A DNA stretch of 64,000 nt, taken from assembly GCA_035651655.1 (NCBI GenBank), contig DASRFG010000019.1, forward strand, positions 62,001 to 126,000. The letters are read 5' to 3'. Shown here one piece after another: positions 1-64,000 of the stretch (positions within the stretch are counted from its first letter, which is position 1; every line of letters begins with the position of its first letter). This DNA is from Terriglobales bacterium. GTDB taxonomy: Bacteria > Acidobacteriota > Terriglobia > Terriglobales > Acidobacteriaceae. A program made the translations under genes and the position numbers. Under the pieces are notes generated by a model. The model was given only the letters and a program-made list of their open reading frames with translations. It made no database searches and had not been told where the DNA came from.

Positions 1-417
1 GTGGCACGCGCGGAAGCAGTCACCGTCGTGAGGTCCTCACCCGATTTCGCGTCCATTTCCGTGGCCTTTAAGCGAATGAAGAATATTCTTCGGCAGGCCC
101 ACGAGGCCGGCAGCGCACCGGCTGGGAGTTTCCACGCCGGGTCACTACAGGAACCGGCAGAGGTCAATCTGGCCGAGTTGCTGCCGCGAACGGCCGAATC
201 GGTCCGCAAATTGCGTGCCGAGGGGAACTATGCGCAGGCGCTGATCGAGATTTCCCGACTCAGGCCCGCGGTAGATACGTTTTTCGATAAGGTCATGGTG
301 ATGGTAGAAGACGAGCGCCTCCGCGCCAATCGTCTCGCGCTACTGCAGACCCTTCTAAAGGAATTTTCAACAATCGCTGATTTTTCAGAGATCGTGACCG
401 AGAGCAAAAGTTCTTAA
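1..417 (+). CDS. glyS: Glycyl-tRNA synthetase beta subunit, C-terminal part (5' end outside window)
   Basis: This is the last 138 residues of the beta subunit of the tetrameric bacterial glycyl-tRNA synthetase, which helps charge tRNA-Gly. The segment FFDKVMVMVEDERLRANRLA followed by an IADFSEI tail matches the anticodon-binding C-terminus of GlyS, and DFASISVAFKRMKNIL is a typical earlier stretch. The frame is open from base 1. The GTG at base 1 is only the window edge, because GlyS is normally about 700 residues. ppdK follows 17 bases downstream on the same strand and may be co-transcribed. Confidence 0.9.
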   Translation: MARAEAVTVVRSSPDFASISVAFKRMKNILRQAHEAGSAPAGSFHAGSLQEPAEVNLAELLPRTAESVRKLRAEGNYAQALIEISRLRPAVDTFFDKVMVMVEDERLRANRLALLQTLLKEFSTIADFSEIVTESKSS

Positions 418-434
418 CTTGAGAAAAGGAAAAT

Positions 435-3176
435 ATGAGCACTCAGACAATTACCGAATTAGATAAGGGCGTAATGGAGATGAAGGCACCAGCCACCAAG
501 TACGTGTATTTCTTTGGAGGTGGCAAAGCTGACGGCAATGGGAAAATGAAGGACGACCTCGGCGGCAAGGGCGCCGGATTAGCGGAGATGACCAATGCCG
601 GGCTGCCGGTCCCCCCGGGTTTCACTATCCAGACTGAAGCTTGCCGGGAATACATGCGAACAGCGAAAGTGTCTGCCGAAATCGAGAGACAGATGCAAGA
701 GGCCCTTGCGCGTCTGGAGAAGCTACAGGGCCAGAAGCTGGGAACGGGTGAAAACCCGCTGCTGGTAAGCGTTCGCTCGGGCGCAAAGTTTTCCATGCCA
801 GGGATGATGGATACCATCCTGAACCTCGGCCTGAACGATGAGAGTGTGGAAGCCTTGGCGCGGCGCAGCAATAATCCCCGTTTTGCGTACGATTCGTATC
901 GCCGGCTGATTCAGATGTTCGGCAACGTGGTACTGGAGATTCCCAAGCCCGCATTCGATGAGGTTTTCGACGCAAAAAAGAAGCAAAAGAAAGCCAAGCT
1001 CGATACCGATCTGGATGCGCGCGCATTGCAGGAAGTGATTGAAGACTACAAGAATGTGGTGAAGAAACACGCCAAGCGCGACTTTCCGCAGGACCCACAT
1101 GAGCAGCTAGTGGCGGCGCGCGATGCCGTATTCCGCTCCTGGAACAACGATCGCGCCAAGCACTACCGTCGCATTAACAATATTTCCGATGATCTGGGGA
1201 CGGCGGTAAACGTTCAGGCGATGGTGTTCGGCAACCTGGGCGAGACCAGCGGTACGGGCGTGGGCTTCACCCGCAATCCGGCAACCGGAGTCAAGGAATT
1301 CTACGGTGAGTTCCTGATGAATGCGCAGGGTGAGGACGTAGTGGCTGGCATACGCACACCCGTCCCCATTTCCGAACTGAACAAGGTCATGCCGAATGTG
1401 TACAGCCAACTCCGCGACATCACTACACGGCTGGAGAAGCACTATCGCGACCTGCAGGATTTCGAGTTTACGATCCAGGAAGGCCGCCTGTACATGCTGC
1501 AAACCCGCAACGGAAAGCGCACCGGACGGGCAGCGGTCCGCGTGGCCATACAGATGGTGGAAGAGGGGTTGATCAGCAAGGAAGAAGCGATTTTCCGCGT
1601 GGAGCCCAACCAACTTTACGATTTTCTGGTACCGCGTTTGGATGAGAAGAATGTAAAGATCGAAGTATTGGCTACGGGCCTGCCGGCGTCGCCGGGTGCG
1701 GCTGTAGGTCAGATTGTGTTCACGGCCGATGAAGCCGTAGAAAAAACCAGCAAGGACAAGAAGACGCCGGTGATCCTGGTGCGCGCTGAAACCACTCCGG
1801 AAGATATTCACGGCATGGAAGTGGCCGCCGGGATTCTAACCTCGCGCGGTGGCATGACTAGCCACGCTGCGGTGGTCACTCGAGGCATGGGCAAGTGCTG
1901 CGTGGCTGGCGCGGGCGATATCGAAGTGGACGAGAAAGCGCACGAGATGCGGGTGAAAGGCCAAGTGCTGAAAGATGGCGACTGGATCTCTCTCGACGGC
2001 ACTACCGGACGGGTTATCAAGGGCAAGCTGAATACGGTGGAGGCCAAGCCCGATGATCCCGAGCTGATGAAGCTGATGGGCTGGGCGGAACCGTTCCGCA
2101 AGCTGGGCGTACGCGCGAACGCGGACATTCCGCGCGACGCCATCCAGGCGCGGGCCTTCGGCGCTGAAGGAATTGGGCTGTGCCGCACCGAGCACATGTT
2201 CTTCGCCGAGGACCGCATTCCCCACATCCGGGCCATGATCATGGCGAACAACGAAAAAGACCGCCGCATGGCCTTGCGAAAGCTGCTGCCCATGCAGCGT
2301 TCTGACTTTATCGGCGTCTTTCGCGCCATGGATGGATTTCCGGTGACCATCCGTACGCTCGATCCGCCGCTCCACGAGTTTCTGCCGCGGCGCGAAGACC
2401 TGATGGTGGAAATTGCGGTGCTGGAGGCGACCAAGCCTCGTTCCTCCAAGCTGCGCGAACTTCGCACTATGCTGCGCCGGGTGGAGGAGTTGCACGAGTT
2501 CAATCCCATGCTAGGGCATCGGGGATGCAGATTGGGAATTACTTATCCGGAAATCACGGAGATGCAGGCCCGCGCCATCTTCGAGGCCGCAGTCGCTGTA
2601 TCGAAGGAGGGCGTGAAGGTTTATCCAGAGGTCATGATTCCGCTAGTTGGCACGCTCAAAGAAATGGCAAACCAAAAGGAGATCGTGGTGCGGGTGGCCG
2701 AAGAGGTGTTCGCGGAAAAAGAAAGGCGGGTCGAATACCTGGTCGGCACTATGATCGAACTGCCGCGCGCGGCGCTGGTTGCGGAAGAGATCGCGAAAGA
2801 AGCGCAGTTTTTCTCGTTCGGCACCAACGATCTCACGCAGACAACCTTCGGCTTCTCACGTGATGACATCAACAAATTCCTGCCTGCGTATCTGGCGGAG
2901 GGGATTCTCAAGCAGGATCCGTTTGCCGCACTCGACCGCGAAGGCGTGGGACAGCTGGTCCGCATGGGAACGGAGCGCGGGCGCAAGGGGCGTCCCAACC
3001 TGAAAGTCGGCATCTGCGGCGAACATGGCGGGGACCCTTCTTCGGTGGAGTTCTGTCATCAGGTGGGGCTCAACTATGTTTCGTGTTCACCTTTTCGCGT
3101 GCTGACGGCGCGTTTGGCGGCGGCGCAAGCGGCTGCGGGTGAGCAGTTGAAGGGGGAAGCGGGAAGGACTAAATAG
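435..3176 (+). CDS. ppdK: Pyruvate, phosphate dikinase
   Basis: Interconverts pyruvate, ATP and phosphate with phosphoenolpyruvate, AMP and pyrophosphate in cytoplasmic gluconeogenesis or glycolysis. The 913 residues carry the whole domain order: N-terminal ATP-grasp domain (GGKGAGLAEM near residue 40), phosphohistidine domain with GGMTSHAAVVTRG (catalytic His477) and C-terminal PEP/pyruvate barrel with GICGEHGGDP (Cys861). It is slightly longer than the usual 870-880 residues because of an N-terminal extension before the conserved start and a lysine-rich insert around residue 180. The ATG at 435 has an AAGGA ribosome-binding site at 426-430. It lies directly after glyS. Confidence 0.97.
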   Translation: MSTQTITELDKGVMEMKAPATKYVYFFGGGKADGNGKMKDDLGGKGAGLAEMTNAGLPVPPGFTIQTEACREYMRTAKVSAEIERQMQEALARLEKLQGQKLGTGENPLLVSVRSGAKFSMPGMMDTILNLGLNDESVEALARRSNNPRFAYDSYRRLIQMFGNVVLEIPKPAFDEVFDAKKKQKKAKLDTDLDARALQEVIEDYKNVVKKHAKRDFPQDPHEQLVAARDAVFRSWNNDRAKHYRRINNISDDLGTAVNVQAMVFGNLGETSGTGVGFTRNPATGVKEFYGEFLMNAQGEDVVAGIRTPVPISELNKVMPNVYSQLRDITTRLEKHYRDLQDFEFTIQEGRLYMLQTRNGKRTGRAAVRVAIQMVEEGLISKEEAIFRVEPNQLYDFLVPRLDEKNVKIEVLATGLPASPGAAVGQIVFTADEAVEKTSKDKKTPVILVRAETTPEDIHGMEVAAGILTSRGGMTSHAAVVTRGMGKCCVAGAGDIEVDEKAHEMRVKGQVLKDGDWISLDGTTGRVIKGKLNTVEAKPDDPELMKLMGWAEPFRKLGVRANADIPRDAIQARAFGAEGIGLCRTEHMFFAEDRIPHIRAMIMANNEKDRRMALRKLLPMQRSDFIGVFRAMDGFPVTIRTLDPPLHEFLPRREDLMVEIAVLEATKPRSSKLRELRTMLRRVEELHEFNPMLGHRGCRLGITYPEITEMQARAIFEAAVAVSKEGVKVYPEVMIPLVGTLKEMANQKEIVVRVAEEVFAEKERRVEYLVGTMIELPRAALVAEEIAKEAQFFSFGTNDLTQTTFGFSRDDINKFLPAYLAEGILKQDPFAALDREGVGQLVRMGTERGRKGRPNLKVGICGEHGGDPSSVEFCHQVGLNYVSCSPFRVLTARLAAAQAAAGEQLKGEAGRTK

Positions 3177-3184
3177 CTCATTTT

Positions 3185-3290
3185 AACCACAGAGGACACA
3201 GAGGTCACGGAGAAGGACTTTCTACTCTGAGAATGAGAGCTCCACTAAGCAATGTAAAAATCTCTGTGTTCCTCTGTGCTCTCTGTGGTT
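3185..3290. repeat. Palindromic intergenic element, copy 1
   Basis: A 106-bp element with perfect 10-bp ends (AACCACAGAG and CTCTGTGGTT) and an imperfect stem that extends to about 28 bases per arm (CACAGAGG/CCTCTGTG inside). The unpaired centre, about 50 bases, is shared with copy 2. It sits between the convergent genes ppdK and 3451-4050, where the hairpin could end transcription from both sides. It encodes no protein. It resembles REP- or MITE-like palindromes. Confidence 0.8.
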
Positions 3291-3336
3291 TAAGAACGCA
3301 CCGCAAAGGGCACAAGAACTTCGTGAGCCTTTCTGT

Positions 3337-3436
3337 CCACAGAGGACAGAGGTCACGGTGAAGGACTTTCTAGTCTGAGAATGAGAGCTCCACTAAGTAA
3401 TTTGAAGATCTCTGTGTTCCTCTGTGCTCTCTGTGG
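3337..3436. repeat. Palindromic intergenic element, copy 2
   Basis: Second copy of the element at 3185-3290, in the same orientation and 46 bases further on. It has CCACAGAG/CTCTGTGG ends and a nearly identical centre (GAAGGACTTTCTA, then TCTGAGAATGAGAGCTCC). It differs by a few substitutions and a short deletion in the left arm. The 3177-3450 gap contains little besides these two copies. Confidence 0.8.
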
Positions 3437-3450
3437 TTGATTGCAGTTGG

Positions 3451-4050
3451 TTATTGCACTTTCTGCAGGCGAGCGACCAGCTTCTGCGCCAAATTCTCTT
3501 CTGACTCTGACCAAAGCACGCGACCGCTGATCCCGGCGTTCTTCTCGATTTTGTTGGTGAATTCCACCAGCTTCTGAACGTTGGCGCGGACGCGAGCTTC
3601 GTTGAACGGCGTCAGCTTGACGTCTTCTTGTAAAAAGGGCGAATCAATCCCGAAATCTACTTGTATGTGCCCGTCATCTTTGTACGTCCCCTCTTCAAAC
3701 TCGGAGCCGTGCACGATGAATTTCACTTGCTGCGGTTTCACTGTCCAATCCTGCGTGGTTTCGTCGAGCAACCACAAATCCCAAAACGCCTCAAACATGT
3801 AGGCGTAATCGTCATGCAGCAGATCGGATGCAAGCTCAACTGCCGCTTGCGGATCTACACCGGGCGAAAACCGTTGCTCGAGAATCGTCGGCTCGTTCCA
3901 GGAGAAAGGATGAACAGACAAGTAAGTGATTCCGGGACGCTCGGCCGAGAAATGGAATTGCCGCATAACGGAGAGAGCGCGCGGCATCATCTCCTCGAGC
4001 GAGAAGCTCGGGTACCAGAGATTGAGATTGAGGGTGTCTGCCACGGCCAT
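3451..4050 (-). CDS. Hypothetical protein, 199 residues
   Basis: I do not recognise the family. The product is soluble, acidic and has no signal peptide or membrane segment. It is rich in aromatic residues in the middle (a MFEAFWDLWLLDE stretch) and ends with a charged helix. The frame is open up to 4182, but the ATG at 4050 (MAVADTLNLNLWYPSF) is preferred because the protein looks regular from there, while the extra 44 residues are low-complexity and basic. There is no strong ribosome-binding site at either start. It is convergent with ppdK and divergent from tRNA-Glu. Confidence 0.6.
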   Translation of the reverse strand: MAVADTLNLNLWYPSFSLEEMMPRALSVMRQFHFSAERPGITYLSVHPFSWNEPTILEQRFSPGVDPQAAVELASDLLHDDYAYMFEAFWDLWLLDETTQDWTVKPQQVKFIVHGSEFEEGTYKDDGHIQVDFGIDSPFLQEDVKLTPFNEARVRANVQKLVEFTNKIEKNAGISGRVLWSESEENLAQKLVARLQKVQ

Positions 4051-4239
4051 TCTCTTTTGTGCCACTGCACTTTCACGGCGCAAAAAAGCCGAACAACTCT
4101 CCAATTCTAAACTCTTCTGGGCGGTTGCGGGCCGCAGTCGAGAGATGATCATGCCGTGCGCTTTAGGAGACAGTTTTGACACTCCATTTGGGGCGCTGTT
4201 ACCATCGGAAGGTTCCAGTAGAACGGTCCCGCCCTGCTC

Positions 4240-4317
4240 GTCCCCGTCGTCTAGCCCGGCCTAGGACATCGCCCTTTCACGGCGGTAACACGGGTTCAAA
4301 TCCCGTCGGGGACGCCA
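4240..4317 (+). tRNA. tRNA-Glu (anticodon TTC)
   Basis: A complete cloverleaf of 78 bases including an encoded CCA. The acceptor stem is GTCCCCG (4240-4246) with CGGGGAC (4307-4313), and the discriminator is G4314. The anticodon stem TCGCC/GGCGG encloses the loop CTTTCAC, which gives anticodon TTC. The T-arm CGGGTTCAAATCCCG is standard. It stands alone between two protein genes. Confidence 0.93.
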
Positions 4318-4643
4318 ACAAAATCCATTTTCAGTGCCGAGTTCCTGTAAGACGGTGAATAGTGATGGTTTAGTGGTGTTCAAAAAACCGGAGTTTTTGG
4401 AGTAGAGCAAACCGTCAGAGAACAGGACCGAAAGTGCGAGCTATAGTTTGGCGCGTGATGCTTGGTCAAAGCCCGTCGCGTGTCGTTGGCGTCTTCAATA
4501 AGGGTTTCGTTTATCGCTACTTTGGAACCCCAGATAAAGAAGGCTACCTAGGTGAAATGAGTTCCCTGCAATGCGCTAGGCCTTGATTCCCCGATTTTAA
4601 TCGTGGTTTTTCACTAACTATCGCGTGAGTGGATCAGTTCGCC
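4318..4643. other. Gap with no confident gene
   Basis: The 326 bases between tRNA-Glu and the convergent gene ending at 4644 hold no standard gene. The only protein-like signal is the small reading frame at 4458-4586, listed separately. A short inverted CGGAGTTTTTGGAG-type region near 4390 is too weak to call a terminator. Confidence 0.5.
4458..4586 (+). CDS. Possible 42-residue KTSC-like ORF or remnant
   Basis: A short reading frame from ATG 4458 to TGA 4584-4586 encodes a peptide containing VVGVFNKGFVYRYFGTP and then GEMSS. This recalls the strand pattern of KTSC-domain proteins (hydrophobic strand, F.NG.VYRY.GVP, then an A-S turn). The frame is open upstream to 4374 but has no ribosome-binding site, and the usual C-terminal part of the domain is missing. 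It may be a decayed gene. The family resemblance is my reading only. Confidence 0.25.
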   Translation: MLGQSPSRVVGVFNKGFVYRYFGTPDKEGYLGEMSSLQCARP

Positions 4644-6017
4644 TCACTTAACAAGGTCACCATCGGGTGAGATGAGCGCCCCCACGCATCCGCCGTTGTT
4701 GGCTTGGTAGTCGGTGCACTCGTGAGCAGAGAAATCGGACTTCTTCCATCCTAGGAGGCCCATGACTGACTCGTAGCGCCACAGAATCATGCGCCGATCT
4801 GGCAGGACCAACCACCAATCGCCGTAACTGACATTCAGAACTGCCACCTGCGATTGCACCTGCCGTACTTCGTTTACCAGCGCATCCTTCCCAAGTGAGT
4901 GCATGTCAGCAGCAAAGTTTTGAAGTGCCTTATCGCTGAGAGATTTGTCGTGAACCCAAAGCAGCGACGTTCCCCACTTCGGATATTTTTCCCGCAACTT
5001 TGAAAGCCACGGAACCGACAATGCTAGGTCCTCATACCGGGATGCATCCTGCAAGAACTCATCAACCCCCAATACTGTCCCGTCTCTGTAGAGGAGTAGC
5101 GCTGTAACTGCAAACTCCTGTGGAAAGTCAGATCGCCTCAGTTCGAGGTGGAGGTCTTCCTCTCCTTCGCCTTTACCGTCCTTAACGTAAATGCCAAACG
5201 TCACATCGTGGTATGGGTTGATGTCTGCGCTGAGGATTTTGTAGACATTACCGATCTTCACAAGTGCTTTGTTCGCGTGCGCTTTGACGTTAGAAAGGTT
5301 CCAATCACCCTCAATGGCATCCATGACGACCCACGCGAGCGCGAGGTCCAACCCTTGGCCGGAGATACGCACACGATTGGTCGCTTTCTTGGGCATGATT
5401 GCGGCTAGAGCCACCGAGATGTTCTTGTTGAATGTTTCTACAGTCGCGTCTCCGTCTTCCACTTTCCAAGGCAACATGAACTCGCTCTGAGAGTGCGAGG
5501 AAATGACCGTCCGGCTCCCATCGTCATAGAGGATGGTGACCCTCACACCCGGGTAATCGTCAGTGTGACAACAGCGGAATATCTGCGGCAGAACCTTGGC
5601 CATGAAATTCGGATCGGTATAGGAGCGTCGAAACAATCCTTTTTGGTCAGCGCTCCCGTGACCCAACTTGTAAAGCGCTGAGTCGCCGCCATCGTTACGC
5701 TCGGCATCTTTTTCCAGCTTGTCTGCGGCGTTCGTCAACCATTCGTCAGTCATTCCGAGATTTTGGAGCGCAGGCTTCATCTGCGGTGGCTGCCGGACCG
5801 AGGCTAACAACGATTCCACGTTAGCCCGGTCAATTCTCCTACTCCCGAGGCGGTACTCGCCGTTGTCGTGACGGACCACCAACTCTGTATTCTGCGGTCT
5901 GCCCAAGCCGCCCCAAGAAGATTTGATTTCAATCTGACGGATGCCAGAATCGCTGGGAAATGCTGGACCAGAAACAGCAACGATAACTGCAAGAATCAAT
6001 GCTGCGTATCGAAGCAT
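4644..6017 (-). CDS. Hypothetical exported protein, 457 residues
   Basis: I do not recognise the family. The N-terminus (MLRYAALILAVIVAVSGPAF) is a typical Sec signal peptide, with likely cleavage around residue 22, so the product is periplasmic or secreted. The mature part is mixed alpha/beta with no membrane segment, a CC pair near residue 149 and few recognisable motifs. It stands alone and is divergent from the surface-protein gene at 6312, sharing a roughly 290-base upstream region with it. Confidence 0.75.
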   Translation of the reverse strand: MLRYAALILAVIVAVSGPAFPSDSGIRQIEIKSSWGGLGRPQNTELVVRHDNGEYRLGSRRIDRANVESLLASVRQPPQMKPALQNLGMTDEWLTNAADKLEKDAERNDGGDSALYKLGHGSADQKGLFRRSYTDPNFMAKVLPQIFRCCHTDDYPGVRVTILYDDGSRTVISSHSQSEFMLPWKVEDGDATVETFNKNISVALAAIMPKKATNRVRISGQGLDLALAWVVMDAIEGDWNLSNVKAHANKALVKIGNVYKILSADINPYHDVTFGIYVKDGKGEGEEDLHLELRRSDFPQEFAVTALLLYRDGTVLGVDEFLQDASRYEDLALSVPWLSKLREKYPKWGTSLLWVHDKSLSDKALQNFAADMHSLGKDALVNEVRQVQSQVAVLNVSYGDWWLVLPDRRMILWRYESVMGLLGWKKSDFSAHECTDYQANNGGCVGALISPDGDLVK

Positions 6018-6311
6018 ATTGTTGAGACTACCCTATTAGACACCGGACGATCAGGCCTTAGCATTGTTGCCATATTTTCTTCCCCTCCCCACGAGGATGC
6101 TCGCACGTTAATTCCGCTCAAGTTTCCGCAGGCGATATTCCTTCATTGAAGTTGCAAAAACTTGCATCTTGACAAGGCGTTCCGAACTACGCAGAATGCC
6201 GCGCACTATCGGGGTCCTGAGGCCCGCGCTGGTTCGCGCTGGTTGAAGATCCTGCCAGTTTCGTCTTGTAGACCTGAGATTCATTTTTCACAGCACCTGA
6301 GGAGGTGTCAC
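6018..6311. other. Divergent intergenic region
   Basis: 294 bases separate two divergent secreted-protein genes. On the plus strand it holds one good promoter candidate (6169-6197). The frame of the downstream gene happens to stay open to 6162, but it encodes low-complexity, non-secretory sequence there and is not counted as coding. I saw no other gene or RNA. Confidence 0.5.
6169..6197 (+). promoter_or_regulatory. Sigma-70-type promoter candidate for the 6312 gene
   Basis: A perfect -35 box TTGACA at 6169-6174, a 17-base spacer and a CAGAAT -10 box at 6192-6197 (4 of 6 consensus bases). Transcription would start near 6204, leaving a leader of about 108 bases before the GTG at 6312. This supports the later start. 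The same -35/-10 pair at the same spacing occurs at 18524-18552. Confidence 0.5.
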
Positions 6312-8522
6312 GTGACGCGTATCACCATCTGCCTGTCCCTACTTCTGTGCTGCACCACATCAGTCCTCGCTCAGCAACCACCAAAAGCAATCGTGGTCAG
6401 CGTTCCTCGGCTAATGAGGTATTCCGGGGCGGTGATTGATAGCGCTGACAAAGGAGTTGTCGGAATTACTTTTTCTCTATACAAGCAGCAGCAGGGCGGA
6501 GCAGCACTGTGGATGGAAACGCAGAATGCACGTTTAGGTCCTGGCGGCCACTACAGCGTGATGCTGGGCGCCAGCAAGCTGGAGGGACTCCCGCTGGATC
6601 TGTTTACCTCGGGTGAAGCTCGCTGGTTGGGGGTGCAGGTGGAAGGGCAGCCGGAGCAGCCCAGAGTATTGCTGGTCAGCGTGCCCTATGCATTGAAAGC
6701 CCATGAAGCCGAGAAGCTGGCTGGGAAGTCGGTCTCCGAATTTGTGTTGTCCAAACAGCTCAACGAGCAGGTGCGGACTCAGGTGCGTGCCCAGATGAAG
6801 CAGGCCAGTGGCACGAAATCACCCACAAAGTCTTCTTCTCCAACCGCCGCAACCCCAGCGGGCGCGACCGACTTCTCGGCGACTACGGCCGACCAAGTCG
6901 TTTCTGTCACACAACTGGGCACCGGGGTGGCGATCAGCGCCAGCGCTCCTGCGAACAATGGCATCGTCAGCCAGACCGGCAGCGCCACCGGGATCGGAGT
7001 ATATGGGAAAGCCACCTCCACCAGCGCTGGGCTGAGCTACGGGCTCAGGGGGGACGCCGTGGGGCCGAACGGCCGCGGCATTCGGGGAGTGGCGACGGGA
7101 AGCGCAGGGGTGGGTATCCATGGGAGCGCCTTTGGTGCCAGCGGGGTTGCGCTCTTAGGAGAAGGCCGTTCGACCACGGGCACGCCGACTGGGGTGTACG
7201 GGACGGTTTTCAGCGCAAACGGCACGGCCGGGCGATTCGACAATCTGGCGGGTGGCAAAATTCTTAGCCTGCGGAACAACGGTGTCGAGAAGCTTACCGT
7301 GGACGGCGGTGGGAATCTCACCGGTGGAACCTTGCAGGGCACCGGGGCTTCTACCGGAGTATCAGGCATGACTGACTCTGGCAGCGGAGTATTCGGGCAA
7401 GCGACCAGCACCACGTCAAACGGTAGCACTTTTGGGGTACAAGGGTTGGCATCGGTTCCGGGTGGATTTGGAGTCTATGGATCAAATAACGCTGCGAGCG
7501 GCGGTGTGGGTGTCCAAGGAACGGACACGAACACCACTGGCATCGGTGTCGTAGGCCTTGGGGGCTGCTGCTCCAACCTCACCAGTGGCGGCATCGGCGT
7601 TCTCGGAATGATAGGCTTCTTCGGCCCAAGCTTTCCAGCTGCCCCAACTGCAGTACTGGCGGACTCGACCCACAGTCCGAACGGCATCGGGATGTATGCG
7701 CGAAGTAGCGGGAGTGGCGGTGCTGTGGCGGGAGTATTCGAAAACAACGGCGTCCTGGCAGGCAAGCTCTTAAGCGGGAGAACTCACGATTCCCTAAATA
7801 CTCCGGTTGAAACCTTCAGCGTCGCAGCCAACGGCAAGCTCCAGACCAACACCACCGGCGCCAACAACGCCGCCGTTTTCATCAAAGATGCCTTACCGGC
7901 GTCTTCATCAACGCTAGCCGCGCTCGAGGTCCATAATTCCGGGGCTAACGGCGAAGTCGCTTGGTTGGGACACACTGTCAACACCAACACTAATCCTGTG
8001 GTGAAGCTTGTACTACCAAGCACATCAACGGCGGACTTCTTGAAATGCCACCGTCCCGACTTGACGCAAAAGTGTCACATCGACAGTAACGGGACCTTCC
8101 ATAGCGGTTCGGACTTCGCGGAGGCACTGCCCGCGCGTGGCGCCCGTAAATTGTACGAGCCGGGCGATGTGCTCGTCATGACCAATGACGGCACGGGCGT
8201 GGAGAAGACCAACGAGAAGTATTCGCGCCGCATCATCGGTGTCTACTCCACCCGACCCGCGGTGTTAGGCGCCGAAAAGGGAGGTGTAACTCGCGTAGAT
8301 CCAGACGATGTGCCGGTTGCGATTACGGGCATCGTGCCCACCAAGGTGACAGCCCAGAATGGCTCGATCTTAGTTGGGGATCTATTAGTGACCTCTCCTC
8401 TTCCCGGCTACGCCATGAGAGGAAGCAACCGGAAACACATGACCGGTGCGACGGTCGGAAAGGCCCTCGACCCGTTGCGCTCAGGAACCGGAGTCATTCG
8501 AGTGCTTGTCACTTTGCAGTGA
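6312..8522 (+). CDS. Secreted tail-fibre-like surface protein
   Basis: A 736-residue exported protein. After a signal peptide ending SVLAQQ comes a domain common in large bacterial surface proteins (FSLYKQQQGGAALWMET, then RVLLVSVPYALKAHEAEKLA). Next is a long Gly/Ser/Thr-rich region of degenerate repeats of the GVYG / GIRGVATGSAGVGIHG kind, as in beta-helical fibres. The C-terminus (HSGSDFAEALPARG, RRIIGVYSTRPAVLG) resembles the chaperone or self-cleaving ends of phage tail proteins. It probably forms a fibrous, perhaps trimeric, structure on the cell surface; ligand unknown. GTG 6312 is chosen because GAGGAGGT (6299-6306) precedes it by five bases and the signal peptide starts there. An upstream frame to 6162 is rejected. 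Confidence 0.8.
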   Translation: MTRITICLSLLLCCTTSVLAQQPPKAIVVSVPRLMRYSGAVIDSADKGVVGITFSLYKQQQGGAALWMETQNARLGPGGHYSVMLGASKLEGLPLDLFTSGEARWLGVQVEGQPEQPRVLLVSVPYALKAHEAEKLAGKSVSEFVLSKQLNEQVRTQVRAQMKQASGTKSPTKSSSPTAATPAGATDFSATTADQVVSVTQLGTGVAISASAPANNGIVSQTGSATGIGVYGKATSTSAGLSYGLRGDAVGPNGRGIRGVATGSAGVGIHGSAFGASGVALLGEGRSTTGTPTGVYGTVFSANGTAGRFDNLAGGKILSLRNNGVEKLTVDGGGNLTGGTLQGTGASTGVSGMTDSGSGVFGQATSTTSNGSTFGVQGLASVPGGFGVYGSNNAASGGVGVQGTDTNTTGIGVVGLGGCCSNLTSGGIGVLGMIGFFGPSFPAAPTAVLADSTHSPNGIGMYARSSGSGGAVAGVFENNGVLAGKLLSGRTHDSLNTPVETFSVAANGKLQTNTTGANNAAVFIKDALPASSSTLAALEVHNSGANGEVAWLGHTVNTNTNPVVKLVLPSTSTADFLKCHRPDLTQKCHIDSNGTFHSGSDFAEALPARGARKLYEPGDVLVMTNDGTGVEKTNEKYSRRIIGVYSTRPAVLGAEKGGVTRVDPDDVPVAITGIVPTKVTAQNGSILVGDLLVTSPLPGYAMRGSNRKHMTGATVGKALDPLRSGTGVIRVLVTLQ

Positions 8523-8602
8523 GGGCCATTGTTCTTTCTTGGAGGCGAAGTCGGACGATAGTGGCAGAATCAAAATGCGGTTGTGGAAATGCGAATAAAT
8601 TT

Positions 8603-8629
8603 CGAGGGGCGCCCAGGCCGCGCCCCTCG
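8603..8629. repeat. Perfect hairpin, 10-bp stem
   Basis: CGAGGGGCGC (8603-8612) and GCGCCCCTCG (8620-8629) are perfect inverted repeats around a 7-base loop. It lies 80 bases after the surface-protein gene and 58 bases before the preferred GH2 start. There is no T-tract, so it is not a classical intrinsic terminator, but such a GC-rich stem can stall or protect transcript ends. It argues against translation of the GH2 gene starting at 8583. Confidence 0.6.
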
Positions 8630-8687
8630 TGCTCCCCCGGCAATGCCAACGCCTGATTCTCCAGGTTCAAACCCTGTGGCTCGAGGG

Positions 8688-10928
8688 ATGCACCCCGGTC
8701 GCGTTCTCAAGTGGATGGTTGTGCTGGCGGTCTCGGCCGCGATGCCAGTCTGCTTGAGCGCCGCCGAGAGAACTACAATTTCACTCGACGGCACTTGGGA
8801 TATTGCGGATTCGAAAGAAGCTGATGCGATTCCGTCCCTATGGAATCACCAGGCGCCGGTGCCGGGACTCGCACATTCTGCGCAGCCTGGCTTCCCAAAG
8901 GTGGACCAGTTCGACAGCCGGTTGCTGATTCAGAACCGGGTCAGCAATGGCAAACTTCCTGAGAGCGCCATCGTCACTAATGCCGGCGTATCCCGACAGG
9001 AACGCAACTGGTTTTGGTATCGCCGCACCTTTGAACTCTCCGCAATCCGAAGCGTGGCCATTCTCCACATTAACAAGGCGCAGTTCGGAACTGCGATTTG
9101 GCTCAATGGCATCAAGATTGGCGATCACCTACCTTGCTTCACGAGGGCAACGTTGGACGTCAGCAGGGCGATCCGTCGCGGTAGTAACGAATTAATAGTT
9201 CGCGTTGGAGCACATCCTGGGGTCCTGCCCCCCACAGTTTCCGCCGGCACTGACTTTGAAAAGATCCGCTGGACTCCGGGCATCTACGACATCGTTTTTC
9301 TAGCGCTTAACGACAATCCATCCATTGAAAACGTCCAGGTGGCGCCGAAGGTTGCAGACAGCTCAATCGTTGTACAGACATCTCTGCACAACTTGGCAAA
9401 GCATCCGACGTCGTTTGATCTGACACAGCGCGTGCATGCCTGGAAGATAAGCACCACGGTGGCGAGTTCCAGCCCGAAGCACATTACTCTCGCTCCTGGC
9501 GAAAGCAAAATAGTTCTTCAGACCATGCGGTTACCCGGAGCACGCCTGTGGTCCCCGGAATCGCCCAACTTGTATGTGCTTGAAACGGGTACCGGAGGCG
9601 ATAGTGCAACCACCCGTTTCGGCATGCGTGAGTTTCGCTTCGACACAGCCACTAAAAGGGCATATCTCAACGGCCGCCCCTATTTCATGCGCGGATCAAA
9701 CATTACTCTTCACCGATTCTTCGAAGACCCTCTATCAGGCACGCTGCCGTGGGACGAGGCCTGGGTGCGGAAACTGCTTGTCGAAATTCCGCGCCAGATG
9801 CACTGGAACAGTTTTCGGTTCTGCATTGGCCCCGTCCCCGATCAATGGCTCGACATCGCTGACGAAGCAGGACTACTCATCCAGAACGAATACTTCGTGT
9901 GGACTGGGCATGATTGGCATGGCCCCGAGAACCAAGTGCATTTCAACACTGAAGAGATGATCCCAGAGTACAGCGAATGGCTGCGCGATAACTGGAATCA
10001 TCCCAGCGTTGTGGTTTGGGATGCAAACAATGAAACCTGGGACCCGGACTTCGGAGAGAAGATCATTCCGGCGGTTCGTGGCCTCGACCTTTCAAGCCGG
10101 CCTTGGGAAAACAGTTACAACCCTCCGCAGGGCGCTGACGATCCGGTTGAGGACCATCCATACGAATTTCAGACGATGGCAAGCGGCGGTCCTGAGTTCA
10201 GCATGACAGCGCTTGAAAGTCCGGGTGGGATCTCTCCTGGCGCACAGACGGGACATGCTCTCATACTGAATGAATACGGCTGGCTTTGGTTGAACCGCGA
10301 CGGTGCGCCCACCGAGCTTACAAAAAATCTTTACCCGGCCCTTCTCGGAAGGGACTCGTCTGCGGAACAAAGGCTCGCTCTGAATGCCTACCTGCTGGCC
10401 GGCCTTACCGAGTACTGGCGCGCCTACCGCCAATACGCCGGAGTCCTCCATTTTGTGTATCTCACCAGTAGCGATCCCGCCGGTTACACTTCAGACCATT
10501 TTCGCGATATAAAAAATCTGGAACTTCATCCGGAGTTCCGCGATTACATGAGCAATGCATTTGCACCCTTGGGGGTGTACCTAAGCTTTTGGCAACCAAA
10601 AATTGAGGCTCGAAGCCAACGCACGCTACCCGTGATGCTGGTCAACGACAAGGACCGGCAGATTGAGGGCACACTCACTCTGGACCTCGAGACGAAGGGT
10701 GGCAGTCGCGTAGCAAGTCAAACGGCAAAGTTCAAAATCGCGGCGCTGGGGCAGGAAACGATTTATAACGATTTCAAATTCCCGGACACCACCGGTGATT
10801 TCCTTCTGCGAGCGATTATCGATTATCGGGAGAACGGCGCCAACTTGTCCACTCAAAGCCGACGCTACCTTAAGCTGGTAGAACCTGAAAGACAAGGAGA
10901 TGGTGGTGGGACGCACCTAGAACAGTGA
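8688..10928 (+). CDS. Glycoside hydrolase family 2 protein (beta-galactosidase/mannosidase type), exported
   Basis: An exported enzyme of 746 residues that should cleave beta-linked sugars from a glycan or glycoside. The substrate cannot be told from sequence. Order: signal peptide (WMVVLAVSAAMPVCLSAAE), jelly-roll sugar-binding domain (ISLDGTWDI), immunoglobulin-like domain, TIM barrel. DANNETWDP carries the likely acid/base Glu449 and ILNEYGW the nucleophile Glu529; the 80-residue spacing fits the GH2 family. ATG 8688 is chosen because the signal peptide starts there. The GTG at 8583 would add 35 residues across a strong hairpin. Its neighbours (DUF1080 and GMC genes) suggest sugar or glycoside breakdown. 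Confidence 0.85.
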   Translation: MHPGRVLKWMVVLAVSAAMPVCLSAAERTTISLDGTWDIADSKEADAIPSLWNHQAPVPGLAHSAQPGFPKVDQFDSRLLIQNRVSNGKLPESAIVTNAGVSRQERNWFWYRRTFELSAIRSVAILHINKAQFGTAIWLNGIKIGDHLPCFTRATLDVSRAIRRGSNELIVRVGAHPGVLPPTVSAGTDFEKIRWTPGIYDIVFLALNDNPSIENVQVAPKVADSSIVVQTSLHNLAKHPTSFDLTQRVHAWKISTTVASSSPKHITLAPGESKIVLQTMRLPGARLWSPESPNLYVLETGTGGDSATTRFGMREFRFDTATKRAYLNGRPYFMRGSNITLHRFFEDPLSGTLPWDEAWVRKLLVEIPRQMHWNSFRFCIGPVPDQWLDIADEAGLLIQNEYFVWTGHDWHGPENQVHFNTEEMIPEYSEWLRDNWNHPSVVVWDANNETWDPDFGEKIIPAVRGLDLSSRPWENSYNPPQGADDPVEDHPYEFQTMASGGPEFSMTALESPGGISPGAQTGHALILNEYGWLWLNRDGAPTELTKNLYPALLGRDSSAEQRLALNAYLLAGLTEYWRAYRQYAGVLHFVYLTSSDPAGYTSDHFRDIKNLELHPEFRDYMSNAFAPLGVYLSFWQPKIEARSQRTLPVMLVNDKDRQIEGTLTLDLETKGGSRVASQTAKFKIAALGQETIYNDFKFPDTTGDFLLRAIIDYRENGANLSTQSRRYLKLVEPERQGDGGGTHLEQ

Positions 10929-10952
10929 GTAAGTGAACCTGGCCTCAGTAGA

Positions 10953-11636
10953 TTACTGCGACAGTGGTGTGAGCGAAATCTCCTTGAAGTAAACCTCGGG
11001 TCCGGGATGATTCTGTACTCCGATAAAGCCCGAGTCGGGTCGCGGTCCTCGATCAGGATCATGAGAGCCAGCAGCTTTCGCTGGCACAGGTTGTCCCTCA
11101 GCGAAATCCGTGACTTTGGCGCCGTTGAGATATACGACGGTACGCGGTCCATCGAGCGTTATGTCCATCGTGTTCCACTTGCCGATAGAGTTGATGGAGC
11201 GCGCCAGTGCTTTTGTAAATGTGTAGAGAACTCCGGTACAGGAGTAGTCGTCCGGCCAGTCGCCAATTTCAACCTCGTACCCTCGGTTGATTGCCATCCA
11301 TGGCTCAGTGGGCTTCTCCGGTATCCTGATAAAGACTCCGGAGTCCGATTCCTTAGCGGTGAGTTTGAAAACCACGCGGAGGGTGGCATTTGCAATCTTC
11401 TCTCTTGTGTACCACAGCATACCCATTCCACCCTCGGTCTTCATGATGCCGTCCTTTACTATGAAAGAGCCGGGACCAACTTGTTGCCACCCGTCAAGAT
11501 TCTTTGCGTTGAATAGGAGACGTCTTGAAGTCTGCGCAGGTGCTGTGCCGACGAACGCCAGCACCATTACGGATATCATCGCCGGGAAGAATCTTGGCCG
11601 TCGCTCGAGGCCGAAAGTGCCGAGGTAGAGGTTCAT
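10953..11636 (-). CDS. 3-keto-disaccharide hydrolase domain (DUF1080) protein, exported
   Basis: A 227-residue protein with an N-terminal signal (AMISVMVLAFVGTAPAQT) and one concanavalin-like DUF1080 domain: LLFNAKNLDGWQ at the start, then SDSGVFIRIPE, GYEVEIGD, GKWNTMDITLDG and GFIGVQNHPGPEVYFKEI. Members of this family bind or hydrolyse sugars, including 3-keto-glycosides. Such genes often stand beside GMC-type sugar oxidoreductases, as here (12510). It is convergent with the GH2 gene and divergent from the Tat-exported subunit gene. Family assignment is confident, substrate is not. Confidence 0.88.
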   Translation of the reverse strand: MNLYLGTFGLERRPRFFPAMISVMVLAFVGTAPAQTSRRLLFNAKNLDGWQQVGPGSFIVKDGIMKTEGGMGMLWYTREKIANATLRVVFKLTAKESDSGVFIRIPEKPTEPWMAINRGYEVEIGDWPDDYSCTGVLYTFTKALARSINSIGKWNTMDITLDGPRTVVYLNGAKVTDFAEGQPVPAKAAGSHDPDRGPRPDSGFIGVQNHPGPEVYFKEISLTPLSQ

Positions 11637-11710
11637 GTACTTAGAAATGTTTCGCGGTCCGCATCAAATTGGATGCGTGTGGGTTAGCAACGCCGCCCGC
11701 ATTTTACGCC

Positions 11711-11739
11711 TTGACACTGTATTCGGAGCGATGTAAAAA
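11711..11739 (+). promoter_or_regulatory. Promoter candidate for the 11790/12510 operon
   Basis: A perfect TTGACA at 11711-11716, a 17-base spacer and TAAAAA at 11734-11739 (4 of 6 matches to TATAAT). It lies about 50 bases before the TTG start at 11790, in the divergent gap with the DUF1080 gene. Confidence 0.45.
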
Positions 11740-11789
11740 AGCCGCCTACGAAACCGCGATCAGAAGACGGTTTTCACGGGTGAGGAAAT

Positions 11790-12497
11790 TTGGGCGGCCA
11801 AGGAGTGGAACGCCGGGAGATTCTCCGGTACATCGGGATCGCCGCGGTCGCGGCCACATTCCCTGGCTTTAATAAGTGGGTATTCGCTTGCCCTGAGGGT
11901 CATACTCACACGCAAACTTCACCGCCGCCTCCAGCTCCGTACCGGCTGCTGTTTTTTTCACCGCAGTACTACCGGATGATCGACCATATCGCGGAGATGA
12001 TTATTCCGGAAGACGATCATCCCGGCGCCAAAAAAGCGGGGGTTGCCGAGTTCATTGATTTCATGGTGGCCAATCGCGTCCCCGTGAGTGCTTCACGCGA
12101 CATTCGCTCCACGGATGATGCGATTCAAATAGGCAATGAGGCGCAGAGCAAATTCATTGCTGGTCTCGATTGGATAAACGCCCGAAGCCAATCCGAGTTC
12201 GGGGGACAGTTCATGGACATTACCCCGCAGCAGCAGAACAGCCTGATGGAGGAGCTTGCTTACAAAGCGAAATTCAAACCCACTACAGAGGCGGGACGCG
12301 CTTTTTTCCAGATGATGCGCGACTACACGGTTGTCGGCTACTACACCACCAAAATTGGATTGCAAAGTCTCGGCTATCCGGGGCTTCGGACAGTATGGGG
12401 TAAGATGCCGGGTTGTTCCCATCCCGACGATCCGGAACATGCACATCTTCCGCCACCTTCCATCCCTGCCGCGTCCGGTCAAACCAACAAGCACTGA
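11790..12497 (+). CDS. Gluconate 2-dehydrogenase subunit 3-like protein, Tat signal
   Basis: A 235-residue small-subunit partner of GMC flavoprotein dehydrogenases. The N-terminus has a twin-arginine signal (ERREILRYIGIAAVAATFPG), so it is folded in the cytoplasm and exported, probably carrying its partner along. The mature part has the pattern MIDHIAEMIIPEDDHPGAKKAGV typical of this family. The start is TTG 11790 with GAGGA at 11782-11786. A GTG at residue 6 is an alternative. The GMC gene begins 12 bases after its stop, and the two form an operon and presumably a complex that oxidises a sugar or sugar acid at the membrane. Confidence 0.85.
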   Translation: MGGQGVERREILRYIGIAAVAATFPGFNKWVFACPEGHTHTQTSPPPPAPYRLLFFSPQYYRMIDHIAEMIIPEDDHPGAKKAGVAEFIDFMVANRVPVSASRDIRSTDDAIQIGNEAQSKFIAGLDWINARSQSEFGGQFMDITPQQQNSLMEELAYKAKFKPTTEAGRAFFQMMRDYTVVGYYTTKIGLQSLGYPGLRTVWGKMPGCSHPDDPEHAHLPPPSIPAASGQTNKH

Positions 12498-12509
12498 GAG
12501 GATTTTCTA

Positions 12510-14207
12510 TTGGCCGCCAATATGTATGACGTGATTGTGGTGGGAACCGGCGCTGGCGGCGGCACCGCCATGAAGATCCTATGCGAAGCAGGACTCAAGG
12601 TCTGTGCTGTTAACTCGGGTCGGCGCACCGACCCACAAGTGGACTATCGCAACCACCGGCAGGTTTACGACTTGAAGTATCGGGGATACGGCGATCCCTT
12701 GCGCCTGAAGGGAAAAGCGCACCAGGAGCCCTATTCGGTGGAGGAGTCAGAATACAGCGATGGCAGAGACCTGTTTGAACATGATGTAGCGTATTCCAAT
12801 GCCCCAGGCACGGATTGGTACTGGAAGCGCTGCAAGGCAACCGGCGGCAAGGCCAATTTTTGGGGCCGCTCGTCGGCCCGCTTTGGTGACATTGATTTCA
12901 AGGCCGCGGAACTCGATGGATTCGGTGAAAACTGGCCGGTGGATTACGCAGAGATTGCACCCTGGTTCACAAAAGCCGAACGATACATGGGCGTGGCCAG
13001 CACCATCCAGAATCGGCCAAGCAATCCTGATGGCGAGTATCTGCCGCCGATGCCCTGGCGCTGTATTGATTACATTATTCAGAAGGGCGCTGAAAAACTC
13101 GGGTTACCTTATCTGCCCGATCGCTGCGCCCAATTGACCGTCGCCCACAATGATCATCCTCCCTGCCATTACTGCGGGAACTGCAGTCGTGGATGCGACG
13201 TCGGAGCTTTCTTTTCGCCCACATGGTTCACAATCCCCGAGGCGGAAGCTACAAAGAACCTCACGCTCCTGACTCATGCCCTGGTGCGCGAAGTCATCGT
13301 AGACCAGAACGGCATGGCAAAAGGTGTCGCCTATATTGATCGTCTCAGCCGAAAAGAAGTTGAGGTCTATGCCAAAGTAGTCGTGCTGGCGGCTTCGTGC
13401 GTTGAGACGGCACACATCATGTTAAATTCGAAGTCTCGCCATTGGCCCACAGGACTTGCAAATTCCAGCGGACAACTTGGCCGCAATCTCTGCGAACACT
13501 TGTACGGTAGCCCGGGATATGGCTACCTGCCGCGCCTGTTGGGCCAACCGGCCACTCCCGACAACATCGCCGATTCCACCGTGGCCTGGATGCCGCGTTG
13601 GCAGAATTTGAAAAATCCGCGGGAAGAGAAATTTATCCGCGGCTACTCGGTTTACATCGGAGGCGGTTGCGGAGAGTTCCCGGGATATTACGGGCAGATC
13701 GAAGGCTTTGGCTCGTCATTCAAGCGCGACATTAAACGTTACTACCCTACTGGGATCGGCTCTCTTATTCAGGCGCCTACCCTTCCGAGCCCGACGAACT
13801 ATGTTGACATTGATCCGGAGAAGAAAGACATATTCGGCATTCCCCAGCTTCGGTTTCATTTTCAATGGGGTCAGAACGAACTCCTCATGTGGGAACACTC
13901 AAAGCAGCTAATGCTCGATCTCTTTAAAGCGATGGGCGCAGAGATGTGGGGCGCTGACGAGCAGCCGAACCGGCCCGGAACCAGTTTGCACGAAACCGGA
14001 GTCTGCAGGTTTGGAAATGATCCAAAAACCGCGGTCACGAACAAATGGGCACAGACCCACGACGTTCCGAACCTTTATATCTGCGACGCAAGTATTTTTC
14101 CAAGCTGCACTGACAAAACCACCACTATGCCAATCGTCGCCTTCACTATGCGCAATTGCGATCACATGCTCGACAACTTCAAAAAGGGCGTTCACAATCG
14201 CGCCTGA
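12510..14207 (+). CDS. GMC-family FAD-dependent oxidoreductase, large subunit
   Basis: A 565-residue flavoprotein that should oxidise an alcohol or sugar and pass electrons on through its partner. The N-terminal FAD-binding motif is VVGTGAGGGTA. A cysteine-rich segment (PPCHYCGNCSRGC near residue 220) is typical of the gluconate-dehydrogenase/pyranose-dehydrogenase branch. The C-terminal GMC domain contains SLHETGVCRFG with the candidate catalytic His, and then CDASIFPSCTDKTTTMP. The start is TTG 12510, preceded by GAGAGGA. It has no signal peptide of its own, which fits co-export with the Tat-signal subunit encoded just upstream. The substrate is unknown. Confidence 0.9.
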   Translation: MAANMYDVIVVGTGAGGGTAMKILCEAGLKVCAVNSGRRTDPQVDYRNHRQVYDLKYRGYGDPLRLKGKAHQEPYSVEESEYSDGRDLFEHDVAYSNAPGTDWYWKRCKATGGKANFWGRSSARFGDIDFKAAELDGFGENWPVDYAEIAPWFTKAERYMGVASTIQNRPSNPDGEYLPPMPWRCIDYIIQKGAEKLGLPYLPDRCAQLTVAHNDHPPCHYCGNCSRGCDVGAFFSPTWFTIPEAEATKNLTLLTHALVREVIVDQNGMAKGVAYIDRLSRKEVEVYAKVVVLAASCVETAHIMLNSKSRHWPTGLANSSGQLGRNLCEHLYGSPGYGYLPRLLGQPATPDNIADSTVAWMPRWQNLKNPREEKFIRGYSVYIGGGCGEFPGYYGQIEGFGSSFKRDIKRYYPTGIGSLIQAPTLPSPTNYVDIDPEKKDIFGIPQLRFHFQWGQNELLMWEHSKQLMLDLFKAMGAEMWGADEQPNRPGTSLHETGVCRFGNDPKTAVTNKWAQTHDVPNLYICDASIFPSCTDKTTTMPIVAFTMRNCDHMLDNFKKGVHNRA

Positions 14208-14291
14208 AAACATGCAAGCAATTCTTGATCTTGTGGGCAGTGGTCCCGATAGTATCCGGCCACAGGCATTCGAACCGAGGTAAAGCGGCCC

Positions 14292-15560
14292 TCAGCGGCC
14301 GACGCCGACGTAGCGAAATCCCATGCCGCGCAGTTTGGCGCCGTCGAGCAGGTTTTTGGTATCTACGATTACCTGCCTCTTGAGCAGGCCCCGGATGCGC
14401 TGAAAATCAAGGTTGCGAAATTCGGGCCATCCCGTCCCCACCACCAGGGCGTGCGCGCCCTCAACCGCGGAGTACACGGAATCGCAATATTTGATCTGGC
14501 CGTCCAATTCAGTTTTTGCGCCGGGCATAGCGACCGGATCATAGGCGCGTACGTTTGCGCCTCTAGCAATGAGACTCCGGATCAGCCGAATGGAGGAAGA
14601 GCCCGCGACGGAATTGGTGTTGGGCTTGAAGGCGAGGCCGATCATAGCTACTTGCTTATCGGTGATGTTCTCCAAGGTGTCACAAATCTTCTTGGCCATC
14701 TGGTCAGAAAACGAGCTGTTGACGTCGCGCGCCGCTGCCAGCACCTTCAAGGGAACGTGATGCTCTCCGGCCAACTGGCTCAGGGAGTACATGTCAGTTT
14801 CTGCGAATGGGCCGCCGATGCCGGATCCGGCTTGCAAACAGCGTGGACCGATCCGCTTGTCCAAACCCAGCGCCAGGCCCAGATCAACCGCATCCGCTCC
14901 CACATGCTCACATAAAGCGGCAAGCTCGTTAATAAAAGATAGCTTGGTAGCCAGGAATGCCGTATCTGCCTGGCGAGCCAGCTCAGCCGTCTCATGATTG
15001 GTAACCAGCACTGGAACACCGCGCATGACCAGAGGACGAAAAATCTGCTTCAGGGCCTTGACTGCCGCTTGCGATTCAGTGCCCAGGATGATGCGGTCAG
15101 GGCAGTTGAAATCTTCGACGGCGCAGCCATCCGTGAGGAAGATCGGCAGTGAGACCACGGTGACCGAAAGGCCGGCTTCCTTGAAGCGCTTCTCAATAGC
15201 GGCTGCGGTGCCGACGGGGACGGGCGTGACCACCGCCATGATCGTGTCTCGGGGCATGAGCCGGGCCACGTGCAACGCGGTTTCCTCGATACCTTTGGCG
15301 CTGTCCTCGGCAAGAAAGATAATCTGCGATCGTGCCGCGAGTTTTTCGATTTCGCTGGAATAAACCAGGCGTCCACAGCGCACGTTCCTGCGGATTACTT
15401 CTTCCAGGTTCTTTTCGTGAAACGGGATGGCGCCTTTGGCCATGCCCAGCAGGCGGTCAGCATCATCGTGGGAGCAGAAAACGGGCGTGCCGAAATCAGA
15501 CAGGCCAGCGGAAATTACCGTTGCCAAAAATCCCGAACCGTAGACTCCAAAGGGCAGCAT
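14292..15560 (-). CDS. UDP-glucose/GDP-mannose dehydrogenase family protein lacking the catalytic cysteine
   Basis: A 422-residue protein with the three-domain plan of nucleotide-sugar dehydrogenases: N-terminal Rossmann domain (GVYGSGFLATV), central domain (TPVPVGTA, PDRIILG, LATKLSFINELAALCEHVGAD) and C-terminal UDP-binding domain (IGLAFKPNTNSVAGSSS). The active-site segment is unusual: the canonical GYGGSCFPKD reads GIGGPFAETD, so the catalytic Cys is Phe252 and the following Lys is Thr255. PEFLREG is PIFLTDG. Thr (PVGT), Lys and Asn (KLSFINE) and Asp256 are kept. It probably binds a nucleotide sugar without performing the usual two-step oxidation. It lies downstream of a 2H phosphoesterase gene with a gap of about 200 bases. 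Confidence 0.85.
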   Translation of the reverse strand: MLPFGVYGSGFLATVISAGLSDFGTPVFCSHDDADRLLGMAKGAIPFHEKNLEEVIRRNVRCGRLVYSSEIEKLAARSQIIFLAEDSAKGIEETALHVARLMPRDTIMAVVTPVPVGTAAAIEKRFKEAGLSVTVVSLPIFLTDGCAVEDFNCPDRIILGTESQAAVKALKQIFRPLVMRGVPVLVTNHETAELARQADTAFLATKLSFINELAALCEHVGADAVDLGLALGLDKRIGPRCLQAGSGIGGPFAETDMYSLSQLAGEHHVPLKVLAAARDVNSSFSDQMAKKICDTLENITDKQVAMIGLAFKPNTNSVAGSSSIRLIRSLIARGANVRAYDPVAMPGAKTELDGQIKYCDSVYSAVEGAHALVVGTGWPEFRNLDFQRIRGLLKRQVIVDTKNLLDGAKLRGMGFRYVGVGR

Positions 15561-15762
15561 TTCCAGTCCTGTCGTGTGCGCTCAGGGGCCGCTCACCGGC
15601 AAGGGCCAGGCTCGTCTGGCTGCCCCCAGACCTTAATGTTTTATCGGGTTGGCCTTTCTCCGCAACACGGAAATGGGACATGTACCTCTGGCAGCTTCCA
15701 TGAATGGGAGCGGTTCGCTTTCGGGCAAGCGATTCCTAGTAGTTGCGAGTGGCAGGAAAAGG

Positions 15763-16320
15763 TCAGTATGACGTCGGTTTGGCTACCAGGTTACCGCCGA
15801 GAGGGACGGGCGCCAGGTCGTCCCATGTGCTGCCCTGGCCTTCGCGGACGAAGGTAAGCTCTTCAATGAGAATGCGGCGGTTGCCGCTGTATTCAGACCA
15901 GCGATCCTGGGCAAGCTGTAGTGCGCTTTTCGCCTCTGTCGCACTGCTCAACTTGGCGATGGTGAGGTGAGGCATGTAGGGGAATTGCTCCTGAAACTGC
16001 AAAGGACCGTGGTTTAGCTGGTCGTGAAGTTCGCGCATCCGATAGGCGCCATGAGCAACGCGGATAAACACAGTGGCAGTTTGCGGTACGAACGTCTCCA
16101 CTTCTCCCATGACCACTTCAAAAGGACTGGCTTGGCTGCAGACTTGTTCCACGATCTCGCGGGCTTGTTCTTCTGAACCCTGAAGGACACGGGGCGGCAA
16201 AATCGTAATGTGAGCGGGTAAATGGGGCAGAGTGGAACGGAGTTCCCGGCGCAAGCGCTCCACGAATTGCCCGACGGGAGCCTTTACATAAGCCACAAGG
16301 GCATATTGCAAGGGCTGCAT
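15763..16320 (-). CDS. 2'-5' RNA ligase / 2H phosphoesterase family protein
   Basis: A 185-residue cytoplasmic protein with the two HxT motifs that define the 2H superfamily: PAHITILPP near residue 37 and MPHLTIAKL near residue 122. Such enzymes act on 2',3'-cyclic or 2'-5' phosphodiester bonds in RNA or nucleotides. The length fits the LigT/YjcG group. The physiological substrate cannot be told. It lies on the same strand as, and upstream of, the dehydrogenase homologue. The 202-base gap between them gives no sign of tight coupling. Confidence 0.85.
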   Translation of the reverse strand: MQPLQYALVAYVKAPVGQFVERLRRELRSTLPHLPAHITILPPRVLQGSEEQAREIVEQVCSQASPFEVVMGEVETFVPQTATVFIRVAHGAYRMRELHDQLNHGPLQFQEQFPYMPHLTIAKLSSATEAKSALQLAQDRWSEYSGNRRILIEELTFVREGQGSTWDDLAPVPLGGNLVAKPTSY

Positions 16321-16405
16321 GACTGCATCGCATTATACCTCTGGCGATGGGGACGGGGTCTATTGACGAGGGCGGCACGAGCAGGGAGCAGACGAAGGGG
16401 TCGGT

Positions 16406-16411
16406 TATAAT
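16406..16411 (+). promoter_or_regulatory. -10 box candidate for tRNA-Pro
   Basis: A perfect TATAAT 75 bases upstream of the tRNA-Pro gene in the divergent gap. I see no convincing -35 box at the right distance. Confidence 0.3.
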
Positions 16412-16485
16412 CGAAGAGCGGGCCGAGTTGGACGGGGATTTTCATTTCTTGTTCATCTGCTCGGCGCGACCTTCCTTTATTTAGT

Positions 16486-16562
16486 CGGGGCGTAGCGCAG
16501 CCTGGTAGCGCACCTGCCTTGGGCGCAGGGGGTCACAGGTTCAAATCCTGTCGCCCCGACCA
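16486..16562 (+). tRNA. tRNA-Pro (anticodon TGG)
   Basis: A complete 77-base cloverleaf with encoded CCA. The acceptor stem is CGGGGCG (16486-16492) with CGCCCCG (16552-16558), and the discriminator is A16559. The anticodon stem CCTGC/GCAGG holds the loop CTTGGGC, which gives anticodon TGG. The T-arm is CACAGGTTCAAATCCTGTC. The last 7 bases of the gene begin a long direct repeat (16556-16659 and 18265-18368). Confidence 0.95.
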
Positions 16563-16659
16563 AACTTGATCCAGTTGTCTTTTCAGAAACTCAGAAGTTA
16601 ACCTATCCGTCACTTCAGAGCTTTTGCCCTGGCTGACTGATGAGAAAGGCTGTTCTCAA
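16556..16659 (+). repeat. Direct repeat, left copy, starting at the 3' end of tRNA-Pro
   Basis: 104 bases that align without gaps to 18265-18368. The first 53 bases are identical; the rest carries scattered substitutions. The left copy overlaps the last seven bases of tRNA-Pro. Together with the right copy it brackets a 1.7-kb segment holding the Sel1-repeat gene. This layout resembles attL/attR sites at a tRNA, but no integrase is present. Confidence 0.75.
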
Positions 16660-16774
16660 AAGGTATGGCGGGAGCCCTCTGGAACTCAACGTCCCTTCGG
16701 CGTAAAGTGCTGCCCTAGCAGTGAATTGGAGGTTCCGGTGTGTTTTTGCCTTATCCACTCCTGAAGGACTGCAG

Positions 16775-18037
16775 ATGCGAACGGTAAAGATTGCAATGTC
16801 GGTAATTGTAGCTTTGGCGTGTTTTCTGGTTCCAGCGGCTCTCGCCCAATCAGCCCAATCATGGCCGCGTCCGATGGGCGCTGGAGCATTCCCAATCTCT
16901 TTCACGCACGCTTCTGCGTGGTTTGCACATCGAGCGGACGACAACCAGAAACTGATTACGATGCTGGTCTACTTCGAAGGACGTGCCGGCTGGAACAGTC
17001 AGCGCACAGATTTTAAATGGGAGCTGAATGGAAACACTGCCAAAATCCAGATGTCCCTTGGGGGAGAAGAAATCCTCCTAAAGTACTGGCCGAATAATGG
17101 CGACGTCGAGGTTCAGGGATCAAAATACAGCTTGTCGAGGACCAATGTCTTTCTCGTTGAAGACATCGACAGCCCACACCCCCGGGTCAGGCCGTTGGGC
17201 ATTCACGATTTATCGTTTGCAGCGGAGGACATACCAGCGCTCGTCCTGTTGAAGCGAGACCCGGATGTCTGGGCTGCGGTGAGCGGGAGATCACCCGCCG
17301 AACACTGGAAAAACCGTATCTCCAACACGCCGGAAAGAATCGTCGCTTGGGATACGGAGGGACTCCGACTTCTGCTGACTGGGAAGCCTGAATCTGAACG
17401 GCAGGCATGTGAATTATTCCGGCGAGCTGCGTTGGAAGGCTATGCAGCTTCCCAGTACCGGCTCGGCTACTGCTATGAGGCCGGACTTGGCGAAGACCAG
17501 AGCTTCTCCACAGCCAACAAATGGTACGACAAAGCAGCTCATCAAGGTCACGTGGATGCCCAATATAAGTTAGGCCATAGTTATCGCGTCGGTCGTGGTG
17601 TGCCGATTGATTTGGCTGCGGCGCTCCAGTGGTACAAGAAAGCAGCCGAGAACGGCGACCGCGAAGCTCTGCACAATCTCGGCTGGATGTATGCCACCGG
17701 GCAGGGCGTCAGAGCCAATGCCGAAGAAGCTTATCGCTGGTTTCTGGAGGCCGCAAAACGGGGAGAAACGGGTGCACAGTTTGAAGTTGCTCGCCGGCTG
17801 AGAGAGGGTGATGGCGTGAAGGAAGACCTAATCTGCTCCTATGCATGGCTTCTCGTTCTGCAAACACAAGAGAGCAACCTTGCACCTGAGGACCGGGAGC
17901 AGATCGACATAGCAATAAAATCGGTCCAGAGCAAGGTCGGTAAATCCGCCATCCTACAAGCGGAGGAACAGGCACACGTTTTGCTTACGACCATTGCGAA
18001 GAATGAAATGGAGAGCTTTGCACGGCAGCAGAGCTGA
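16775..18037 (+). CDS. Sel1-repeat protein, exported
   Basis: A 420-residue protein with a signal peptide (SVIVALACFLVPAALAQS). A N-terminal region of about 190 residues is of no family I recognise. Four Sel1-type TPR repeats follow from about residue 210 (ACELFRRAALEGYAASQYRL, AQYKLGHSYRVGRGV, ALHNLGWMYATGQGV, AQFEVARRLREGDGV), then a C-terminal helix pair. Sel1 repeats bind other proteins, and the site of action should be the periplasm. ATG 16775 has GAAGGA six bases upstream (16763-16768) and starts the signal peptide; the frame runs back to 16721. The gene is the only intact one between the two direct repeats. Confidence 0.85.
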   Translation: MRTVKIAMSVIVALACFLVPAALAQSAQSWPRPMGAGAFPISFTHASAWFAHRADDNQKLITMLVYFEGRAGWNSQRTDFKWELNGNTAKIQMSLGGEEILLKYWPNNGDVEVQGSKYSLSRTNVFLVEDIDSPHPRVRPLGIHDLSFAAEDIPALVLLKRDPDVWAAVSGRSPAEHWKNRISNTPERIVAWDTEGLRLLLTGKPESERQACELFRRAALEGYAASQYRLGYCYEAGLGEDQSFSTANKWYDKAAHQGHVDAQYKLGHSYRVGRGVPIDLAAALQWYKKAAENGDREALHNLGWMYATGQGVRANAEEAYRWFLEAAKRGETGAQFEVARRLREGDGVKEDLICSYAWLLVLQTQESNLAPEDREQIDIAIKSVQSKVGKSAILQAEEQAHVLLTTIAKNEMESFARQQS

Positions 18038-18177
18038 CCCTGGAATGGATCGGCAAGGATCCCAATCTGCTAGACGACTCAAAAAGCTCAAATCTTCCCG
18101 GCGAACCGAAGCTAGCGGGTCAGCTACTTGAACAACTAAATGGCCGAGGCGATGCCGCCCTTCTCGACAACTTCTGA
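18007..18177 (+). pseudogene. Protein-like reading frame without a start (C-terminal remnant)
   Basis: In the frame one base behind that of the Sel1 gene, bases 18007-18174 stay open between two stops and read as plausible protein (LTLEWIGKDPNLLDDS, then KLAGQLLEQLNGRGDAALLD, ending NF). There is no in-frame ATG and no ribosome-binding site. It overlaps the last 31 bases of the Sel1 gene. It could be the original C-terminus of that gene after a frameshift, or the end of a replaced neighbour. I do not recognise a family. Confidence 0.35.
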
Positions 18178-18264
18178 GAAATCCCCATTTCACCGGCTAA
18201 ATGACGTGTGCCTCCGAGGGCTCAGTTCCAGATATCAGAAAAGTTCTAAAATCGTCCGCTAAGG

Positions 18265-18368
18265 CCGACCAAACTTGATCCAGTTGTCTTTTCAGAAACT
18301 CAGAAGTTAACCTATCCACCACTTTAGAAGTTTTGCCCAGCTCAACTGGTCAAAAGGGATGTTATCAA
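18265..18368 (+). repeat. Direct repeat, right copy
   Basis: The partner of 16556-16659 at a fixed offset of 1709 bases, with 53 identical bases (18265-18317) followed by a diverged 51. It includes the CCGACCA that forms the tRNA-Pro 3' end in the left copy, but no other tRNA sequence. Confidence 0.75.
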
Positions 18369-18721
18369 CAATGACAGAAGAGATTAGACTCATGCAATGC
18401 TTGGCCTTCCATACGGGAAATCACGCGTTCTGCGGCCACCACGATCGGGCGAGCGACTGAGGTTGAGTTCAGCACCAGACGGGACAAATGATCGTAGTTG
18501 GCGACGCGGAGAAATGTTTTAAGTTGACATAAGGAGAGCCCCGGCGCAGAATGCGCGCCAGGTCGCCTCTCCGAAGAGCAGTTCCCTCGCAGAGCAAGTG
18601 CATACTCCCAGAGGCGAATAGAACCCTATCTTGGGAGCGAACTAGAACAGGGAATCCAAGATGTCGAGCCCTGTTCCCCCAAGGAAACGGACATAGCCCC
18701 CATGTCCCCTGGAGAGACGCA
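18369..18721. other. Gap upstream of the YVTN gene
   Basis: Apart from the promoter candidate at 18524-18552 I see no gene or RNA in these 353 bases. The downstream frame is open from 18551 but begins only at the -10 box, so it cannot be the true start. Confidence 0.5.
18524..18552 (+). promoter_or_regulatory. Sigma-70-type promoter candidate for the YVTN protein
   Basis: TTGACA at 18524-18529, a 17-base spacer and CAGAAT at 18547-18552. Expected leader about 160 bases. It is the same box pair and spacing as at 6169-6197. Confidence 0.45.
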
Positions 18722-19807
18722 ATGACCCAGCGAGTGCTCTGCCTTCTATTTTCATCTCTTTTGCTGCCACTGGTTTTGCTCTCAGCTCCGCCCGCCTGGG
18801 TCAGAAAAGGGCCGTTCGCTTATGTGGCTAATTTTAAGGCTGGAACTGTGTCCGTAATTGACACCTCAACGAACAGAGTATTGGGCACAATTCCGGCGGG
18901 GAACAATCCGTTCTGCGTGGCAGTGAATGCGACTGGCAGCCGAGTGTATGTCACAAATCCGAATGACAATAACGTCTCTATCATAGATACAACTACAGGC
19001 AGCGTCACAAACGTGGCAGTAGCCACTCCTTACGTGGTAACAGTGAATCGGTCGGGGACGCGGGTTTATGTGGGACAAAACGGGGGTAACGAAGATCCGC
19101 ATAATTCGGTCACGGTTATCGATGCGTCTTCAAACGCCGTTATCGCCACAATTACCGTTGGCCGGCAACCTACGGGGCTGGCAGTGAACCCTGCAGAAAC
19201 CCGCCTCTACGTCGAGAATAGTGATAGCACGCTCTCTGTAATTGATACCGGTAGCAATGCCGTCATAGCCACCGTTGGGTTGAATGCCACGGCTGGCGCC
19301 TCTACTATCGTGGTGAATCCTTCCGGAACCCTGGCTTACATAGGTGGTTCCGACGGCAGTCAGGTTCATGTTCTCGATACGTCGAGCAATACCATTATAG
19401 GTGAGATCAGTCTGAATGGACGTCCCGGAATCTTGGCCCTCAGCCCAGACGCGTCGAGACTTTACGTTGGTGAAGGATTTAATGCTAATCAGGTTGAAGT
19501 AATAGACACCACCACGAATTCCATTATTGCAACGATAAGAGTAAATAGCGACGCTGGCGCCATCGCGGTGAGATCAGACGGAGCACGGGCTTTCTTAACG
19601 CTCGCATCTAATGCGGTTGTGGTAATCGATACTGCCACCAACACAGTCGTGGACACGATAGGAGTTTGTGGCAGCCCCACCACGTTCAGTTCACAGTTCA
19701 TCGGCCCAGCAGTGGTTAGCCCAGCAGGATTCGGTCCGCCCGTAAGCTGCGGAGAACGACTACCCAAATGGTGGCAAGTATTGCGGTCGCAAGTGATGCC
19801 TCGCTGA
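18722..19807 (+). CDS. YVTN-family beta-propeller protein, exported
   Basis: A 361-residue protein with a signal peptide (LCLLFSSLLLPLVLLSAPP). Seven or more repeats of about 42 residues follow, of the type VSVIDTSTNRVLGTIPAGNN then VAVNATGSRVYVTN, which fold as blades of a beta-propeller. Such proteins are secreted scaffolds, and no enzymatic site is visible. ATG 18722 is preferred because GGAGA (18711-18715) precedes it and the signal peptide starts there. A Ser/Pro-rich tail (VSPAGFGPPVSCGERLP) follows the propeller. No operon partner. Confidence 0.88.
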   Translation: MTQRVLCLLFSSLLLPLVLLSAPPAWVRKGPFAYVANFKAGTVSVIDTSTNRVLGTIPAGNNPFCVAVNATGSRVYVTNPNDNNVSIIDTTTGSVTNVAVATPYVVTVNRSGTRVYVGQNGGNEDPHNSVTVIDASSNAVIATITVGRQPTGLAVNPAETRLYVENSDSTLSVIDTGSNAVIATVGLNATAGASTIVVNPSGTLAYIGGSDGSQVHVLDTSSNTIIGEISLNGRPGILALSPDASRLYVGEGFNANQVEVIDTTTNSIIATIRVNSDAGAIAVRSDGARAFLTLASNAVVVIDTATNTVVDTIGVCGSPTTFSSQFIGPAVVSPAGFGPPVSCGERLPKWWQVLRSQVMPR

Positions 19808-19958
19808 TTCACCTCGAACAGTGGCGGATGCTGGCCTCGCGGCTGAAGCCGGCTCGGAGTGACAGTGTCATTCCTGAGGGAGTGAGGAATCTCACGATCT
19901 CAACCCGGGCCTCCCCCGAATGTATTCCCTAAACTAGCATTACAATCATTCCAAGACT

Positions 19959-20630
19959 ATGCCGCGCCCGAGATTGCCTAACGCTCAGAAACTCAGGGAA
20001 CGGGTGCTGCAATCGAGCCGGCAGGCCTTCTTGATCGCGGCGGATGCTGCCGCCAATCTGGTTGACCTGTTTCAGAACTCCGAGTCAATGGCATTCCTCG
20101 CCATCAAGGACTGCGAGAGAGAGCTCGACCAACTGGAGCGGCAGATTGACGAGGACATGCCGGCAGCCATCACTCGAGTGTCAGAACAGAAAGCGCGCGA
20201 GCTACTCGCTTGCATCCGCTTTATTACCGACCTGGAGCGGATCGGTGATCTGCTGATGGGCTCGGCGCAAAGATTGCGGGTGGCGTCAGGCATCCCGCGC
20301 GGGGGGGACCGCAGCGTTTTGGTAGAAATGGCTGCCACTCTCAAAGACATGCTGGTGAAGGTTCACCATGCATTTGTGGACAGGAATGCGGAAATTGCCG
20401 GCGCCGTGCTCAGGGCCGATCGCGACCTCAACCGACTTTACCATTCGCTGGTGCGGCGTCATTTCGAAGCGGACACAAAGCAGGATTGGCGTTTGAAGAC
20501 CAACGTCTTGCTGATTGGCGGTGCTCTGGAACGTGCGGGAGACCACACCCAGAATCTCGCTGAAGAGGTGCTCCATTTGATCGAAGGCCACACCGTCCGT
20601 CATCAACCAAAGATGAAAGCCGAATCATGA
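19959..20630 (+). CDS. PhoU-domain protein
   Basis: A 223-residue cytoplasmic helical protein with two PhoU-type three-helix bundles. The conserved metal-binding signatures are visible in both: CIRFITDLERIGD near residue 90 and LIGGALERAGDHTQNLAEEV near residue 190. PhoU proteins restrain phosphate uptake and PhoR signalling. No pst or pho genes are adjacent, so its partner is not known. The start at 19959 has no strong ribosome-binding site, but the first helix begins soon after. Confidence 0.85.
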   Translation: MPRPRLPNAQKLRERVLQSSRQAFLIAADAAANLVDLFQNSESMAFLAIKDCERELDQLERQIDEDMPAAITRVSEQKARELLACIRFITDLERIGDLLMGSAQRLRVASGIPRGGDRSVLVEMAATLKDMLVKVHHAFVDRNAEIAGAVLRADRDLNRLYHSLVRRHFEADTKQDWRLKTNVLLIGGALERAGDHTQNLAEEVLHLIEGHTVRHQPKMKAES

Positions 20631-20749
20631 CCCGGCCCCATCCCTTGGAAAGCTCAGGAGTGGTAGAATGAAACTCGCAGGCGTAATTGCTGATTGCTGC
20701 ACGACAACTCCGTTTTTTAACCAGCCATCTATTTGAATAGGAGCTCTCG

Positions 20750-20941
20750 ATGACGGCAACTGAAAGATCTCCGATCTGGCTCAATCCCCCGAAGTTCTGG
20801 GCCGCAACTCGCGAGATGTCCCCCACCCAAGTGGAAGCGTTAATTCAGGAGTTAATGCTTCTGGCCGAAGCCCGCAATATGGAAACGCTTAAGAAATTCG
20901 ACTTCATTGTGGTACGCGACTATCCACGGAACGCGGCCTGA
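20750..20941 (+). CDS. Small conserved-looking hypothetical protein, 63 residues
   Basis: A short soluble protein with no family I recognise. ATG 20750 is preceded by TAGGAG (20738-20743) at good spacing, and the predicted peptide is amphipathic (MSPTQVEALIQELMLLAEAR, then KKFDFIVVRDYP). These points support a real gene. It follows the PhoU-like gene by about 120 bases and may be independent. Confidence 0.6.
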   Translation: MTATERSPIWLNPPKFWAATREMSPTQVEALIQELMLLAEARNMETLKKFDFIVVRDYPRNAA

Positions 20942-20969
20942 GAGCAGGATACGTTGGCGAGAGAGGCCA

Positions 20970-21078
20970 ATGAAAAAAACGATTTCTTCTGCTATCGCTT
21001 GCTTCAATTTTCACGATCCAATGTGCCGCCAAGACTAAAGCAGCTCAAGCCTGGGAATTGAACACCGGTATGCAGTGA
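20970..21078 (+). pseudogene. Possible frameshifted small exported peptide
   Basis: An ATG at 20970 preceded by GAGAGG opens with MKKTISSAIA, a typical signal-peptide start, but runs into a stop after 23 codons. Skipping one base at 21000 joins it to an open frame reading ASIFTIQCAAKTKAAQAW and ending at 21078, as in a small lipoprotein with a Cys after the hydrophobic core. This fits a one-base frameshift in a gene of about 35 codons. It could also be chance. Confidence 0.25.
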
Positions 21079-21094
21079 ACCGTCGCAGAAATGA

Positions 21095-21280
21095 TCAGTT
21101 TCGTTGTCCTTCTATTCGGTTCTGGTTGAGTTCACGTTCCGATTTGGCCAGCAACAACTTGAGAACGTCTCCCTTGTTCCGTTCTGCGCCCTGGTTGGGA
21201 TCGCCGGCACAGGTTTTCACCAAAATCGCGAAGACTGCCAGGGCGGTAACCACTCCGATCAATATGATTGGGACAATCAT
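21095..21280 (-). CDS. Possible small membrane protein, 61 residues
   Basis: One N-terminal membrane helix (PIILIGVVTALAVFAILVKT) followed by a charged tail (KSERELNQNRIEGQRN). AAGG lies eight bases upstream of ATG 21280. The composition is plausible but there is no other evidence; no family recognised. Confidence 0.4.
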   Translation of the reverse strand: MIVPIILIGVVTALAVFAILVKTCAGDPNQGAERNKGDVLKLLLAKSERELNQNRIEGQRN

Positions 21281-21462
21281 CTTTGACGCCTTGAGCCGGA
21301 AACCACTACGTCAGAAGATAAATTCTGCCCGAGTGTCAGTTGTGCAACAAAGGTCACCAAGGTCGCTGTCCTAAACCAAATTTCCGAGCGGCATTGGCTT
21401 CTTTCTCAGAGTGTACCTTTTTCTTTTCTGCAGGTGATAACGATTCGCAAAACAGATCGGTT

Positions 21463-22851
21463 TTAATCTTCCGCTGCCGAACTCTTGCGGATTGCCTGCA
21501 AATCGATTCCCAGGTGTTCAGCTTTTTTGTAGAGGTGGCTGCGCTCGAGGCCCAACGCTTTGGCGGTATTCGTGATGTGGAACTGGTTACGCTTGAGTTC
21601 AGAGAGAATGGTATCGCGCTCGAAGCTGTTGACACGTTCGGCGAGGCCCCCGGCGGAACTGCCTGAAACAGCACCCAAAGCGTTGTTCTGAGGCAAAGCT
21701 TGCTCAACGGTGCTGCGATCCACAGAGTCGCTGCTGGCCAGCAGCAGGAGCCGCTCGACCACGTTACGCAACTCGCGGACGTTACCCGGCCAGGTGTAGT
21801 TTCGAAGCGCTTGGATAGCATCAGTAGTGAAGGGAAGAGGTTTCCAGCCGTTTTGTTGGCTCACCTGGTGGGCAAAATGCTCGATCAGTGGGGCGATATC
21901 GTCCGGTCGCTCGCGCAGCGGGGGCAGGACGAGCGGGAACACGTAGATACGATGAAAAAGGTCCTGACGGAACTTTCCTTCTCTGACCAGGGTTTCGAGG
22001 TTGCGGTGAGTGGCGACGATGACTCGGACATCTACCGTGATTGGTTTGTCGCCACCAATCCGCTCCACTTCATTTTCTTCCAAGACGCGCAGTAGTTTGG
22101 CCTGCATGGCAAGCGGCATGTCCCCGATTTCATCCAGGAAAAGGGTGCCGTGCTGTGCCTGCTCGAACTTGCCGATGTGGCGGGTGGCAGCCCCGGTAAA
22201 CGAACCTTTCTCATGACCGAAAAGCTCGGACTCGATCAGCTCCGCCGGAATGGCGGCGCAATTGAGCGTAATAAAAGGACCGGAGGCGCGCGGACTGCGC
22301 TCGTGCAGCGTGCGGGCCACTAGTTCTTTGCCGGTGCCGGTTTCGCCCAGAATGCAGACCCGAGTCTCACTCGCCGCCACGCGATCCACCTGCGCCATTA
22401 CGCGCCGCATCGCATCACCAGACCACACCATCTCGTGCTTACCCAACCGTTGCCGGAGTTGCCGGTTTTCCGTTTCCAGTTGCTGCAGCTTGAGCGCGTT
22501 TTCAACGGTAAGCATTAACTTATCGGACGAGATAGGCTTCTCCAGAAAATCGAGCGCCCCGAGCTTCGTGGCGCGGACCGCCATCTCAATATGCGCCTGC
22601 CCGGACATCATGACCACCGGCGTAGTGATTCCCTGGGCCTTTAGTTCCTCGAGCAGAGCCAGACCATTCTTGCCCGGCATAACGACATCGGAAAGAATCA
22701 AGTCGAAGGACTGCGACTTGGCAAGCTCCAGCGCCTTGGCAGCGTTATCGCAGACGACGGCTTCATGTCCGGCCAGGCGAAAGGCCCGTGCCAGAGAAGC
22801 CAGAGTGTTAGCTTCGTCATCTACGATCAACAACTGTGCCTTCTGCCGCAT
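21463..22851 (-). CDS. Sigma-54-dependent response regulator, NtrC family
   Basis: A 462-residue transcription activator. The receiver domain (residues 1-120) has the acidic pair DDE near residue 11, phospho-acceptor Asp55 ([10 protein letters not shown]) and the Lys of FLEKP. The AAA+ domain has Walker A GETGTGKE (169-176) and the sigma-54 contact loop GSFTGA (216-221), which varies from the usual GAFTGA. A Fis-type helix-turn-helix ([20 protein letters not shown]) lies near the C-terminus. It starts four bases after the kinase gene ends, so the two are a cognate pair. It should open sigma-54 promoters when phosphorylated. I found no clear -24/-12 site in the window. Confidence 0.95.
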
Positions 22852-22855
22852 AACT

Positions 22856-24676
22856 TTAGGTCGGCTCCGCTTTCGATAAGGCCGCTTGTCCAGCGAGCGC
22901 AGATCCGCTGGGCAACGCGACTAAAAAAGTTGTGCCACGGCCGGGGGTGCTGGAAACGGTGATACGTCCATGGTGATCGCTCACCACCGACTGGACAATT
23001 GCTAGACCAAGTCCTGTCCCGTGCTCCTTGGTAGTGTAATAGGGAGTGAACAAACGTTTGCATTCTTCTGGGCTGAGTCCTTCACCGGTATCGGAAACTT
23101 CAATGTGGACCTCGTCGTTCTTTTGCTGTGTACGGATGGAGAGCGTGCCGCCTCCCGGCATGGCGTCAATCGCGTTGACGACCAGATTGGAGAGCGCACG
23201 GTGGAGCAGGTCCGGGTCAGCAGTGATGTTCCCGACGCTCTCATCCAAATTGAGATTGCACACGATTGCCTGGCCTCGCTGGTTAAGTTGATTTTGATAA
23301 AGCTGCAGCACACTGCGCACAATTTCATTTAGTTTTACCGGCTGAAGCCGTGGCTGCGGCATCCTCGAAAAGTCGCTGAATCGTCCGGTGATGGTCTTCA
23401 AGTTCGCAATTTCCGCCAACAGGGTGCCGGTGCTCTCGCGGAACACCTCCTCAAACTGATCAGGATCACTCTCGTGGGCTTTGAGCAAATTCTCCACCGT
23501 GATCTGTAGCGGGAACAAAGGGTTCTTCAATTCGTGGGCCAACCGGCGGGCCAACTCGCGCCACGCTGCCACTCGTTCGGACTGTATTAAACGTTCGCGC
23601 TGGTCGATCAGTTCGCGCGTCATGCGGTTGAAAGCTTCTGCCAGATGTCCGAGCTCGTTGTCAGAGACGAGTTCAACCTTTGCATCCCAGTTTCCGTCGG
23701 CAACCTGGCGTGCTGCGGCGGCGAGTTGCTCCACCGGTCGAGTCACCCTGGTGGCGGCCCAGCTGCTCACTAGCATGGCGAGCACCAGTCCCAGACTGCC
23801 TATCAGCAACGCGGCGGAGCGGATACGACGTTCGAGTTCGACTAGACTGCGACGCGAATTGCCTATCAGCAAAACACCCAGCAATTCCCCCTTCTGTCCT
23901 TTGAGCGGCATGGCATGGACATCTTCGACGTCGGCTGCGTCGGCTGACCAACGCACCACGCCGTCCTGTTCGACCCCGGTCTGTTGCACTTTTCGAAGAA
24001 GAGGCCTTAGCATTTCGGCCTGAGCAACCGGCCCAGAAGCATCAACCAATAGTTTGGGCGAGTAATCTGACGCGAGGTTTGGGTAGAGCATCACTCGCGC
24101 GCCTGGCGTAAGCGGCAAAGTTGCGAGAAAGTTGCTGTCGAGACGTTGGCCGCCGATGACATAGACAGGTTTGTCACCAACGCGGAGCGCGCGCAGGGAG
24201 AAAACACCGAAGACGGCTGTGCCGTCAGAAAGCTCCTCGCGTTTTAGAAATGCGGTCGTCGCTGCAGCCGGCAGATTTGTCACCAAGGACTCTTTGTAAC
24301 CGAACTTCGCCGGCGACTGCGCGGAAGAAATGATCGCGCCATCGCCGGTCACTAATTCCAGGAAGTCGAGTTGTTCGCTGTCAGCCAACGGCTTTGCCTC
24401 ATTTACGTAGGCACTTAAATCTGGCGCAGCCCGGTTTGCATCCAGCGCGATGTGAGCCACGGAATCGGTAGCAGCGATGGTTTCAATACGCCGGACAACG
24501 TCCTCACCGTGCTTCGCAAATTCGCGCTGGAACTGCGTGATCAAAGCGCTCGTCCGCTCCGATTCTGATTTCTCAAAGGCGCGCCGTGTGAGGACCGAAA
24601 CGGCTATAGCCACCCCGGCCACGGCGAAGAAAACGGTCAGCGCAAAAGTGGCCAACAACTTCCGGCGAAAGCTCAC
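22856..24676 (-). CDS. NtrY-like sensor histidine kinase
   Basis: A 606-residue membrane kinase: N-terminal membrane helix (LLATFALTVFFAVAGVAIAV), periplasmic sensor region of about 250 residues, second membrane helix near residue 290, HAMP domain, dimerisation helix with phospho-acceptor His381 (RLAHELKNPL), and ATP-binding domain with NAID and GTGLGLAIV motifs. GTG 24676 is chosen because it gives a GTGA four-base overlap with the stop of the binding-protein gene; ATG/GTG starts up to 24715 would enlarge the overlap. The sensor region may detect the ligand of the solute-binding protein encoded just upstream (inference). Confidence 0.93.
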   Translation of the reverse strand: MSFRRKLLATFALTVFFAVAGVAIAVSVLTRRAFEKSESERTSALITQFQREFAKHGEDVVRRIETIAATDSVAHIALDANRAAPDLSAYVNEAKPLADSEQLDFLELVTGDGAIISSAQSPAKFGYKESLVTNLPAAATTAFLKREELSDGTAVFGVFSLRALRVGDKPVYVIGGQRLDSNFLATLPLTPGARVMLYPNLASDYSPKLLVDASGPVAQAEMLRPLLRKVQQTGVEQDGVVRWSADAADVEDVHAMPLKGQKGELLGVLLIGNSRRSLVELERRIRSAALLIGSLGLVLAMLVSSWAATRVTRPVEQLAAAARQVADGNWDAKVELVSDNELGHLAEAFNRMTRELIDQRERLIQSERVAAWRELARRLAHELKNPLFPLQITVENLLKAHESDPDQFEEVFRESTGTLLAEIANLKTITGRFSDFSRMPQPRLQPVKLNEIVRSVLQLYQNQLNQRGQAIVCNLNLDESVGNITADPDLLHRALSNLVVNAIDAMPGGGTLSIRTQQKNDEVHIEVSDTGEGLSPEECKRLFTPYYTTKEHGTGLGLAIVQSVVSDHHGRITVSSTPGRGTTFLVALPSGSALAGQAALSKAEPT

Positions 24677-26046
24677 GGCTTGCCTGCTCCCAGCCAAATA
24701 TCTTCCAGCCGCCACTCTCCCAGTTCATCCGGCTGTGCACCGTTGACATTGGGAGCGAGTGCGAACACATCGGGCACTTGCAACAGAGGAATAATGCGGC
24801 TCGAGTGCAGCAGGTCGCGCTCTCTTTGATAGAGTTCGTCCGCTGAACTGTCGGCGAACTTTGGCGCCCCTGACCCGAGATCTTCGGCGATGCGCGTTAG
24901 CGCGACTGCCGGATCGGGCGACTGCAAACGAATCCTCATTAGTCGCAGGTCGGGCGAGGAGGCGGAGCGAACAAGCTGGATCGTGATTCCGGCTTCACGT
25001 GCATTCAGCGCGACGCGTTCGGCCAGCAATTGATTCACCGGATCACTGGCGTCATAGGCGAGTACTAGTGCGCCCAACTGGTGTATCTCTGACCGTATCT
25101 CCTGCGCGCGGGCGAGATCGCGGTCTAGTGGAAACAGGAAGCCGTAACCAGTCATCCAATTCGGCAAAATGCTGGCTGTTGCCGTCCCTTTTCCTTGCAG
25201 CAGTACCCGCAGCATGGAGTTTCGGTCAATACTGAGCGCAAGCGCATCGCGGATACGGGCCTCTTCCGCTGACCGCGGTTCCCGTGGAAATACAAGCGCG
25301 ATCAAAGTGGCAGGTTGAGACTCCACCAGGTGGCGGCCAATACTCCCAGTGCGGCCTGCCTGCTCGGGAGCAATCTCGATCAGGTCAGCTCTTCCTAATC
25401 CCATTGCTATAGTTTGCTGACGAAAATCCTGTCCGAGGTCAATTTGAACGGAGTCGAGAAAGGGCCGTCCGCCCCAATAAGTGTCTTGCGTCTTCAGGAC
25501 GAGCCGTTTGCCCGGCTGCCACTCGGTCACCTGGAAGGGGCCGCTACCGAGCACATTATCGCCGTTGCGGTATGCAATGGCGTTGCGTGAGAGGGCCATT
25601 TCCGCCGGTATTGTGAGGGACGGATTCTCGAGTTCGACGACCACGGAATCTGACAAGGCGCTCACCTTCCAATCGCGATTTGCCAGCCGCAACGAAGCGG
25701 CGACGGACTCGGGAGTCAGCGGCGAGCCATCACTAAATTTGACACCGCGGCGCAACCAGAATTCCCAGCGGCGATTGCCCGTGCCGCCCTGCCACTTGGT
25801 TGAGAGCTGGGGCTGCAAACGACCTTTGTCGTCGAACGTGGTGAGCCGGTCAAAGATCAGTGGAACCAGGCGTGAGCTGCCCTCGGGGCCGGCCATGTCC
25901 GGATTGACGGGATCGAGCGATGCTGGTGCTGCCCGCATCGCAAGATGCAGCGTCCCGCCGTAATGCGCGCGGGTAGCGGCCGGACTTGCGAGCGCAAGTA
26001 ACAGGGCGCTAATGGCCGCAAGAAATATATATACCGAACGCCTCAT
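24673..26046 (-). CDS. ABC-type extracellular solute-binding protein, family 5
   Basis: A 457-residue exported protein of the peptide/nickel-binding family. A signal peptide (IFLAAISALLLALASPAATRA) precedes the family pattern YGGTLHLAMRAAPASLDPVN, then FDRLTTFDDKGRLQPQLSTK, RRGVKFSDGSPLTPE, and GSGPFQVTEWQPGKRLVLK. No permease or ATPase genes are nearby, so it may present a ligand to the kinase and not to a transporter. ATG 26046 starts the signal peptide; the frame continues to 26097. It overlaps the upstream gene by about 38 bases and the kinase by four. Confidence 0.9.
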   Translation of the reverse strand: MRRSVYIFLAAISALLLALASPAATRAHYGGTLHLAMRAAPASLDPVNPDMAGPEGSSRLVPLIFDRLTTFDDKGRLQPQLSTKWQGGTGNRRWEFWLRRGVKFSDGSPLTPESVAASLRLANRDWKVSALSDSVVVELENPSLTIPAEMALSRNAIAYRNGDNVLGSGPFQVTEWQPGKRLVLKTQDTYWGGRPFLDSVQIDLGQDFRQQTIAMGLGRADLIEIAPEQAGRTGSIGRHLVESQPATLIALVFPREPRSAEEARIRDALALSIDRNSMLRVLLQGKGTATASILPNWMTGYGFLFPLDRDLARAQEIRSEIHQLGALVLAYDASDPVNQLLAERVALNAREAGITIQLVRSASSPDLRLMRIRLQSPDPAVALTRIAEDLGSGAPKFADSSADELYQRERDLLHSSRIIPLLQVPDVFALAPNVNGAQPDELGEWRLEDIWLGAGKP

Positions 26047-27262
26047 ACATCCCCGTTTCCAAATTGTGCGCGATGGCCACAGCTGTGCTGCCGTCATCTT
26101 TGGTCCAGAGCGCTGTTATCGGACCGCCGAATTCCGAAGACTCGCTGAGCGCCGTGGGTTCGCGATCGGCGATCTCATATGCGCGCAATGAATCGGATCC
26201 ATCACCCATTCTCGAGGCGAGCACTTGCCATCCGCTGCCGCACGAGGTTTTCAGGCTTACTAGATCGCTGCCCCAAGCGATTCCAGGGCTGATGCGATCG
26301 TTCATCCCGTCCGCGAAGTGAACTGCCCCGTCCACTCCTGCCATTACCCAAAGCACATAGTTCTCCCGCGGAAGAGGGGCAGCGGAATAGAAAGGCGCAG
26401 TGTTCTGTTGACCGAGAGGCGGCGTAATCGCGCCGGTAAAGAAATTGCGCGCCGGTGAAAAGAATGCACGCAGGTTGAACGACGGATTTGCGAGCGGCCA
26501 AGGGTCGTCGGCTTCGTGACAGGCCATGCTCAGAGGCGAACTGAGGACGGCAGAGCAGACGACGCCCGGCAGGTAAGCATCGAATAAGTGCTCTTGACTA
26601 ATCATCAACCTTCCGCGTACATCACGCGGCCAGGGTTGCTGGTGGATGATCGGAAACGCCTGTTCCGTTTCCCAATGTCCGGTATTCCAGCGGTACAGAA
26701 CCACTTGGTCTGGCTCAAGCACCAGCATGTGCCCGGGGTTAGCCTTGTAGAGAAGCGCCACATCGAGAATGCGTGCTTCCTGTGACCATAAAGGAGTGCG
26801 ATGAATCGTTGCGGTGGCTGAAGATTTTGCCGCCCGTGGTCGCAGATCTGGCAAGGCCACCATGACCACCTTTTCCTCAGCGGTTCCTTGCCGCACCTGA
26901 GCGACCCAGAGGTAATTCTGCTGACTTTCGGACAAGGTAACGTGAATGGAAGCTGCCGCCTGAGGGGCGTCCACGATCCGAACACCCCTGGCTTCCAAAG
27001 AAGTGATGAGCACGCGCCGTACCTGGTCGGCCTCGCTAGAGCTTAACGAGGAGCGATTGTTCAGATCGAGCGAAACCGCTCCGGGGCCGGTTACCGCAGA
27101 GATTCGTTGCGCCAGCTGTTGTGCCGGATCGTTCCAGTTGTTAGCGGCGACCGCAAGAGCCGAGGCCTGCAATAGCGCCCACAGGCCGAGCATGAAACCG
27201 GCAAAGCGCGTCCTCGGCAATGTGATGAGTGGAATGCGCGAATTATAAACCGTCACTGACAT
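26009..27262 (-). CDS. Hypothetical exported protein, first gene of the SBP-kinase-regulator operon
   Basis: About 417 residues; I do not recognise the family. An N-terminal hydrophobic stretch (GFMLGLWALLQASALAVAANN) looks like a signal peptide. The N-terminal 130 residues (IHVTLSESQQNYLWVAQVRQ) resemble an assembly or binding domain, and the rest contains beta-propeller-like segments. The start is uncertain: ATG 27262 follows GAGGAG closely, while TTG 27274 and GTG 27256 are possible. Its overlap with the next gene suggests coupled translation and a shared role in signalling or ligand capture. Confidence 0.7.
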   Translation of the reverse strand: MSVTVYNSRIPLITLPRTRFAGFMLGLWALLQASALAVAANNWNDPAQQLAQRISAVTGPGAVSLDLNNRSSLSSSEADQVRRVLITSLEARGVRIVDAPQAAASIHVTLSESQQNYLWVAQVRQGTAEEKVVMVALPDLRPRAAKSSATATIHRTPLWSQEARILDVALLYKANPGHMLVLEPDQVVLYRWNTGHWETEQAFPIIHQQPWPRDVRGRLMISQEHLFDAYLPGVVCSAVLSSPLSMACHEADDPWPLANPSFNLRAFFSPARNFFTGAITPPLGQQNTAPFYSAAPLPRENYVLWVMAGVDGAVHFADGMNDRISPGIAWGSDLVSLKTSCGSGWQVLASRMGDGSDSLRAYEIADREPTALSESSEFGGPITALWTKDDGSTAVAIAHNLETGMYEAFGIYISCGH

Positions 27263-27347
27263 GGCTCCTCGCAATTACGGTTTAACATCTTGCTTCTCCA
27301 GTGGATTAATTCCTCACCGTCGCTCATGCTGCTGCAGTTCATCGGAA

Positions 27348-28682
27348 TTACTGCTTGGGAGGATCAACGCCCGCCTCCTCGGCCTGGCTGGCGCGATTGG
27401 ACATGTTCATGCTCCGCAACACGTCATTAGCGAAAAAGAATTTGCCGTCGGAGGGCACCATCATGATCTGCAGCTTGTCCGAAAGGCGCTCGGCGACAAT
27501 TTTGTTAATCAGCAATGGATTTTGCTTCAGGATCTGGCCTTCGCTCTTCATGCGCTCAGCATCGGCAGCGGCGGTAACACGAATGCGCTCCGCTTCCGCT
27601 TGGGCGAGGAGTTTGCGGCGTTCCATTTCCGCTTTGCTGTCAATGACTTTGGCCTGGGCTTCGGCATCTGCGTTTTGCACGGTCGCTTCTTTGCGCGCCT
27701 GCGCCTCCAGCTTCGACTGTTCGATCTGTTCCTTTTTCAGCGGCAACAGGTATTTCATGGCATCGGCCTCGCCCTTAGCTTGCAGCACGCGGACCTGGGC
27801 CTGGCCTTCGGCTTGCTTCACCTGTTGGGCTTTGGCGCCTTCGGCCTCCAACTCGGTGATCCTCACTTGCTTCTGCTGGATCTCGGTTTCAACTCCCATG
27901 CGGTCGTTTTCCTGTTCCTTAAGCAGCAAACTTTCCAATCCTTTGGCGTATTCTGGCGGCAGTTGAATGTCGCGCAGCATAACTTCCTTCACAATGATCC
28001 CGTCCGCAGAGAGTTTGCGGGTGATAGTGTCAGCGGCACGCCGGCGGACCTCTTCACGTTTGACCGCAAATACCTCGCGTACCGTGTAGTTGGGAACCAA
28101 TTCACGCCAGGCGCTGGCCACGATTGGGGGCACCAGTTCCTTCTGCACGGGTTGGGGCAGATTGTCCAAAAGATAATCAAGGCGGCGCGGATCAAGTCGG
28201 TAGCGAACCGTGATGGCGAGTCCGAGGGAGAGTCCTTCGCGGGCCTGAACCTTCAGCGGTTCGGGTTGCGATGCTTCTCCTTTATTGGCATGATCCTCGG
28301 GCATGCCGCTGGTGAACAACTGGTCACGAGTGTCGAAGAGGACCACTTTGTCCAGCATGGGCCGAACGAAATGCACGCCAGGATAGAGGGTGCCGGTCAG
28401 CGTGCCTGAGGTCTGGCTGACGCGGACACCCGCCATGCCTTCGGGTACGACGACAATACTTAAGGCCAGCAGCAGCGGGGCCCAGGCGAGCAGGACCAGG
28501 GCCACGCTTGATCGCCAGCGGATCGGTGGTTCCGGTGCGGCGCTGGCTGGAACGCTGCCCGTTTCGCCACCCACGCCGCGCCGCAGTCGCCTCACAAGGT
28601 AAAAATCATAGGCAAGGATCGCAGCGGCAAGAACGAACATCGCGATCCCAACGATCATCAGTACGTACTTGAGAAATAGCAT
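27348..28682 (-). CDS. SPFH/band-7 (prohibitin-like) membrane protein
   Basis: 444 residues: an N-terminal membrane helix (YVLMIVGIAMFVLAAAILAY) and a second helix near residue 65; the SPFH domain (VPEGMAGVRVSQTSGTLTGT, then GLSLGLAITVRYRLDP); a long coiled coil rich in Ala, Glu, Lys and Gln; and a C-terminal segment ending near VPSDGKFFFAND. SPFH proteins form large rings that organise membrane patches and often guard membrane proteases. ATG 28682 has AAGGAG seven bases upstream. It is the last of three genes with two small upstream ORFs. Confidence 0.92.
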   Translation of the reverse strand: MLFLKYVLMIVGIAMFVLAAAILAYDFYLVRRLRRGVGGETGSVPASAAPEPPIRWRSSVALVLLAWAPLLLALSIVVVPEGMAGVRVSQTSGTLTGTLYPGVHFVRPMLDKVVLFDTRDQLFTSGMPEDHANKGEASQPEPLKVQAREGLSLGLAITVRYRLDPRRLDYLLDNLPQPVQKELVPPIVASAWRELVPNYTVREVFAVKREEVRRRAADTITRKLSADGIIVKEVMLRDIQLPPEYAKGLESLLLKEQENDRMGVETEIQQKQVRITELEAEGAKAQQVKQAEGQAQVRVLQAKGEADAMKYLLPLKKEQIEQSKLEAQARKEATVQNADAEAQAKVIDSKAEMERRKLLAQAEAERIRVTAAADAERMKSEGQILKQNPLLINKIVAERLSDKLQIMMVPSDGKFFFANDVLRSMNMSNRASQAEEAGVDPPKQ

Positions 28683-28697
28683 GGTGGTTCTCCTTAA

Positions 28698-28862
28698 TTA
28701 GCGGTTTAGCCGAGTTTTGTTGTGGTCCACCTGACGAGCGAACATCACGCGGAACAGTCCGGCGCAGACGATCTCTTCGACTACAAGTGCGATGGCGAAG
28801 GAGAAAGCGAGTGCCGCAGTTACGATGAGCGCCGCGGTTGCGGTATCAAGTGTGTTGTTCAT
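28698..28862 (-). CDS. Small membrane protein, 54 residues
   Basis: A short gene between the SPFH gene and the ORF at 28846. Translation gives MNNTLDTATAALIVTAALA and continues as one long hydrophobic helix to about residue 39, then a basic tail. GGAG lies eight bases before ATG 28862. The stop at 28698-28700 is 15 bases before the SPFH start, which suggests an operon. No family recognised. A single-helix protein beside an SPFH scaffold could be a partner or regulator (inference). Confidence 0.6.
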   Translation of the reverse strand: MNNTLDTATAALIVTAALAFSFAIALVVEEIVCAGLFRVMFARQVDHNKTRLNR

Positions 28863-29067
28863 GACGCGTACTCCATGAATTGCGAATTCTTACTGGCCGG
28901 GGCTCGTGCCTGGGCGGCCGGCGGCCTGAAATCCGTGCCGAGAAGTTCGCTGGCACAGAGTTAATGGCGAGCGGCGCCTTGCCTGGCACCATCATCAACC
29001 CGAGCATACAAATCAGAATCAGGGCTTTCTGGGCTGCTCTTTTGATTAGCTGGTTTTGGGGCCACAT
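28846..29067 (-). CDS. Small exported or membrane-anchored protein, 73 residues
   Basis: An N-terminal hydrophobic helix (ALILICMLGLMMVPGKA) is followed by a basic, Arg- and Pro-rich tail. GAGGTGA at 29074-29080 precedes ATG 29067 by six bases, a strong ribosome-binding site. The gene ends inside the start of the 54-residue gene (17-base overlap), so they are probably translationally coupled. No family recognised; the tail is low-complexity. Confidence 0.5.
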   Translation of the reverse strand: MWPQNQLIKRAAQKALILICMLGLMMVPGKAPLAINSVPANFSARISGRRPPRHEPRPVRIRNSWSTRHEQHT

Positions 29068-29231
29068 GGTCGCTCACCTCAGCGTCGGCTTACGCCAAAG
29101 CAAATGGCACGTCGTGGCCCAACCCTAAACTATTGAGAGTCCTTGGCTTACTGGGGAGAGTTCGGCTGCAACTGTGTGCGCGAGGATACAGTGTGTCAGA
29201 GGAAACTCGAACCGGCAGGTGCTACAGACAC

Positions 29232-29262
29232 AAAAAGGCCACGCTGGGGAGCGTAGCCTTTC
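29232..29262 (-). terminator. Intrinsic terminator for the lipoprotein gene
   Basis: Read on the minus strand: AAAGGCTACGCT, loop CCCC, AGCGTGGCCTTTTT. The stem has one mismatch and is followed by a run of T. It lies about 30 bases after the stop of the gene at 29291 and separates it from the SPFH operon. Confidence 0.85.
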
Positions 29263-29290
29263 CGTTCACGAATCAAACAGATCTGACTAT

Positions 29291-30172
29291 TTACTGATTG
29301 CTTGCTTCGACTGGAGTAGCCGGGGCAGTGGCCACTTCAGGCACAACACTGGATTTGATCTTCACCGTGGTCAAGATCTTCTCCAGGTTGCGAAATACCT
29401 GTTCGTGGTCAACGGGTGTGATCCCGTCCGCCGGCTGGTCGCCTGAAGTGCCCATGCCGAGCGCGAGTTCGTAGCAACCACCATTTTCAAAAACGTGGTA
29501 GTACTTCACGTCGCCCTGCTTACTCACAGCTTCGACCTGCTGGAATTCCCTCTCGCCGATTTTCACGGAAGAGGGCGGTGAGACCGGTTCTGTATCTGAA
29601 TGCGTCGGCAACACGAATTGCCCGCATTCTGATTCGCTCAGCTTCTGGTTCACGCTGACCATGAAGAACGCCGAACTGAAGTCGGTTCCCGGATACAAAT
29701 TAGACGGCAGCAGTACTGAGGCCAGCGTCGTACCACCCGGCTGGACGAAGTTCATGTCCACCGGCTGCGAGTCGGCCACAACCACTTGCGCCTGATCGCC
29801 AGTCTTCAGCATGTACTTGCGGGGATAGCGGAAGGAGATTCTGTGATCCCGATCGCGGTAGATGAGGGTAGATGGCCGTTTCCGAACGGTCTTTTTTGGC
29901 GTGACTGGTTGAACTTGCGGAACGTTGTTTATCGGGGAAACTTCCGGCATCGAGACTGGGAGAGTTCCCTGATTTTGCAGATTCTGATTTCCAGAACTCG
30001 CCACGGACTTCTTCTCTTTGGAACAAGCGCCGAGTGCCAGGAGAAATGGGAGTACAACCAGACCAACCACGATCGCTGTTCTTTGCTTACCGTTGGCCCA
30101 AATGCGCCGCACTTCCTGCGGAAACTGCCGTACAGCTGTCACCTCTGAATTGAAACTCTCGAGTTGCTTCAT
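29291..30172 (-). CDS. Hypothetical lipoprotein, 293 residues
   Basis: The N-terminus has a long charged region before a membrane segment ending in a lipobox (PFLLALGACSKEKK), so it is likely anchored to the membrane. The body has a Pro- and Gln-rich linker (residues 55-95), then a beta-rich domain beginning RDHRISFRYPRKYML, as in proteins that bind or respond to lipid or wall components. I do not recognise the family. ATG 30172 has a perfect GGAGGTGAT ribosome-binding site at 30177-30185, which decides the start over GTG 30181. A terminator at 29232 follows. Confidence 0.75.
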   Translation of the reverse strand: MKQLESFNSEVTAVRQFPQEVRRIWANGKQRTAIVVGLVVLPFLLALGACSKEKKSVASSGNQNLQNQGTLPVSMPEVSPINNVPQVQPVTPKKTVRKRPSTLIYRDRDHRISFRYPRKYMLKTGDQAQVVVADSQPVDMNFVQPGGTTLASVLLPSNLYPGTDFSSAFFMVSVNQKLSESECGQFVLPTHSDTEPVSPPSSVKIGEREFQQVEAVSKQGDVKYYHVFENGGCYELALGMGTSGDQPADGITPVDHEQVFRNLEKILTTVKIKSSVVPEVATAPATPVEASNQ

Positions 30173-30470
30173 TGTAATCACCTCCTGCTGCTGAATGCAG
30201 CTGCCGGTGATAAGGCAAAACGAGCGCCAACCCAGGAGCCGTTGATTTCATTAAGTTTGCGCGAGCGCAAGGCTGCAGACACCATGGCCGATCAGACACG
30301 GTGTAGCTTCCAGCACACGCTTATCCAAAACTCTTCCTATAAGAAGATTGCATGATTCCTCCAGGAATTAGGTGAAAGAGTTGTATGAACCTACACCTAA
30401 CCGGGACGGACGCAACGAATACGCCGCTGCTGAAAGCGCACTCCTCATAACAAATTGTTTTGGCTTGGAG
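30173..30470. other. Gap upstream of the lipoprotein gene
   Basis: 298 bases between divergent features. Apart from the ribosome-binding site for 30172 there is an inverted ATTCCT/AGGAAT (30353-30366) and a weak TTAGGTG/CACCTAA pair (30368-30400). I see no gene or RNA. Confidence 0.4.
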
Positions 30471-32228
30471 TTAAGAACGTGGCGCAAAGCTCTTGCCAGG
30501 GACTACGCCTTTTCCCTCTTGAATAGTGACCAGTTGGTCGCAAGCCGTCGAATAGGATTCTTTGGTTCCACTCGGCCATCGAATTTCAAGTTCGGCTGAG
30601 GTGGCCGAACCCAGCCCGAAATGCAATCGCGAATCATTGGAAGAGTAGAAGCTGGATTGGCTCAAGACTTCCTGTGCCTGGGCTTTTCCCGCATAGCGTG
30701 CGATCACGCGCGCCCCGATTGCACTGCGATTGGATTTTGTACCGATCAGTTTTACTTTCAGCCAGTGGTTATTTCCCCGCAGGTCATTTCGCAGAAGGGA
30801 AGGGGGCTCGTTCAGATTAACGATCAAAATGTCTATGTCGCCATCGTTGTCAAAATCCCCGAAGGCACAGCCACGGCTTGAGTGTTTAGCGGCGATGCCG
30901 GGTCCGGCCTCCTGGCCAAGCTTTGCGAAGGTTCTATCACCCAGATTCCGGTACACAGTCCGCGGGCACTTGTCGGGATAGTTGGGAAGCTGCTTTTCAA
31001 CTTCAGGGTAAACGCTGCCGGAGACAAAGAAAATGTCCGGCCAGCCATCATTATCTAAGTCGGCGATAGCTGTGCCCCAACTGATATAGCGGCTCTGCTC
31101 GCCCAGCCTTGCGGAGATCGTCTTATCTTCGAAGTTTGCCTTTCCGTCATTCTCGTAGAGTACGTTGGTATCGTCCGCAAAATTTGTCTTGAAGATGTCC
31201 AGGTGGCCGTCCAGGTCGTAGTCGCCTACCGCCAGGCCCATGCCAGCCTGCTCTTTACCGTCTTCGCTCAGAGCTGCCCCGCGCGCAATGCCTTCTTCCT
31301 TAAATGTTCCATCATGCTGGTTGATGAATAGGAGACTGGGAGTGGAATCGCAGGCCACATAGATATCGGGCCAACCGTCTTCGTTGAAGTCCGCGGCCAC
31401 CACGGTCATGCCGTAACTGGGGCGGGCGGCGGCGATTCCGGCTTGCTGGCTCACGTCGGTGAATGTGCCGTCCCCGTTGTTTCGATAGAGCGAATTTAAG
31501 CCATGGGGCAGGCCGCGTGGACCACAATTCACCGGAATACCCTTCCAGGTACAGTTGAGGTTTGCACCTGGCTTGGGAACCTTGGCCAAATCGAAATCAA
31601 CATAGTTTGAAACGAACAGATCAAGGTGGCCGTCGCGGTTGTAGTCTAAAAAGGCGCAGCCAGCGCCCCATCTGGAGCGCGCATTGTGCAATCCGGCTTC
31701 TTTGGTGACGTCAGTAAAAGTTCCGTCGCCGTTGTTTCGATAAAGTTTGTTCTGACCGTAGTAGGTGCAGAACAGGTCCTCAAATCCGTCATTGTTATAG
31801 TCCCCAACACATACGGCGGACGCCCATCCGGTGGCGTGCAGGCCAGCCTTTTCGGTTACGTCGGTGAAGCTCCCGTCGCGGTTATTCTTGTAGAGTCTGT
31901 TCGACGTGCCTTCAGGAGCGCCACGTAGTCGGGTACCGTTGAGGACAAAAATGTCGAGCCAGCCATCGTTGTCGTAATCGAGGAATGCGCATCCGCATCC
32001 CACGGTTTCCAGAATGTAGTCTTTGTGATCGGCTTCGCCGTAGATCACCGGCTGGATGAGGCCCGCCTCTCTGGCAATATCCACGAAGTAGGCACCGAAG
32101 GGACGGCCTGGGTTGCCTTTGGCTGGTACCGGGCTGGAGTTTTGGTTTGCGCGTTGCCCAAAAACCGGCCACGCGCTTATCAGCGCTCCGCCTGAGAGAG
32201 AAATAAATCTGCGACGGGTTAGAGCCAT
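30471..32228 (-). CDS. CRTAC1-type protein (FG-GAP/VCBS repeats and ASPIC/UnbV domain), Tat signal
   Basis: A 585-residue exported protein. The N-terminus TRRRFISLSGGALISAWPV carries a twin-arginine motif. Repeats of the FG-GAP/VCBS type run through residues 60-480 (DYDNDGWLDIFVLNGTRL; NNGDGTFTDVT), forming a calcium-binding beta-propeller. The C-terminus (RSAIGARVIARYAG, then ELEIRWPSGT) is the ASPIC/UnbV domain. Such proteins are abundant in Acidobacteriota and are usually secreted, with unknown role. The TPR gene lies 36 bases upstream on the same strand, and the two are one operon. Confidence 0.92.
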   Translation of the reverse strand: MALTRRRFISLSGGALISAWPVFGQRANQNSSPVPAKGNPGRPFGAYFVDIAREAGLIQPVIYGEADHKDYILETVGCGCAFLDYDNDGWLDIFVLNGTRLRGAPEGTSNRLYKNNRDGSFTDVTEKAGLHATGWASAVCVGDYNNDGFEDLFCTYYGQNKLYRNNGDGTFTDVTKEAGLHNARSRWGAGCAFLDYNRDGHLDLFVSNYVDFDLAKVPKPGANLNCTWKGIPVNCGPRGLPHGLNSLYRNNGDGTFTDVSQQAGIAAARPSYGMTVVAADFNEDGWPDIYVACDSTPSLLFINQHDGTFKEEGIARGAALSEDGKEQAGMGLAVGDYDLDGHLDIFKTNFADDTNVLYENDGKANFEDKTISARLGEQSRYISWGTAIADLDNDGWPDIFFVSGSVYPEVEKQLPNYPDKCPRTVYRNLGDRTFAKLGQEAGPGIAAKHSSRGCAFGDFDNDGDIDILIVNLNEPPSLLRNDLRGNNHWLKVKLIGTKSNRSAIGARVIARYAGKAQAQEVLSQSSFYSSNDSRLHFGLGSATSAELEIRWPSGTKESYSTACDQLVTIQEGKGVVPGKSFAPRS

Positions 32229-32264
32229 AGAAAGTCTGCGGTGTGGAGATGAGTCATGATTCTG

Positions 32265-33890
32265 TCAGGGTGCCTCGGTTTCTTTCATGGCATCTTCATT
32301 TAGCACGCGATCTGCAGCTTGAGCGTCATCCGCTTCCCGCTGGTAAAGCTTCTCAAACTCGGCGCGTGCCCGGTCCGATTTTTCGGTTTCACCGAGTTTT
32401 GCATACACCCGGCTCAGCTGATAGTAAGCGGCGCCCAAGGTTGGGTCATGCGTCACAGCCTGAGTTAGCTCCAGTGCGGCCGGTTGAAGTCGCTGCGCGT
32501 GCGCTAAGAGCTTTCCCAATTCATAATGCGAAAGTCCGTAGTCGGGCTTGAGCTGGATGGCTTGTCTCAATGAGGCTTCAGCTTTCGCGTCTTCATTTTG
32601 GCGCGCCAGCAGAATGCCGAGATGACAATGAAAGCGGGCGTTCTGGGGCTGTAGCTCTATCGCCCGCCGAAGGCTTTGCTCGGCCTCGTGGACCTTACTC
32701 TGATTCGCCAGAGCTATGGATTGCAAGAAGAATGCCCGGGCTGAATTGGGATTGAGCGCAATGGCCCGGGCGAGAGCTTCCGCGGCCTGATCGTAGCGGC
32801 GGATGAAATAAGAACTCACGCCGGCAAGGTAATAAGGTTCGTCCCACTTCGGCGCGAGAGTGGCTGCTTTCTGTGCCGCAGCAAGTGCAGCCTCTTGTTG
32901 ACCCGCACGCTGCAAGAGTCGGGTGCGCAGCACGAGGATGTGAGGGTTCTCTGGCGCCAGGGCCAGCCCTTGTTCAGACTCACGGTCCGCCTCGGGGAAT
33001 TGATGGGAAATATAGTAGGCGCTGGCGCGGAGGTAAAAGTCATCGCCAGTTGTCGGTTCCGGGATGGTGCTCAGCACCTGGTCCGGCTGGCGGGACTCCA
33101 GGTACGCCACCGCGAGCTGATGACGGATGTCGGCGTCCTCGGGCCGGATGCGGTTCGCCTGCCCCAGGTAGATGGCGGCATATTTAAACTGCGCATTTTT
33201 GGCGAAGAGTTGTCCGATGGCGGCGTTCCACTGAAAATCGGTGGCAAGACGTTGTGCTGAAGATTGCGCCTCTGCCGCAGCTTCGGGCGTGTGCCCGGCT
33301 TGCAGTTCCGCACGAACAATATTAAAGGCGACATCGGGCCGCTGGGAATTTAGCGCCTTTGCTCGACGCAAGTGCAGCAGCGCCGCGGAGGGTTTCCCAA
33401 GTTCCAGAAGAACGACGCCAAGGTCATAGGCAGCATCCGATTGGCGCGGATCCAATTTCACTGCCTGCTCCAACTCGACGCGCGCCTCCGGAATTCTATG
33501 CCCACGCAAATACGCGAGAGCCAGGTTGTAGTGAGTCGAGTAGGAACGGGGGTCAAGCTTGAGGGCTCGTTTGTAATTCTGAATGGAGCTTGTGGTCTTA
33601 CCTTGCTGAAATTCAGTGAGTCCTAATAGAAGGTAAGCGTCTGCGCAATTCGGATTCGCGGCGACAACCCGATTGAGAGTTTGAAGAGCAGTCGCGAAAT
33701 CACCACGGCCCAACATCTGTTGAGCGCTTTGAAGTAGCGAGCGAACGTTTTCACAGGATGAAATGCGGGTTGGGACAGAGAGCTGAAATGCCGCAGATTC
33801 TAATGGCAACACCATGAGTCCCATCACCAGCGGCCAGCCTCGGAAACGCTTGCCAGATGGCGCAATCCGCGATCGAATCCCGAAACTCAT
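32265..33890 (-). CDS. TPR-repeat protein, exported
   Basis: A 541-residue protein with a signal peptide (PLVMGLMVLPLESAAF) and about a dozen tetratricopeptide repeats from residue 50 to 525 (YNLALAYLRGHRIPEARVEL; AYYQLSRVYAKLGETEKSDR). TPR proteins are scaffolds for protein complexes. This one should act in the periplasm with the CRTAC1-type protein encoded just downstream. The pairing of TPR and CRTAC1 genes is common in this phylum. Divergent promoter region shared with the TonB receptor gene. Confidence 0.9.
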   Translation of the reverse strand: MSFGIRSRIAPSGKRFRGWPLVMGLMVLPLESAAFQLSVPTRISSCENVRSLLQSAQQMLGRGDFATALQTLNRVVAANPNCADAYLLLGLTEFQQGKTTSSIQNYKRALKLDPRSYSTHYNLALAYLRGHRIPEARVELEQAVKLDPRQSDAAYDLGVVLLELGKPSAALLHLRRAKALNSQRPDVAFNIVRAELQAGHTPEAAAEAQSSAQRLATDFQWNAAIGQLFAKNAQFKYAAIYLGQANRIRPEDADIRHQLAVAYLESRQPDQVLSTIPEPTTGDDFYLRASAYYISHQFPEADRESEQGLALAPENPHILVLRTRLLQRAGQQEAALAAAQKAATLAPKWDEPYYLAGVSSYFIRRYDQAAEALARAIALNPNSARAFFLQSIALANQSKVHEAEQSLRRAIELQPQNARFHCHLGILLARQNEDAKAEASLRQAIQLKPDYGLSHYELGKLLAHAQRLQPAALELTQAVTHDPTLGAAYYQLSRVYAKLGETEKSDRARAEFEKLYQREADDAQAADRVLNEDAMKETEAP

Positions 33891-33934
33891 ATTCGCCTTC
33901 GACTAGCTCAGGATATCACCTGGCAGATTACGTC

Positions 33935-33963
33935 TTGACTCCCCATATCCTTCTCGGTATTTT
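33935..33963 (+). promoter_or_regulatory. Promoter candidate for the TonB receptor gene
   Basis: TTGACT at 33935-33940, a 17-base spacer and TATTTT at 33958-33963. A transcript would start near 33970, after the first possible start codon (33964), which supports the TTG start at 34021. Confidence 0.5.
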
Positions 33964-34020
33964 GTGTGCTTCTTGAGCTGTTTCTGGCTCGTCGTCCGAG
34001 ATGCCCGCTGGAGGTGCTTT

Positions 34021-37000
34021 TTGAGCAACCCGTTCCGCAGAGTTCTGATGTTCCTTTTCGCGATTGTGATCTTCGGCGGACAACTTCTTTTCGCTGATGT
34101 TACCGCTGGAGTGGTGGGTACCGTCGTGGATCCGAGCGGCGCTGCCGTTCCCAATGCGACGGTCGTCCTGAAGAATGCGGCCACCGGACTCGAACGTCGG
34201 GCGATCACGAACTCGAGCGGCAATTACGAGTTCATCTCTGTTCCAGTAGGTGAAAGATACAGTCTTGAAGTCGAGGCGCCGGGCTTCGGCCGCAAAGTTC
34301 AAACCGGAATCAAACTCGTCGTGAACCAGACGTATAAGGCTGACTTCAAGCTTGCAATCGGCGCCGTAACCCAAAGTGTCGAAGTGACTGGCTCTGCGAC
34401 CCAGGTGGACACCACCAACACGCAGCTTGGAGACGTGATTGAAGATAAAAAGATGACTACCCTGCCGCTGAATGGCCGCAGCTACATTGACCTGCTGGGG
34501 CTGCAGGCGGGCGTAGTTCCTATTTCTTCTGACGCGACGAGTAATGATCGGCTGGTTTCCGGCAATTTGAGTTCCGGCAACGTTTCCGTCAATGGACAAC
34601 GAGAAGCTGCCAATTCGTTTCTGGTAAATGGCGGCGACGTGGAGGAGGGCGTTAACAACGGCGCTTCCATTATTCCTACCCTAGACTCGATTCAGGAATT
34701 CCGCCTGCTCACCAGCTCGTTCAACGCCGAGTATGGACGGTTTTCGGGCGCCATTGTTAACGTTTTGACCAAGAGTGGCACCAACGAAATTCACGGCTCT
34801 GGCTATGAATTCCTGCGCAATGACAAACTGGACGCGCGGAGTTTCTTTGATCCGGAGCGCGGCGTTCTCCGGCGCAATCAATTCGGCGGTACCCTGGGTG
34901 GTCCCATCCTAAAGAACAAACTGTTCGTGTTCGGCGATTACCAAGGCAGCCGCGAGGCGCGCGGAGTGTCGTCAGGGTTGATCGTGGTTCCTTCGCAACT
35001 GGAGAGGACCGGAAATTTCTCCGATCTCGGGACTACTGGTTTTTCACAGTTCGTTTGTCCTACAGATGCGGATCCTAATAATCCGTGCGTAGTTCGTGGC
35101 AGCGATACAAACCAAACTAACTTTCCTATTGTCCTCGGCAAACGTTTGGGTTACAGCGTGCATTCCGGTGAGCCCTATTGGTTCCCCGGCTGTACCACGA
35201 CTATTCAATGCGTATTTCCCGGAGCTGCAGGACCAATAATCCCGGAAGCCGCCTGGTCTCCGGTCGCCAAGGCGACGCTGAAGTTCATTCCCACCCCGAC
35301 GGGCAGCCAGGGCGGACAACCGTTCTTCTCTAGCGCGGCTGAGAAGTCGAACTTGAGGGACGATAAGTGGGGATTGAAAGTTGATCTGAATACCGCGCAT
35401 TTCGGCAACTGGTCGTATTACTACCACTTTGATGATGCAAACTATCTGAGCCCGTATCCGGCGTTCACCTCCAATGTGCCGGGGTTTGCTGCTGCCACAG
35501 TCTCGCGCGCGCAACAGATTGCGGTGGGCAACACCTTCATAATCAATCCGAACACGGTGAATGAATTGCGCCTCAACTACACCCGCTTTGCTTTTCTAAA
35601 GAACAAGCCAGTGGGCGGACTGGGCAAGGTCACAGACTTTGGATATGTCGAAGGTGGTTTGGGGGTTATTCCGTCGAACCCAGCGACTGAAGGCGTGGCC
35701 CCCATAAGCTTTAACCAGTTAGGTCTTTCTTTCGGCCTGCCAGATGGCACGACCGGGCAGTACAACAACACCTACCAGATCAGCGACAACTTCTCCAAGG
35801 TGATGGGGAACCATACGCTGAAGTTCGGCGGCGATGTGCGCTACCTGCAAATTAACGAGCGCAACACCTACACCTCGAACGGCTGGTTCAGTTTTTCCGG
35901 AAGCGAAACTGGCAACGACTTCGCCGATTTCCTTTTGGGGGCGCCTGATTTCTTCAATCAAAGCAGCCGCCAATTCCTGGATTCCCGCACCAAGTATTTT
36001 GGGCTCTACGCGCAGGACACCTTCAAGGTGAGGTCAGACCTGACACTCAACTACGGTTTACGTTGGGACGTGAGCCAACCCTACTACGACACTAAGAACC
36101 GAATTCAGACCTTCGTCCCGGGCCAACAATCCACGGTTTATCCAGATGCGCCGAAGGGGTTTGTTTTTCCAGGTGACGCCGGGGTCCCGAGCACGCTCGC
36201 GCCTACTCAGTACACCAGGTTTGCTCCACGTGTAGGTATTGCCTACTCGCCATCGGCTAGTGAGGGTTTGCTGGGCAAGATTTTTGGTGGCCCGGGAAAG
36301 ACCAGCATTCGTGTCGGTGGTGGCCTCTACTACACCGCAATCGAAGACCTAACGCTCTTTAATGAAGTCGGCGATCCTCCCTTCGGGCTGTTTTACATCA
36401 GCCCGGTGCCGGTTTATTTGGAGGAGCCCTACAAGGCTCGCACGTCACAGGATCCCGGGCAACGCTTTCCCTTTACTATTCCGGCACCTGGAGCCACGGG
36501 AATTTGGGGCAAGTACTTGCCCATCGCAACTGCGCCTACGTTCAAAACTACAAACAAGCTTCCGTACGCCGGACACTTCAATCTGACAATCCAACGGGAG
36601 GTGGCACGGTCTGCAGTTCTTACAGTGGGGTACGTGGGATCCGTCGGCCGACACCTGCTGTCCACCATTGAGTCCAATCCGGGTAATCCCGCTACCTGCT
36701 TGCAGGTCGCTGCCGTGATGCCTACCGGCCAAGGTTGCGGACCTTTCGGGGAAGATACCATTTACGTACTGCCGAGCGGCCAGCATGTAAACGGCACTCG
36801 GCCATTTTCAGTTACGTCGGGCCGCGGACTTGCTAATGGCCAGCTCGATTTTCAGAGCAATAACTATGAGGCGACGGTCGCTAACTCCAGCTACAACGCT
36901 CTACAAGCCAGCTTGGAGAAGCGATTGGGTAACCTGCGGTTGCTTGGCGCCTACACCTGGTCGAAGTCCCTTGATAACTCATCGGGCTTTTTCGATACCA

Positions 37001-37584
37001 TCAACCCGTTCTTTCCAAGTGCGAGCCGTGCACTCTCCACCTTCGACGTAAGTCATAACTTTGTCATCAGCTACAGTTATGACTTGCCTTTCACGAGGTC
37101 AACGCATGGATTCCGTGGGAAAGCACTTTCCGGGTGGATGCTTTCTGGGATTACGCGCTTCACCACTGGCTTCCCAGTCACCCTAAGTGAAGGTGACGAC
37201 AACTCGCTTTGCGGCTGCGGCGGTGCTGACGTACCCAACTACAACGGGCAGTCGATCCACTTCCAGGACCCTCGCGCATCAGCCAGCCACCAGTTCTTTT
37301 CCACAAGCCCGTTTACTCCGGAAAATATCGGGGTTGCAGGCAATTCGCGGCGGCGCTTCTTCCATGGCCCCGGAATCAACAACTGGGACCTGGCCTTGCA
37401 CAAAAACACCGCCATCACTGAGAGGACGGCGCTCGAGTTCCGAGCGGAGTTTTTCAACGTCTTCAACCATGCCCAATTCACGTTCTCGAGTTCTTCTGGT
37501 GATATTGCTTCCAGCAACTTCGGCCAAGTAACCGGGGCGCGTGATGGTCGAATTGGGCAGATAGCGTTGAAGTTGTCTTTCTAA
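34021..37584 (+). CDS. Oar-type TonB-dependent receptor with carboxypeptidase-regulatory-like domain
   Basis: An outer-membrane receptor of 1187 residues that should import a glycan or other large ligand with energy from TonB. Order: signal peptide (VLMFLFAIVIFGGQLLFA); carboxypeptidase-regulatory-like domain (GTVVDPSGAAVPNATVVLKN); plug (KKMTTLPLNGRSYIDLLGLQ, then GRFSGAIVNVLTKSGTN); a long barrel ending in a phenylalanine-terminated strand (GQIALKLSF). TTG 34021 is preferred: GGAGGTG (34010-34016) lies just before it, and the frame upstream overlaps the promoter. The glycosidase-like gene begins 31 bases after the stop, suggesting a nutrient uptake pair. Confidence 0.93.
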   Translation: MSNPFRRVLMFLFAIVIFGGQLLFADVTAGVVGTVVDPSGAAVPNATVVLKNAATGLERRAITNSSGNYEFISVPVGERYSLEVEAPGFGRKVQTGIKLVVNQTYKADFKLAIGAVTQSVEVTGSATQVDTTNTQLGDVIEDKKMTTLPLNGRSYIDLLGLQAGVVPISSDATSNDRLVSGNLSSGNVSVNGQREAANSFLVNGGDVEEGVNNGASIIPTLDSIQEFRLLTSSFNAEYGRFSGAIVNVLTKSGTNEIHGSGYEFLRNDKLDARSFFDPERGVLRRNQFGGTLGGPILKNKLFVFGDYQGSREARGVSSGLIVVPSQLERTGNFSDLGTTGFSQFVCPTDADPNNPCVVRGSDTNQTNFPIVLGKRLGYSVHSGEPYWFPGCTTTIQCVFPGAAGPIIPEAAWSPVAKATLKFIPTPTGSQGGQPFFSSAAEKSNLRDDKWGLKVDLNTAHFGNWSYYYHFDDANYLSPYPAFTSNVPGFAAATVSRAQQIAVGNTFIINPNTVNELRLNYTRFAFLKNKPVGGLGKVTDFGYVEGGLGVIPSNPATEGVAPISFNQLGLSFGLPDGTTGQYNNTYQISDNFSKVMGNHTLKFGGDVRYLQINERNTYTSNGWFSFSGSETGNDFADFLLGAPDFFNQSSRQFLDSRTKYFGLYAQDTFKVRSDLTLNYGLRWDVSQPYYDTKNRIQTFVPGQQSTVYPDAPKGFVFPGDAGVPSTLAPTQYTRFAPRVGIAYSPSASEGLLGKIFGGPGKTSIRVGGGLYYTAIEDLTLFNEVGDPPFGLFYISPVPVYLEEPYKARTSQDPGQRFPFTIPAPGATGIWGKYLPIATAPTFKTTNKLPYAGHFNLTIQREVARSAVLTVGYVGSVGRHLLSTIESNPGNPATCLQVAAVMPTGQGCGPFGEDTIYVLPSGQHVNGTRPFSVTSGRGLANGQLDFQSNNYEATVANSSYNALQASLEKRLGNLRLLGAYTWSKSLDNSSGFFDTINPFFPSASRALSTFDVSHNFVISYSYDLPFTRSTHGFRGKALSGWMLSGITRFTTGFPVTLSEGDDNSLCGCGGADVPNYNGQSIHFQDPRASASHQFFSTSPFTPENIGVAGNSRRRFFHGPGINNWDLALHKNTAITERTALEFRAEFFNVFNHAQFTFSSSSGDIASSNFGQVTGARDGRIGQIALKLSF

Positions 37585-37615
37585 ATCGCGAAAAGATGCC
37601 GCGGACTTACACGCC

Positions 37616-39826
37616 TTGCTGAATAGAAAAAGAGCCTGCAAAGGGCGAGTCAGACCTGGGATCGCGCGGTCTTCAACCACCATTACTCTTTTTGCCGTAA
37701 TTGCGGTCTTTGCGTCCGAGATCCGCGCCCAAACCATCCGTATTGATACAACTCCCAGCCACGTTGCCAATGTATTCAGCCCGCCGTACGCGTTGGGTAC
37801 GACCGTAGATCGGGTCCCCAGCAACGCTACGGACACTTTTTTCCGCCCCGACCAGCTTAAGCAGATCTTGTCCGCAGGTTGGGGGACCATCAGCTACAGG
37901 CATAACCCTGAGCTATTCGTGCAGGCATGGCACTGGAATCCCAAAGGGAAGTGGAGCGACCCTTCCGGACAAGGTTATTTTGTAGGCGATTCGACCCCTC
38001 GGGAGATGATTCGCCACTCCTATGGTTATTCCTTGCCCCACCGGGGCTTCACTCGCAATGGCGGAACAGAGTTTGACGGCTTCTCCCGTCTGGATGACGG
38101 GAACCCGAAAACCTATTGGAAAAGCAATCCTTATTTAGCACAGCCATTCACCGGGGAAGATGACTCACGTCATCCGCAATGGGTGGTGGTTGATTTGGGC
38201 AGCAAGCAAGACGTGAATGCGATCCGCATTGCGTGGGCTGAACCCTATGCAATTGTTTACCGAGTTGAATACTGGACTGGCGATGACGCCATGGACGACC
38301 AGGGCCGTGGAGAGTGGAAGGACTTTCAACGCGGCACGGTTGAAGATGGAAAAGGTGGAACGGCAACACTGCGGCTTGCTCCGACGATGGTTCTAACCAA
38401 GTTCGTGCGTATTCTCATGAGTCACTCTTCGGGCACTTGCGACGCCCATGGCTCGGACGATCGGCGTAACTGCCTGGGCTATGCGATCAAGGAACTTTAT
38501 TTGGGCACGCTCGACGAAAAAGGCGAGTTGCACGACTTGGTGCGTCACTCCCCTGACCAGCGCCAGTCGCTCACTTACTGCTCGTCAGTGGACCCATGGC
38601 ACCAACCTTCGGATCTCTACGTTGCACCTGATCGAATGGAATCCGGAGACCAGCCCGGCATGGACCTTTTCTATACGAGCGGCATCACGCGTGGCCTGGC
38701 CGCCATGATGCCGGTAGGAATGCTTTACAGCACGCCCGAAGATGCCGCCGCGCAGATCACGTACATCCAAAGGCGCAGGTACCCCATTTCGTATATCGAA
38801 ATGGGCGAAGAACCCGATGGCCAATACATGTTGCCCGAGGATTATGGGGCCTTGTATCTGCAGTGGGCGACAGCCTTGCACCGCGTGGATCCAACCCTGA
38901 AACTCGGAGGCCCGGTGTTCCAAGGCGTGACGGAAGACATTAAGGTTTGGACGGATGGCAGCGGCAGCAACTCTTGGTTCGGCCGCTTTATCGAGTACCT
39001 GAAAGCGCATGGGAGGCTCGGGGACCTGGCATTCATGTCTTTTGAGCACTATCCGTACGACGGTTGTGAGACGCCGTGGAAGAACCTTTATCAGGAACCA
39101 AAATTGCTGACTCACATCATGCAGGTATGGAAAGACGACGGACTGCCGCCCGGTGTCCCGATGTTCGATACCGAAACCAATGCGCACGGCGGGGAAGCCG
39201 CCGTGGATATTTTCGGAGCGCTATGGCTGGCTGACACGTTTGCTGGCTTTCTGACTGCGGGTGGGAAAGCGACCTACTATTATCATGCGCTGCCGTACTC
39301 TCCGCCCCATCCCGCCTGCGCCAACAGTTGGGGAACGTATCACATGTTCACCGTAGATCAGAACTACCAGATCCAGCAGCCTACTTCTCAGTATTATGCT
39401 GCCCGTCTAATTACCCAGGAGTGGGTAGAGCCAAAAGATGCCGAGCACCGGCTTTTTGCAGCCGCTAGCGACGTCAAAGACTCAGAAGGACATGTCCTGG
39501 TGACTGCATACGCTGTCTTGCGCCCGGACCAACAGTGGTCCCTGATGATCATCAATAAGGATTATGACAACCCGCACGCGGTTCGCGCCGTGTTCCACGA
39601 TGGCGATACAGGCATCGAGCAGCGGTTTGCTGGTGAGATTACGATGCTCAACTTTGGCAAAGCGCAATATCAATGGCACGCTGCCAGGAAGAAGGGGTTT
39701 GCGGACCCCGATAATCCGCCACTGCAGACCACGAAAACTGTGACTGGGGATACTCTTTACAGCTTGCCACCCGCATCCATTACGATTCTCCGCGGACGAA
39801 TTGAACCTATCTCGCAGGCCCACTAG
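37616..39826 (+). CDS. Exported glycosidase-like protein with discoidin domain
   Basis: A 736-residue secreted protein. After a signal region (TITLFAVIAVFASEIRAQ) comes an N-terminal beta domain, then a coagulation-factor 5/8-type (discoidin) carbohydrate-binding domain around residues 145-300 (DDGNPKTYWKSNP; WVVVDLGSKQDVNAIRIAWA). The central part looks like a clan-A glycoside hydrolase: SYIEMGEEPDGQY has a candidate acid/base Glu, and MFDTETNAHGG a candidate nucleophile Glu. The family resembles GH39/GH51-like barrels but I cannot assign one. The start (TTG 37616) is uncertain. It lies just after the TonB receptor, so it may act on the same glycan. Confidence 0.7.
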   Translation: MLNRKRACKGRVRPGIARSSTTITLFAVIAVFASEIRAQTIRIDTTPSHVANVFSPPYALGTTVDRVPSNATDTFFRPDQLKQILSAGWGTISYRHNPELFVQAWHWNPKGKWSDPSGQGYFVGDSTPREMIRHSYGYSLPHRGFTRNGGTEFDGFSRLDDGNPKTYWKSNPYLAQPFTGEDDSRHPQWVVVDLGSKQDVNAIRIAWAEPYAIVYRVEYWTGDDAMDDQGRGEWKDFQRGTVEDGKGGTATLRLAPTMVLTKFVRILMSHSSGTCDAHGSDDRRNCLGYAIKELYLGTLDEKGELHDLVRHSPDQRQSLTYCSSVDPWHQPSDLYVAPDRMESGDQPGMDLFYTSGITRGLAAMMPVGMLYSTPEDAAAQITYIQRRRYPISYIEMGEEPDGQYMLPEDYGALYLQWATALHRVDPTLKLGGPVFQGVTEDIKVWTDGSGSNSWFGRFIEYLKAHGRLGDLAFMSFEHYPYDGCETPWKNLYQEPKLLTHIMQVWKDDGLPPGVPMFDTETNAHGGEAAVDIFGALWLADTFAGFLTAGGKATYYYHALPYSPPHPACANSWGTYHMFTVDQNYQIQQPTSQYYAARLITQEWVEPKDAEHRLFAAASDVKDSEGHVLVTAYAVLRPDQQWSLMIINKDYDNPHAVRAVFHDGDTGIEQRFAGEITMLNFGKAQYQWHAARKKGFADPDNPPLQTTKTVTGDTLYSLPPASITILRGRIEPISQAH

Positions 39827-40056
39827 TTTCAAAACGCAATTTCAGCGCCCAACATCGGCCTCGTGTAACGTCACGTTTGTCCATGCCCGCCCACGGCGAA
39901 CCTCAGGTTACACAGCGCAGGCTGTCGTACATCCAGCCGGCTACGTGTCAGCCATTACCAAAGGCACCTTACCGCCACTTCATGAGGGCCGCTAAGATGC
40001 GAAATGCGAAGCTCATCCGCAGGTTTGCGTAACTGCGCGATTCTCGCTGCCATCAC

Positions 40057-42159
40057 ATGTGGTTCTTGAAAAAAAATACCCGATCACAGCCTGAGATTGT
40101 GACCACGGCAGGCTCACGCATGAAGCAGGTGGAGCGCCGGGAGTGGTGGTTGTGGTCGTTTGCGGTGGTCATTACCCTGCTCTTGACTGGCGGCATTGCG
40201 TCCTTTGCCGTGCCGTTTCTCAACACTGAAACGGACGTCGCCTACTCGGAATACGTACGGGAAGGAGTTTGGGGACTGCTGGGCCTGATACTGCTATTTG
40301 ATGTCTACTCCCTTTATCAGCAGTTCCAGATCCATTCAGTGCGCCGCCAGTTGTTGTCGCGTGACGAGTTATTTCGCGTGATCAGCGAGAACGCCGCCGA
40401 TCTGATAGCGGTGGTTGATGGTAATGGCAAAAGAGTTTACAACAGTCCCTCTTATCAGCACGTGCTCGGATATACCGCTGAAGACCTGCAAAGCACGTCG
40501 GCAATGGAACAAATCCATCCTGATGACCGTGCGCGAGTGGCGCGCGCTGCCGAACAGGCACGTAAATCAGGACAAGGCGACCGAGTGGAGTACAAGATGC
40601 GCCACAAAGACGGAACTTGGCGGATCTTCGAATCCACAGCCAGCGTGGTCAGTGACCCTAAAGGGAAGTCCGTCAATCTGGTCATCGTAAACCGCGACAT
40701 CACGGAACGAAAGCGCGCGGAGGAACAGCTTCAGCATAATGCGTTTCACGACGCGCTAACCGATTTACCCAATCGCGCCTTGTTCCTGGACAGGTTGCGA
40801 CGCGCCTTCAGCCGCGCCAGCCGGCACGATAACTACAAATTTGCTGTCCTGTTTGTGGACCTGGATGACTTCAAGAAAGTAAATGACAGCCTGGGTCACA
40901 CAGCAGGAGACAATCTGCTCATCGAAATTGCGCGAAGGCTAACCCTCTCTCTACGCAAGGACGACACGGTTGCCCGTTCCAAGACTGAACCTGCCGATGA
41001 TGGTCCGGTCAGCGGCAGCCTGGCACGGCTGGGCGGCGACGAGTTTACCATCCTCATCGAAGACATTCACGATGCCAGCGATGCCATCCGAGTGGCAACT
41101 CGAATCCAGAAGTGCTTGTCGGACGCGCCGGTCGTCATTGACGGCCAAGGCGTGTTCGCCTCAGCCAGCGTAGGCATCGCCCTGAGTACCAGTCCTCATA
41201 ACACCGCAGAAGAGCTGTTGCGGGACTCTGACCTGGCAATGTACCGCGCGAAATCGCTGGGCAAGGCGAGATGCGAGGTTTACGACACCGCCATGCATGC
41301 GAGCGCGGTGAAACGATTAAGTCTCGAAACGGAACTGCGGAATGCGCTTGAAAATAAAGAATTCAGAGTGCACTACCAACCGATTATACGGCTCATTGAC
41401 AAGAAAATATGCGGTTTTGAAGCGCTCGTACGATGGGAACGGCCACACTTCGGACTTGTTCCCCCGGCGGAATTTATCGTGGTGGCGGAAGAAACCGGCC
41501 TGATTCTTCCTATGAATCGCTGGTTGCGGGTGGAAGCATGCCGGAAGATGCGAGAGTGGCAATTGCAATTCCCCTCTGATCCGCCGCTCAGCTTGAGCCT
41601 CAACGTTACGGCCAAAGAATTTGCCTATAGCGGTTTGCTGCCGGAAATCACTCAGGCGTTACAGGAGACAGGCTTCTCAGCTGGCAGCTTGCACCTGGAG
41701 ATTGTGGAAACCGTCGCCATGGCTGACCCCAACAAATCGGAGGGCATACTTTGCCAGGCGAAGGCGTTGGGTGTTGGATTGAGCATTGACGATTTCGGGA
41801 CCGGACTCTCGTCGCTCAGCCGGCTGCGGCATTTCCCCGTAGATATCCTGAAGATTGACCGCGCCTTTGTATCCCACATGGATACCGACGCCGACAACCG
41901 GGCGATCGTTCGCACCATCATTGGCTTGGCACACAGTTTCGGACTGAAAGTCGTAGCCGAAGGCACGGAGACCATCGAGGAGGTCAACGAGCTGATTGCG
42001 CTGGGTTGCGAGTTTGCGCAGGGCTACTTGTTCTCGCGTCCTGTGGATGAGACGGCAGCTACGCAATTGTTGGCCAATGGCCTGGGGCTGAAGAAAGCGG
42101 CGAAAGCGGCGAGCGCCACGGTTCAGGCTCCGTCATTGCCGGTCCGAAATCCGCGCTAG
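40057..42159 (+). CDS. Membrane PAS-GGDEF-EAL cyclic-di-GMP protein
   Basis: 700 residues: two N-terminal membrane helices (WLWSFAVVITLLLTGGIASF; GVWGLLGLILLFDVYSLY), a PAS domain (residues 105-230, ISENAADLIAVVDGNGKR), a GGDEF domain with intact RLGGDEF, and an EAL domain with EALVRW and DDFGTGLSSLS. Both catalytic motifs are kept, so the protein may make and break cyclic di-GMP. A charged insert of about 18 residues precedes LGGDEF (VARSKTEPADDGPVSGSLAR). EGTET replaces the usual EGVET. The PilZ gene follows 41 bases later. The start at 40057 has no clear ribosome-binding site; Met22 is an alternative. Confidence 0.93.
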   Translation: MWFLKKNTRSQPEIVTTAGSRMKQVERREWWLWSFAVVITLLLTGGIASFAVPFLNTETDVAYSEYVREGVWGLLGLILLFDVYSLYQQFQIHSVRRQLLSRDELFRVISENAADLIAVVDGNGKRVYNSPSYQHVLGYTAEDLQSTSAMEQIHPDDRARVARAAEQARKSGQGDRVEYKMRHKDGTWRIFESTASVVSDPKGKSVNLVIVNRDITERKRAEEQLQHNAFHDALTDLPNRALFLDRLRRAFSRASRHDNYKFAVLFVDLDDFKKVNDSLGHTAGDNLLIEIARRLTLSLRKDDTVARSKTEPADDGPVSGSLARLGGDEFTILIEDIHDASDAIRVATRIQKCLSDAPVVIDGQGVFASASVGIALSTSPHNTAEELLRDSDLAMYRAKSLGKARCEVYDTAMHASAVKRLSLETELRNALENKEFRVHYQPIIRLIDKKICGFEALVRWERPHFGLVPPAEFIVVAEETGLILPMNRWLRVEACRKMREWQLQFPSDPPLSLSLNVTAKEFAYSGLLPEITQALQETGFSAGSLHLEIVETVAMADPNKSEGILCQAKALGVGLSIDDFGTGLSSLSRLRHFPVDILKIDRAFVSHMDTDADNRAIVRTIIGLAHSFGLKVVAEGTETIEEVNELIALGCEFAQGYLFSRPVDETAATQLLANGLGLKKAAKAASATVQAPSLPVRNPR

Positions 42160-42260
42160 CTCGTACCCGCCTTCCCTCAAAATAACGCTGACGTTATCTC
42201 TTGCATCCGCGGCGCAGCCGGGATAGCCTCAACATTCTCAACCGGCACCTACACTTCCAA

Positions 42261-43235
42261 ATGGCACCAGAACTTGAGCAGACCGCCATACACCAGGGAG
42301 CACCCGTAAAGGTATGGGGAATTGGCTCTGATGGCAAACCGTTCAATGTGAATGTGGTGGCAAATGAATTGAGTTTCCATGGCGCGCGCCTCGATGGAAT
42401 TGACTGTATAAAAACCTCCGGCGACGCCATTTGGGTGCAGTACGAAAGTCAGAAGGCCCGTTTTCGGGTGATATGGGTCTCGAAATCTTCCCCGAAATCG
42501 CAGGTCGGAATAAGACCCGTGGAACCGGAAAAATGTATTTGGCCGGAGCAGCTTTGGGCGGTCAAGAGAGATGAAAGCTACATCGGTGTTCTTACCAGCT
42601 CGGATACTCCGCAACGTGAGCGGCGGCAGTATGTCCGCTATCGCTCAGCTGGAGATGTGGGATTTCGTACCCCCGGTGCGGAGCGGTACATTTGGGGTAA
42701 GTTGGGGGAGATCAGTCTGGGCGGCTGTTATGTGGAGGTTTCGACTCCAGTGGCCGTAGGTACTGTGCTGGAAATATCGCTCCGGGTCGGCGATAAGGAG
42801 ATGGCATTTAACGGCGAAGTACGCATGTCGGTTGCGTCTCTTGGTATGGGACTGGAGTTTATCGCTTTTCACGGTGACGCTCGCGAAGAGTTAAAGCAAG
42901 TTCTGCAGAAGCTCAGTCCGTCGCGGCTGGGACGTACCCAGCCTGTGAAGCTGGGGCCAGCGGCGGCACAGAGTAAGCCACCAGCGACTGTCGCGGTTGC
43001 CGAACCACCCGAAAACGTGAGTTTGCGCCCTGCAGTCGAGAGAGAAGCCAAGGTACAGGAGGTGCTGACGCGCAACCTCCCGACGTCAACCCCTGGCCAG
43101 CCAAGCTCAAGCTCTCCTCAAGGGGCGCCGGACTCGGCGAAGTTGCTCTCGCTCTTGCGCGTGTTCTTCAGCGAGAACGATATTCTTACCCGCGACAGCT
43201 TTAAGCGCTTGCTGGAACAATCAAAGAAGACTTGA
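42261..43235 (+). CDS. PilZ-domain protein
   Basis: 324 residues. A first beta domain (residues 1-110) may be a degenerate PilZ/YcgR-like module. A second one carries the cyclic-di-GMP motif: ERRQYVRY near residue 120, then EISLGGCYVEVS. The Pro/Ser-rich linker and acidic C-terminal helix have no recognised family. It should sense cyclic di-GMP made by the neighbouring PAS-GGDEF-EAL protein or by the GGDEF protein at 43758. ATG 42261 is chosen as the start of the folded region; a TTG at 42201 is possible. It overlaps the DoxX gene by one base. Confidence 0.82.
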   Translation: MAPELEQTAIHQGAPVKVWGIGSDGKPFNVNVVANELSFHGARLDGIDCIKTSGDAIWVQYESQKARFRVIWVSKSSPKSQVGIRPVEPEKCIWPEQLWAVKRDESYIGVLTSSDTPQRERRQYVRYRSAGDVGFRTPGAERYIWGKLGEISLGGCYVEVSTPVAVGTVLEISLRVGDKEMAFNGEVRMSVASLGMGLEFIAFHGDAREELKQVLQKLSPSRLGRTQPVKLGPAAAQSKPPATVAVAEPPENVSLRPAVEREAKVQEVLTRNLPTSTPGQPSSSSPQGAPDSAKLLSLLRVFFSENDILTRDSFKRLLEQSKKT

Positions 43236-43744
43236 TGAAACAGCTGACTTCAAACGCAAAGGCGCTCGCAGGACTGCGTATTGCAGTCGGTGTGCTGTTT
43301 CTCATTTTTGGGGAATACAAAGTCTTTGGAGCGCAGTTTACGACCGGCGGCGGATTTCAATTCTGGATAACCCATTTCCTGCAGGATGGCGCGTATCCCT
43401 GGATGGTCCCGGTATTGAGAGATTTTGTCCTGCCACACGCAAGAGCGATCGCTTTCCTGGTTGCGTATGGTGAGTTGGCAATCGGGTTGTCACTGGTATT
43501 GGGAATCCTAGTGCGGACTGCCAGCATTTGCGCCTTCATTTATATGCTCACGCTGCTCTTTGCCTCGAATTATCCTGGGCCGAAGGCGGCACCCTGGCAA
43601 TATTTCGGGGCTTCTTTGGAACACCTGGTGTTGGCACTTTGTTTTGCGGCATTCGCTCTGGGAAATGCTGAGGAAGCGTTTTCGCTACGTGGATACTTGA
43701 GGAAGCGCCGTGCAGTGGGTCAGGCGCGAGCGGCCGGTGGCTAG
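43235..43744 (+). CDS. DoxX-family membrane protein
   Basis: A 169-residue protein with four membrane helices (LRIAVGVLFLIFGEYKVFGA; AYGELAIGLSLVLGILVRTA; CAFIYMLTLLFAS; EHLVLALCFAAFALGN), the pattern of DoxX/DoxD-like proteins. Relatives take part in thiosulfate:quinone reductase or in redox-stress complexes. The start ATG 43235 overlaps the PilZ stop (TGATG), so the genes are co-translated. The next gene is convergent with a 13-base gap. Confidence 0.82.
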   Translation: MKQLTSNAKALAGLRIAVGVLFLIFGEYKVFGAQFTTGGGFQFWITHFLQDGAYPWMVPVLRDFVLPHARAIAFLVAYGELAIGLSLVLGILVRTASICAFIYMLTLLFASNYPGPKAAPWQYFGASLEHLVLALCFAAFALGNAEEAFSLRGYLRKRRAVGQARAAGG

Positions 43745-43757
43745 GACAGAGCCCGTT

Positions 43758-45488
43758 CTAGGCGTCCTGTGTCGCGGCCATGGCCTTTGCGGGGGCTGCT
43801 GCAGCCGCGGCCTCCTGGTTCGATGCCGATGGCCCCAAGGTCACTACTGTGCGAACCGGCAACACTTCCATGATGCTCTGGCCCTTCTCTTCGAAGGGTG
43901 GCAGCACAGGAAGAGTTTCGGTCAACGGCAACATTCCGATTGATTGATTCCTGCCCGCTTTTTTGGCCTCATACAACGCCCGGTCCGCGACCCGCAGCAC
44001 GTCGCCATAGGAGACAGCCTCGGGATCGCGGACAATCCACGGGAAGACAGCCCAGCCTATGGAGCAGGTGCGGCCGATCTTCTGTCCACCTTGCAGCTCA
44101 TACTTTTCTGACCCGACAGCATTAAGGACGCGCGCCGCAAGGGCAGCAGCCTCGTCGCGATTGGTATATCGGGATACCACAAGGAACTCTTCGCCGCCCC
44201 AGCGGATGAGGACGTCAGAATGCCGGATGGCTGAGCTGATTCGGCGCGCAATTTGCACCAGCACGCCGTCTCCGAGATCATGACCGTAGCGATCATTGAC
44301 TTCTTTGAAATGGTCGGCATCAATAAGATAGAAAATCAGGTCACGATTGCGGACGCTGGCGCATCCTGAGTTCGGAGAATACGCTCGAATAACGTGCCGA
44401 ACATCGCCCTCAATGGTCGTAGTCAGGAACCGCCGGTTCTTGGCTCCGGTGAGCAGATCGGTCAACGAGGCTTCACGCAATTCCTGGTTGGCGTGCGCCA
44501 ATTCTTTGTCGAGCCGGTACTGCTTCAGGGCGAGTAGTCCTCCCATCAGCATCATGCCGCACAAGGTCAGCATCATGCGGAAGCTCTGCACTCTGCCGGG
44601 GGCGTGGCTCATGTATTCAGACCATCCCGCCAGAACCGGCAGAGAAAGGACGGCCCCTGTCGCCAGGCGGGCTCCCCAGACATCACGCTTTCCTTCTCCT
44701 TCTTTGATAGGGGCGGTCCTGAATGGGAGATGGTTTCCAACCAGTCCCAGGCCGAAAAACCATGCCATACAAGCTACCAGCGGCACATCGTAGAAACTGC
44801 CCGTGTAGTAATGTCCAAAATCAATGGCCACACTGGCGGCAATGGAACTGAAGGCATAAAGCGCACCGGCTCCGAGAAGATGTCCAAAGATGATTTTGGA
44901 GTCGCCAACGCTCCTCAGCCAAACGAAACCGGCCATGGCCAGGAAAACTAGATGCTCCATAAGATAGAGAACATCAAAGCTATGGCCGTATAAGGTGGCG
45001 TTAGGTGAAACGTACTGCCACGGAATGACCGCAAATAAGTAAAGATAAAGCCACCAGATCAGCAGCAGGGTGAAGTCCAGCGCGCCCAGCCGAGTGCTGT
45101 GTTCCTCGCGGTCTACGTGCGGTTGCATGGCCAATGCGCCCATCATGGGTACAAGATGCAGGAAGAGCACCACATCCCCAATGAAGGGATTGGGAACTTC
45201 GCGATGCAGGAAAACTTCAAAGTAAGTCCAGAGGGCTTGTACCGAGAGCCACATACCGCAGCCCAGCGTCATCAATCCCCAAAAAAGTCGAGCTTGCCGG
45301 TCACCGGACTTTACATTTGCAGCCATCGCCAGCACGGCAGCGAGCAGAAGAATGACTTGCGAAAAATCGCCTAACGCGGTCAGGCGGTAGCTGTGTGGGA
45401 TGAGTAATGAGAGGACGGCCGAGAGGCACACCAACACCCATGCCCCCAACAGGCAGTACTTCGCTCGTGCAGAGTGACGGACGCCCAC
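43758..45488 (-). CDS. Membrane diguanylate cyclase (GGDEF), multi-pass
   Basis: 576 residues: nine or so membrane helices in the first 320 residues (CLLGAWVLVCLSAVLSLLI; FTLLLIWWLYLYLFAVIPW), then a GGDEF domain with SLTDLLTGAKNRRFL and RWGGEEFLVVSR, so the catalytic GGEEF signature is intact. A Pro- and Ala-rich tail follows. It should make cyclic di-GMP in response to a membrane signal. The PilZ and PAS-GGDEF-EAL genes lie nearby. Convergent with the DoxX gene. Confidence 0.92.
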   Translation of the reverse strand: MGVRHSARAKYCLLGAWVLVCLSAVLSLLIPHSYRLTALGDFSQVILLLAAVLAMAANVKSGDRQARLFWGLMTLGCGMWLSVQALWTYFEVFLHREVPNPFIGDVVLFLHLVPMMGALAMQPHVDREEHSTRLGALDFTLLLIWWLYLYLFAVIPWQYVSPNATLYGHSFDVLYLMEHLVFLAMAGFVWLRSVGDSKIIFGHLLGAGALYAFSSIAASVAIDFGHYYTGSFYDVPLVACMAWFFGLGLVGNHLPFRTAPIKEGEGKRDVWGARLATGAVLSLPVLAGWSEYMSHAPGRVQSFRMMLTLCGMMLMGGLLALKQYRLDKELAHANQELREASLTDLLTGAKNRRFLTTTIEGDVRHVIRAYSPNSGCASVRNRDLIFYLIDADHFKEVNDRYGHDLGDGVLVQIARRISSAIRHSDVLIRWGGEEFLVVSRYTNRDEAAALAARVLNAVGSEKYELQGGQKIGRTCSIGWAVFPWIVRDPEAVSYGDVLRVADRALYEAKKAGRNQSIGMLPLTETLPVLPPFEEKGQSIMEVLPVRTVVTLGPSASNQEAAAAAAPAKAMAATQDA

Positions 45489-45676
45489 AGATTGATTTTA
45501 GGGGCAGATGCCGCGCGGCCCATGTTACCAAGGTTACTGTTGGGCGTTCATCGCGCGAGCACCCGGCGAAAACCAGGGGAGCGCGTGAATACTGAAGTAA
45601 TGGCACAATTGGGGCCGAGGGCGGAAATCCGCTGCGCAGTGTCGTCCCGCGGACGCAACCAGGGGAGACGTTTCTT

Positions 45677-46066
45677 ATGCTTTTTCCTCAGTTACTTCAG
45701 TTCACAGATGTCGGACTGCTGTTGTTGAGATTGATGGTGGCGGTGGTCTTCGTCAGCAGTGGATGGAACCACTTGAGAGATTCTGAACGGCGCAGTAAGA
45801 GCATCGGCCTGAGCAGAGGCTTGACCCTGGTACTGGGAGCGGTGGAGTTATTGGGAGGACTGGGAGTGGCGTTCGGCTTTCTAACCCAACTCGCCGCGCT
45901 AAGTTTAATTATGGTCATGCTGGGCGCGATCTATAAAAAGATGTTTGTTTGGCACATCGGATTCTGGGGTCACAAGGGATCCGGGTGGCACTACGATCTA
46001 ATGTTTGTGGTTATGAATCTCGTGATTTTATTCACCGACGGGGGACGATTTGTTCTGGTGAAATAG
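45677..46066 (+). CDS. DoxX-family membrane protein
   Basis: 129 residues and four membrane helices (LLLLRLMVAVVFVSSGWNHL; SRGLTLVLGAVELLGGLGVA; LAALSLIMVMLGAIYKKMFV; YDLMFVVMNLVILFTDGG), the DoxX pattern. ATG 45677 follows GGGGAG at good spacing. It is the second DoxX gene in 2.5 kb but is too different to be a recent copy of the 43235 gene. It is convergent with the ferredoxin reductase gene, which suggests a possible redox role. Confidence 0.85.
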   Translation: MLFPQLLQFTDVGLLLLRLMVAVVFVSSGWNHLRDSERRSKSIGLSRGLTLVLGAVELLGGLGVAFGFLTQLAALSLIMVMLGAIYKKMFVWHIGFWGHKGSGWHYDLMFVVMNLVILFTDGGRFVLVK

Positions 46067-46097
46067 GACGGTCAAGGCGGGCTTGTGTGGGGAGCGA

Positions 46098-46877
46098 CTA
46101 CGAGGCCTGTGCCTGCTTCGCCGGAATCCAGTAAACCTCTTCTTTTACGCTTTCTTTCCCAAAGCCGACGCGCTGCAGAATACCCTTACCATGCGAGATC
46201 ATCTCAGGATGACCGCACAGGTATGCGGCGGTATTTTGAGGTGACAAAGCCCAGGAGTCCGCATACTTCCGGATGAGGTCGTCAACGCGCCCTCTCTCAC
46301 CTTTCCAGTCGGGGTCCTCCCACGGCCGGCTCACCGTCGGTACATAGGTCAACCAGGGAACTTCAGCCGCGATTTTTTCCAGTTCGTCGCGATAGCCGAA
46401 CTCCCAAGAGCGGCTGGCGCCGTTGAGCAGAAACAATTTGTGCTCACCGGAAAATTTTCCGGCTTTCCAGTCCGCAAAAAGGGTCCGGATGTAGCTGACA
46501 AACGGAGCCACACCGGTGACGGTGCACACCAGCAGGTGATTGGAACGGCCGCTCTGGGTGTCGAGAACAAATCTGCCTTTGGGGACCTTTCGCATGAGCA
46601 GGGAATCGCCGACCTGGAGTTTGTAAAGGTTTGGCGTGAGCACGCCCTCCGGCACCAGCTCAAAGAAGAACTCCAGCTCATTTTCATAGGGCGACGAGAG
46701 GATTGAGTAAGCCCGCTCCAGCCGCTTACTCGAGCTCTCTACCCCTAGCGTGGCATATTGACCAGCAGTGAAGTGAAATTCACCCGCCGGATCTATCCGG
46801 ATGCTCCATAAATCAGGAGCAATATCAACCCGCGCGGTAATTCTCGGAAGGTAGAATTTGTCGTCGGCGGGGCTCAT
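46098..46877 (-). CDS. Ferredoxin-NADP reductase (FNR) family protein
   Basis: A 259-residue cytoplasmic flavoprotein with an FAD-binding barrel (FTAGQYATLGVES; RLERAYSILSSP) and an NADP-binding domain (VCTVTGVAPFVSYIRTL; AAYLCGHPEMI). It transfers electrons between NADPH and ferredoxin or flavodoxin. It lies divergent from the PQQ operon and might supply electrons to the radical-SAM enzyme PqqE (inference). A perfect 16-bp palindrome lies 16 bases before its start. Confidence 0.88.
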   Translation of the reverse strand: MSPADDKFYLPRITARVDIAPDLWSIRIDPAGEFHFTAGQYATLGVESSSKRLERAYSILSSPYENELEFFFELVPEGVLTPNLYKLQVGDSLLMRKVPKGRFVLDTQSGRSNHLLVCTVTGVAPFVSYIRTLFADWKAGKFSGEHKLFLLNGASRSWEFGYRDELEKIAAEVPWLTYVPTVSRPWEDPDWKGERGRVDDLIRKYADSWALSPQNTAAYLCGHPEMISHGKGILQRVGFGKESVKEEVYWIPAKQAQAS

Positions 46878-46892
46878 GCTGCAGACCTTTTA

Positions 46893-46908
46893 CTACCGGC
46901 GCCGGTAG
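46893..46908. promoter_or_regulatory. Palindrome upstream of the ferredoxin reductase gene
   Basis: CTACCGGCGCCGGTAG is a perfect 16-base palindrome, 16 bases before the start at 46877 in the divergent region with pqqA. It could be an operator or form a hairpin in the leader. Confidence 0.4.
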
Positions 46909-47002
46909 AGTGCAAGTGGTCTATGCTACCCCCTTCCGGTGCTCCATTCGAGCGTGATCCCACCCCTCAGATGAGCCGGAAACATCCCAACAAGCAGCCG
47001 AT

Positions 47003-47031
47003 TGCCGCGGGAATGCATCCGAGGATATAAT
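47003..47031 (+). promoter_or_regulatory. Promoter for the pqq operon
   Basis: TTGCCG at 47003-47008, a 17-base spacer and a perfect TATAAT at 47026-47031. The transcript would begin near 47038, 43 bases before pqqA ATG. This is the best promoter in the window. Confidence 0.7.
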
Positions 47032-47080
47032 TCCCGTGCTGCCCGTCGTCAGGGCTAAAATGCACGGTATGGGAGTCGTC

Positions 47081-47158
47081 ATGGAATGGGAAGCGCCCGC
47101 TTTTGAAGAAGTTAGCCTGAGCTGCGAAATCAACTCTTACGTAAACGCGGAACTGTAA
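47081..47158 (+). CDS. pqqA: PQQ precursor peptide PqqA
   Basis: A 25-residue peptide, MEWEAPAFEEVSLSCEINSY plus VNAEL. The conserved Glu16 and Tyr20 (EINSY, the ExxxY motif) are exactly where PqqE cross-links them to begin pyrroloquinoline quinone synthesis. GGGAG at 47071-47075 precedes ATG 47081 by five bases. The ATGs at 47060 and 47069 are in frame but would lengthen the peptide. pqqB starts eight bases after its stop. Confidence 0.9.
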   Translation: MEWEAPAFEEVSLSCEINSYVNAEL

Positions 47159-47165
47159 TCCGCGG

Positions 47166-48110
47166 ATGCGGGTCAAAGTCCTCGGCTCTGCGGCCGGGGG
47201 TGGCTTTCCACAGTGGAATTGCGCCTGCTCGAATTGTCACCGTTTAAGGCAGGGTGGTTTTCACGGCAAAGCACGTACCCAGACCCAGGTCGCAGTCAGC
47301 AATCACACAGGTACATGGTATTTGCTGGGAGCCTCGGCTGACCTGCGCAGCCAAATCGAGTCCACGTCTGATTTGCATCCCAGAACAGAGTCGCCGCACA
47401 CTCCCATTGCCGGGGTTGTGCTCACCGGAGGCGATCTGGACCACGTCCTTGGACTCCTTCTACTCCGCGAATTTCAGCCGCTGCATTTGTACGCGACTGC
47501 AGGAATTCGTCGCATCCTGACCGAGGACAACAGCGTCTTCAAGCTCCTGCAACGGGTCCCCGAGCAGATCAAATGGCATGACGTTCACCCGGCCACGCCG
47601 TTTGAACTTCCCGGAGGCGCTGCCGGGCATGGTTTCCGATGTCATCCGATCGGATTGACCGGCAAATATCCCGCATATGTCACTCCGGAGCGCCAGGCCG
47701 TTCTGCTTGCGGAAGAGGCGGTCATCGGCCTCATGATTAACGAAATGACGGCGGATTCGGAAACTCCACCCAAGCGGATATTGTTTGCTCCGTCACTTCC
47801 GGGAGTCGGTGCGGAATTGCTGTCCAAGCTCGAGAGCTGCGACGTTATTTTCGTGGATGGCACGTTTTGGAGCGACGATGAATTGGTGCGCACTCGTGGC
47901 GCGGGATCCAATGCCCGCGAAATGGGTCATTTGCCGATTTCAGGGCCGGAGGGCAGCCTGCGTTTGCTGGCTTCGCTTAGGCATCCCAGGAAGATATTTA
48001 TTCACGTGAACAATACCAATCCCATTCTCGATGAGGATAGTGCCGAGCATCGCCAGGTGAGCGAGGCGGGCTGGGAAATTGCGGAAGACGGAATGGAGTT
48101 CCAGATTTGA
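47166..48110 (+). CDS. pqqB: PQQ biosynthesis protein PqqB
   Basis: A 314-residue metallo-beta-lactamase-fold protein that hydroxylates a PQQ intermediate. The N-terminus VLGSAAGGGFPQWNCACSNC carries the zinc-binding cysteines, and a GGDLDHVLGL motif replaces the usual HxHxDH, as in PqqB. GHLPISGPEGSL and FIHVNNTNP are typical later segments. The end overlaps pqqC by four bases, showing tight operon structure. Confidence 0.96.
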   Translation: MRVKVLGSAAGGGFPQWNCACSNCHRLRQGGFHGKARTQTQVAVSNHTGTWYLLGASADLRSQIESTSDLHPRTESPHTPIAGVVLTGGDLDHVLGLLLLREFQPLHLYATAGIRRILTEDNSVFKLLQRVPEQIKWHDVHPATPFELPGGAAGHGFRCHPIGLTGKYPAYVTPERQAVLLAEEAVIGLMINEMTADSETPPKRILFAPSLPGVGAELLSKLESCDVIFVDGTFWSDDELVRTRGAGSNAREMGHLPISGPEGSLRLLASLRHPRKIFIHVNNTNPILDEDSAEHRQVSEAGWEIAEDGMEFQI

Positions 48111-48856
48111 GCGCTACGGCCACTGCGCCACCCATGTCCCAAGCCCAGCTGGTGGCCCGCTTGCGGCAAATCGGTGAAGAACGCTACCACCACAAACATC
48201 CCTTTCACCTCTTGATGCACGAGGGAAAGCTGACGCGCGGCCAACTGCAGGCATGGGCGCTGAACCGGTACTGCTACCAAAGTCACATTCCGATCAAAGA
48301 CGCGATTATCCTGGCGCGCAGCAACGATGCTGGGTTCCGCCGCGTCTGGCGCAAGCGCATCGTAGACCATGACGGCGACGACGGTCGCCCCGGAGGCATA
48401 GAAAAATGGCTGCGGCTGGCCGAAGCTACCGGGCTGGATCGTGCGCGGGTGGCGGCGGGAGAAGGCGTGCTCCCCGGGGTGAGATACGCAGTGAACGAAT
48501 ACCTGCGCTGGGTTACGGAGCAGTCCTTCCTGGAAGCGGTGGCCTCTTCTTTGACCGAACTATTTTCGGGATCACTGATCACTCTGCGCGTGGATGCCCT
48601 GCGGAAACACTATCCCTGGCTAGCGCACGGGCTCAGCTATTTTGAGGCACGCCTAACCCAGGCCCCTGCGGATGCGGAGTTCGCGTTGCAATGGGTGGTC
48701 AGTCACGCGCATACCTTTGCCGAACAGGAGCTGGCGTGCGGCGCGCTTCGCGCCAAATGCGACATTCTTTGGGCGCAGCTTGATGCACTTTACTTTGCCT
48801 ATGTTCAGCCGGGATGGCCGCCGCCCGGAGCGTTCGTGATCAAGGATGGGGCGTGA
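48107..48856 (+). CDS. pqqC: Pyrroloquinoline-quinone synthase PqqC
   Basis: A 249-residue cofactorless oxidase that performs the final ring closure and oxidation to PQQ. The helical fold shows YHHKHPFHLLMHEGKLTRGQ, RYCYQSHIPIKDA and LWAQLDALYFAY, all typical of PqqC. The start at 48107 uses the sequence overlapping the pqqB stop. The pqqD start GTG lies in its stop region (GTGA overlap). Confidence 0.96.
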   Translation: MSATATAPPMSQAQLVARLRQIGEERYHHKHPFHLLMHEGKLTRGQLQAWALNRYCYQSHIPIKDAIILARSNDAGFRRVWRKRIVDHDGDDGRPGGIEKWLRLAEATGLDRARVAAGEGVLPGVRYAVNEYLRWVTEQSFLEAVASSLTELFSGSLITLRVDALRKHYPWLAHGLSYFEARLTQAPADAEFALQWVVSHAHTFAEQELACGALRAKCDILWAQLDALYFAYVQPGWPPPGAFVIKDGA

Positions 48857-49134
48857 CGCGACCGCTGCCAACGTCCCGGCCAAAATTGGCCCGCGGGTGC
48901 CGGATCAGCGATGCGCCCGGCCAGGGCGCCACGCTGCTCATGCCCGAGGCTGCATTGCGATTGAATGGGCCGGGGCTGCGGATCGTGCAGCGCTGTGACG
49001 GGGAGCATACATTCAACCAGATTGTGAGTGAGCTGCAAGCCGAGTTTCGCTCCCCGGAAAGCACAAAAATCGAGGACGATGCGGCTGCGTTTCTCGATCG
49101 GTTACACCAACGTCGAGCTGTAGATTATGAGTGA
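48853..49134 (+). CDS. pqqD: PQQ biosynthesis chaperone PqqD
   Basis: A 93-residue protein that holds the PqqA peptide for PqqE. GTG 48853 is chosen over the open frame to 48814 because it overlaps the pqqC stop by four bases (GTGA). The sequence has the family order PKLARGCRISDA, ALRLNGPGLRIV and HTFNQIVSELQAEF. It overlaps pqqE by eight bases. Confidence 0.93.
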   Translation: MTRPLPTSRPKLARGCRISDAPGQGATLLMPEAALRLNGPGLRIVQRCDGEHTFNQIVSELQAEFRSPESTKIEDDAAAFLDRLHQRRAVDYE

Positions 49135-50266
49135 TTTGGGCGGCGATGGCGGAGCGCGTCAGATGACGGGCCCACTCGCCTTGATCGCGGAGCTTACCCA
49201 CAGGTGCCCGCTGAGTTGCGTCTATTGCTCGAACCCCCTGGAGATGAAAGCTCGGGGCGCTGAATTGCCCACCTCAGTGTGGGTGAATGTATTTCAGCAA
49301 GCTGCTGAACTCGGTGTTCTGCAGCTTGATCTGACAGGCGGAGAACCCCTGGCGCGGCCGGGTCTGATCGAGCTTGTCGGCGCCGCGCGTGCTGTGCGGC
49401 TTTACACCAATCTCATAACCTCGGGGATTGGACTTACGGCAGAGCGCTTGGATGCCCTGATAGCAGCCGGGCTGGACCACATCCAGTTGAGCTTTCAGGA
49501 TTCAGACGAGAACCTCGCGGACAACATCGCCGGAGCAAAGACCCACAAACACAAAGTTGAAATCGCAGGACGTATTCGCGAGGCGAGTGTGGGATTCACG
49601 ATCAATGTTGTTGTGCACCGGAAGAATCTGGACCGCCTGGAGGAGATCATTGGCTTCGCGGAAGAGCTGCGTCCGGACCGCCTGGAGATCGCCAATGTGC
49701 AGTATTACGGCTGGGCGCTGAAGAACCGTGCCGAATTATTGCCGACCGAAGCGCAGTTGGAAGCTTCTCAGCTCACAGTGAGAGCTGCGCAGCAGCGTCT
49801 GCAAGGGCGAATGCGGATTGAATTCGTGACTCCCGATTACTACGCCCGCTATCCCAAGCCCTGCATGGGCGGATGGGGACGGAAAATGATATTGATCAAC
49901 CCCTCGGGGGATGCGCTGCCATGCCACGCCGCGGCCGTGATTCCCGGGATACATTTCGAAAACGTGCAAGACAAATCGTTGCGCGAGATATGGGAAGAAT
50001 CAGCAGCTTTTCGTCAATTCCGCGGACAGGGTTGGATGCCGGAACCGTGTCGCAGTTGTGATCGCCGCGAACTGGACTTCGGGGGATGCCGTTGCCAGGC
50101 GTTTCTTCTGACGGGAGATGCAAGTGCAACTGATCCCACGTGCTCGCTTGCACCCGCACACGAGATCGTAGTTGCTGCCGTTGCAGAGGCGCACTCGAAG
50201 GATAGAAGCGATATTGCAAGTTCGGTCGGGAGGGGTGAGTGGACTTATCGCTCGAATCCCCGTTAG
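49127..50266 (+). CDS. pqqE: Radical-SAM enzyme PqqE
   Basis: A 379-residue enzyme that joins Glu16 and Tyr20 of PqqA. The radical-SAM motif C27-P-L-S-C31-V-Y-C34 follows the N-terminal LALIAELTHR. Auxiliary iron-sulfur cluster ligands lie in the C-terminal SPASM-like region (PEPCRSCDRRELDFGGCRC, then CSL). It overlaps pqqD by eight bases. A terminator follows at 50312. No PqqF protease gene or PQQ-dependent dehydrogenase is present in the window. Confidence 0.96.
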   Translation: MSDLGGDGGARQMTGPLALIAELTHRCPLSCVYCSNPLEMKARGAELPTSVWVNVFQQAAELGVLQLDLTGGEPLARPGLIELVGAARAVRLYTNLITSGIGLTAERLDALIAAGLDHIQLSFQDSDENLADNIAGAKTHKHKVEIAGRIREASVGFTINVVVHRKNLDRLEEIIGFAEELRPDRLEIANVQYYGWALKNRAELLPTEAQLEASQLTVRAAQQRLQGRMRIEFVTPDYYARYPKPCMGGWGRKMILINPSGDALPCHAAAVIPGIHFENVQDKSLREIWEESAAFRQFRGQGWMPEPCRSCDRRELDFGGCRCQAFLLTGDASATDPTCSLAPAHEIVVAAVAEAHSKDRSDIASSVGRGEWTYRSNPR

Positions 50267-50584
50267 CACGGGCGCTGTTTCGCAGAAGCCAGTAAAAGGA
50301 GATACAAAACCAAAAGGCCACCCGGGCAGCCCGGACGGCCTTTTGTTCAAGGGAGAATAGTTCTAACGGAGGCTTTAAGACCGTCAAAACTTTCTGGCGA
50401 AATCTTATGGGCCGCTAAAGCAGGGTGTCAAGATTTTTTTCGAGAATAATCGCTCTGTTTTCAGTAACTTACGGCTTGCTCCCTAATACTCACTAGCGAC
50501 CGCCAAATTCCCACAGAGGCGAGTTCCGGCCTGATAAAGACGAGCTAAAGCCCACTGAATCATACAGTTGGTCAGCTACTCGGC
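50267..50584. other. Gap after the pqq operon
   Basis: The 318 bases hold the terminator at 50312-50345 and no gene. The region 50425-50460 is AT-rich (TCAAGATTTTTTTCGAG). Confidence 0.45.
50312..50345 (+). terminator. Intrinsic terminator of the pqq operon
   Basis: AAAAGGCC ... GGCCTTTT flanks an inner CCCGGGC/GCCCGG stem, giving a long hairpin with A and T runs on both sides. It can act in either direction. Confidence 0.85.
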
Positions 50585-51679
50585 TCACTTTCCCAGCCTC
50601 AGGCTGATAATTTCTACGTCTTTGGACCGGTCAAAGATTCGATCTGGGAACAGACGCTTCATGAGCAGCCGGAAGCCTCCGAAGAAGATCCCAGCCACTA
50701 GAGAGAATCCGACCAGCATGGCGATCAGAATAAATATTCCGATAATCAGGTTTCCAACGTTGTCGCGTTTGCTCAGGAAGGTATTTTCATTCCAGGTGAC
50801 GTTCGCGTCGTAATTCACCGAAGCCAGCAAGGACCTGGCATCGCCGGCGGAAATTTGTCCGGTGGTCAGCACCACGATGGGACCGCTGCGCTTGATGCGC
50901 GGCTGGCTCTCATGGGAAGTCCCTGGCGAGGAAGCTTCTATGGCGCGCAAGCGCTCGGCCGCAATCTGCGGCGTCGGATAAGAGATGATCATCAGCGTCG
51001 CAACGCCATCAGAGGTGGAGTATTTTCCCAGAACCACCTCGGCCCCTTTGCTGAAGTCCACCAGGTTCGCGCTGATGGGCGCGGAGATGGCGTTAAAGCC
51101 GATCGGTCCCACGATGTATTTGGCGGAGTTCTGCAGAAGAGATTGCCGTGGCAGATAGTTCACCAGCACGGGCAAATTGCGAGCGCCTCCAACTGGTATG
51201 GGAAGGGAGCCCGCCAGTTCCCGCAGTTCGGCAGCCGACATGGCAGTCATGTGATCCAGAACGGCATCGACCAAAATGTTTCCGCGGCAGAACAGCACAC
51301 GCAAATTAGCCGAGGCTGCTTTGTCGCCGATGGTTTCGTTCAGCATTTCCGGCTGACGATAAAAAGTAAAGGCGCCATAGGCGCCGGTAGCGTCATTGAA
51401 ACGGGCGGCCTTCACGCGGATGGAGTGATCATCGCGAATGTACTTGGCAGATTCGAAGTCGGTGAAACCGTATTCGCCGAGTAGCGACGAGAACGCGGGG
51501 TCTGCTTCGGCCGGATCAGTACTAAGGCGCGGCGCACCCGTAAGCTGCCAGCCAGAAAACTCATTGGGCAGAAATGACCTTGCGGGGGCGCGATTCGGCG
51601 CGGCTTGGGCCAGGCGCACAGAGACCAGCAAGGCGGCGCAGAGCGCCACTCCGAAGAACCATTTTGGCAACCTGGAAGA
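50585..51679 (-). CDS. DUF6599-like exported protein
   Basis: 364 residues: signal peptide (GVALCAALLVSVRLAQA), a large extracytoplasmic region (RSFLPNEFSGWQLTGAPRLS; DATGAYGAFTFYRQPE), and a C-terminal membrane helix (IGIFILIAMLVGFSLVAGIF) with a short basic tail. The pattern recalls acidobacterial DUF6599 proteins; function unknown. ATG 51679 starts the signal peptide; the frame continues to 51712. It is downstream of the amidase gene. Confidence 0.75.
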   Translation of the reverse strand, partial: SSRLPKWFFGVALCAALLVSVRLAQAAPNRAPARSFLPNEFSGWQLTGAPRLSTDPAEADPAFSSLLGEYGFTDFESAKYIRDDHSIRVKAARFNDATGAYGAFTFYRQPEMLNETIGDKAASANLRVLFCRGNILVDAVLDHMTAMSAAELRELAGSLPIPVGGARNLPVLVNYLPRQSLLQNSAKYIVGPIGFNAISAPISANLVDFSKGAEVVLGKYSTSDGVATLMIISYPTPQIAAERLRAIEASSPGTSHESQPRIKRSGPIVVLTTGQISAGDARSLLASVNYDANVTWNENTFLSKRDNVGNLIIGIFILIAMLVGFSLVAGIFFGGFRLLMKRLFPDRIFDRSKDVEIISLRLGK

Positions 51680-51758
51680 CATGAGTGCGAAAGGGGCCAG
51701 TGACGAACCCACTACCTTTTAGACTACCTGTGGCCTAAGAAAGTTTCTACTGGGAAGG

Positions 51759-53807
51759 TTAAGGCGTGTCTTTGGTGACCGTGGGGGCGACCGCAGGGTT
51801 GGGCTTCTCCCTGGTGCTGGCCACCTTGATGCCACTCAGCCCTCCGGCATATTGGGCAATTCCACGGTAGAGCGACTCGGCAATCTTCTGGCGATAGCTA
51901 CCGGCCTGGAGCTTGTGCTCGTCGCTCGGGTTACTGACAAAGGAAACCTCTGCCAGGATGGAAGGCATGTTGGCACCGATGAGCACCACAAATGGGGCCT
52001 TCTTTACGCCGCGATTGCGCAGATTCGGACTTTTGCTCACTAATCCAGAGTAGAGGGCGTGTTGTACGTCGAAGGCGAATTCGCGCGATTCTTCGATCTT
52101 TTCCTTGAGCGCAATCTTTTTTACCAGATCCTGCAGCTCGTGAACCGACTTCTCGGAGACGGCATTTTCGCGCGCGGCCACCTCGAGGGCATCTGCCGAA
52201 GAGGTGAAATTCAGGTAATAAGTTTCGACTCCGCGAGCGTCGGGATCGCGACTGGAATTCGCGTGCACGGAAACGAACAGGTCAGCCTGCTCGCGGTTCG
52301 CCACCGCGGTGCGGGTTTCCAGAGGAACAAAAGTATCGTCCTCGCGGGTATATACCACGTCGGCGCCCAGCCGCGTCTCCAGTAGCTTGCCAAGGCGTTG
52401 GGCGACATCGAGCACCAGGTCCTTTTCGCGCAGACCGCTGGGTCCGATGGTGCCGGTGTCATGCCCGCCGTGCCCGGGGTCAATCACGATCCTTCCGATC
52501 TTCAAACCGAGGGCGCGTATGAGCGAACGGTCGCCGTTGGCGGTGGGACGGGCCTCGCGAGCATCGATCTGGCTGGTGGAGCGTTTCGCGCTACGCGGAC
52601 CGCCAGTGTAGCCCCTCCCCGTCCCTGTAGCGGGCTCTTGGTCCTCATCAGAGATGATCTTTGCGGGCCGGCTCAGCGCCGGAGGGGCCTTCCCAATCGG
52701 CTCGCTTGATTCCTTGGCTACCGGCTGGAGGACAGGCGTGGTTAGCGTAACGGATACATCGTCGTCTTCGGCATCGTGCGGATCGTAGGAGTTGGGGTTG
52801 CTCGCCACCAAGGTTCCGGAGGTCTGCGGCTTGCGAGCGGATTTCTGGTGTTCGACGGAAGACGGCTGTCCATGAATATCAATAATCAGGCGATCAGGAT
52901 TCGGGATAAGGAACGCAGAGTACTTCGCGACATCATCCACTTCAAGGACAATGCGCGATACCCCGGGCTGGTACTCGGCGACCCGAATCTTTTTGAGCAA
53001 GCCGTCCCCCACATCAAAGCTCTTGCCCACGAGCACGGCAGCAAGTTGGCTGTTCTTGAGATTGAAGACAATTCGATTGGGGTGATGCAGCCGCTCAGTC
53101 GTGTAACTAAGGTCCTTTTCCAGGTCCACGGCGACGCGGATGTAATCCGGAGTTGACCATTGGCGGATGCCAGTAATGCGAGGCAGGTCCTGGTGTGCAC
53201 CAGGGGTCTCGGCCACGTCAGTTTTCGTGGTCTCTTTTTCGGGAACGTCTACTTTCGGACTCTGAGTTTCGCGTTCTGCTACGGTGATCTGCGATACAGC
53301 TTTACGGGCCTGCTCTGCCAGGCGATGGCGGGGATACCGCTGCAAGAACTCCTGAAAAGCGGCCTTGGCGCCCGCCGGATCGTCTAAGTCCTCTTTGTAG
53401 ATTTGCCCAATGGTAAACAGCGCGTCGAAGCGATAGCGGCTGCCGGGATACTGGCGGCGCAGGAACTCGTATTGGCCAATGGCCGCGTGCGACGACTTCT
53501 GGTCTTCAAACTGGCGGCCCATTTCGGCCAAAAGCTCGGCAACGCCAACCACGCCGGCATCTGCTTTTGAGCTGGTCGGGGCCGCGTAGTAAACGCGGCG
53601 GTAGGCATCCATTACGCGCCGGTAGTCCTGGCGGGAGCGCTGGCCTGCGGAGCGCCCGTTCAACGCCTCACGCAGGCGCTCTGCGCGGGCAAAAAGAGTC
53701 TTACCAGACGTATCTCGGTGGCCGGCAAATGCCGAGGGAGCGGCCACGAAGGTCACGGACAACAAGACCAGGGCAGCGCGCCGGAAGCGGCTTGGCAGGG
53801 GAGTCAT
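51759..53807 (-). CDS. N-acetylmuramoyl-L-alanine amidase with AMIN and TPR-like domains
   Basis: A 682-residue exported enzyme that cuts the peptide stems from peptidoglycan. Order: signal peptide (LVLLSVTFVAAPSAFAG); YbgF/TPR-like region (GQYEFLRRQYPGSRYRFDAL); AMIN domain around residues 210-320 (YIRVAVDLEKDLSYT), which targets the protein to septal peptidoglycan; Pro/Ser-rich linker; C-terminal amidase with IDPGHGGHDTG, SVHANSS and AEVSFVSN, the zinc His and catalytic Glu positions. Such an AmiC-like enzyme acts in cell separation. The lytic transglycosylase gene lies 76 bases upstream. Confidence 0.95.
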   Translation of the reverse strand: MTPLPSRFRRAALVLLSVTFVAAPSAFAGHRDTSGKTLFARAERLREALNGRSAGQRSRQDYRRVMDAYRRVYYAAPTSSKADAGVVGVAELLAEMGRQFEDQKSSHAAIGQYEFLRRQYPGSRYRFDALFTIGQIYKEDLDDPAGAKAAFQEFLQRYPRHRLAEQARKAVSQITVAERETQSPKVDVPEKETTKTDVAETPGAHQDLPRITGIRQWSTPDYIRVAVDLEKDLSYTTERLHHPNRIVFNLKNSQLAAVLVGKSFDVGDGLLKKIRVAEYQPGVSRIVLEVDDVAKYSAFLIPNPDRLIIDIHGQPSSVEHQKSARKPQTSGTLVASNPNSYDPHDAEDDDVSVTLTTPVLQPVAKESSEPIGKAPPALSRPAKIISDEDQEPATGTGRGYTGGPRSAKRSTSQIDAREARPTANGDRSLIRALGLKIGRIVIDPGHGGHDTGTIGPSGLREKDLVLDVAQRLGKLLETRLGADVVYTREDDTFVPLETRTAVANREQADLFVSVHANSSRDPDARGVETYYLNFTSSADALEVAARENAVSEKSVHELQDLVKKIALKEKIEESREFAFDVQHALYSGLVSKSPNLRNRGVKKAPFVVLIGANMPSILAEVSFVSNPSDEHKLQAGSYRQKIAESLYRGIAQYAGGLSGIKVASTREKPNPAVAPTVTKDTP

Positions 53808-53883
53808 TAAGTTATGGGCCCGTATTTCCCGTAATGCGAACCTGGTGCGAGAACCTGGACTCTACTAACGCGAGAGTCGAACG

Positions 53884-54753
53884 TCAGTCAGTGTTGGTCA
53901 TGGTCAGGACGCCATCCGCATCCCGGTAAACCCGCACCGGGTCGTGGCTGGCTCCGCCGATGAACTGATTGCCCTTTCCGTCAGTACCCCAGTACAGCTG
54001 GGTGATCCGCTTAACATAATTGCGGGTCTCCGCATAGGGCGGCACGCCTGAGCTTCGCAGGACGGCATTAGTCCCGGCGTTGTAGGCAGCAAGCGTGAGC
54101 TTTACATCGCCACCGAAATTGTCGAGCAACTGTTTTAAGTGGCGCACACCGGCATCAACGTTCTGCTGAGGATCGAAGGGGTTCGTGACCTTGAGCTGTC
54201 GTGCCGTGAAGGGCATGAGCTGCATCAGGCCCATTGCTCCCTTGCGCGACACGGCGCGAGGATTGAAGTTCGATTCCACCTTGACGACCGCGCGCACCAG
54301 ATTGGGATCAACGTTGTGCCGTTCGGCGGCTTTCTCAATGGCCGTGTCAATTTGCACCGGTGTCATAAAGCTGCTGGAGGCAGCCGGCGTCAGAATAGGC
54401 TCGGAACCTGGGGTCATCATTTCCCGCACTTCATCGGCTGCGGAGCGAGCTGCACGCATCTCTACACGGTTAGTGCGGTACACCGGCTTCCAGCGCTGCT
54501 CCCTAACACTCCAGTAGGTATAGTCCGACTCCTGCGGAGCGGTTGAGCGCTTTGGCTTGCGTGGAATAGCGTCGTTGACGTAAACCACGCGCCCTTCTTC
54601 CTGAGCAACGATAATGGGGCCGTTGCCGGTTTCACTTCCGGGCAGACCCGCTGCCCGCGCCGATGACGAGGTGAGACAAAAGGAGATCGCGAGTGTGGGA
54701 ATTGCCGTCAGGGCGCGCTGGAGACGCATTCGCATAGCGGGTACCAAGGTCAC
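53884..54753 (-). CDS. Lytic transglycosylase (SLT domain)
   Basis: A 289-residue exported enzyme that cleaves peptidoglycan glycan strands. After a signal peptide (ALTAIPTLAISFCLTSSSARA) and a linker, the SLT domain shows AAERHNVDPNLVRAVVKVES (catalytic Glu in KVES), GLMQLMPFTARQL, NAGTNAV and ETRNYVKRI. The amidase gene follows on the same strand, a natural pair in wall remodelling. Confidence 0.94.
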   Translation of the reverse strand: MTLVPAMRMRLQRALTAIPTLAISFCLTSSSARAAGLPGSETGNGPIIVAQEEGRVVYVNDAIPRKPKRSTAPQESDYTYWSVREQRWKPVYRTNRVEMRAARSAADEVREMMTPGSEPILTPAASSSFMTPVQIDTAIEKAAERHNVDPNLVRAVVKVESNFNPRAVSRKGAMGLMQLMPFTARQLKVTNPFDPQQNVDAGVRHLKQLLDNFGGDVKLTLAAYNAGTNAVLRSSGVPPYAETRNYVKRITQLYWGTDGKGNQFIGGASHDPVRVYRDADGVLTMTNTD

Positions 54754-54819
54754 ACCGAAACGCTTGTAGTTAAACTTGCCTACCCGAAACCTGACGGAGA
54801 TTCGAACCAGAGTGGGTCA

Positions 54820-54825
54820 ATTATA
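54820..54825 (-). promoter_or_regulatory. -10 box candidate for the transglycosylase operon
   Basis: A perfect TATAAT on the minus strand, 67 bases before the start at 54753. No clear -35 box at 17 bases. Confidence 0.35.
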
Positions 54826-54930
54826 GGGTGGGTGGATGCACGTAACAATGTTCCAGAAGGCTCATGAACCACCGAAGTAATAGCCGTAAGTTACTAAAGC
54901 ATAACGGGATAGTCTTGCCTGGCTATGGCT

Positions 54931-55317
54931 CTAATGGGCTTCGTCTTTAGGACATTTGCTCGCGATCTTATTGACGTTCACAACCTTCAGAATGGGCGCG
55001 GAACTGCCACCTGCCCGAGGGCCAGGGCCTGGCGGCAAGTTGGAGCGGCTTATCGGGCCAACCACCCGAATGCCTTTCTTGGCAAAACGATGGAGGGATA
55101 CTCCATTGGGGTCAAGGCGGTACACTTCCCCGGTACTACTCGTCAGCAGGTAATCGTCTTGCGATCGCTTGAGACACCCGGTCACAATCACCTGCTGGCC
55201 ACCGGAGTCCTGCCGGACTGCGTCTTCTGCCTCTTGGTGAGCCAGTGAGTCCCCGAATACCAAACTTGCGCACAACAGCCCGCTGACGATCATTTGCACT
55301 GCTACTTTCATGCTCAT
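54931..55317 (-). CDS. Small exported protein, 128 residues
   Basis: Signal peptide (VAVQMIVSGLLCASLVFGDS), then a beta-rich domain beginning QQVIVTGCLKRSQDDYLLTS, with a typical GCL turn, and a Pro/Gly-rich stretch before the end. The pattern recalls small acidobacterial exported proteins of unknown function. ATG 55317 is preferred over 55368 because GAGAGGA precedes it and the signal peptide starts there. Divergent from the Rieske gene. Confidence 0.65.
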   Translation of the reverse strand: MSMKVAVQMIVSGLLCASLVFGDSLAHQEAEDAVRQDSGGQQVIVTGCLKRSQDDYLLTSSTGEVYRLDPNGVSLHRFAKKGIRVVGPISRSNLPPGPGPRAGGSSAPILKVVNVNKIASKCPKDEAH

Positions 55318-55479
55318 GGGATCCTCTCGACTGGACGAATGCAATCCACTTCGGGTTGTCTGCCGCATGGTTCCCAGAGCGGCAAAGTCTGATTAACAGA
55401 ACTATTCTAAACTCGTCTTCATCAGTTACGATGCTCTGCTGAAAGAACTTAACTGACGATAATCTTATAAAAGCTTCCG

Positions 55480-56574
55480 ATGAATGATTCCCCTGAACGT
55501 CAGTCATCTGACTCGGAGATGTTGTTCGGATTTTGGTACCGGGCCCTCCCCGGCAACCGGGTACGTCGCCGCCGCTTGCAGAAGGCAATGCTGCTGGAGG
55601 TCCCTTTGGTGGTGGGACGCGACACAGATGGGCATGCTTTTGCCATGCGCGATGCCTGCCCGCATCGGGGTATGCCGCTCTCCTGCGGCTGGTTTGATGG
55701 GCAGCACCTGGAGTGCAGTTATCACGGATGGAAGTTTGATCCGCAGACCGGGCAGTGCCGTGAAATTCCGTCGCTCACCTCCGATTCCAAGCTCAAGGTG
55801 GACCGCATCTTCGCGCAGCATTTTCCCTGCAAAGAGCAGGACGGCCATATATGGGTTTACATCCCTGAAATGGCCAGCCGCATACGCGAAGCGGAGCTGC
55901 AGCCTCCGCCCCAGCTCGTGACCTTCAGCCACAAATACAAGATTGCGCACCTCACGGCAGACCTGCCGGTGAGCGTGGACCAGGGAATTATCGGGCTGAT
56001 GGATCCCGCCCACGGGCCCTTTGTTCACCAGGCATGGTGGTGGCGTAGCCGGCACAGCATCCACGAAAAGCAGAAGGCCTTCGAACCGATTCCCAACGGC
56101 TTTCGCATGAGCGCCCACACCCCTAGCTCGAACAGCGCGCCTTATAAGTTGCTGCGTCTTTACGCCGACGCGGAAGCCATTACCACCACCATTGACTTCG
56201 TCTTGCCGAACCTTCGTTTGGAGCAGATCAGGGCAGGCAAGTACTGGTTTTCCAGCATGACCACCGTCACGCCCCTGACTCGCGATCGCTGCCGCATTGA
56301 TTTCACCGCCGCGTGGAACATCTTTCGCTGGGTGCCCTTGCTGACGCCGCTGTTGAAGTTCGTGGGAAATAAATTTATTGGTCAGGACCAGCGCACCATG
56401 GAAATGCAGGCGGAAGGTCTGAAGCACAGTCCTAACCTGATGCTGATTGACGACGCCGACCGCCCCGCCAAGTGGTACTTCCAACTGAAGGCGGCACACC
56501 TGGATGCGCGGCTCACCGGCAATCCTATGCGCCATCCAATGAACGGGCCTGTAGTTTTACGCTGGCGCAGCTAG
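55480..56574 (+). CDS. Rieske non-heme iron oxygenase
   Basis: A 364-residue oxygenase of the aromatic-ring-hydroxylating type. The [2Fe-2S] ligands are Cys60-x-His62 (ACPHRG) and Cys79-x2-His82 (CSYHGW). The catalytic iron site has MDPAHGPFVH, giving the two His. A 2-electron reductase partner is not adjacent. The ring substrate is unknown; the branch resembles VanA/pheophorbide-type oxygenases. Confidence 0.92.
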   Translation: MNDSPERQSSDSEMLFGFWYRALPGNRVRRRRLQKAMLLEVPLVVGRDTDGHAFAMRDACPHRGMPLSCGWFDGQHLECSYHGWKFDPQTGQCREIPSLTSDSKLKVDRIFAQHFPCKEQDGHIWVYIPEMASRIREAELQPPPQLVTFSHKYKIAHLTADLPVSVDQGIIGLMDPAHGPFVHQAWWWRSRHSIHEKQKAFEPIPNGFRMSAHTPSSNSAPYKLLRLYADAEAITTTIDFVLPNLRLEQIRAGKYWFSSMTTVTPLTRDRCRIDFTAAWNIFRWVPLLTPLLKFVGNKFIGQDQRTMEMQAEGLKHSPNLMLIDDADRPAKWYFQLKAAHLDARLTGNPMRHPMNGPVVLRWRS

Positions 56575-56650
56575 CAGCTCAGCACGACCGGGGAGCCCGT
56601 CGCGACGAAGTCAAATTCTGCGTAATCGGATGAGGTCATCCAAAAGTGGG

Positions 56651-57058
56651 TTACGCCGGCGCGGCCAGTTCCTGATGTTGATCATTCTCGGCTACCAGGT
56701 AGCTGAGCGCCTCTTCACGCGTAGGGAACGCCGGAAGATGGCGGAGCGAGAAGGTCTTGAGAGCGTTGACAAAGGCCTTAGGAACACTCTCCGCGCCCAC
56801 CCAGGCAGAGCGTTTCACGTGCGGGCGGTCGAACACCATGCCTTTTTTAATGATCTCAAGGGCAGTGCGGTCTATGTGAGAGCCGGTGAAGTCAACCAGG
56901 ATCAGGACAGAATTGCGGGGCTCGGAAGTTACGTAACCGGGAACGAGTTCAGAGTTGGCTGCCACCTCTTCCGCGGAGCAGTGGCTCAGGTCAATGAACA
57001 GGATCCGCTTTCCCTGATGCGTGATGAACCGGATGCGATCCAATGAGAACTCTCCCAC
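56651..57058 (-). CDS. STAS/SpoIIAA-like protein
   Basis: A 135-residue soluble protein. The pattern GKRILFIDLSHCSAEEV, then RNSVLILVDFTGSHIDRTAL with alternating strands and helices resembles the STAS-like SpoIIAA family, which act in signalling. No phosphorylation-site Ser is certain. It lies upstream of nothing else in an operon. Confidence 0.65.
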   Translation of the reverse strand: MGEFSLDRIRFITHQGKRILFIDLSHCSAEEVAANSELVPGYVTSEPRNSVLILVDFTGSHIDRTALEIIKKGMVFDRPHVKRSAWVGAESVPKAFVNALKTFSLRHLPAFPTREEALSYLVAENDQHQELAAPA

Positions 57059-57124
57059 TCGCGGCGGTGCGGATTCCGAGGTATATACACCCGAAGCTGG
57101 TCGAAGTCCAGCAGCGTCGTCTTG

Positions 57125-59878
57125 CTATTTCAGGATGGATTCAACCACCGAATAAACTTCACCCAGAGCAGCATCGAGGTTCTCGGGGTTTTTTCCCCCC
57201 GCTTCGGCCATGTCCGGCCGTCCGCCGCCAGAGCCGCCCACTCGCTGCGCCACCGATGCGATGATCTTGCCGGCATTCAACCGCGAAGTCAGATCTTTGG
57301 TGACGCCGACGATCAGTGCCACCTTCCCGTCGCTGGCCGATCCCATGACCACCACGCCTGAGCCCAGCTTGTCCCGCATTTGGTCCACCAGGGTACGTAG
57401 TTGCGGGCGCTCCAGATTGTCCATACGGGTTGCGAGCACCTTCACGCCGTTAACTACCCGCACTTTGTCGTCGAGCGCGGTGATTGAAGATGCGGCACTC
57501 TTGACTCGAACTTTGTCCAGTTCGCGCCGCAGGCGTTTGATCTCTTCGTCGCGAGTATCAATTTCGTGGCGGAGCGCCGTCGCCAGCGATCCTTCCGGCT
57601 GGGCGCCAAAGTGGATCAGCCCGCGGGCCACGTGCTCGAGTTGGTGATCGGCGCGGAAATGGCGAAGCGAGCCCTGGCCGGTGACTGCATTGATTCGCCG
57701 CACGCCACTGGAGACACTGCCTTCGTCCAGAACTTTTACCAGACCGATCTCACCCGTGGCCTCGGTGTGGGTGCCACCGCAAAGTTCGATGGAGAAGTCG
57801 CCGATCTTGACCACGCGCACACGATCGCCATATTTCTCGCCGAAGAGGGCCATGGCCTTGTATTCGTGTATGGCCACCTCGATGGGAACGTCATTGATCA
57901 CTTCAATTTTTTCGTTGCGCAGGACTTCCTTGTTGACCAGGTCTTCAATGTCCTGAAGCTCTTCGTCTTCAACCGCAGTGAAATGGGAAAAGTCGAAGCG
58001 CAGGTGTGATGGCGCCACCAGTGATCCCGCCTGCTTAACGTGCCCACCCAGGGTTTCACGCAAGGCTGCCTGCAGCAGGTGCGTAGCGGTGTGGTTGCGC
58101 ATGGTTTCAGCGCGGACGTCGGTGTTGACCACAGCATCCACTGGGTCACCGAGGTGAATGGGCTTGCGGGCAAGTACCTTATGCGCGCGCACGCCTTGAA
58201 GTGGGTAGTAGCAGGCGGTCACCTCGGCCAATACGGTGTTGTGGTCGGGGCTGTATAGCCAGCCAACATCGCCGACCTGGCCACCTGATTCAGCATAGAA
58301 GGGCGTGTGGTCGAGGATGATCTCGCCCTCTTCCGCGGGCTTAAGCTCTTGCACACCCTGACCATCCTTGATGATGGCCAGGACCTTGGAATCGTGCGAA
58401 GCTGTCTCGCGATAGCCTTCAAAGACGGTGGGTGGCAGTTTGCGGTAGGCCGGATTCGCGGTCTGCTTGCCTGCCCCGCCTTTCCAGGAGGCTTTGGCGC
58501 GAGCGCGCTGGTCCTCCATGGCGCTATCGAAGCCAGCCTGGTCAAAGGCAATGCCCTGGTCGCGTACCGCGTCAACAATGAAGTCGAGCGGCATGCCATA
58601 GGTGTCGTATAGCTTGAACGCTTTCTCGCCGGAATACATGGCACGCGCCGCAGGGTTTTTCTGCTTGGCCTCGATCAGCGGCGACAGGTCTTCTTCGAGT
58701 TTTTTCAAACCGATATCCAAAGTATGCGCAAACCGAGTTTCTTCGGCATGGATGACCTTGGAAACTCGGTCAGCAGTTTCCTTGAGTTCGGGATAAGCAT
58801 CCTGCATCAGATCGCGGACCGTGAACACCATCTCGTACAGAAACGGCTTCTTCTGGCCCAATAAACGTCCGTGGGTTATGGCCCGACGAATGATCTTGCG
58901 AAGTACGTAGCTACGGCCTTCATTGCCGGGCATTACACCATCGGAAATCAAGAACGTGGCCGCGCGCGAGTGGTCTGCGATGACTCGCAGCGAAGCAGCG
59001 TTACGCCCGCTCGACTCTGCCCTGATCTCCTTTTCGTAATCCACACCGCAAAGCGCAGCTGCCTTTTTCAGCAACGGGACAAAGAGATCAGTATCGTAAT
59101 TTGAAATCTTTCCCTGGAGCACTGCTGCTAAGCGTTCCAGTCCTGCGCCGGTGTCAATTGAAGGCGCGGGCAGCGGATTCAGGTTTCCGCCGGCGTCGCG
59201 GTCGAACTGCATGAAGACGAGGTTCCAGATCTCGACATAGCGGCCGCACTCGCAGCCGAATTCGCAATCCTTGTGTCCCTGGTCGCTTGCCTCCGGCCCC
59301 ATGTCGTAGTGAATTTCGCTGCAGGGACCGCATGGGCCGGTGTCTCCCATTTGCCAGAAATTCTCTTTGAGGCCGAACTCGTAAATGCGATCTTTTGGCA
59401 CGCCCTGGTCTTCGTGCCAGTGGCGGTAGGCCTCTTCGTCGCGCGGCACGCCACCCTCACCGTTGAAAATAGTGACGAACAGCCGGTCTTTGGGAATGCC
59501 GAACCATTGGGGCGAGGTGATGAGTTCCCAGGCGAAACGGACCGCGCCTTTCTTGAAGTAATCGCCGAAAGAAAAATTCCCCAGCATCTCGAAAAAGGTA
59601 TGGTGGCGGTTGGTGAAGCCGACGTTTTCCAGGTCGTTGTGTTTTCCGCCCGCGCGCACGCATTTTTGCGAGGTGGTGGCACGCTTGTAGTCGCGTTTTT
59701 CAAGCCCGAGAAAGACGTCTTTGAATTGGTTCATCCCCGCGTTGGTGAAGAGCAACGTGGGATCGTTCGCCGGAACCAGGGAAGAGGAATGGACCTCCTT
59801 GTGGCCCTGCTGGATGAAATAATCCAGGAATTTACGGCGAATTTGGGAACCGGTGAGCATGGGGGACGAAGAATTCAT
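57125..59878 (-). CDS. alaS: Alanyl-tRNA synthetase
   Basis: A 917-residue enzyme that attaches alanine to tRNA-Ala and edits mischarged Ser/Gly. The N-terminal catalytic domain starts [20 protein letters not shown] and shows [14 protein letters not shown] and [15 protein letters not shown]. The editing domain has the zinc motifs HTATHLL and CGGTH. The C-terminal oligomerisation part is complete. ATG 59878 is near the family start. recX lies upstream. Confidence 0.97.
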
Positions 59879-59911
59879 TCTAGCATCGGGAGTTTCGACC
59901 CGTTCGAGGCT

Positions 59912-60451
59912 CTATTCCGGTTCGGCCTCGGTTTCGAGCGCAGTGAGCACTTCATCTTCAACGTCCCATTTTTTGAGAATGGCGAAGATGACTTTGCTGC
60001 GGAACCCAGCGCGCACAAGGGTGCGGAAAATCCGCGCCGCCTGCTTCTGATTGGAGGGCTTGGCCAGGCGCTTGCGGCGCAGGAAATCGCGCGCTTGGGT
60101 TTCATCGTTGACGTCAGCGTAAGCGGCGCCGACTGCTTTCTCGATGAGGTCGCCGTGCACCCCCCGCATCTTGAGTTCGTTCATAACTCGCATGCGGCCA
60201 AATTTCTCGTTATCGCGCCGGTAAGAAGAATAAGCCGCCGCATATTGCGAGTCGTTGAGGTAGCGCTGGTCTTTGAGGCGATTGATAACGGCGTCAATGA
60301 GGGCTTCGGCGCGCTCCGGTTCGCTCAGCGGGCGTTGGCGCAGGAGGCGTTTCAGTTCAGCCACTGAGCGCATGCGCCGCCCCAGAGCGCCCACAGCATA
60401 TTCGTATAGACCGGCTTCATCGTAGGTCTTCTTGCTGCGGCGGAATGCCAT
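59912..60451 (-). CDS. recX: Regulatory protein RecX
   Basis: A 179-residue helical protein that restrains RecA filaments. It has the three-helix repeats: YEYAVGALGRRMRSVAELKR, LKDQRYLNDSQYAAAYSSYR and FRTLVRAGFRSKVIFAILKK. The neighbour alaS, 33 bases downstream, is the usual gene neighbour of recX in many bacteria; recA is not present here. Confidence 0.9.
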   Translation of the reverse strand: MAFRRSKKTYDEAGLYEYAVGALGRRMRSVAELKRLLRQRPLSEPERAEALIDAVINRLKDQRYLNDSQYAAAYSSYRRDNEKFGRMRVMNELKMRGVHGDLIEKAVGAAYADVNDETQARDFLRRKRLAKPSNQKQAARIFRTLVRAGFRSKVIFAILKKWDVEDEVLTALETEAEPE

Positions 60452-60503
60452 GCCACAAGGGTAGCGCGAAGACTGCGGTGGCTAAAGAGCAATGTTGATG
60501 GGA

Positions 60504-61628
60504 TTAGAAATTTCCGAAGCCGGTGGCCTGCATCTCCTGACGCGCGATCTCGCTGGTGGAAGAGATGCCCTGCGCGCGGAGCTTGAAGTCGTCGGCATTG
60601 GAGGCGTTTTCGAGCGCCACTTCATACGTGACCAGCCCCTGTTGAAACAGGTCCCAGAGCGACTGGTCAAAGGTCTGCATTCCGTATTGTGAGGTACCGG
60701 CGGCGATAGCTTCGCGAATAGTACGGGTCTTTTCCGCGGCTATGATGGCCTCGCGGACATAGGCGGTGGCAATCATGACCTCGACCGCCGGGACGCGGCC
60801 TTCGCCATCAGCGCGTTTTACCAGGCGTTGGCTGATAACCGCGCGCACAGTGGCCGCCAGCTGCGTACGAATCTGTTTCTGCTCAGGCGGCGGGAAGACC
60901 GCGATGATGCGGTTGATGGTTTCGACCGCATCAAGAGTGTGCAAAGTGGAGAAAACCATGTGGCCGGTTTCAGCCGCGTGCAAGGCGGTGGCAATGGTTT
61001 CCAGGTCGCGCATTTCGCCGACCAGAATCACGTCCGGGTCCTGACGCAACGAAGCGCGGAGCGCCGAAGCGAATGATGGCGTGTCCACGTCAACTTCGCG
61101 CTGATTCACAAAACCCATCTTGTCGCGGTGCAGAAATTCGATGGGGTCTTCGATAGTGATGATGTGCTCAGCTCGGCTGGCGTTGATGCGGTCCACCATC
61201 GCGGCCAGCGTGGTGGACTTACCGGAACCAGTGACGCCCGTGACCAGCACCAAGCCGCGCGGCATTTCGCAAATCTGCTCCACGATCTTGGGCAGGTAGA
61301 GCTCGTCGAGGGCCCGAATTTTGGTGGGAATGACGCGCAACACCACTCCCACGTTACCGCGCTGCTGGAACACGTTCACACGGAAACGGCCGAGACCGGC
61401 GACCCCGTACGCCATATCCAATTCGCTGTTTTCTTTGAACTTCTGCTTCTGGCGGCTCGACATCATGCTGAACGCCATGGAGAGCATGTCTTCGGCAGTG
61501 ATACGGGTCTGCTCGTTGAGCGGCACCAGCACGCCGTCAATGCGGATGTGGGGAAAGTTGCCGACCTTGAGGTGCAAGTCGGAGGCTTTCTTTTCCATGG
61601 CAATGCGCAGTAGATCGTCAATGTTCAT
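60504..61628 (-). CDS. pilT: Twitching motility ATPase PilT
   Basis: A 374-residue hexameric ATPase that retracts type IV pili. The N-terminal PAS-like domain (LRIAMEKKASDLHLKVG) precedes the ATPase core with Walker A GVTGSGKST (131-139), Asp box (ITIEDPIEFLH), Walker B (DPDVILVGEMRD) and His box (GHMVFSTLHTLDA). ATG 61628 gives the usual length; the frame to 61736 would add 36 low-complexity residues. No other pilus genes are in the window. Confidence 0.95.
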   Translation of the reverse strand: MNIDDLLRIAMEKKASDLHLKVGNFPHIRIDGVLVPLNEQTRITAEDMLSMAFSMMSSRQKQKFKENSELDMAYGVAGLGRFRVNVFQQRGNVGVVLRVIPTKIRALDELYLPKIVEQICEMPRGLVLVTGVTGSGKSTTLAAMVDRINASRAEHIITIEDPIEFLHRDKMGFVNQREVDVDTPSFASALRASLRQDPDVILVGEMRDLETIATALHAAETGHMVFSTLHTLDAVETINRIIAVFPPPEQKQIRTQLAATVRAVISQRLVKRADGEGRVPAVEVMIATAYVREAIIAAEKTRTIREAIAAGTSQYGMQTFDQSLWDLFQQGLVTYEVALENASNADDFKLRAQGISSTSEIARQEMQATGFGNF

Positions 61629-61821
61629 GGAGCCGGGAAGATCCTTATGGGATATGGATTTCGAGCGTAATGATGCGCCCAAAGCGGACGGAATGTAAGG
61701 TGACGTAGGTAATGGGACTTTCGGCGGGGCGGCCACTCCTTCCCGCCGCTTTTCGTCCCAAAGACTCTCGCGGGCAGGAGCGCGCGCTACCCGAGCTGGC
61801 AGGCCACTGACTGGTGCAGGG

Positions 61822-62769
61822 TCACACTCCGACCGGTTGTTTGCTGCCCACCGGAACAGGAGTTAGCCAGTTGAAACGATCAGGCGCTTCGCCTCGGATG
61901 ATCGCATAAAAAGCATGCAGAACTTTCTTCGTGATAGGTCCGAGGGTGCCTTTTCCGACACTGATCTTATCCACCGAACGAATTGGGGTGACCTCAGCCG
62001 CCGTACCGGTAAGGAAAACCTCATCCGCAATGTACAGCAGTTCACGCGGAATCACCTGCTCAACTACCGGTATTTTGAGCTCGTGGGCCAGACGCAACAC
62101 CGAGTCGCGGGTGATACCAGGAAGCACGGAGTTCCCCAGGGGAGCTGTCAGCAGCGTGCCGTTGCGAACAACAAAGAGGTTCTCGCCCGAGCCTTCACTG
62201 ACCTGTCCGTTGACGTCGAGAGCGATCCCTTCGACGTACCCGTTCATAATTGCTTCCATCTTGATGAGCTGCGAGTTCATGTAGTTGGCGCTGGATTTAG
62301 CCATGGCCGGCAAGGTATTTGGGGCAATACGCGTCCAGGATGAAACGCAGACGTCCACACCCTGCTCGGCGTCGGTGCCGAGATACTTGCCCCACTCATA
62401 GTTGACGATGTAAACCTCGGTCGGCGAATTGAAGGGGTTCACCCCGCTTTCACCGTAGCCGCGCAACACGATAGGGCGCAGATAGCATGGCCAAACCTGG
62501 TTGGCCTTCACCAATTGCAGCATGCCATTCACCAGGTCTTCGCGGCTGTAATCGACGTCAATGCGGTAAATCTTGGCCGAGTCCAGAAGGCGCTGCATGT
62601 GCTCATGGGCGCGGAAGATGGCCGGCCCACTCGGGAGCGCGTAACAACGAATCCCCTCGAATACTGCGGAACCGTAATTGACCACGTGCGACATCACGTG
62701 GATTTTCGCGTGGTCCCAGGGAATCAATTTCCCGTTGTGCCAGATCTGCCCGGACTCCTTAATCGCCAT
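61822..62769 (-). CDS. ilvE: Branched-chain amino acid aminotransferase
   Basis: A 315-residue pyridoxal-phosphate enzyme that makes leucine, isoleucine and valine from their keto acids. Fold-type IV signature: NYGSAVFEGIRCY near residue 31, the PLP lysine Lys158 (AMAKSSANYMNS), and GSGENLFVV. The start has GGAGCG upstream. Not part of an ilv operon here. Confidence 0.95.
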   Translation of the reverse strand: MAIKESGQIWHNGKLIPWDHAKIHVMSHVVNYGSAVFEGIRCYALPSGPAIFRAHEHMQRLLDSAKIYRIDVDYSREDLVNGMLQLVKANQVWPCYLRPIVLRGYGESGVNPFNSPTEVYIVNYEWGKYLGTDAEQGVDVCVSSWTRIAPNTLPAMAKSSANYMNSQLIKMEAIMNGYVEGIALDVNGQVSEGSGENLFVVRNGTLLTAPLGNSVLPGITRDSVLRLAHELKIPVVEQVIPRELLYIADEVFLTGTAAEVTPIRSVDKISVGKGTLGPITKKVLHAFYAIIRGEAPDRFNWLTPVPVGSKQPVGV

Positions 62770-63003
62770 GGACGCTCCTTAACTGGATAATACCGCCAAC
62801 AGTACGAACCCTGAATGGGGAGAAACGGTTGCCGATACAAAACCACGCTTGATGTTGCGATACAGAACGTGCTCTGGTCAAAATTATAACCGACGTTCAA
62901 AAATCTCCCGTTGGTTTGATGATGCGAGCGAGGCCAAGTTCCAGCAAATTGGAGAGGAGGCGAGGGCGGAATTTGGGCCCGCCCTCAGTGAGAGTGCCAA
63001 TCC

Positions 63004-64000
63004 TTAGTTACCGCCGCCCAGACCAGCGGTCGCAGGTAAGGTCGCTGTGCCGGCCGGAGGACGATGTGAACCGGGTAGCTCGTCACCACGGAAAAAGCGG
63101 CCAGGAGTAGCCGTCATTTGAGGCATGGCGCGCAGGGGTTTGCTGTAGTCGTTGCGTGCGTTCCAGAAGAGAAAGCCGGTTCCACCCTTGGCTTTGGCCA
63201 CCTTCACCTGCCTGACAATGTACTCCGGAGAGTAGGTGTGTGTTCGCCAGGCGAAGGCCTGCAGCCAGGGACGAAGCACTACGCCAGTTCCCGCTGTCAC
63301 CTTCTGAAAGAGCTCCATAGATTCACCAATAAAGTGCTCCGGAGCGTCCCCGGGATGGGCGTAGCCATCCATGCCAAAAAAATGCGAGGGATAGATCATG
63401 GGCGAGAGCACGTCGCAGTAGCGGGCCATGGCTGGGATATCCTGTCCGGTATGCGCGAGATCAATTGGGCGTTGCCAGGCCATAATGCCGAAGACGTCGA
63501 GGGAGAGTAGAACCCCATCAGCATGAAGCTTGCTATAGGCGTCGTTCAGGAAGTGGGCAATCACGTCAGAGCGATGCCATTGCGGATGCTCAGTCTGGAA
63601 CTGAAATTTGGCATCCTTCTGCTCCCCCTCGGCCGGGAAGCGCACGTAGTCAAACTGCACTTCGTCCACCCCGGAAAGTGCCGCCTCATGCGCCAAAGCG
63701 ATATCGAACTGCTGTACTTGAGGGTTCGAGGGATCGGTCCAGACCAGTTTGCCGTTTTCTCTCCAGGGTTGGCCGGAGCGGCGCGAATGAACCGCCAGCT
63801 CGGGGTGGGCTTTCACCAGGCGTTCGTCGCGGAAAATCGCCACCCGGGCGATGCTGTGCATGCCCAAAGAGTGGAAGTAACGTGCCAACTTGGGTAAGTT
63901 GCGTATCACTGGCCGGTGGGCCGGGGAGTTCAGCGGGTGGTTAAAGGCGATGTTTACGGTGCCGTCGCTGTCCTTAATATCGAATACAACCGCATTTCCA
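63004..64000 (-). CDS. Putative glycoside hydrolase, DUF4015 family (5' end outside window)
   Basis: The C-terminal 331 codons of a protein that runs off the window edge: the reading frame continues to base 64000 with NAVVFDIKDSDGTV, a typical early strand of the TIM barrel. Further motifs are SIARVAIFRDE, DEVQFDYVRFPAEGE, LSLDVFGIMAW and DVLSPMIYPSHF. The family is a sugar-acting barrel with unknown substrate. A Pro/Gly-rich tail ends the protein. The GTG at 63909 is internal, not the start. Confidence 0.9.
   Translation of the reverse strand, partial: GNAVVFDIKDSDGTVNIAFNHPLNSPAHRPVIRNLPKLARYFHSLGMHSIARVAIFRDERLVKAHPELAVHSRRSGQPWRENGKLVWTDPSNPQVQQFDIALAHEAALSGVDEVQFDYVRFPAEGEQKDAKFQFQTEHPQWHRSDVIAHFLNDAYSKLHADGVLLSLDVFGIMAWQRPIDLAHTGQDIPAMARYCDVLSPMIYPSHFFGMDGYAHPGDAPEHFIGESMELFQKVTAGTGVVLRPWLQAFAWRTHTYSPEYIVRQVKVAKAKGGTGFLFWNARNDYSKPLRAMPQMTATPGRFFRGDELPGSHRPPAGTATLPATAGLGGGN

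Follow-up and report, generated by a model that had tools for sequence, protein, structure and literature searches.

A cassette-like unit without its own integrase, likely accreted at the 3' end of tRNA-Pro(TGG), in a Terriglobales bacterium (Acidobacteriota)

Integrons are the best-known system in which single genes are strung behind one platform. CIMEs are described as derivatives of ICEs, and tycheposons are marine cargo elements anchored at tRNA genes. Tycheposons have been named as a proposed satellite family (PMC11389934). The tandem ssrA islands of Dehalococcoides lie behind one RNA gene and are bounded by a direct repeat of its 3' end, each repeat being immediately preceded by a conserved motif. 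Integration genes are missing from some of these islands, which were discussed as cis-mobilizable elements growing by accretion (PMC3146451).

The stretch of DNA analysed here (64,000 nt of contig DASRFG010000019.1, hereafter the window) belongs to a Terriglobales bacterium and contains a tRNA-Pro(TGG) gene (16486..16562, + strand, CCA included; ARAGORN), the presumed insertion target, followed by a pair of direct repeats. The two copies (16556-16659 and 18265-18368) aligned without gaps over 104 nt with 85% identity, the 53 leading bases being identical and all differences distal, and their starts were 1709 nt apart. Since the tRNA span determined by ARAGORN ends at 16562, the left copy starts inside the gene and opens with its final seven bases, CCGACCA, as a previous sequence-only reading had described. 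The pair was far beyond chance (E ~5e-27 for the second copy against the genome). That reading named two outcomes that would speak against an insertion, a dispersed intergenic 53-mer and a unit shared by all relatives, and neither was found: the 53-mer search across the own genome returned exactly the two repeat copies in 4.07 Mb, neither the 53-mer nor the 104-bp repeat was present in the 397 other genomes of the family, and the unit was not common to all relatives examined. No integrase lies inside the segment, also in agreement with the earlier description.

The 25 bp directly to the left of the right repeat copy, overlooked in the earlier reading, constitute a conserved right end, AAAGTTCTAAAATCGTCCGCTAAGG (18240..18264, + strand; recovered by PWM), which is followed by a right CCGACCA core (18265..18271, + strand; attR core) identical to the left core at the tRNA-Pro 3' end (16556..16562, + strand; attL core). 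The same 7-mer closes the right ends of relatives. Behind each core stands one copy of a left-end sequence, Y, given by the rest of the 104-bp repeat (copy 1, 16563..16659; copy 2, 18272..18368; both + strand) and following the same pattern in other arrays. The proposal that the repeats are attL and attR of a small element at tRNA-Pro gained support, as the right boundary consists of a conserved right-end motif and a 7-nt core that recur in 42 genera. The span 16556-18271 is likely one integrase-less, cassette-like unit, mobilised in trans and accreting at the 3' end of tRNA-Pro.

The window unit closes with CAGAAAAGTTCTAAAATCGTCCGCTAAGG-CCGACCA, which matched the end of a unit on contig C6 of the same genome (CAGAAAATTCTGAAATCGTCCGCTAGAG-CCGACCA), the likeness continuing further upstream, and a right-end search of the own genome returned exactly these two places. 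At the family level, right end and core together were found in 84 of 398 genomes, which represent 42 of the 79 genera, compared to 3 genomes for the reversed pattern. A class scan of 156 genomes recovered the right end in a single family besides the own one (control matches, 0); the unit family spans two families of one Acidobacteriota class. The consensus derived from about 100 distinct sites was AAAGTTCtAAAATCGTCcgCTAGGG-CCGACCA, partly fixed by the search pattern itself, with a preceding AAAGTTCtA that the pattern did not fix and, behind the core, no more than a weak bias towards T. The conserved part of the sites lay almost wholly to one side of the core, and the right end (~25 bp) resembled the T-arm side of tRNA-Pro. 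Based on a PWM built from 102 other sites, with the window site left out, the window site scored 56.0 bits (mean of family sites, 55.9), compared to -16.4 for the next best place in the 64 kb and at most -4.3 for shuffles. By PWM, neither the rest of the window downstream nor the adjoining parts of the contig contained a second right end. The 53-mer and the right-end motif had no match in IMG/VR viral contigs, and the best matches in a plasmid collection spanned the tRNA alone.

This distribution bears on another origin considered previously, in which the tRNA-linked segment was duplicated in tandem and the second copy was then lost. A duplication would fit a 104-bp repeat that begins within the tRNA and has its differences confined to the distal half, but it does not predict the motif at 18240-18271, which 42 genera share while differing in cargo and in left ends. 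As it is not needed and leaves the right-end motif unaccounted for, the duplication is largely refuted by that motif and appears extremely improbable.

A tRNA-Pro 3' sequence was found within 3 kb upstream and on the same strand at 26 of 103 distinct sites, many of the loci being short (opposite-strand control, 0), and either such a sequence or another right end was found within that distance at 40 of 103. The other 63 had neither within 3 kb upstream, partly through short loci. Right ends with no intact tRNA-Pro nearby were seen at L214, L215, L217 and L218 (genomes G347, G259 and G363), and may represent displaced arrays or secondary sites.

The sequence after the core is a lineage-specific left end of the units. 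In genome G098, one left end (W) was common to several units that differ in cargo and are located at several loci. The DNA immediately following the tRNA was found again after a right end at C6, in the window and in G333 and G155 (L210), and partly at L181, L209 and L212. Because post-tRNA sequence recurs behind right ends, the 53/104-bp repeat is a left-end pattern and not an att core; the earlier view of the 53 identical bases as the core had to be given up, the shared core being only 7 bp and the remainder lineage-specific left-end sequence that is also found behind right ends elsewhere. Simple integration leaves the recurrence of the left end after both the tRNA and the right end unaccounted for. 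The likeness of flank and left end may indicate that units are formed at the locus itself, or that the second copy starts another, decayed unit; in the window, copy 2 of Y may be the original downstream flank of the tRNA or the left end of such a second unit.

At the mapped loci, right ends stood in series on the same strand behind tRNA-Pro genes or their 3' fragments, and tRNA-Pro genes of all three isoacceptors served as anchors. Five units of 0.78-1.43 kb were located behind a tRNA-Pro fragment (L189), five behind tRNA-Pro(TGG) (L181), two behind tRNA-Pro(GGG) (L188), and a series behind tRNA-Pro(CGG) (L193); L183, L188, L193, L194 and L212 held two or more units each, and single units of 0.6-1.7 kb were found at L198, L201, L209, L210, L216 and in the window. 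The window itself thus represents one unit, the series of single genes being seen in related genomes. Unit size had a median of 1.27 kb (n = 34 units), and most units carried one or two genes, without a recombinase. The cargo of L189 included toxin-antitoxin genes (MNT/HEPN, PIN, Fic/Doc and FitAB-like), and further cargo comprised a RibD-like reductase, a cupin, a nitroreductase with MarR, a phosphoesterase, a short-chain dehydrogenase and many unknown genes. The cargo ORFs listed for the small units at mapped loci included no integrase, and a tblastn search with the integrases of the own genome matched, among array loci, only L203 and L206, outside the small units. Gene-less mini-units of 91-95 bp, bounded on one side by a right end and on the other by either a second right end or the 3' end of a tRNA-Pro, were observed at five loci (L186, 7831-7922; L192, 8354-8447; L194, 7686-7780; L204, 50-141; L208, 9305-9400) and are possibly empty cassettes. 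A GGG-type tRNA fragment sits within the TGG array of G098, which points to movement between tRNA-Pro loci. In G013, a right-end site was found 10 kb behind the orthologous tRNA-Pro(TGG).

These sizes and contents also bear on whether the units are remnants of large integrase-bearing islands at tRNA-Pro, shrunk by internal deletion (CIME by decay). Large islands with an integrase do use the same tRNA genes: G014 has an integrase at tRNA-Pro(TGG) with a matching tRNA fragment 44 kb off, and an integrase located behind a right end. However, small size is the rule across the 34 units (median 1.27 kb), the units hold complete genes of differing function, and arrays of five similar-sized units are unlikely to result from random deletion. 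The window unit in particular, for which a small or decayed island had been considered, is no decayed large island but has at 1.7 kb the typical size of its cassette class. Origin by decay is considered unlikely.

The cargo of the window unit is a gene for a 420-aa, secreted-looking Sel1-repeat protein with a lineage-restricted N-terminal region (16775..18037, + strand; best start ATG 16775). The gene, noted before, is real (PF08238, E 7.9e-33). Its N-terminal region gave weak matches at most in the 398 family genomes. The Sel1 gene was also considered as a known mobile cargo and rejected, relatives matching in the Sel1 repeats alone with the N-terminal region nearly unmatched, and no PADLOC defence family was found for it; any function given to the protein would be an inferred one. 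A start-less coding remnant had been proposed as well: a start-less open frame of 56 aa is indeed present (18007..18177, + strand), but since it had no match in Pfam, PHROGs or other loci, its coding status is only putative.

The order UDP-sugar dehydrogenase gene, 2'-5' RNA ligase-like gene and tRNA-Pro(TGG) was kept at the tRNA-Pro(TGG) loci of most relatives examined by tblastn, the two upstream neighbours lying at 14292-15560 and 15763-16320 in the window and the ligase-like protein being 70% identical to that of Acidobacteriales bacterium LS_FP_2_bin.54. Downstream of the tRNA, nothing of the window gene order was kept in relatives. As the upstream side is kept and the downstream side is not, the 3' end of tRNA-Pro(TGG) forms a synteny breakpoint, as for an insertion hotspot. 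The downstream flanks of tRNA-Pro differed between genera, and this comparison across genera yielded no clean filled/empty pair at the nucleotide level. Among the congeners of G333 (genus g34), most matching alignments ran to the tRNA-Pro(TGG) 3' end, with a mostly variable downstream side. In G363, the region common to five other species of the genus starts ~270 bp further downstream, behind left-end-like DNA, and this junction, which has no recognisable right end, is the nearest case to an empty site; neither excision nor an exact empty site was observed in the genomes compared.

Besides the TGG gene, the own genome possesses tRNA-Pro genes with GGG (C6) and CGG (C14) anticodons. On C6, three tRNA 3' fragments stand behind tRNA-Pro(GGG), and after them a 1038-bp unit with a 196-aa ORF; the right-end site is located 1.4 kb behind the tRNA gene. 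The three tandem tRNA-Pro(GGG) 3' fragments (L144, 7211-7629) are 138-140 bp apart and directly behind the tRNA gene. Another contig, C32, contains two tRNA-Pro(CGG) 3' fragments 2973 bp apart (L143, 4088-7121). The sequences behind these two fragments are related and contain TGTAGACGATTTTGTAGACGG repeats, and repeats of a similar kind were observed in G226, G186 and G068 and, at C6 (L144), behind the last of the tRNA fragments. In G014 (L147/L148, C22:93594-137796), ~44 kb separate tRNA-Pro(TGG) from a matching 49-bp tRNA fragment, and the tyrosine recombinase adjoining the tRNA is a different one; the stretch probably represents a large island, located at the orthologue of the window's tRNA-Pro gene.

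Eight PF00589 matches were found in the own genome, one of which (C14:6904-8148, 414 aa; locus L137, 6904-8295) is separated by 73 bp from the tRNA-Pro(CGG) 3' end. Relatives of this C14 integrase were present in 24 of 398 family genomes, and in 18 of 27 loci (17 CGG, 1 TGG) a tRNA-Pro 3' end was located within 0.5 kb of the integrase, mostly at 35-160 bp; behind this 3' end, TTTTCAAnnACTT and short repeats (e.g. GGGTTTAC or GGGGCACCC) were often present. At two integrase loci (G014 and G411), the right end of a cassette stands in place of the tRNA; the integrase element therefore belongs to the same site series. The right-end motif was commoner in genomes carrying the integrase (12 of 24, compared to 72 of 374 others; Fisher p = 0.001, kinship ignored). 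At a cut-off of E 1e-40, 72 of the 84 motif-bearing genomes gave no match to a C14-type integrase; the units may therefore be served by a different recombinase or may for the most part be inert. The C14 integrase has a Gln at the conserved His position (MGQ), compared to MGH in 15 aligned homologues, and could be impaired by it.

Movement without an integrase could proceed, for example, by reverse transcription starting at the right end, which is tRNA-like and CCA-terminated, or through an IS-type element with tRNA-Pro as its target. All right ends do finish in the tRNA 3' CCA sequence, and conservation is nearly confined to one side of the core, but about one third of the main cargo ORFs (12 of 37) face the tRNA, the cargo ORFs listed for small units showed neither a transposase nor a reverse transcriptase apart from one transposase-like ORF in L184, and an integrase family occupies exactly these sites. 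Such a route is considered very improbable.

The conserved right end, the 7-bp core, their recurrence, the series, the association with tRNA-Pro and the position of the integrase are direct observations. For the cassette-like unit mobilised in trans, they can be combined in a scheme in which a unit would pass through a circular intermediate, and a tyrosine integrase that normally stands beside tRNA-Pro (on C14 in the own genome) would recombine the CCGACCA of the circle with that of tRNA-Pro or of the previous unit, acting in trans on units that carry no recombinase. With recombination at CCGACCA, units would therefore pile up behind a tRNA that is left intact. Under this scheme, units may still be mobile today and may be transferred between cells.

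Arrays of this kind were not found described for Acidobacteria in the literature covered, which leaves out bioRxiv and the majority of subscription journals, and the closest published system was that of Dehalococcoides, which shares the tandem layout, the upstream motif and the presence of some islands without an integration module. The Dehalococcoides islands have an ssrA target, a 20-bp repeat, a serine recombinase module and multi-gene islands, whereas the Acidobacteriota units have tRNA-Pro targets (three isoacceptors), a 7-bp core, a 25-bp right end and few genes per unit, and occur in many genera. The integrase linked to the latter is of the PF00589 tyrosine type and present at some tRNA-Pro loci, which places the units outside a class defined by ssrA and a serine recombinase. 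As in CIMEs (e.g. ICESt1 relatives), att-flanked DNA without integration or transfer genes adjoins putatively related integrative elements: both ends of the window unit carry att-type sites, one of them within the tRNA 3' end, and the Sel1 gene and the unproven frame alone lie between them, with no integration or transfer genes. Unlike CIMEs, the units are mostly single genes in series, and no ICE remnants were seen. Tycheposons, compared here by description only, are likewise tRNA-anchored cargo in different hosts.

Integron cassettes and CALIN resemble the units in several respects: arrays of single genes in which each cassette has one recombination site, site sequences specific to the lineage, toxin-antitoxin cargo, and arrays mostly without an integrase. 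The anchor is a tRNA gene here and attI in integrons. Three junctions folded no better than shuffles (z = 0.29, -0.20 and 0.00), giving no attC-like ssDNA hairpin, and the candidate integrase is not IntI (TIGR02249, 21 bits compared to a cut-off of 265); the likeness lies in layout, and neither the attC fold nor IntI is present. The recurrence of the motif and the strings of packets at tRNA genes suggest an integron-like collecting of genes. Whether this amounts to an integron analogue of Acidobacteriota, with a tRNA-Pro platform, right ends as cassette sites and a dedicated tyrosine integrase shuffling single-gene cassettes, including toxin-antitoxin and secreted proteins, at the three tRNA-Pro loci, is in our judgement evenly poised. 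If true, it would add to the integron a second, tRNA-anchored gene-collecting route in a dominant soil group, accounting for the gain of single genes, and the 32-bp signature would offer a handle for finding many mobile genes of unknown function.
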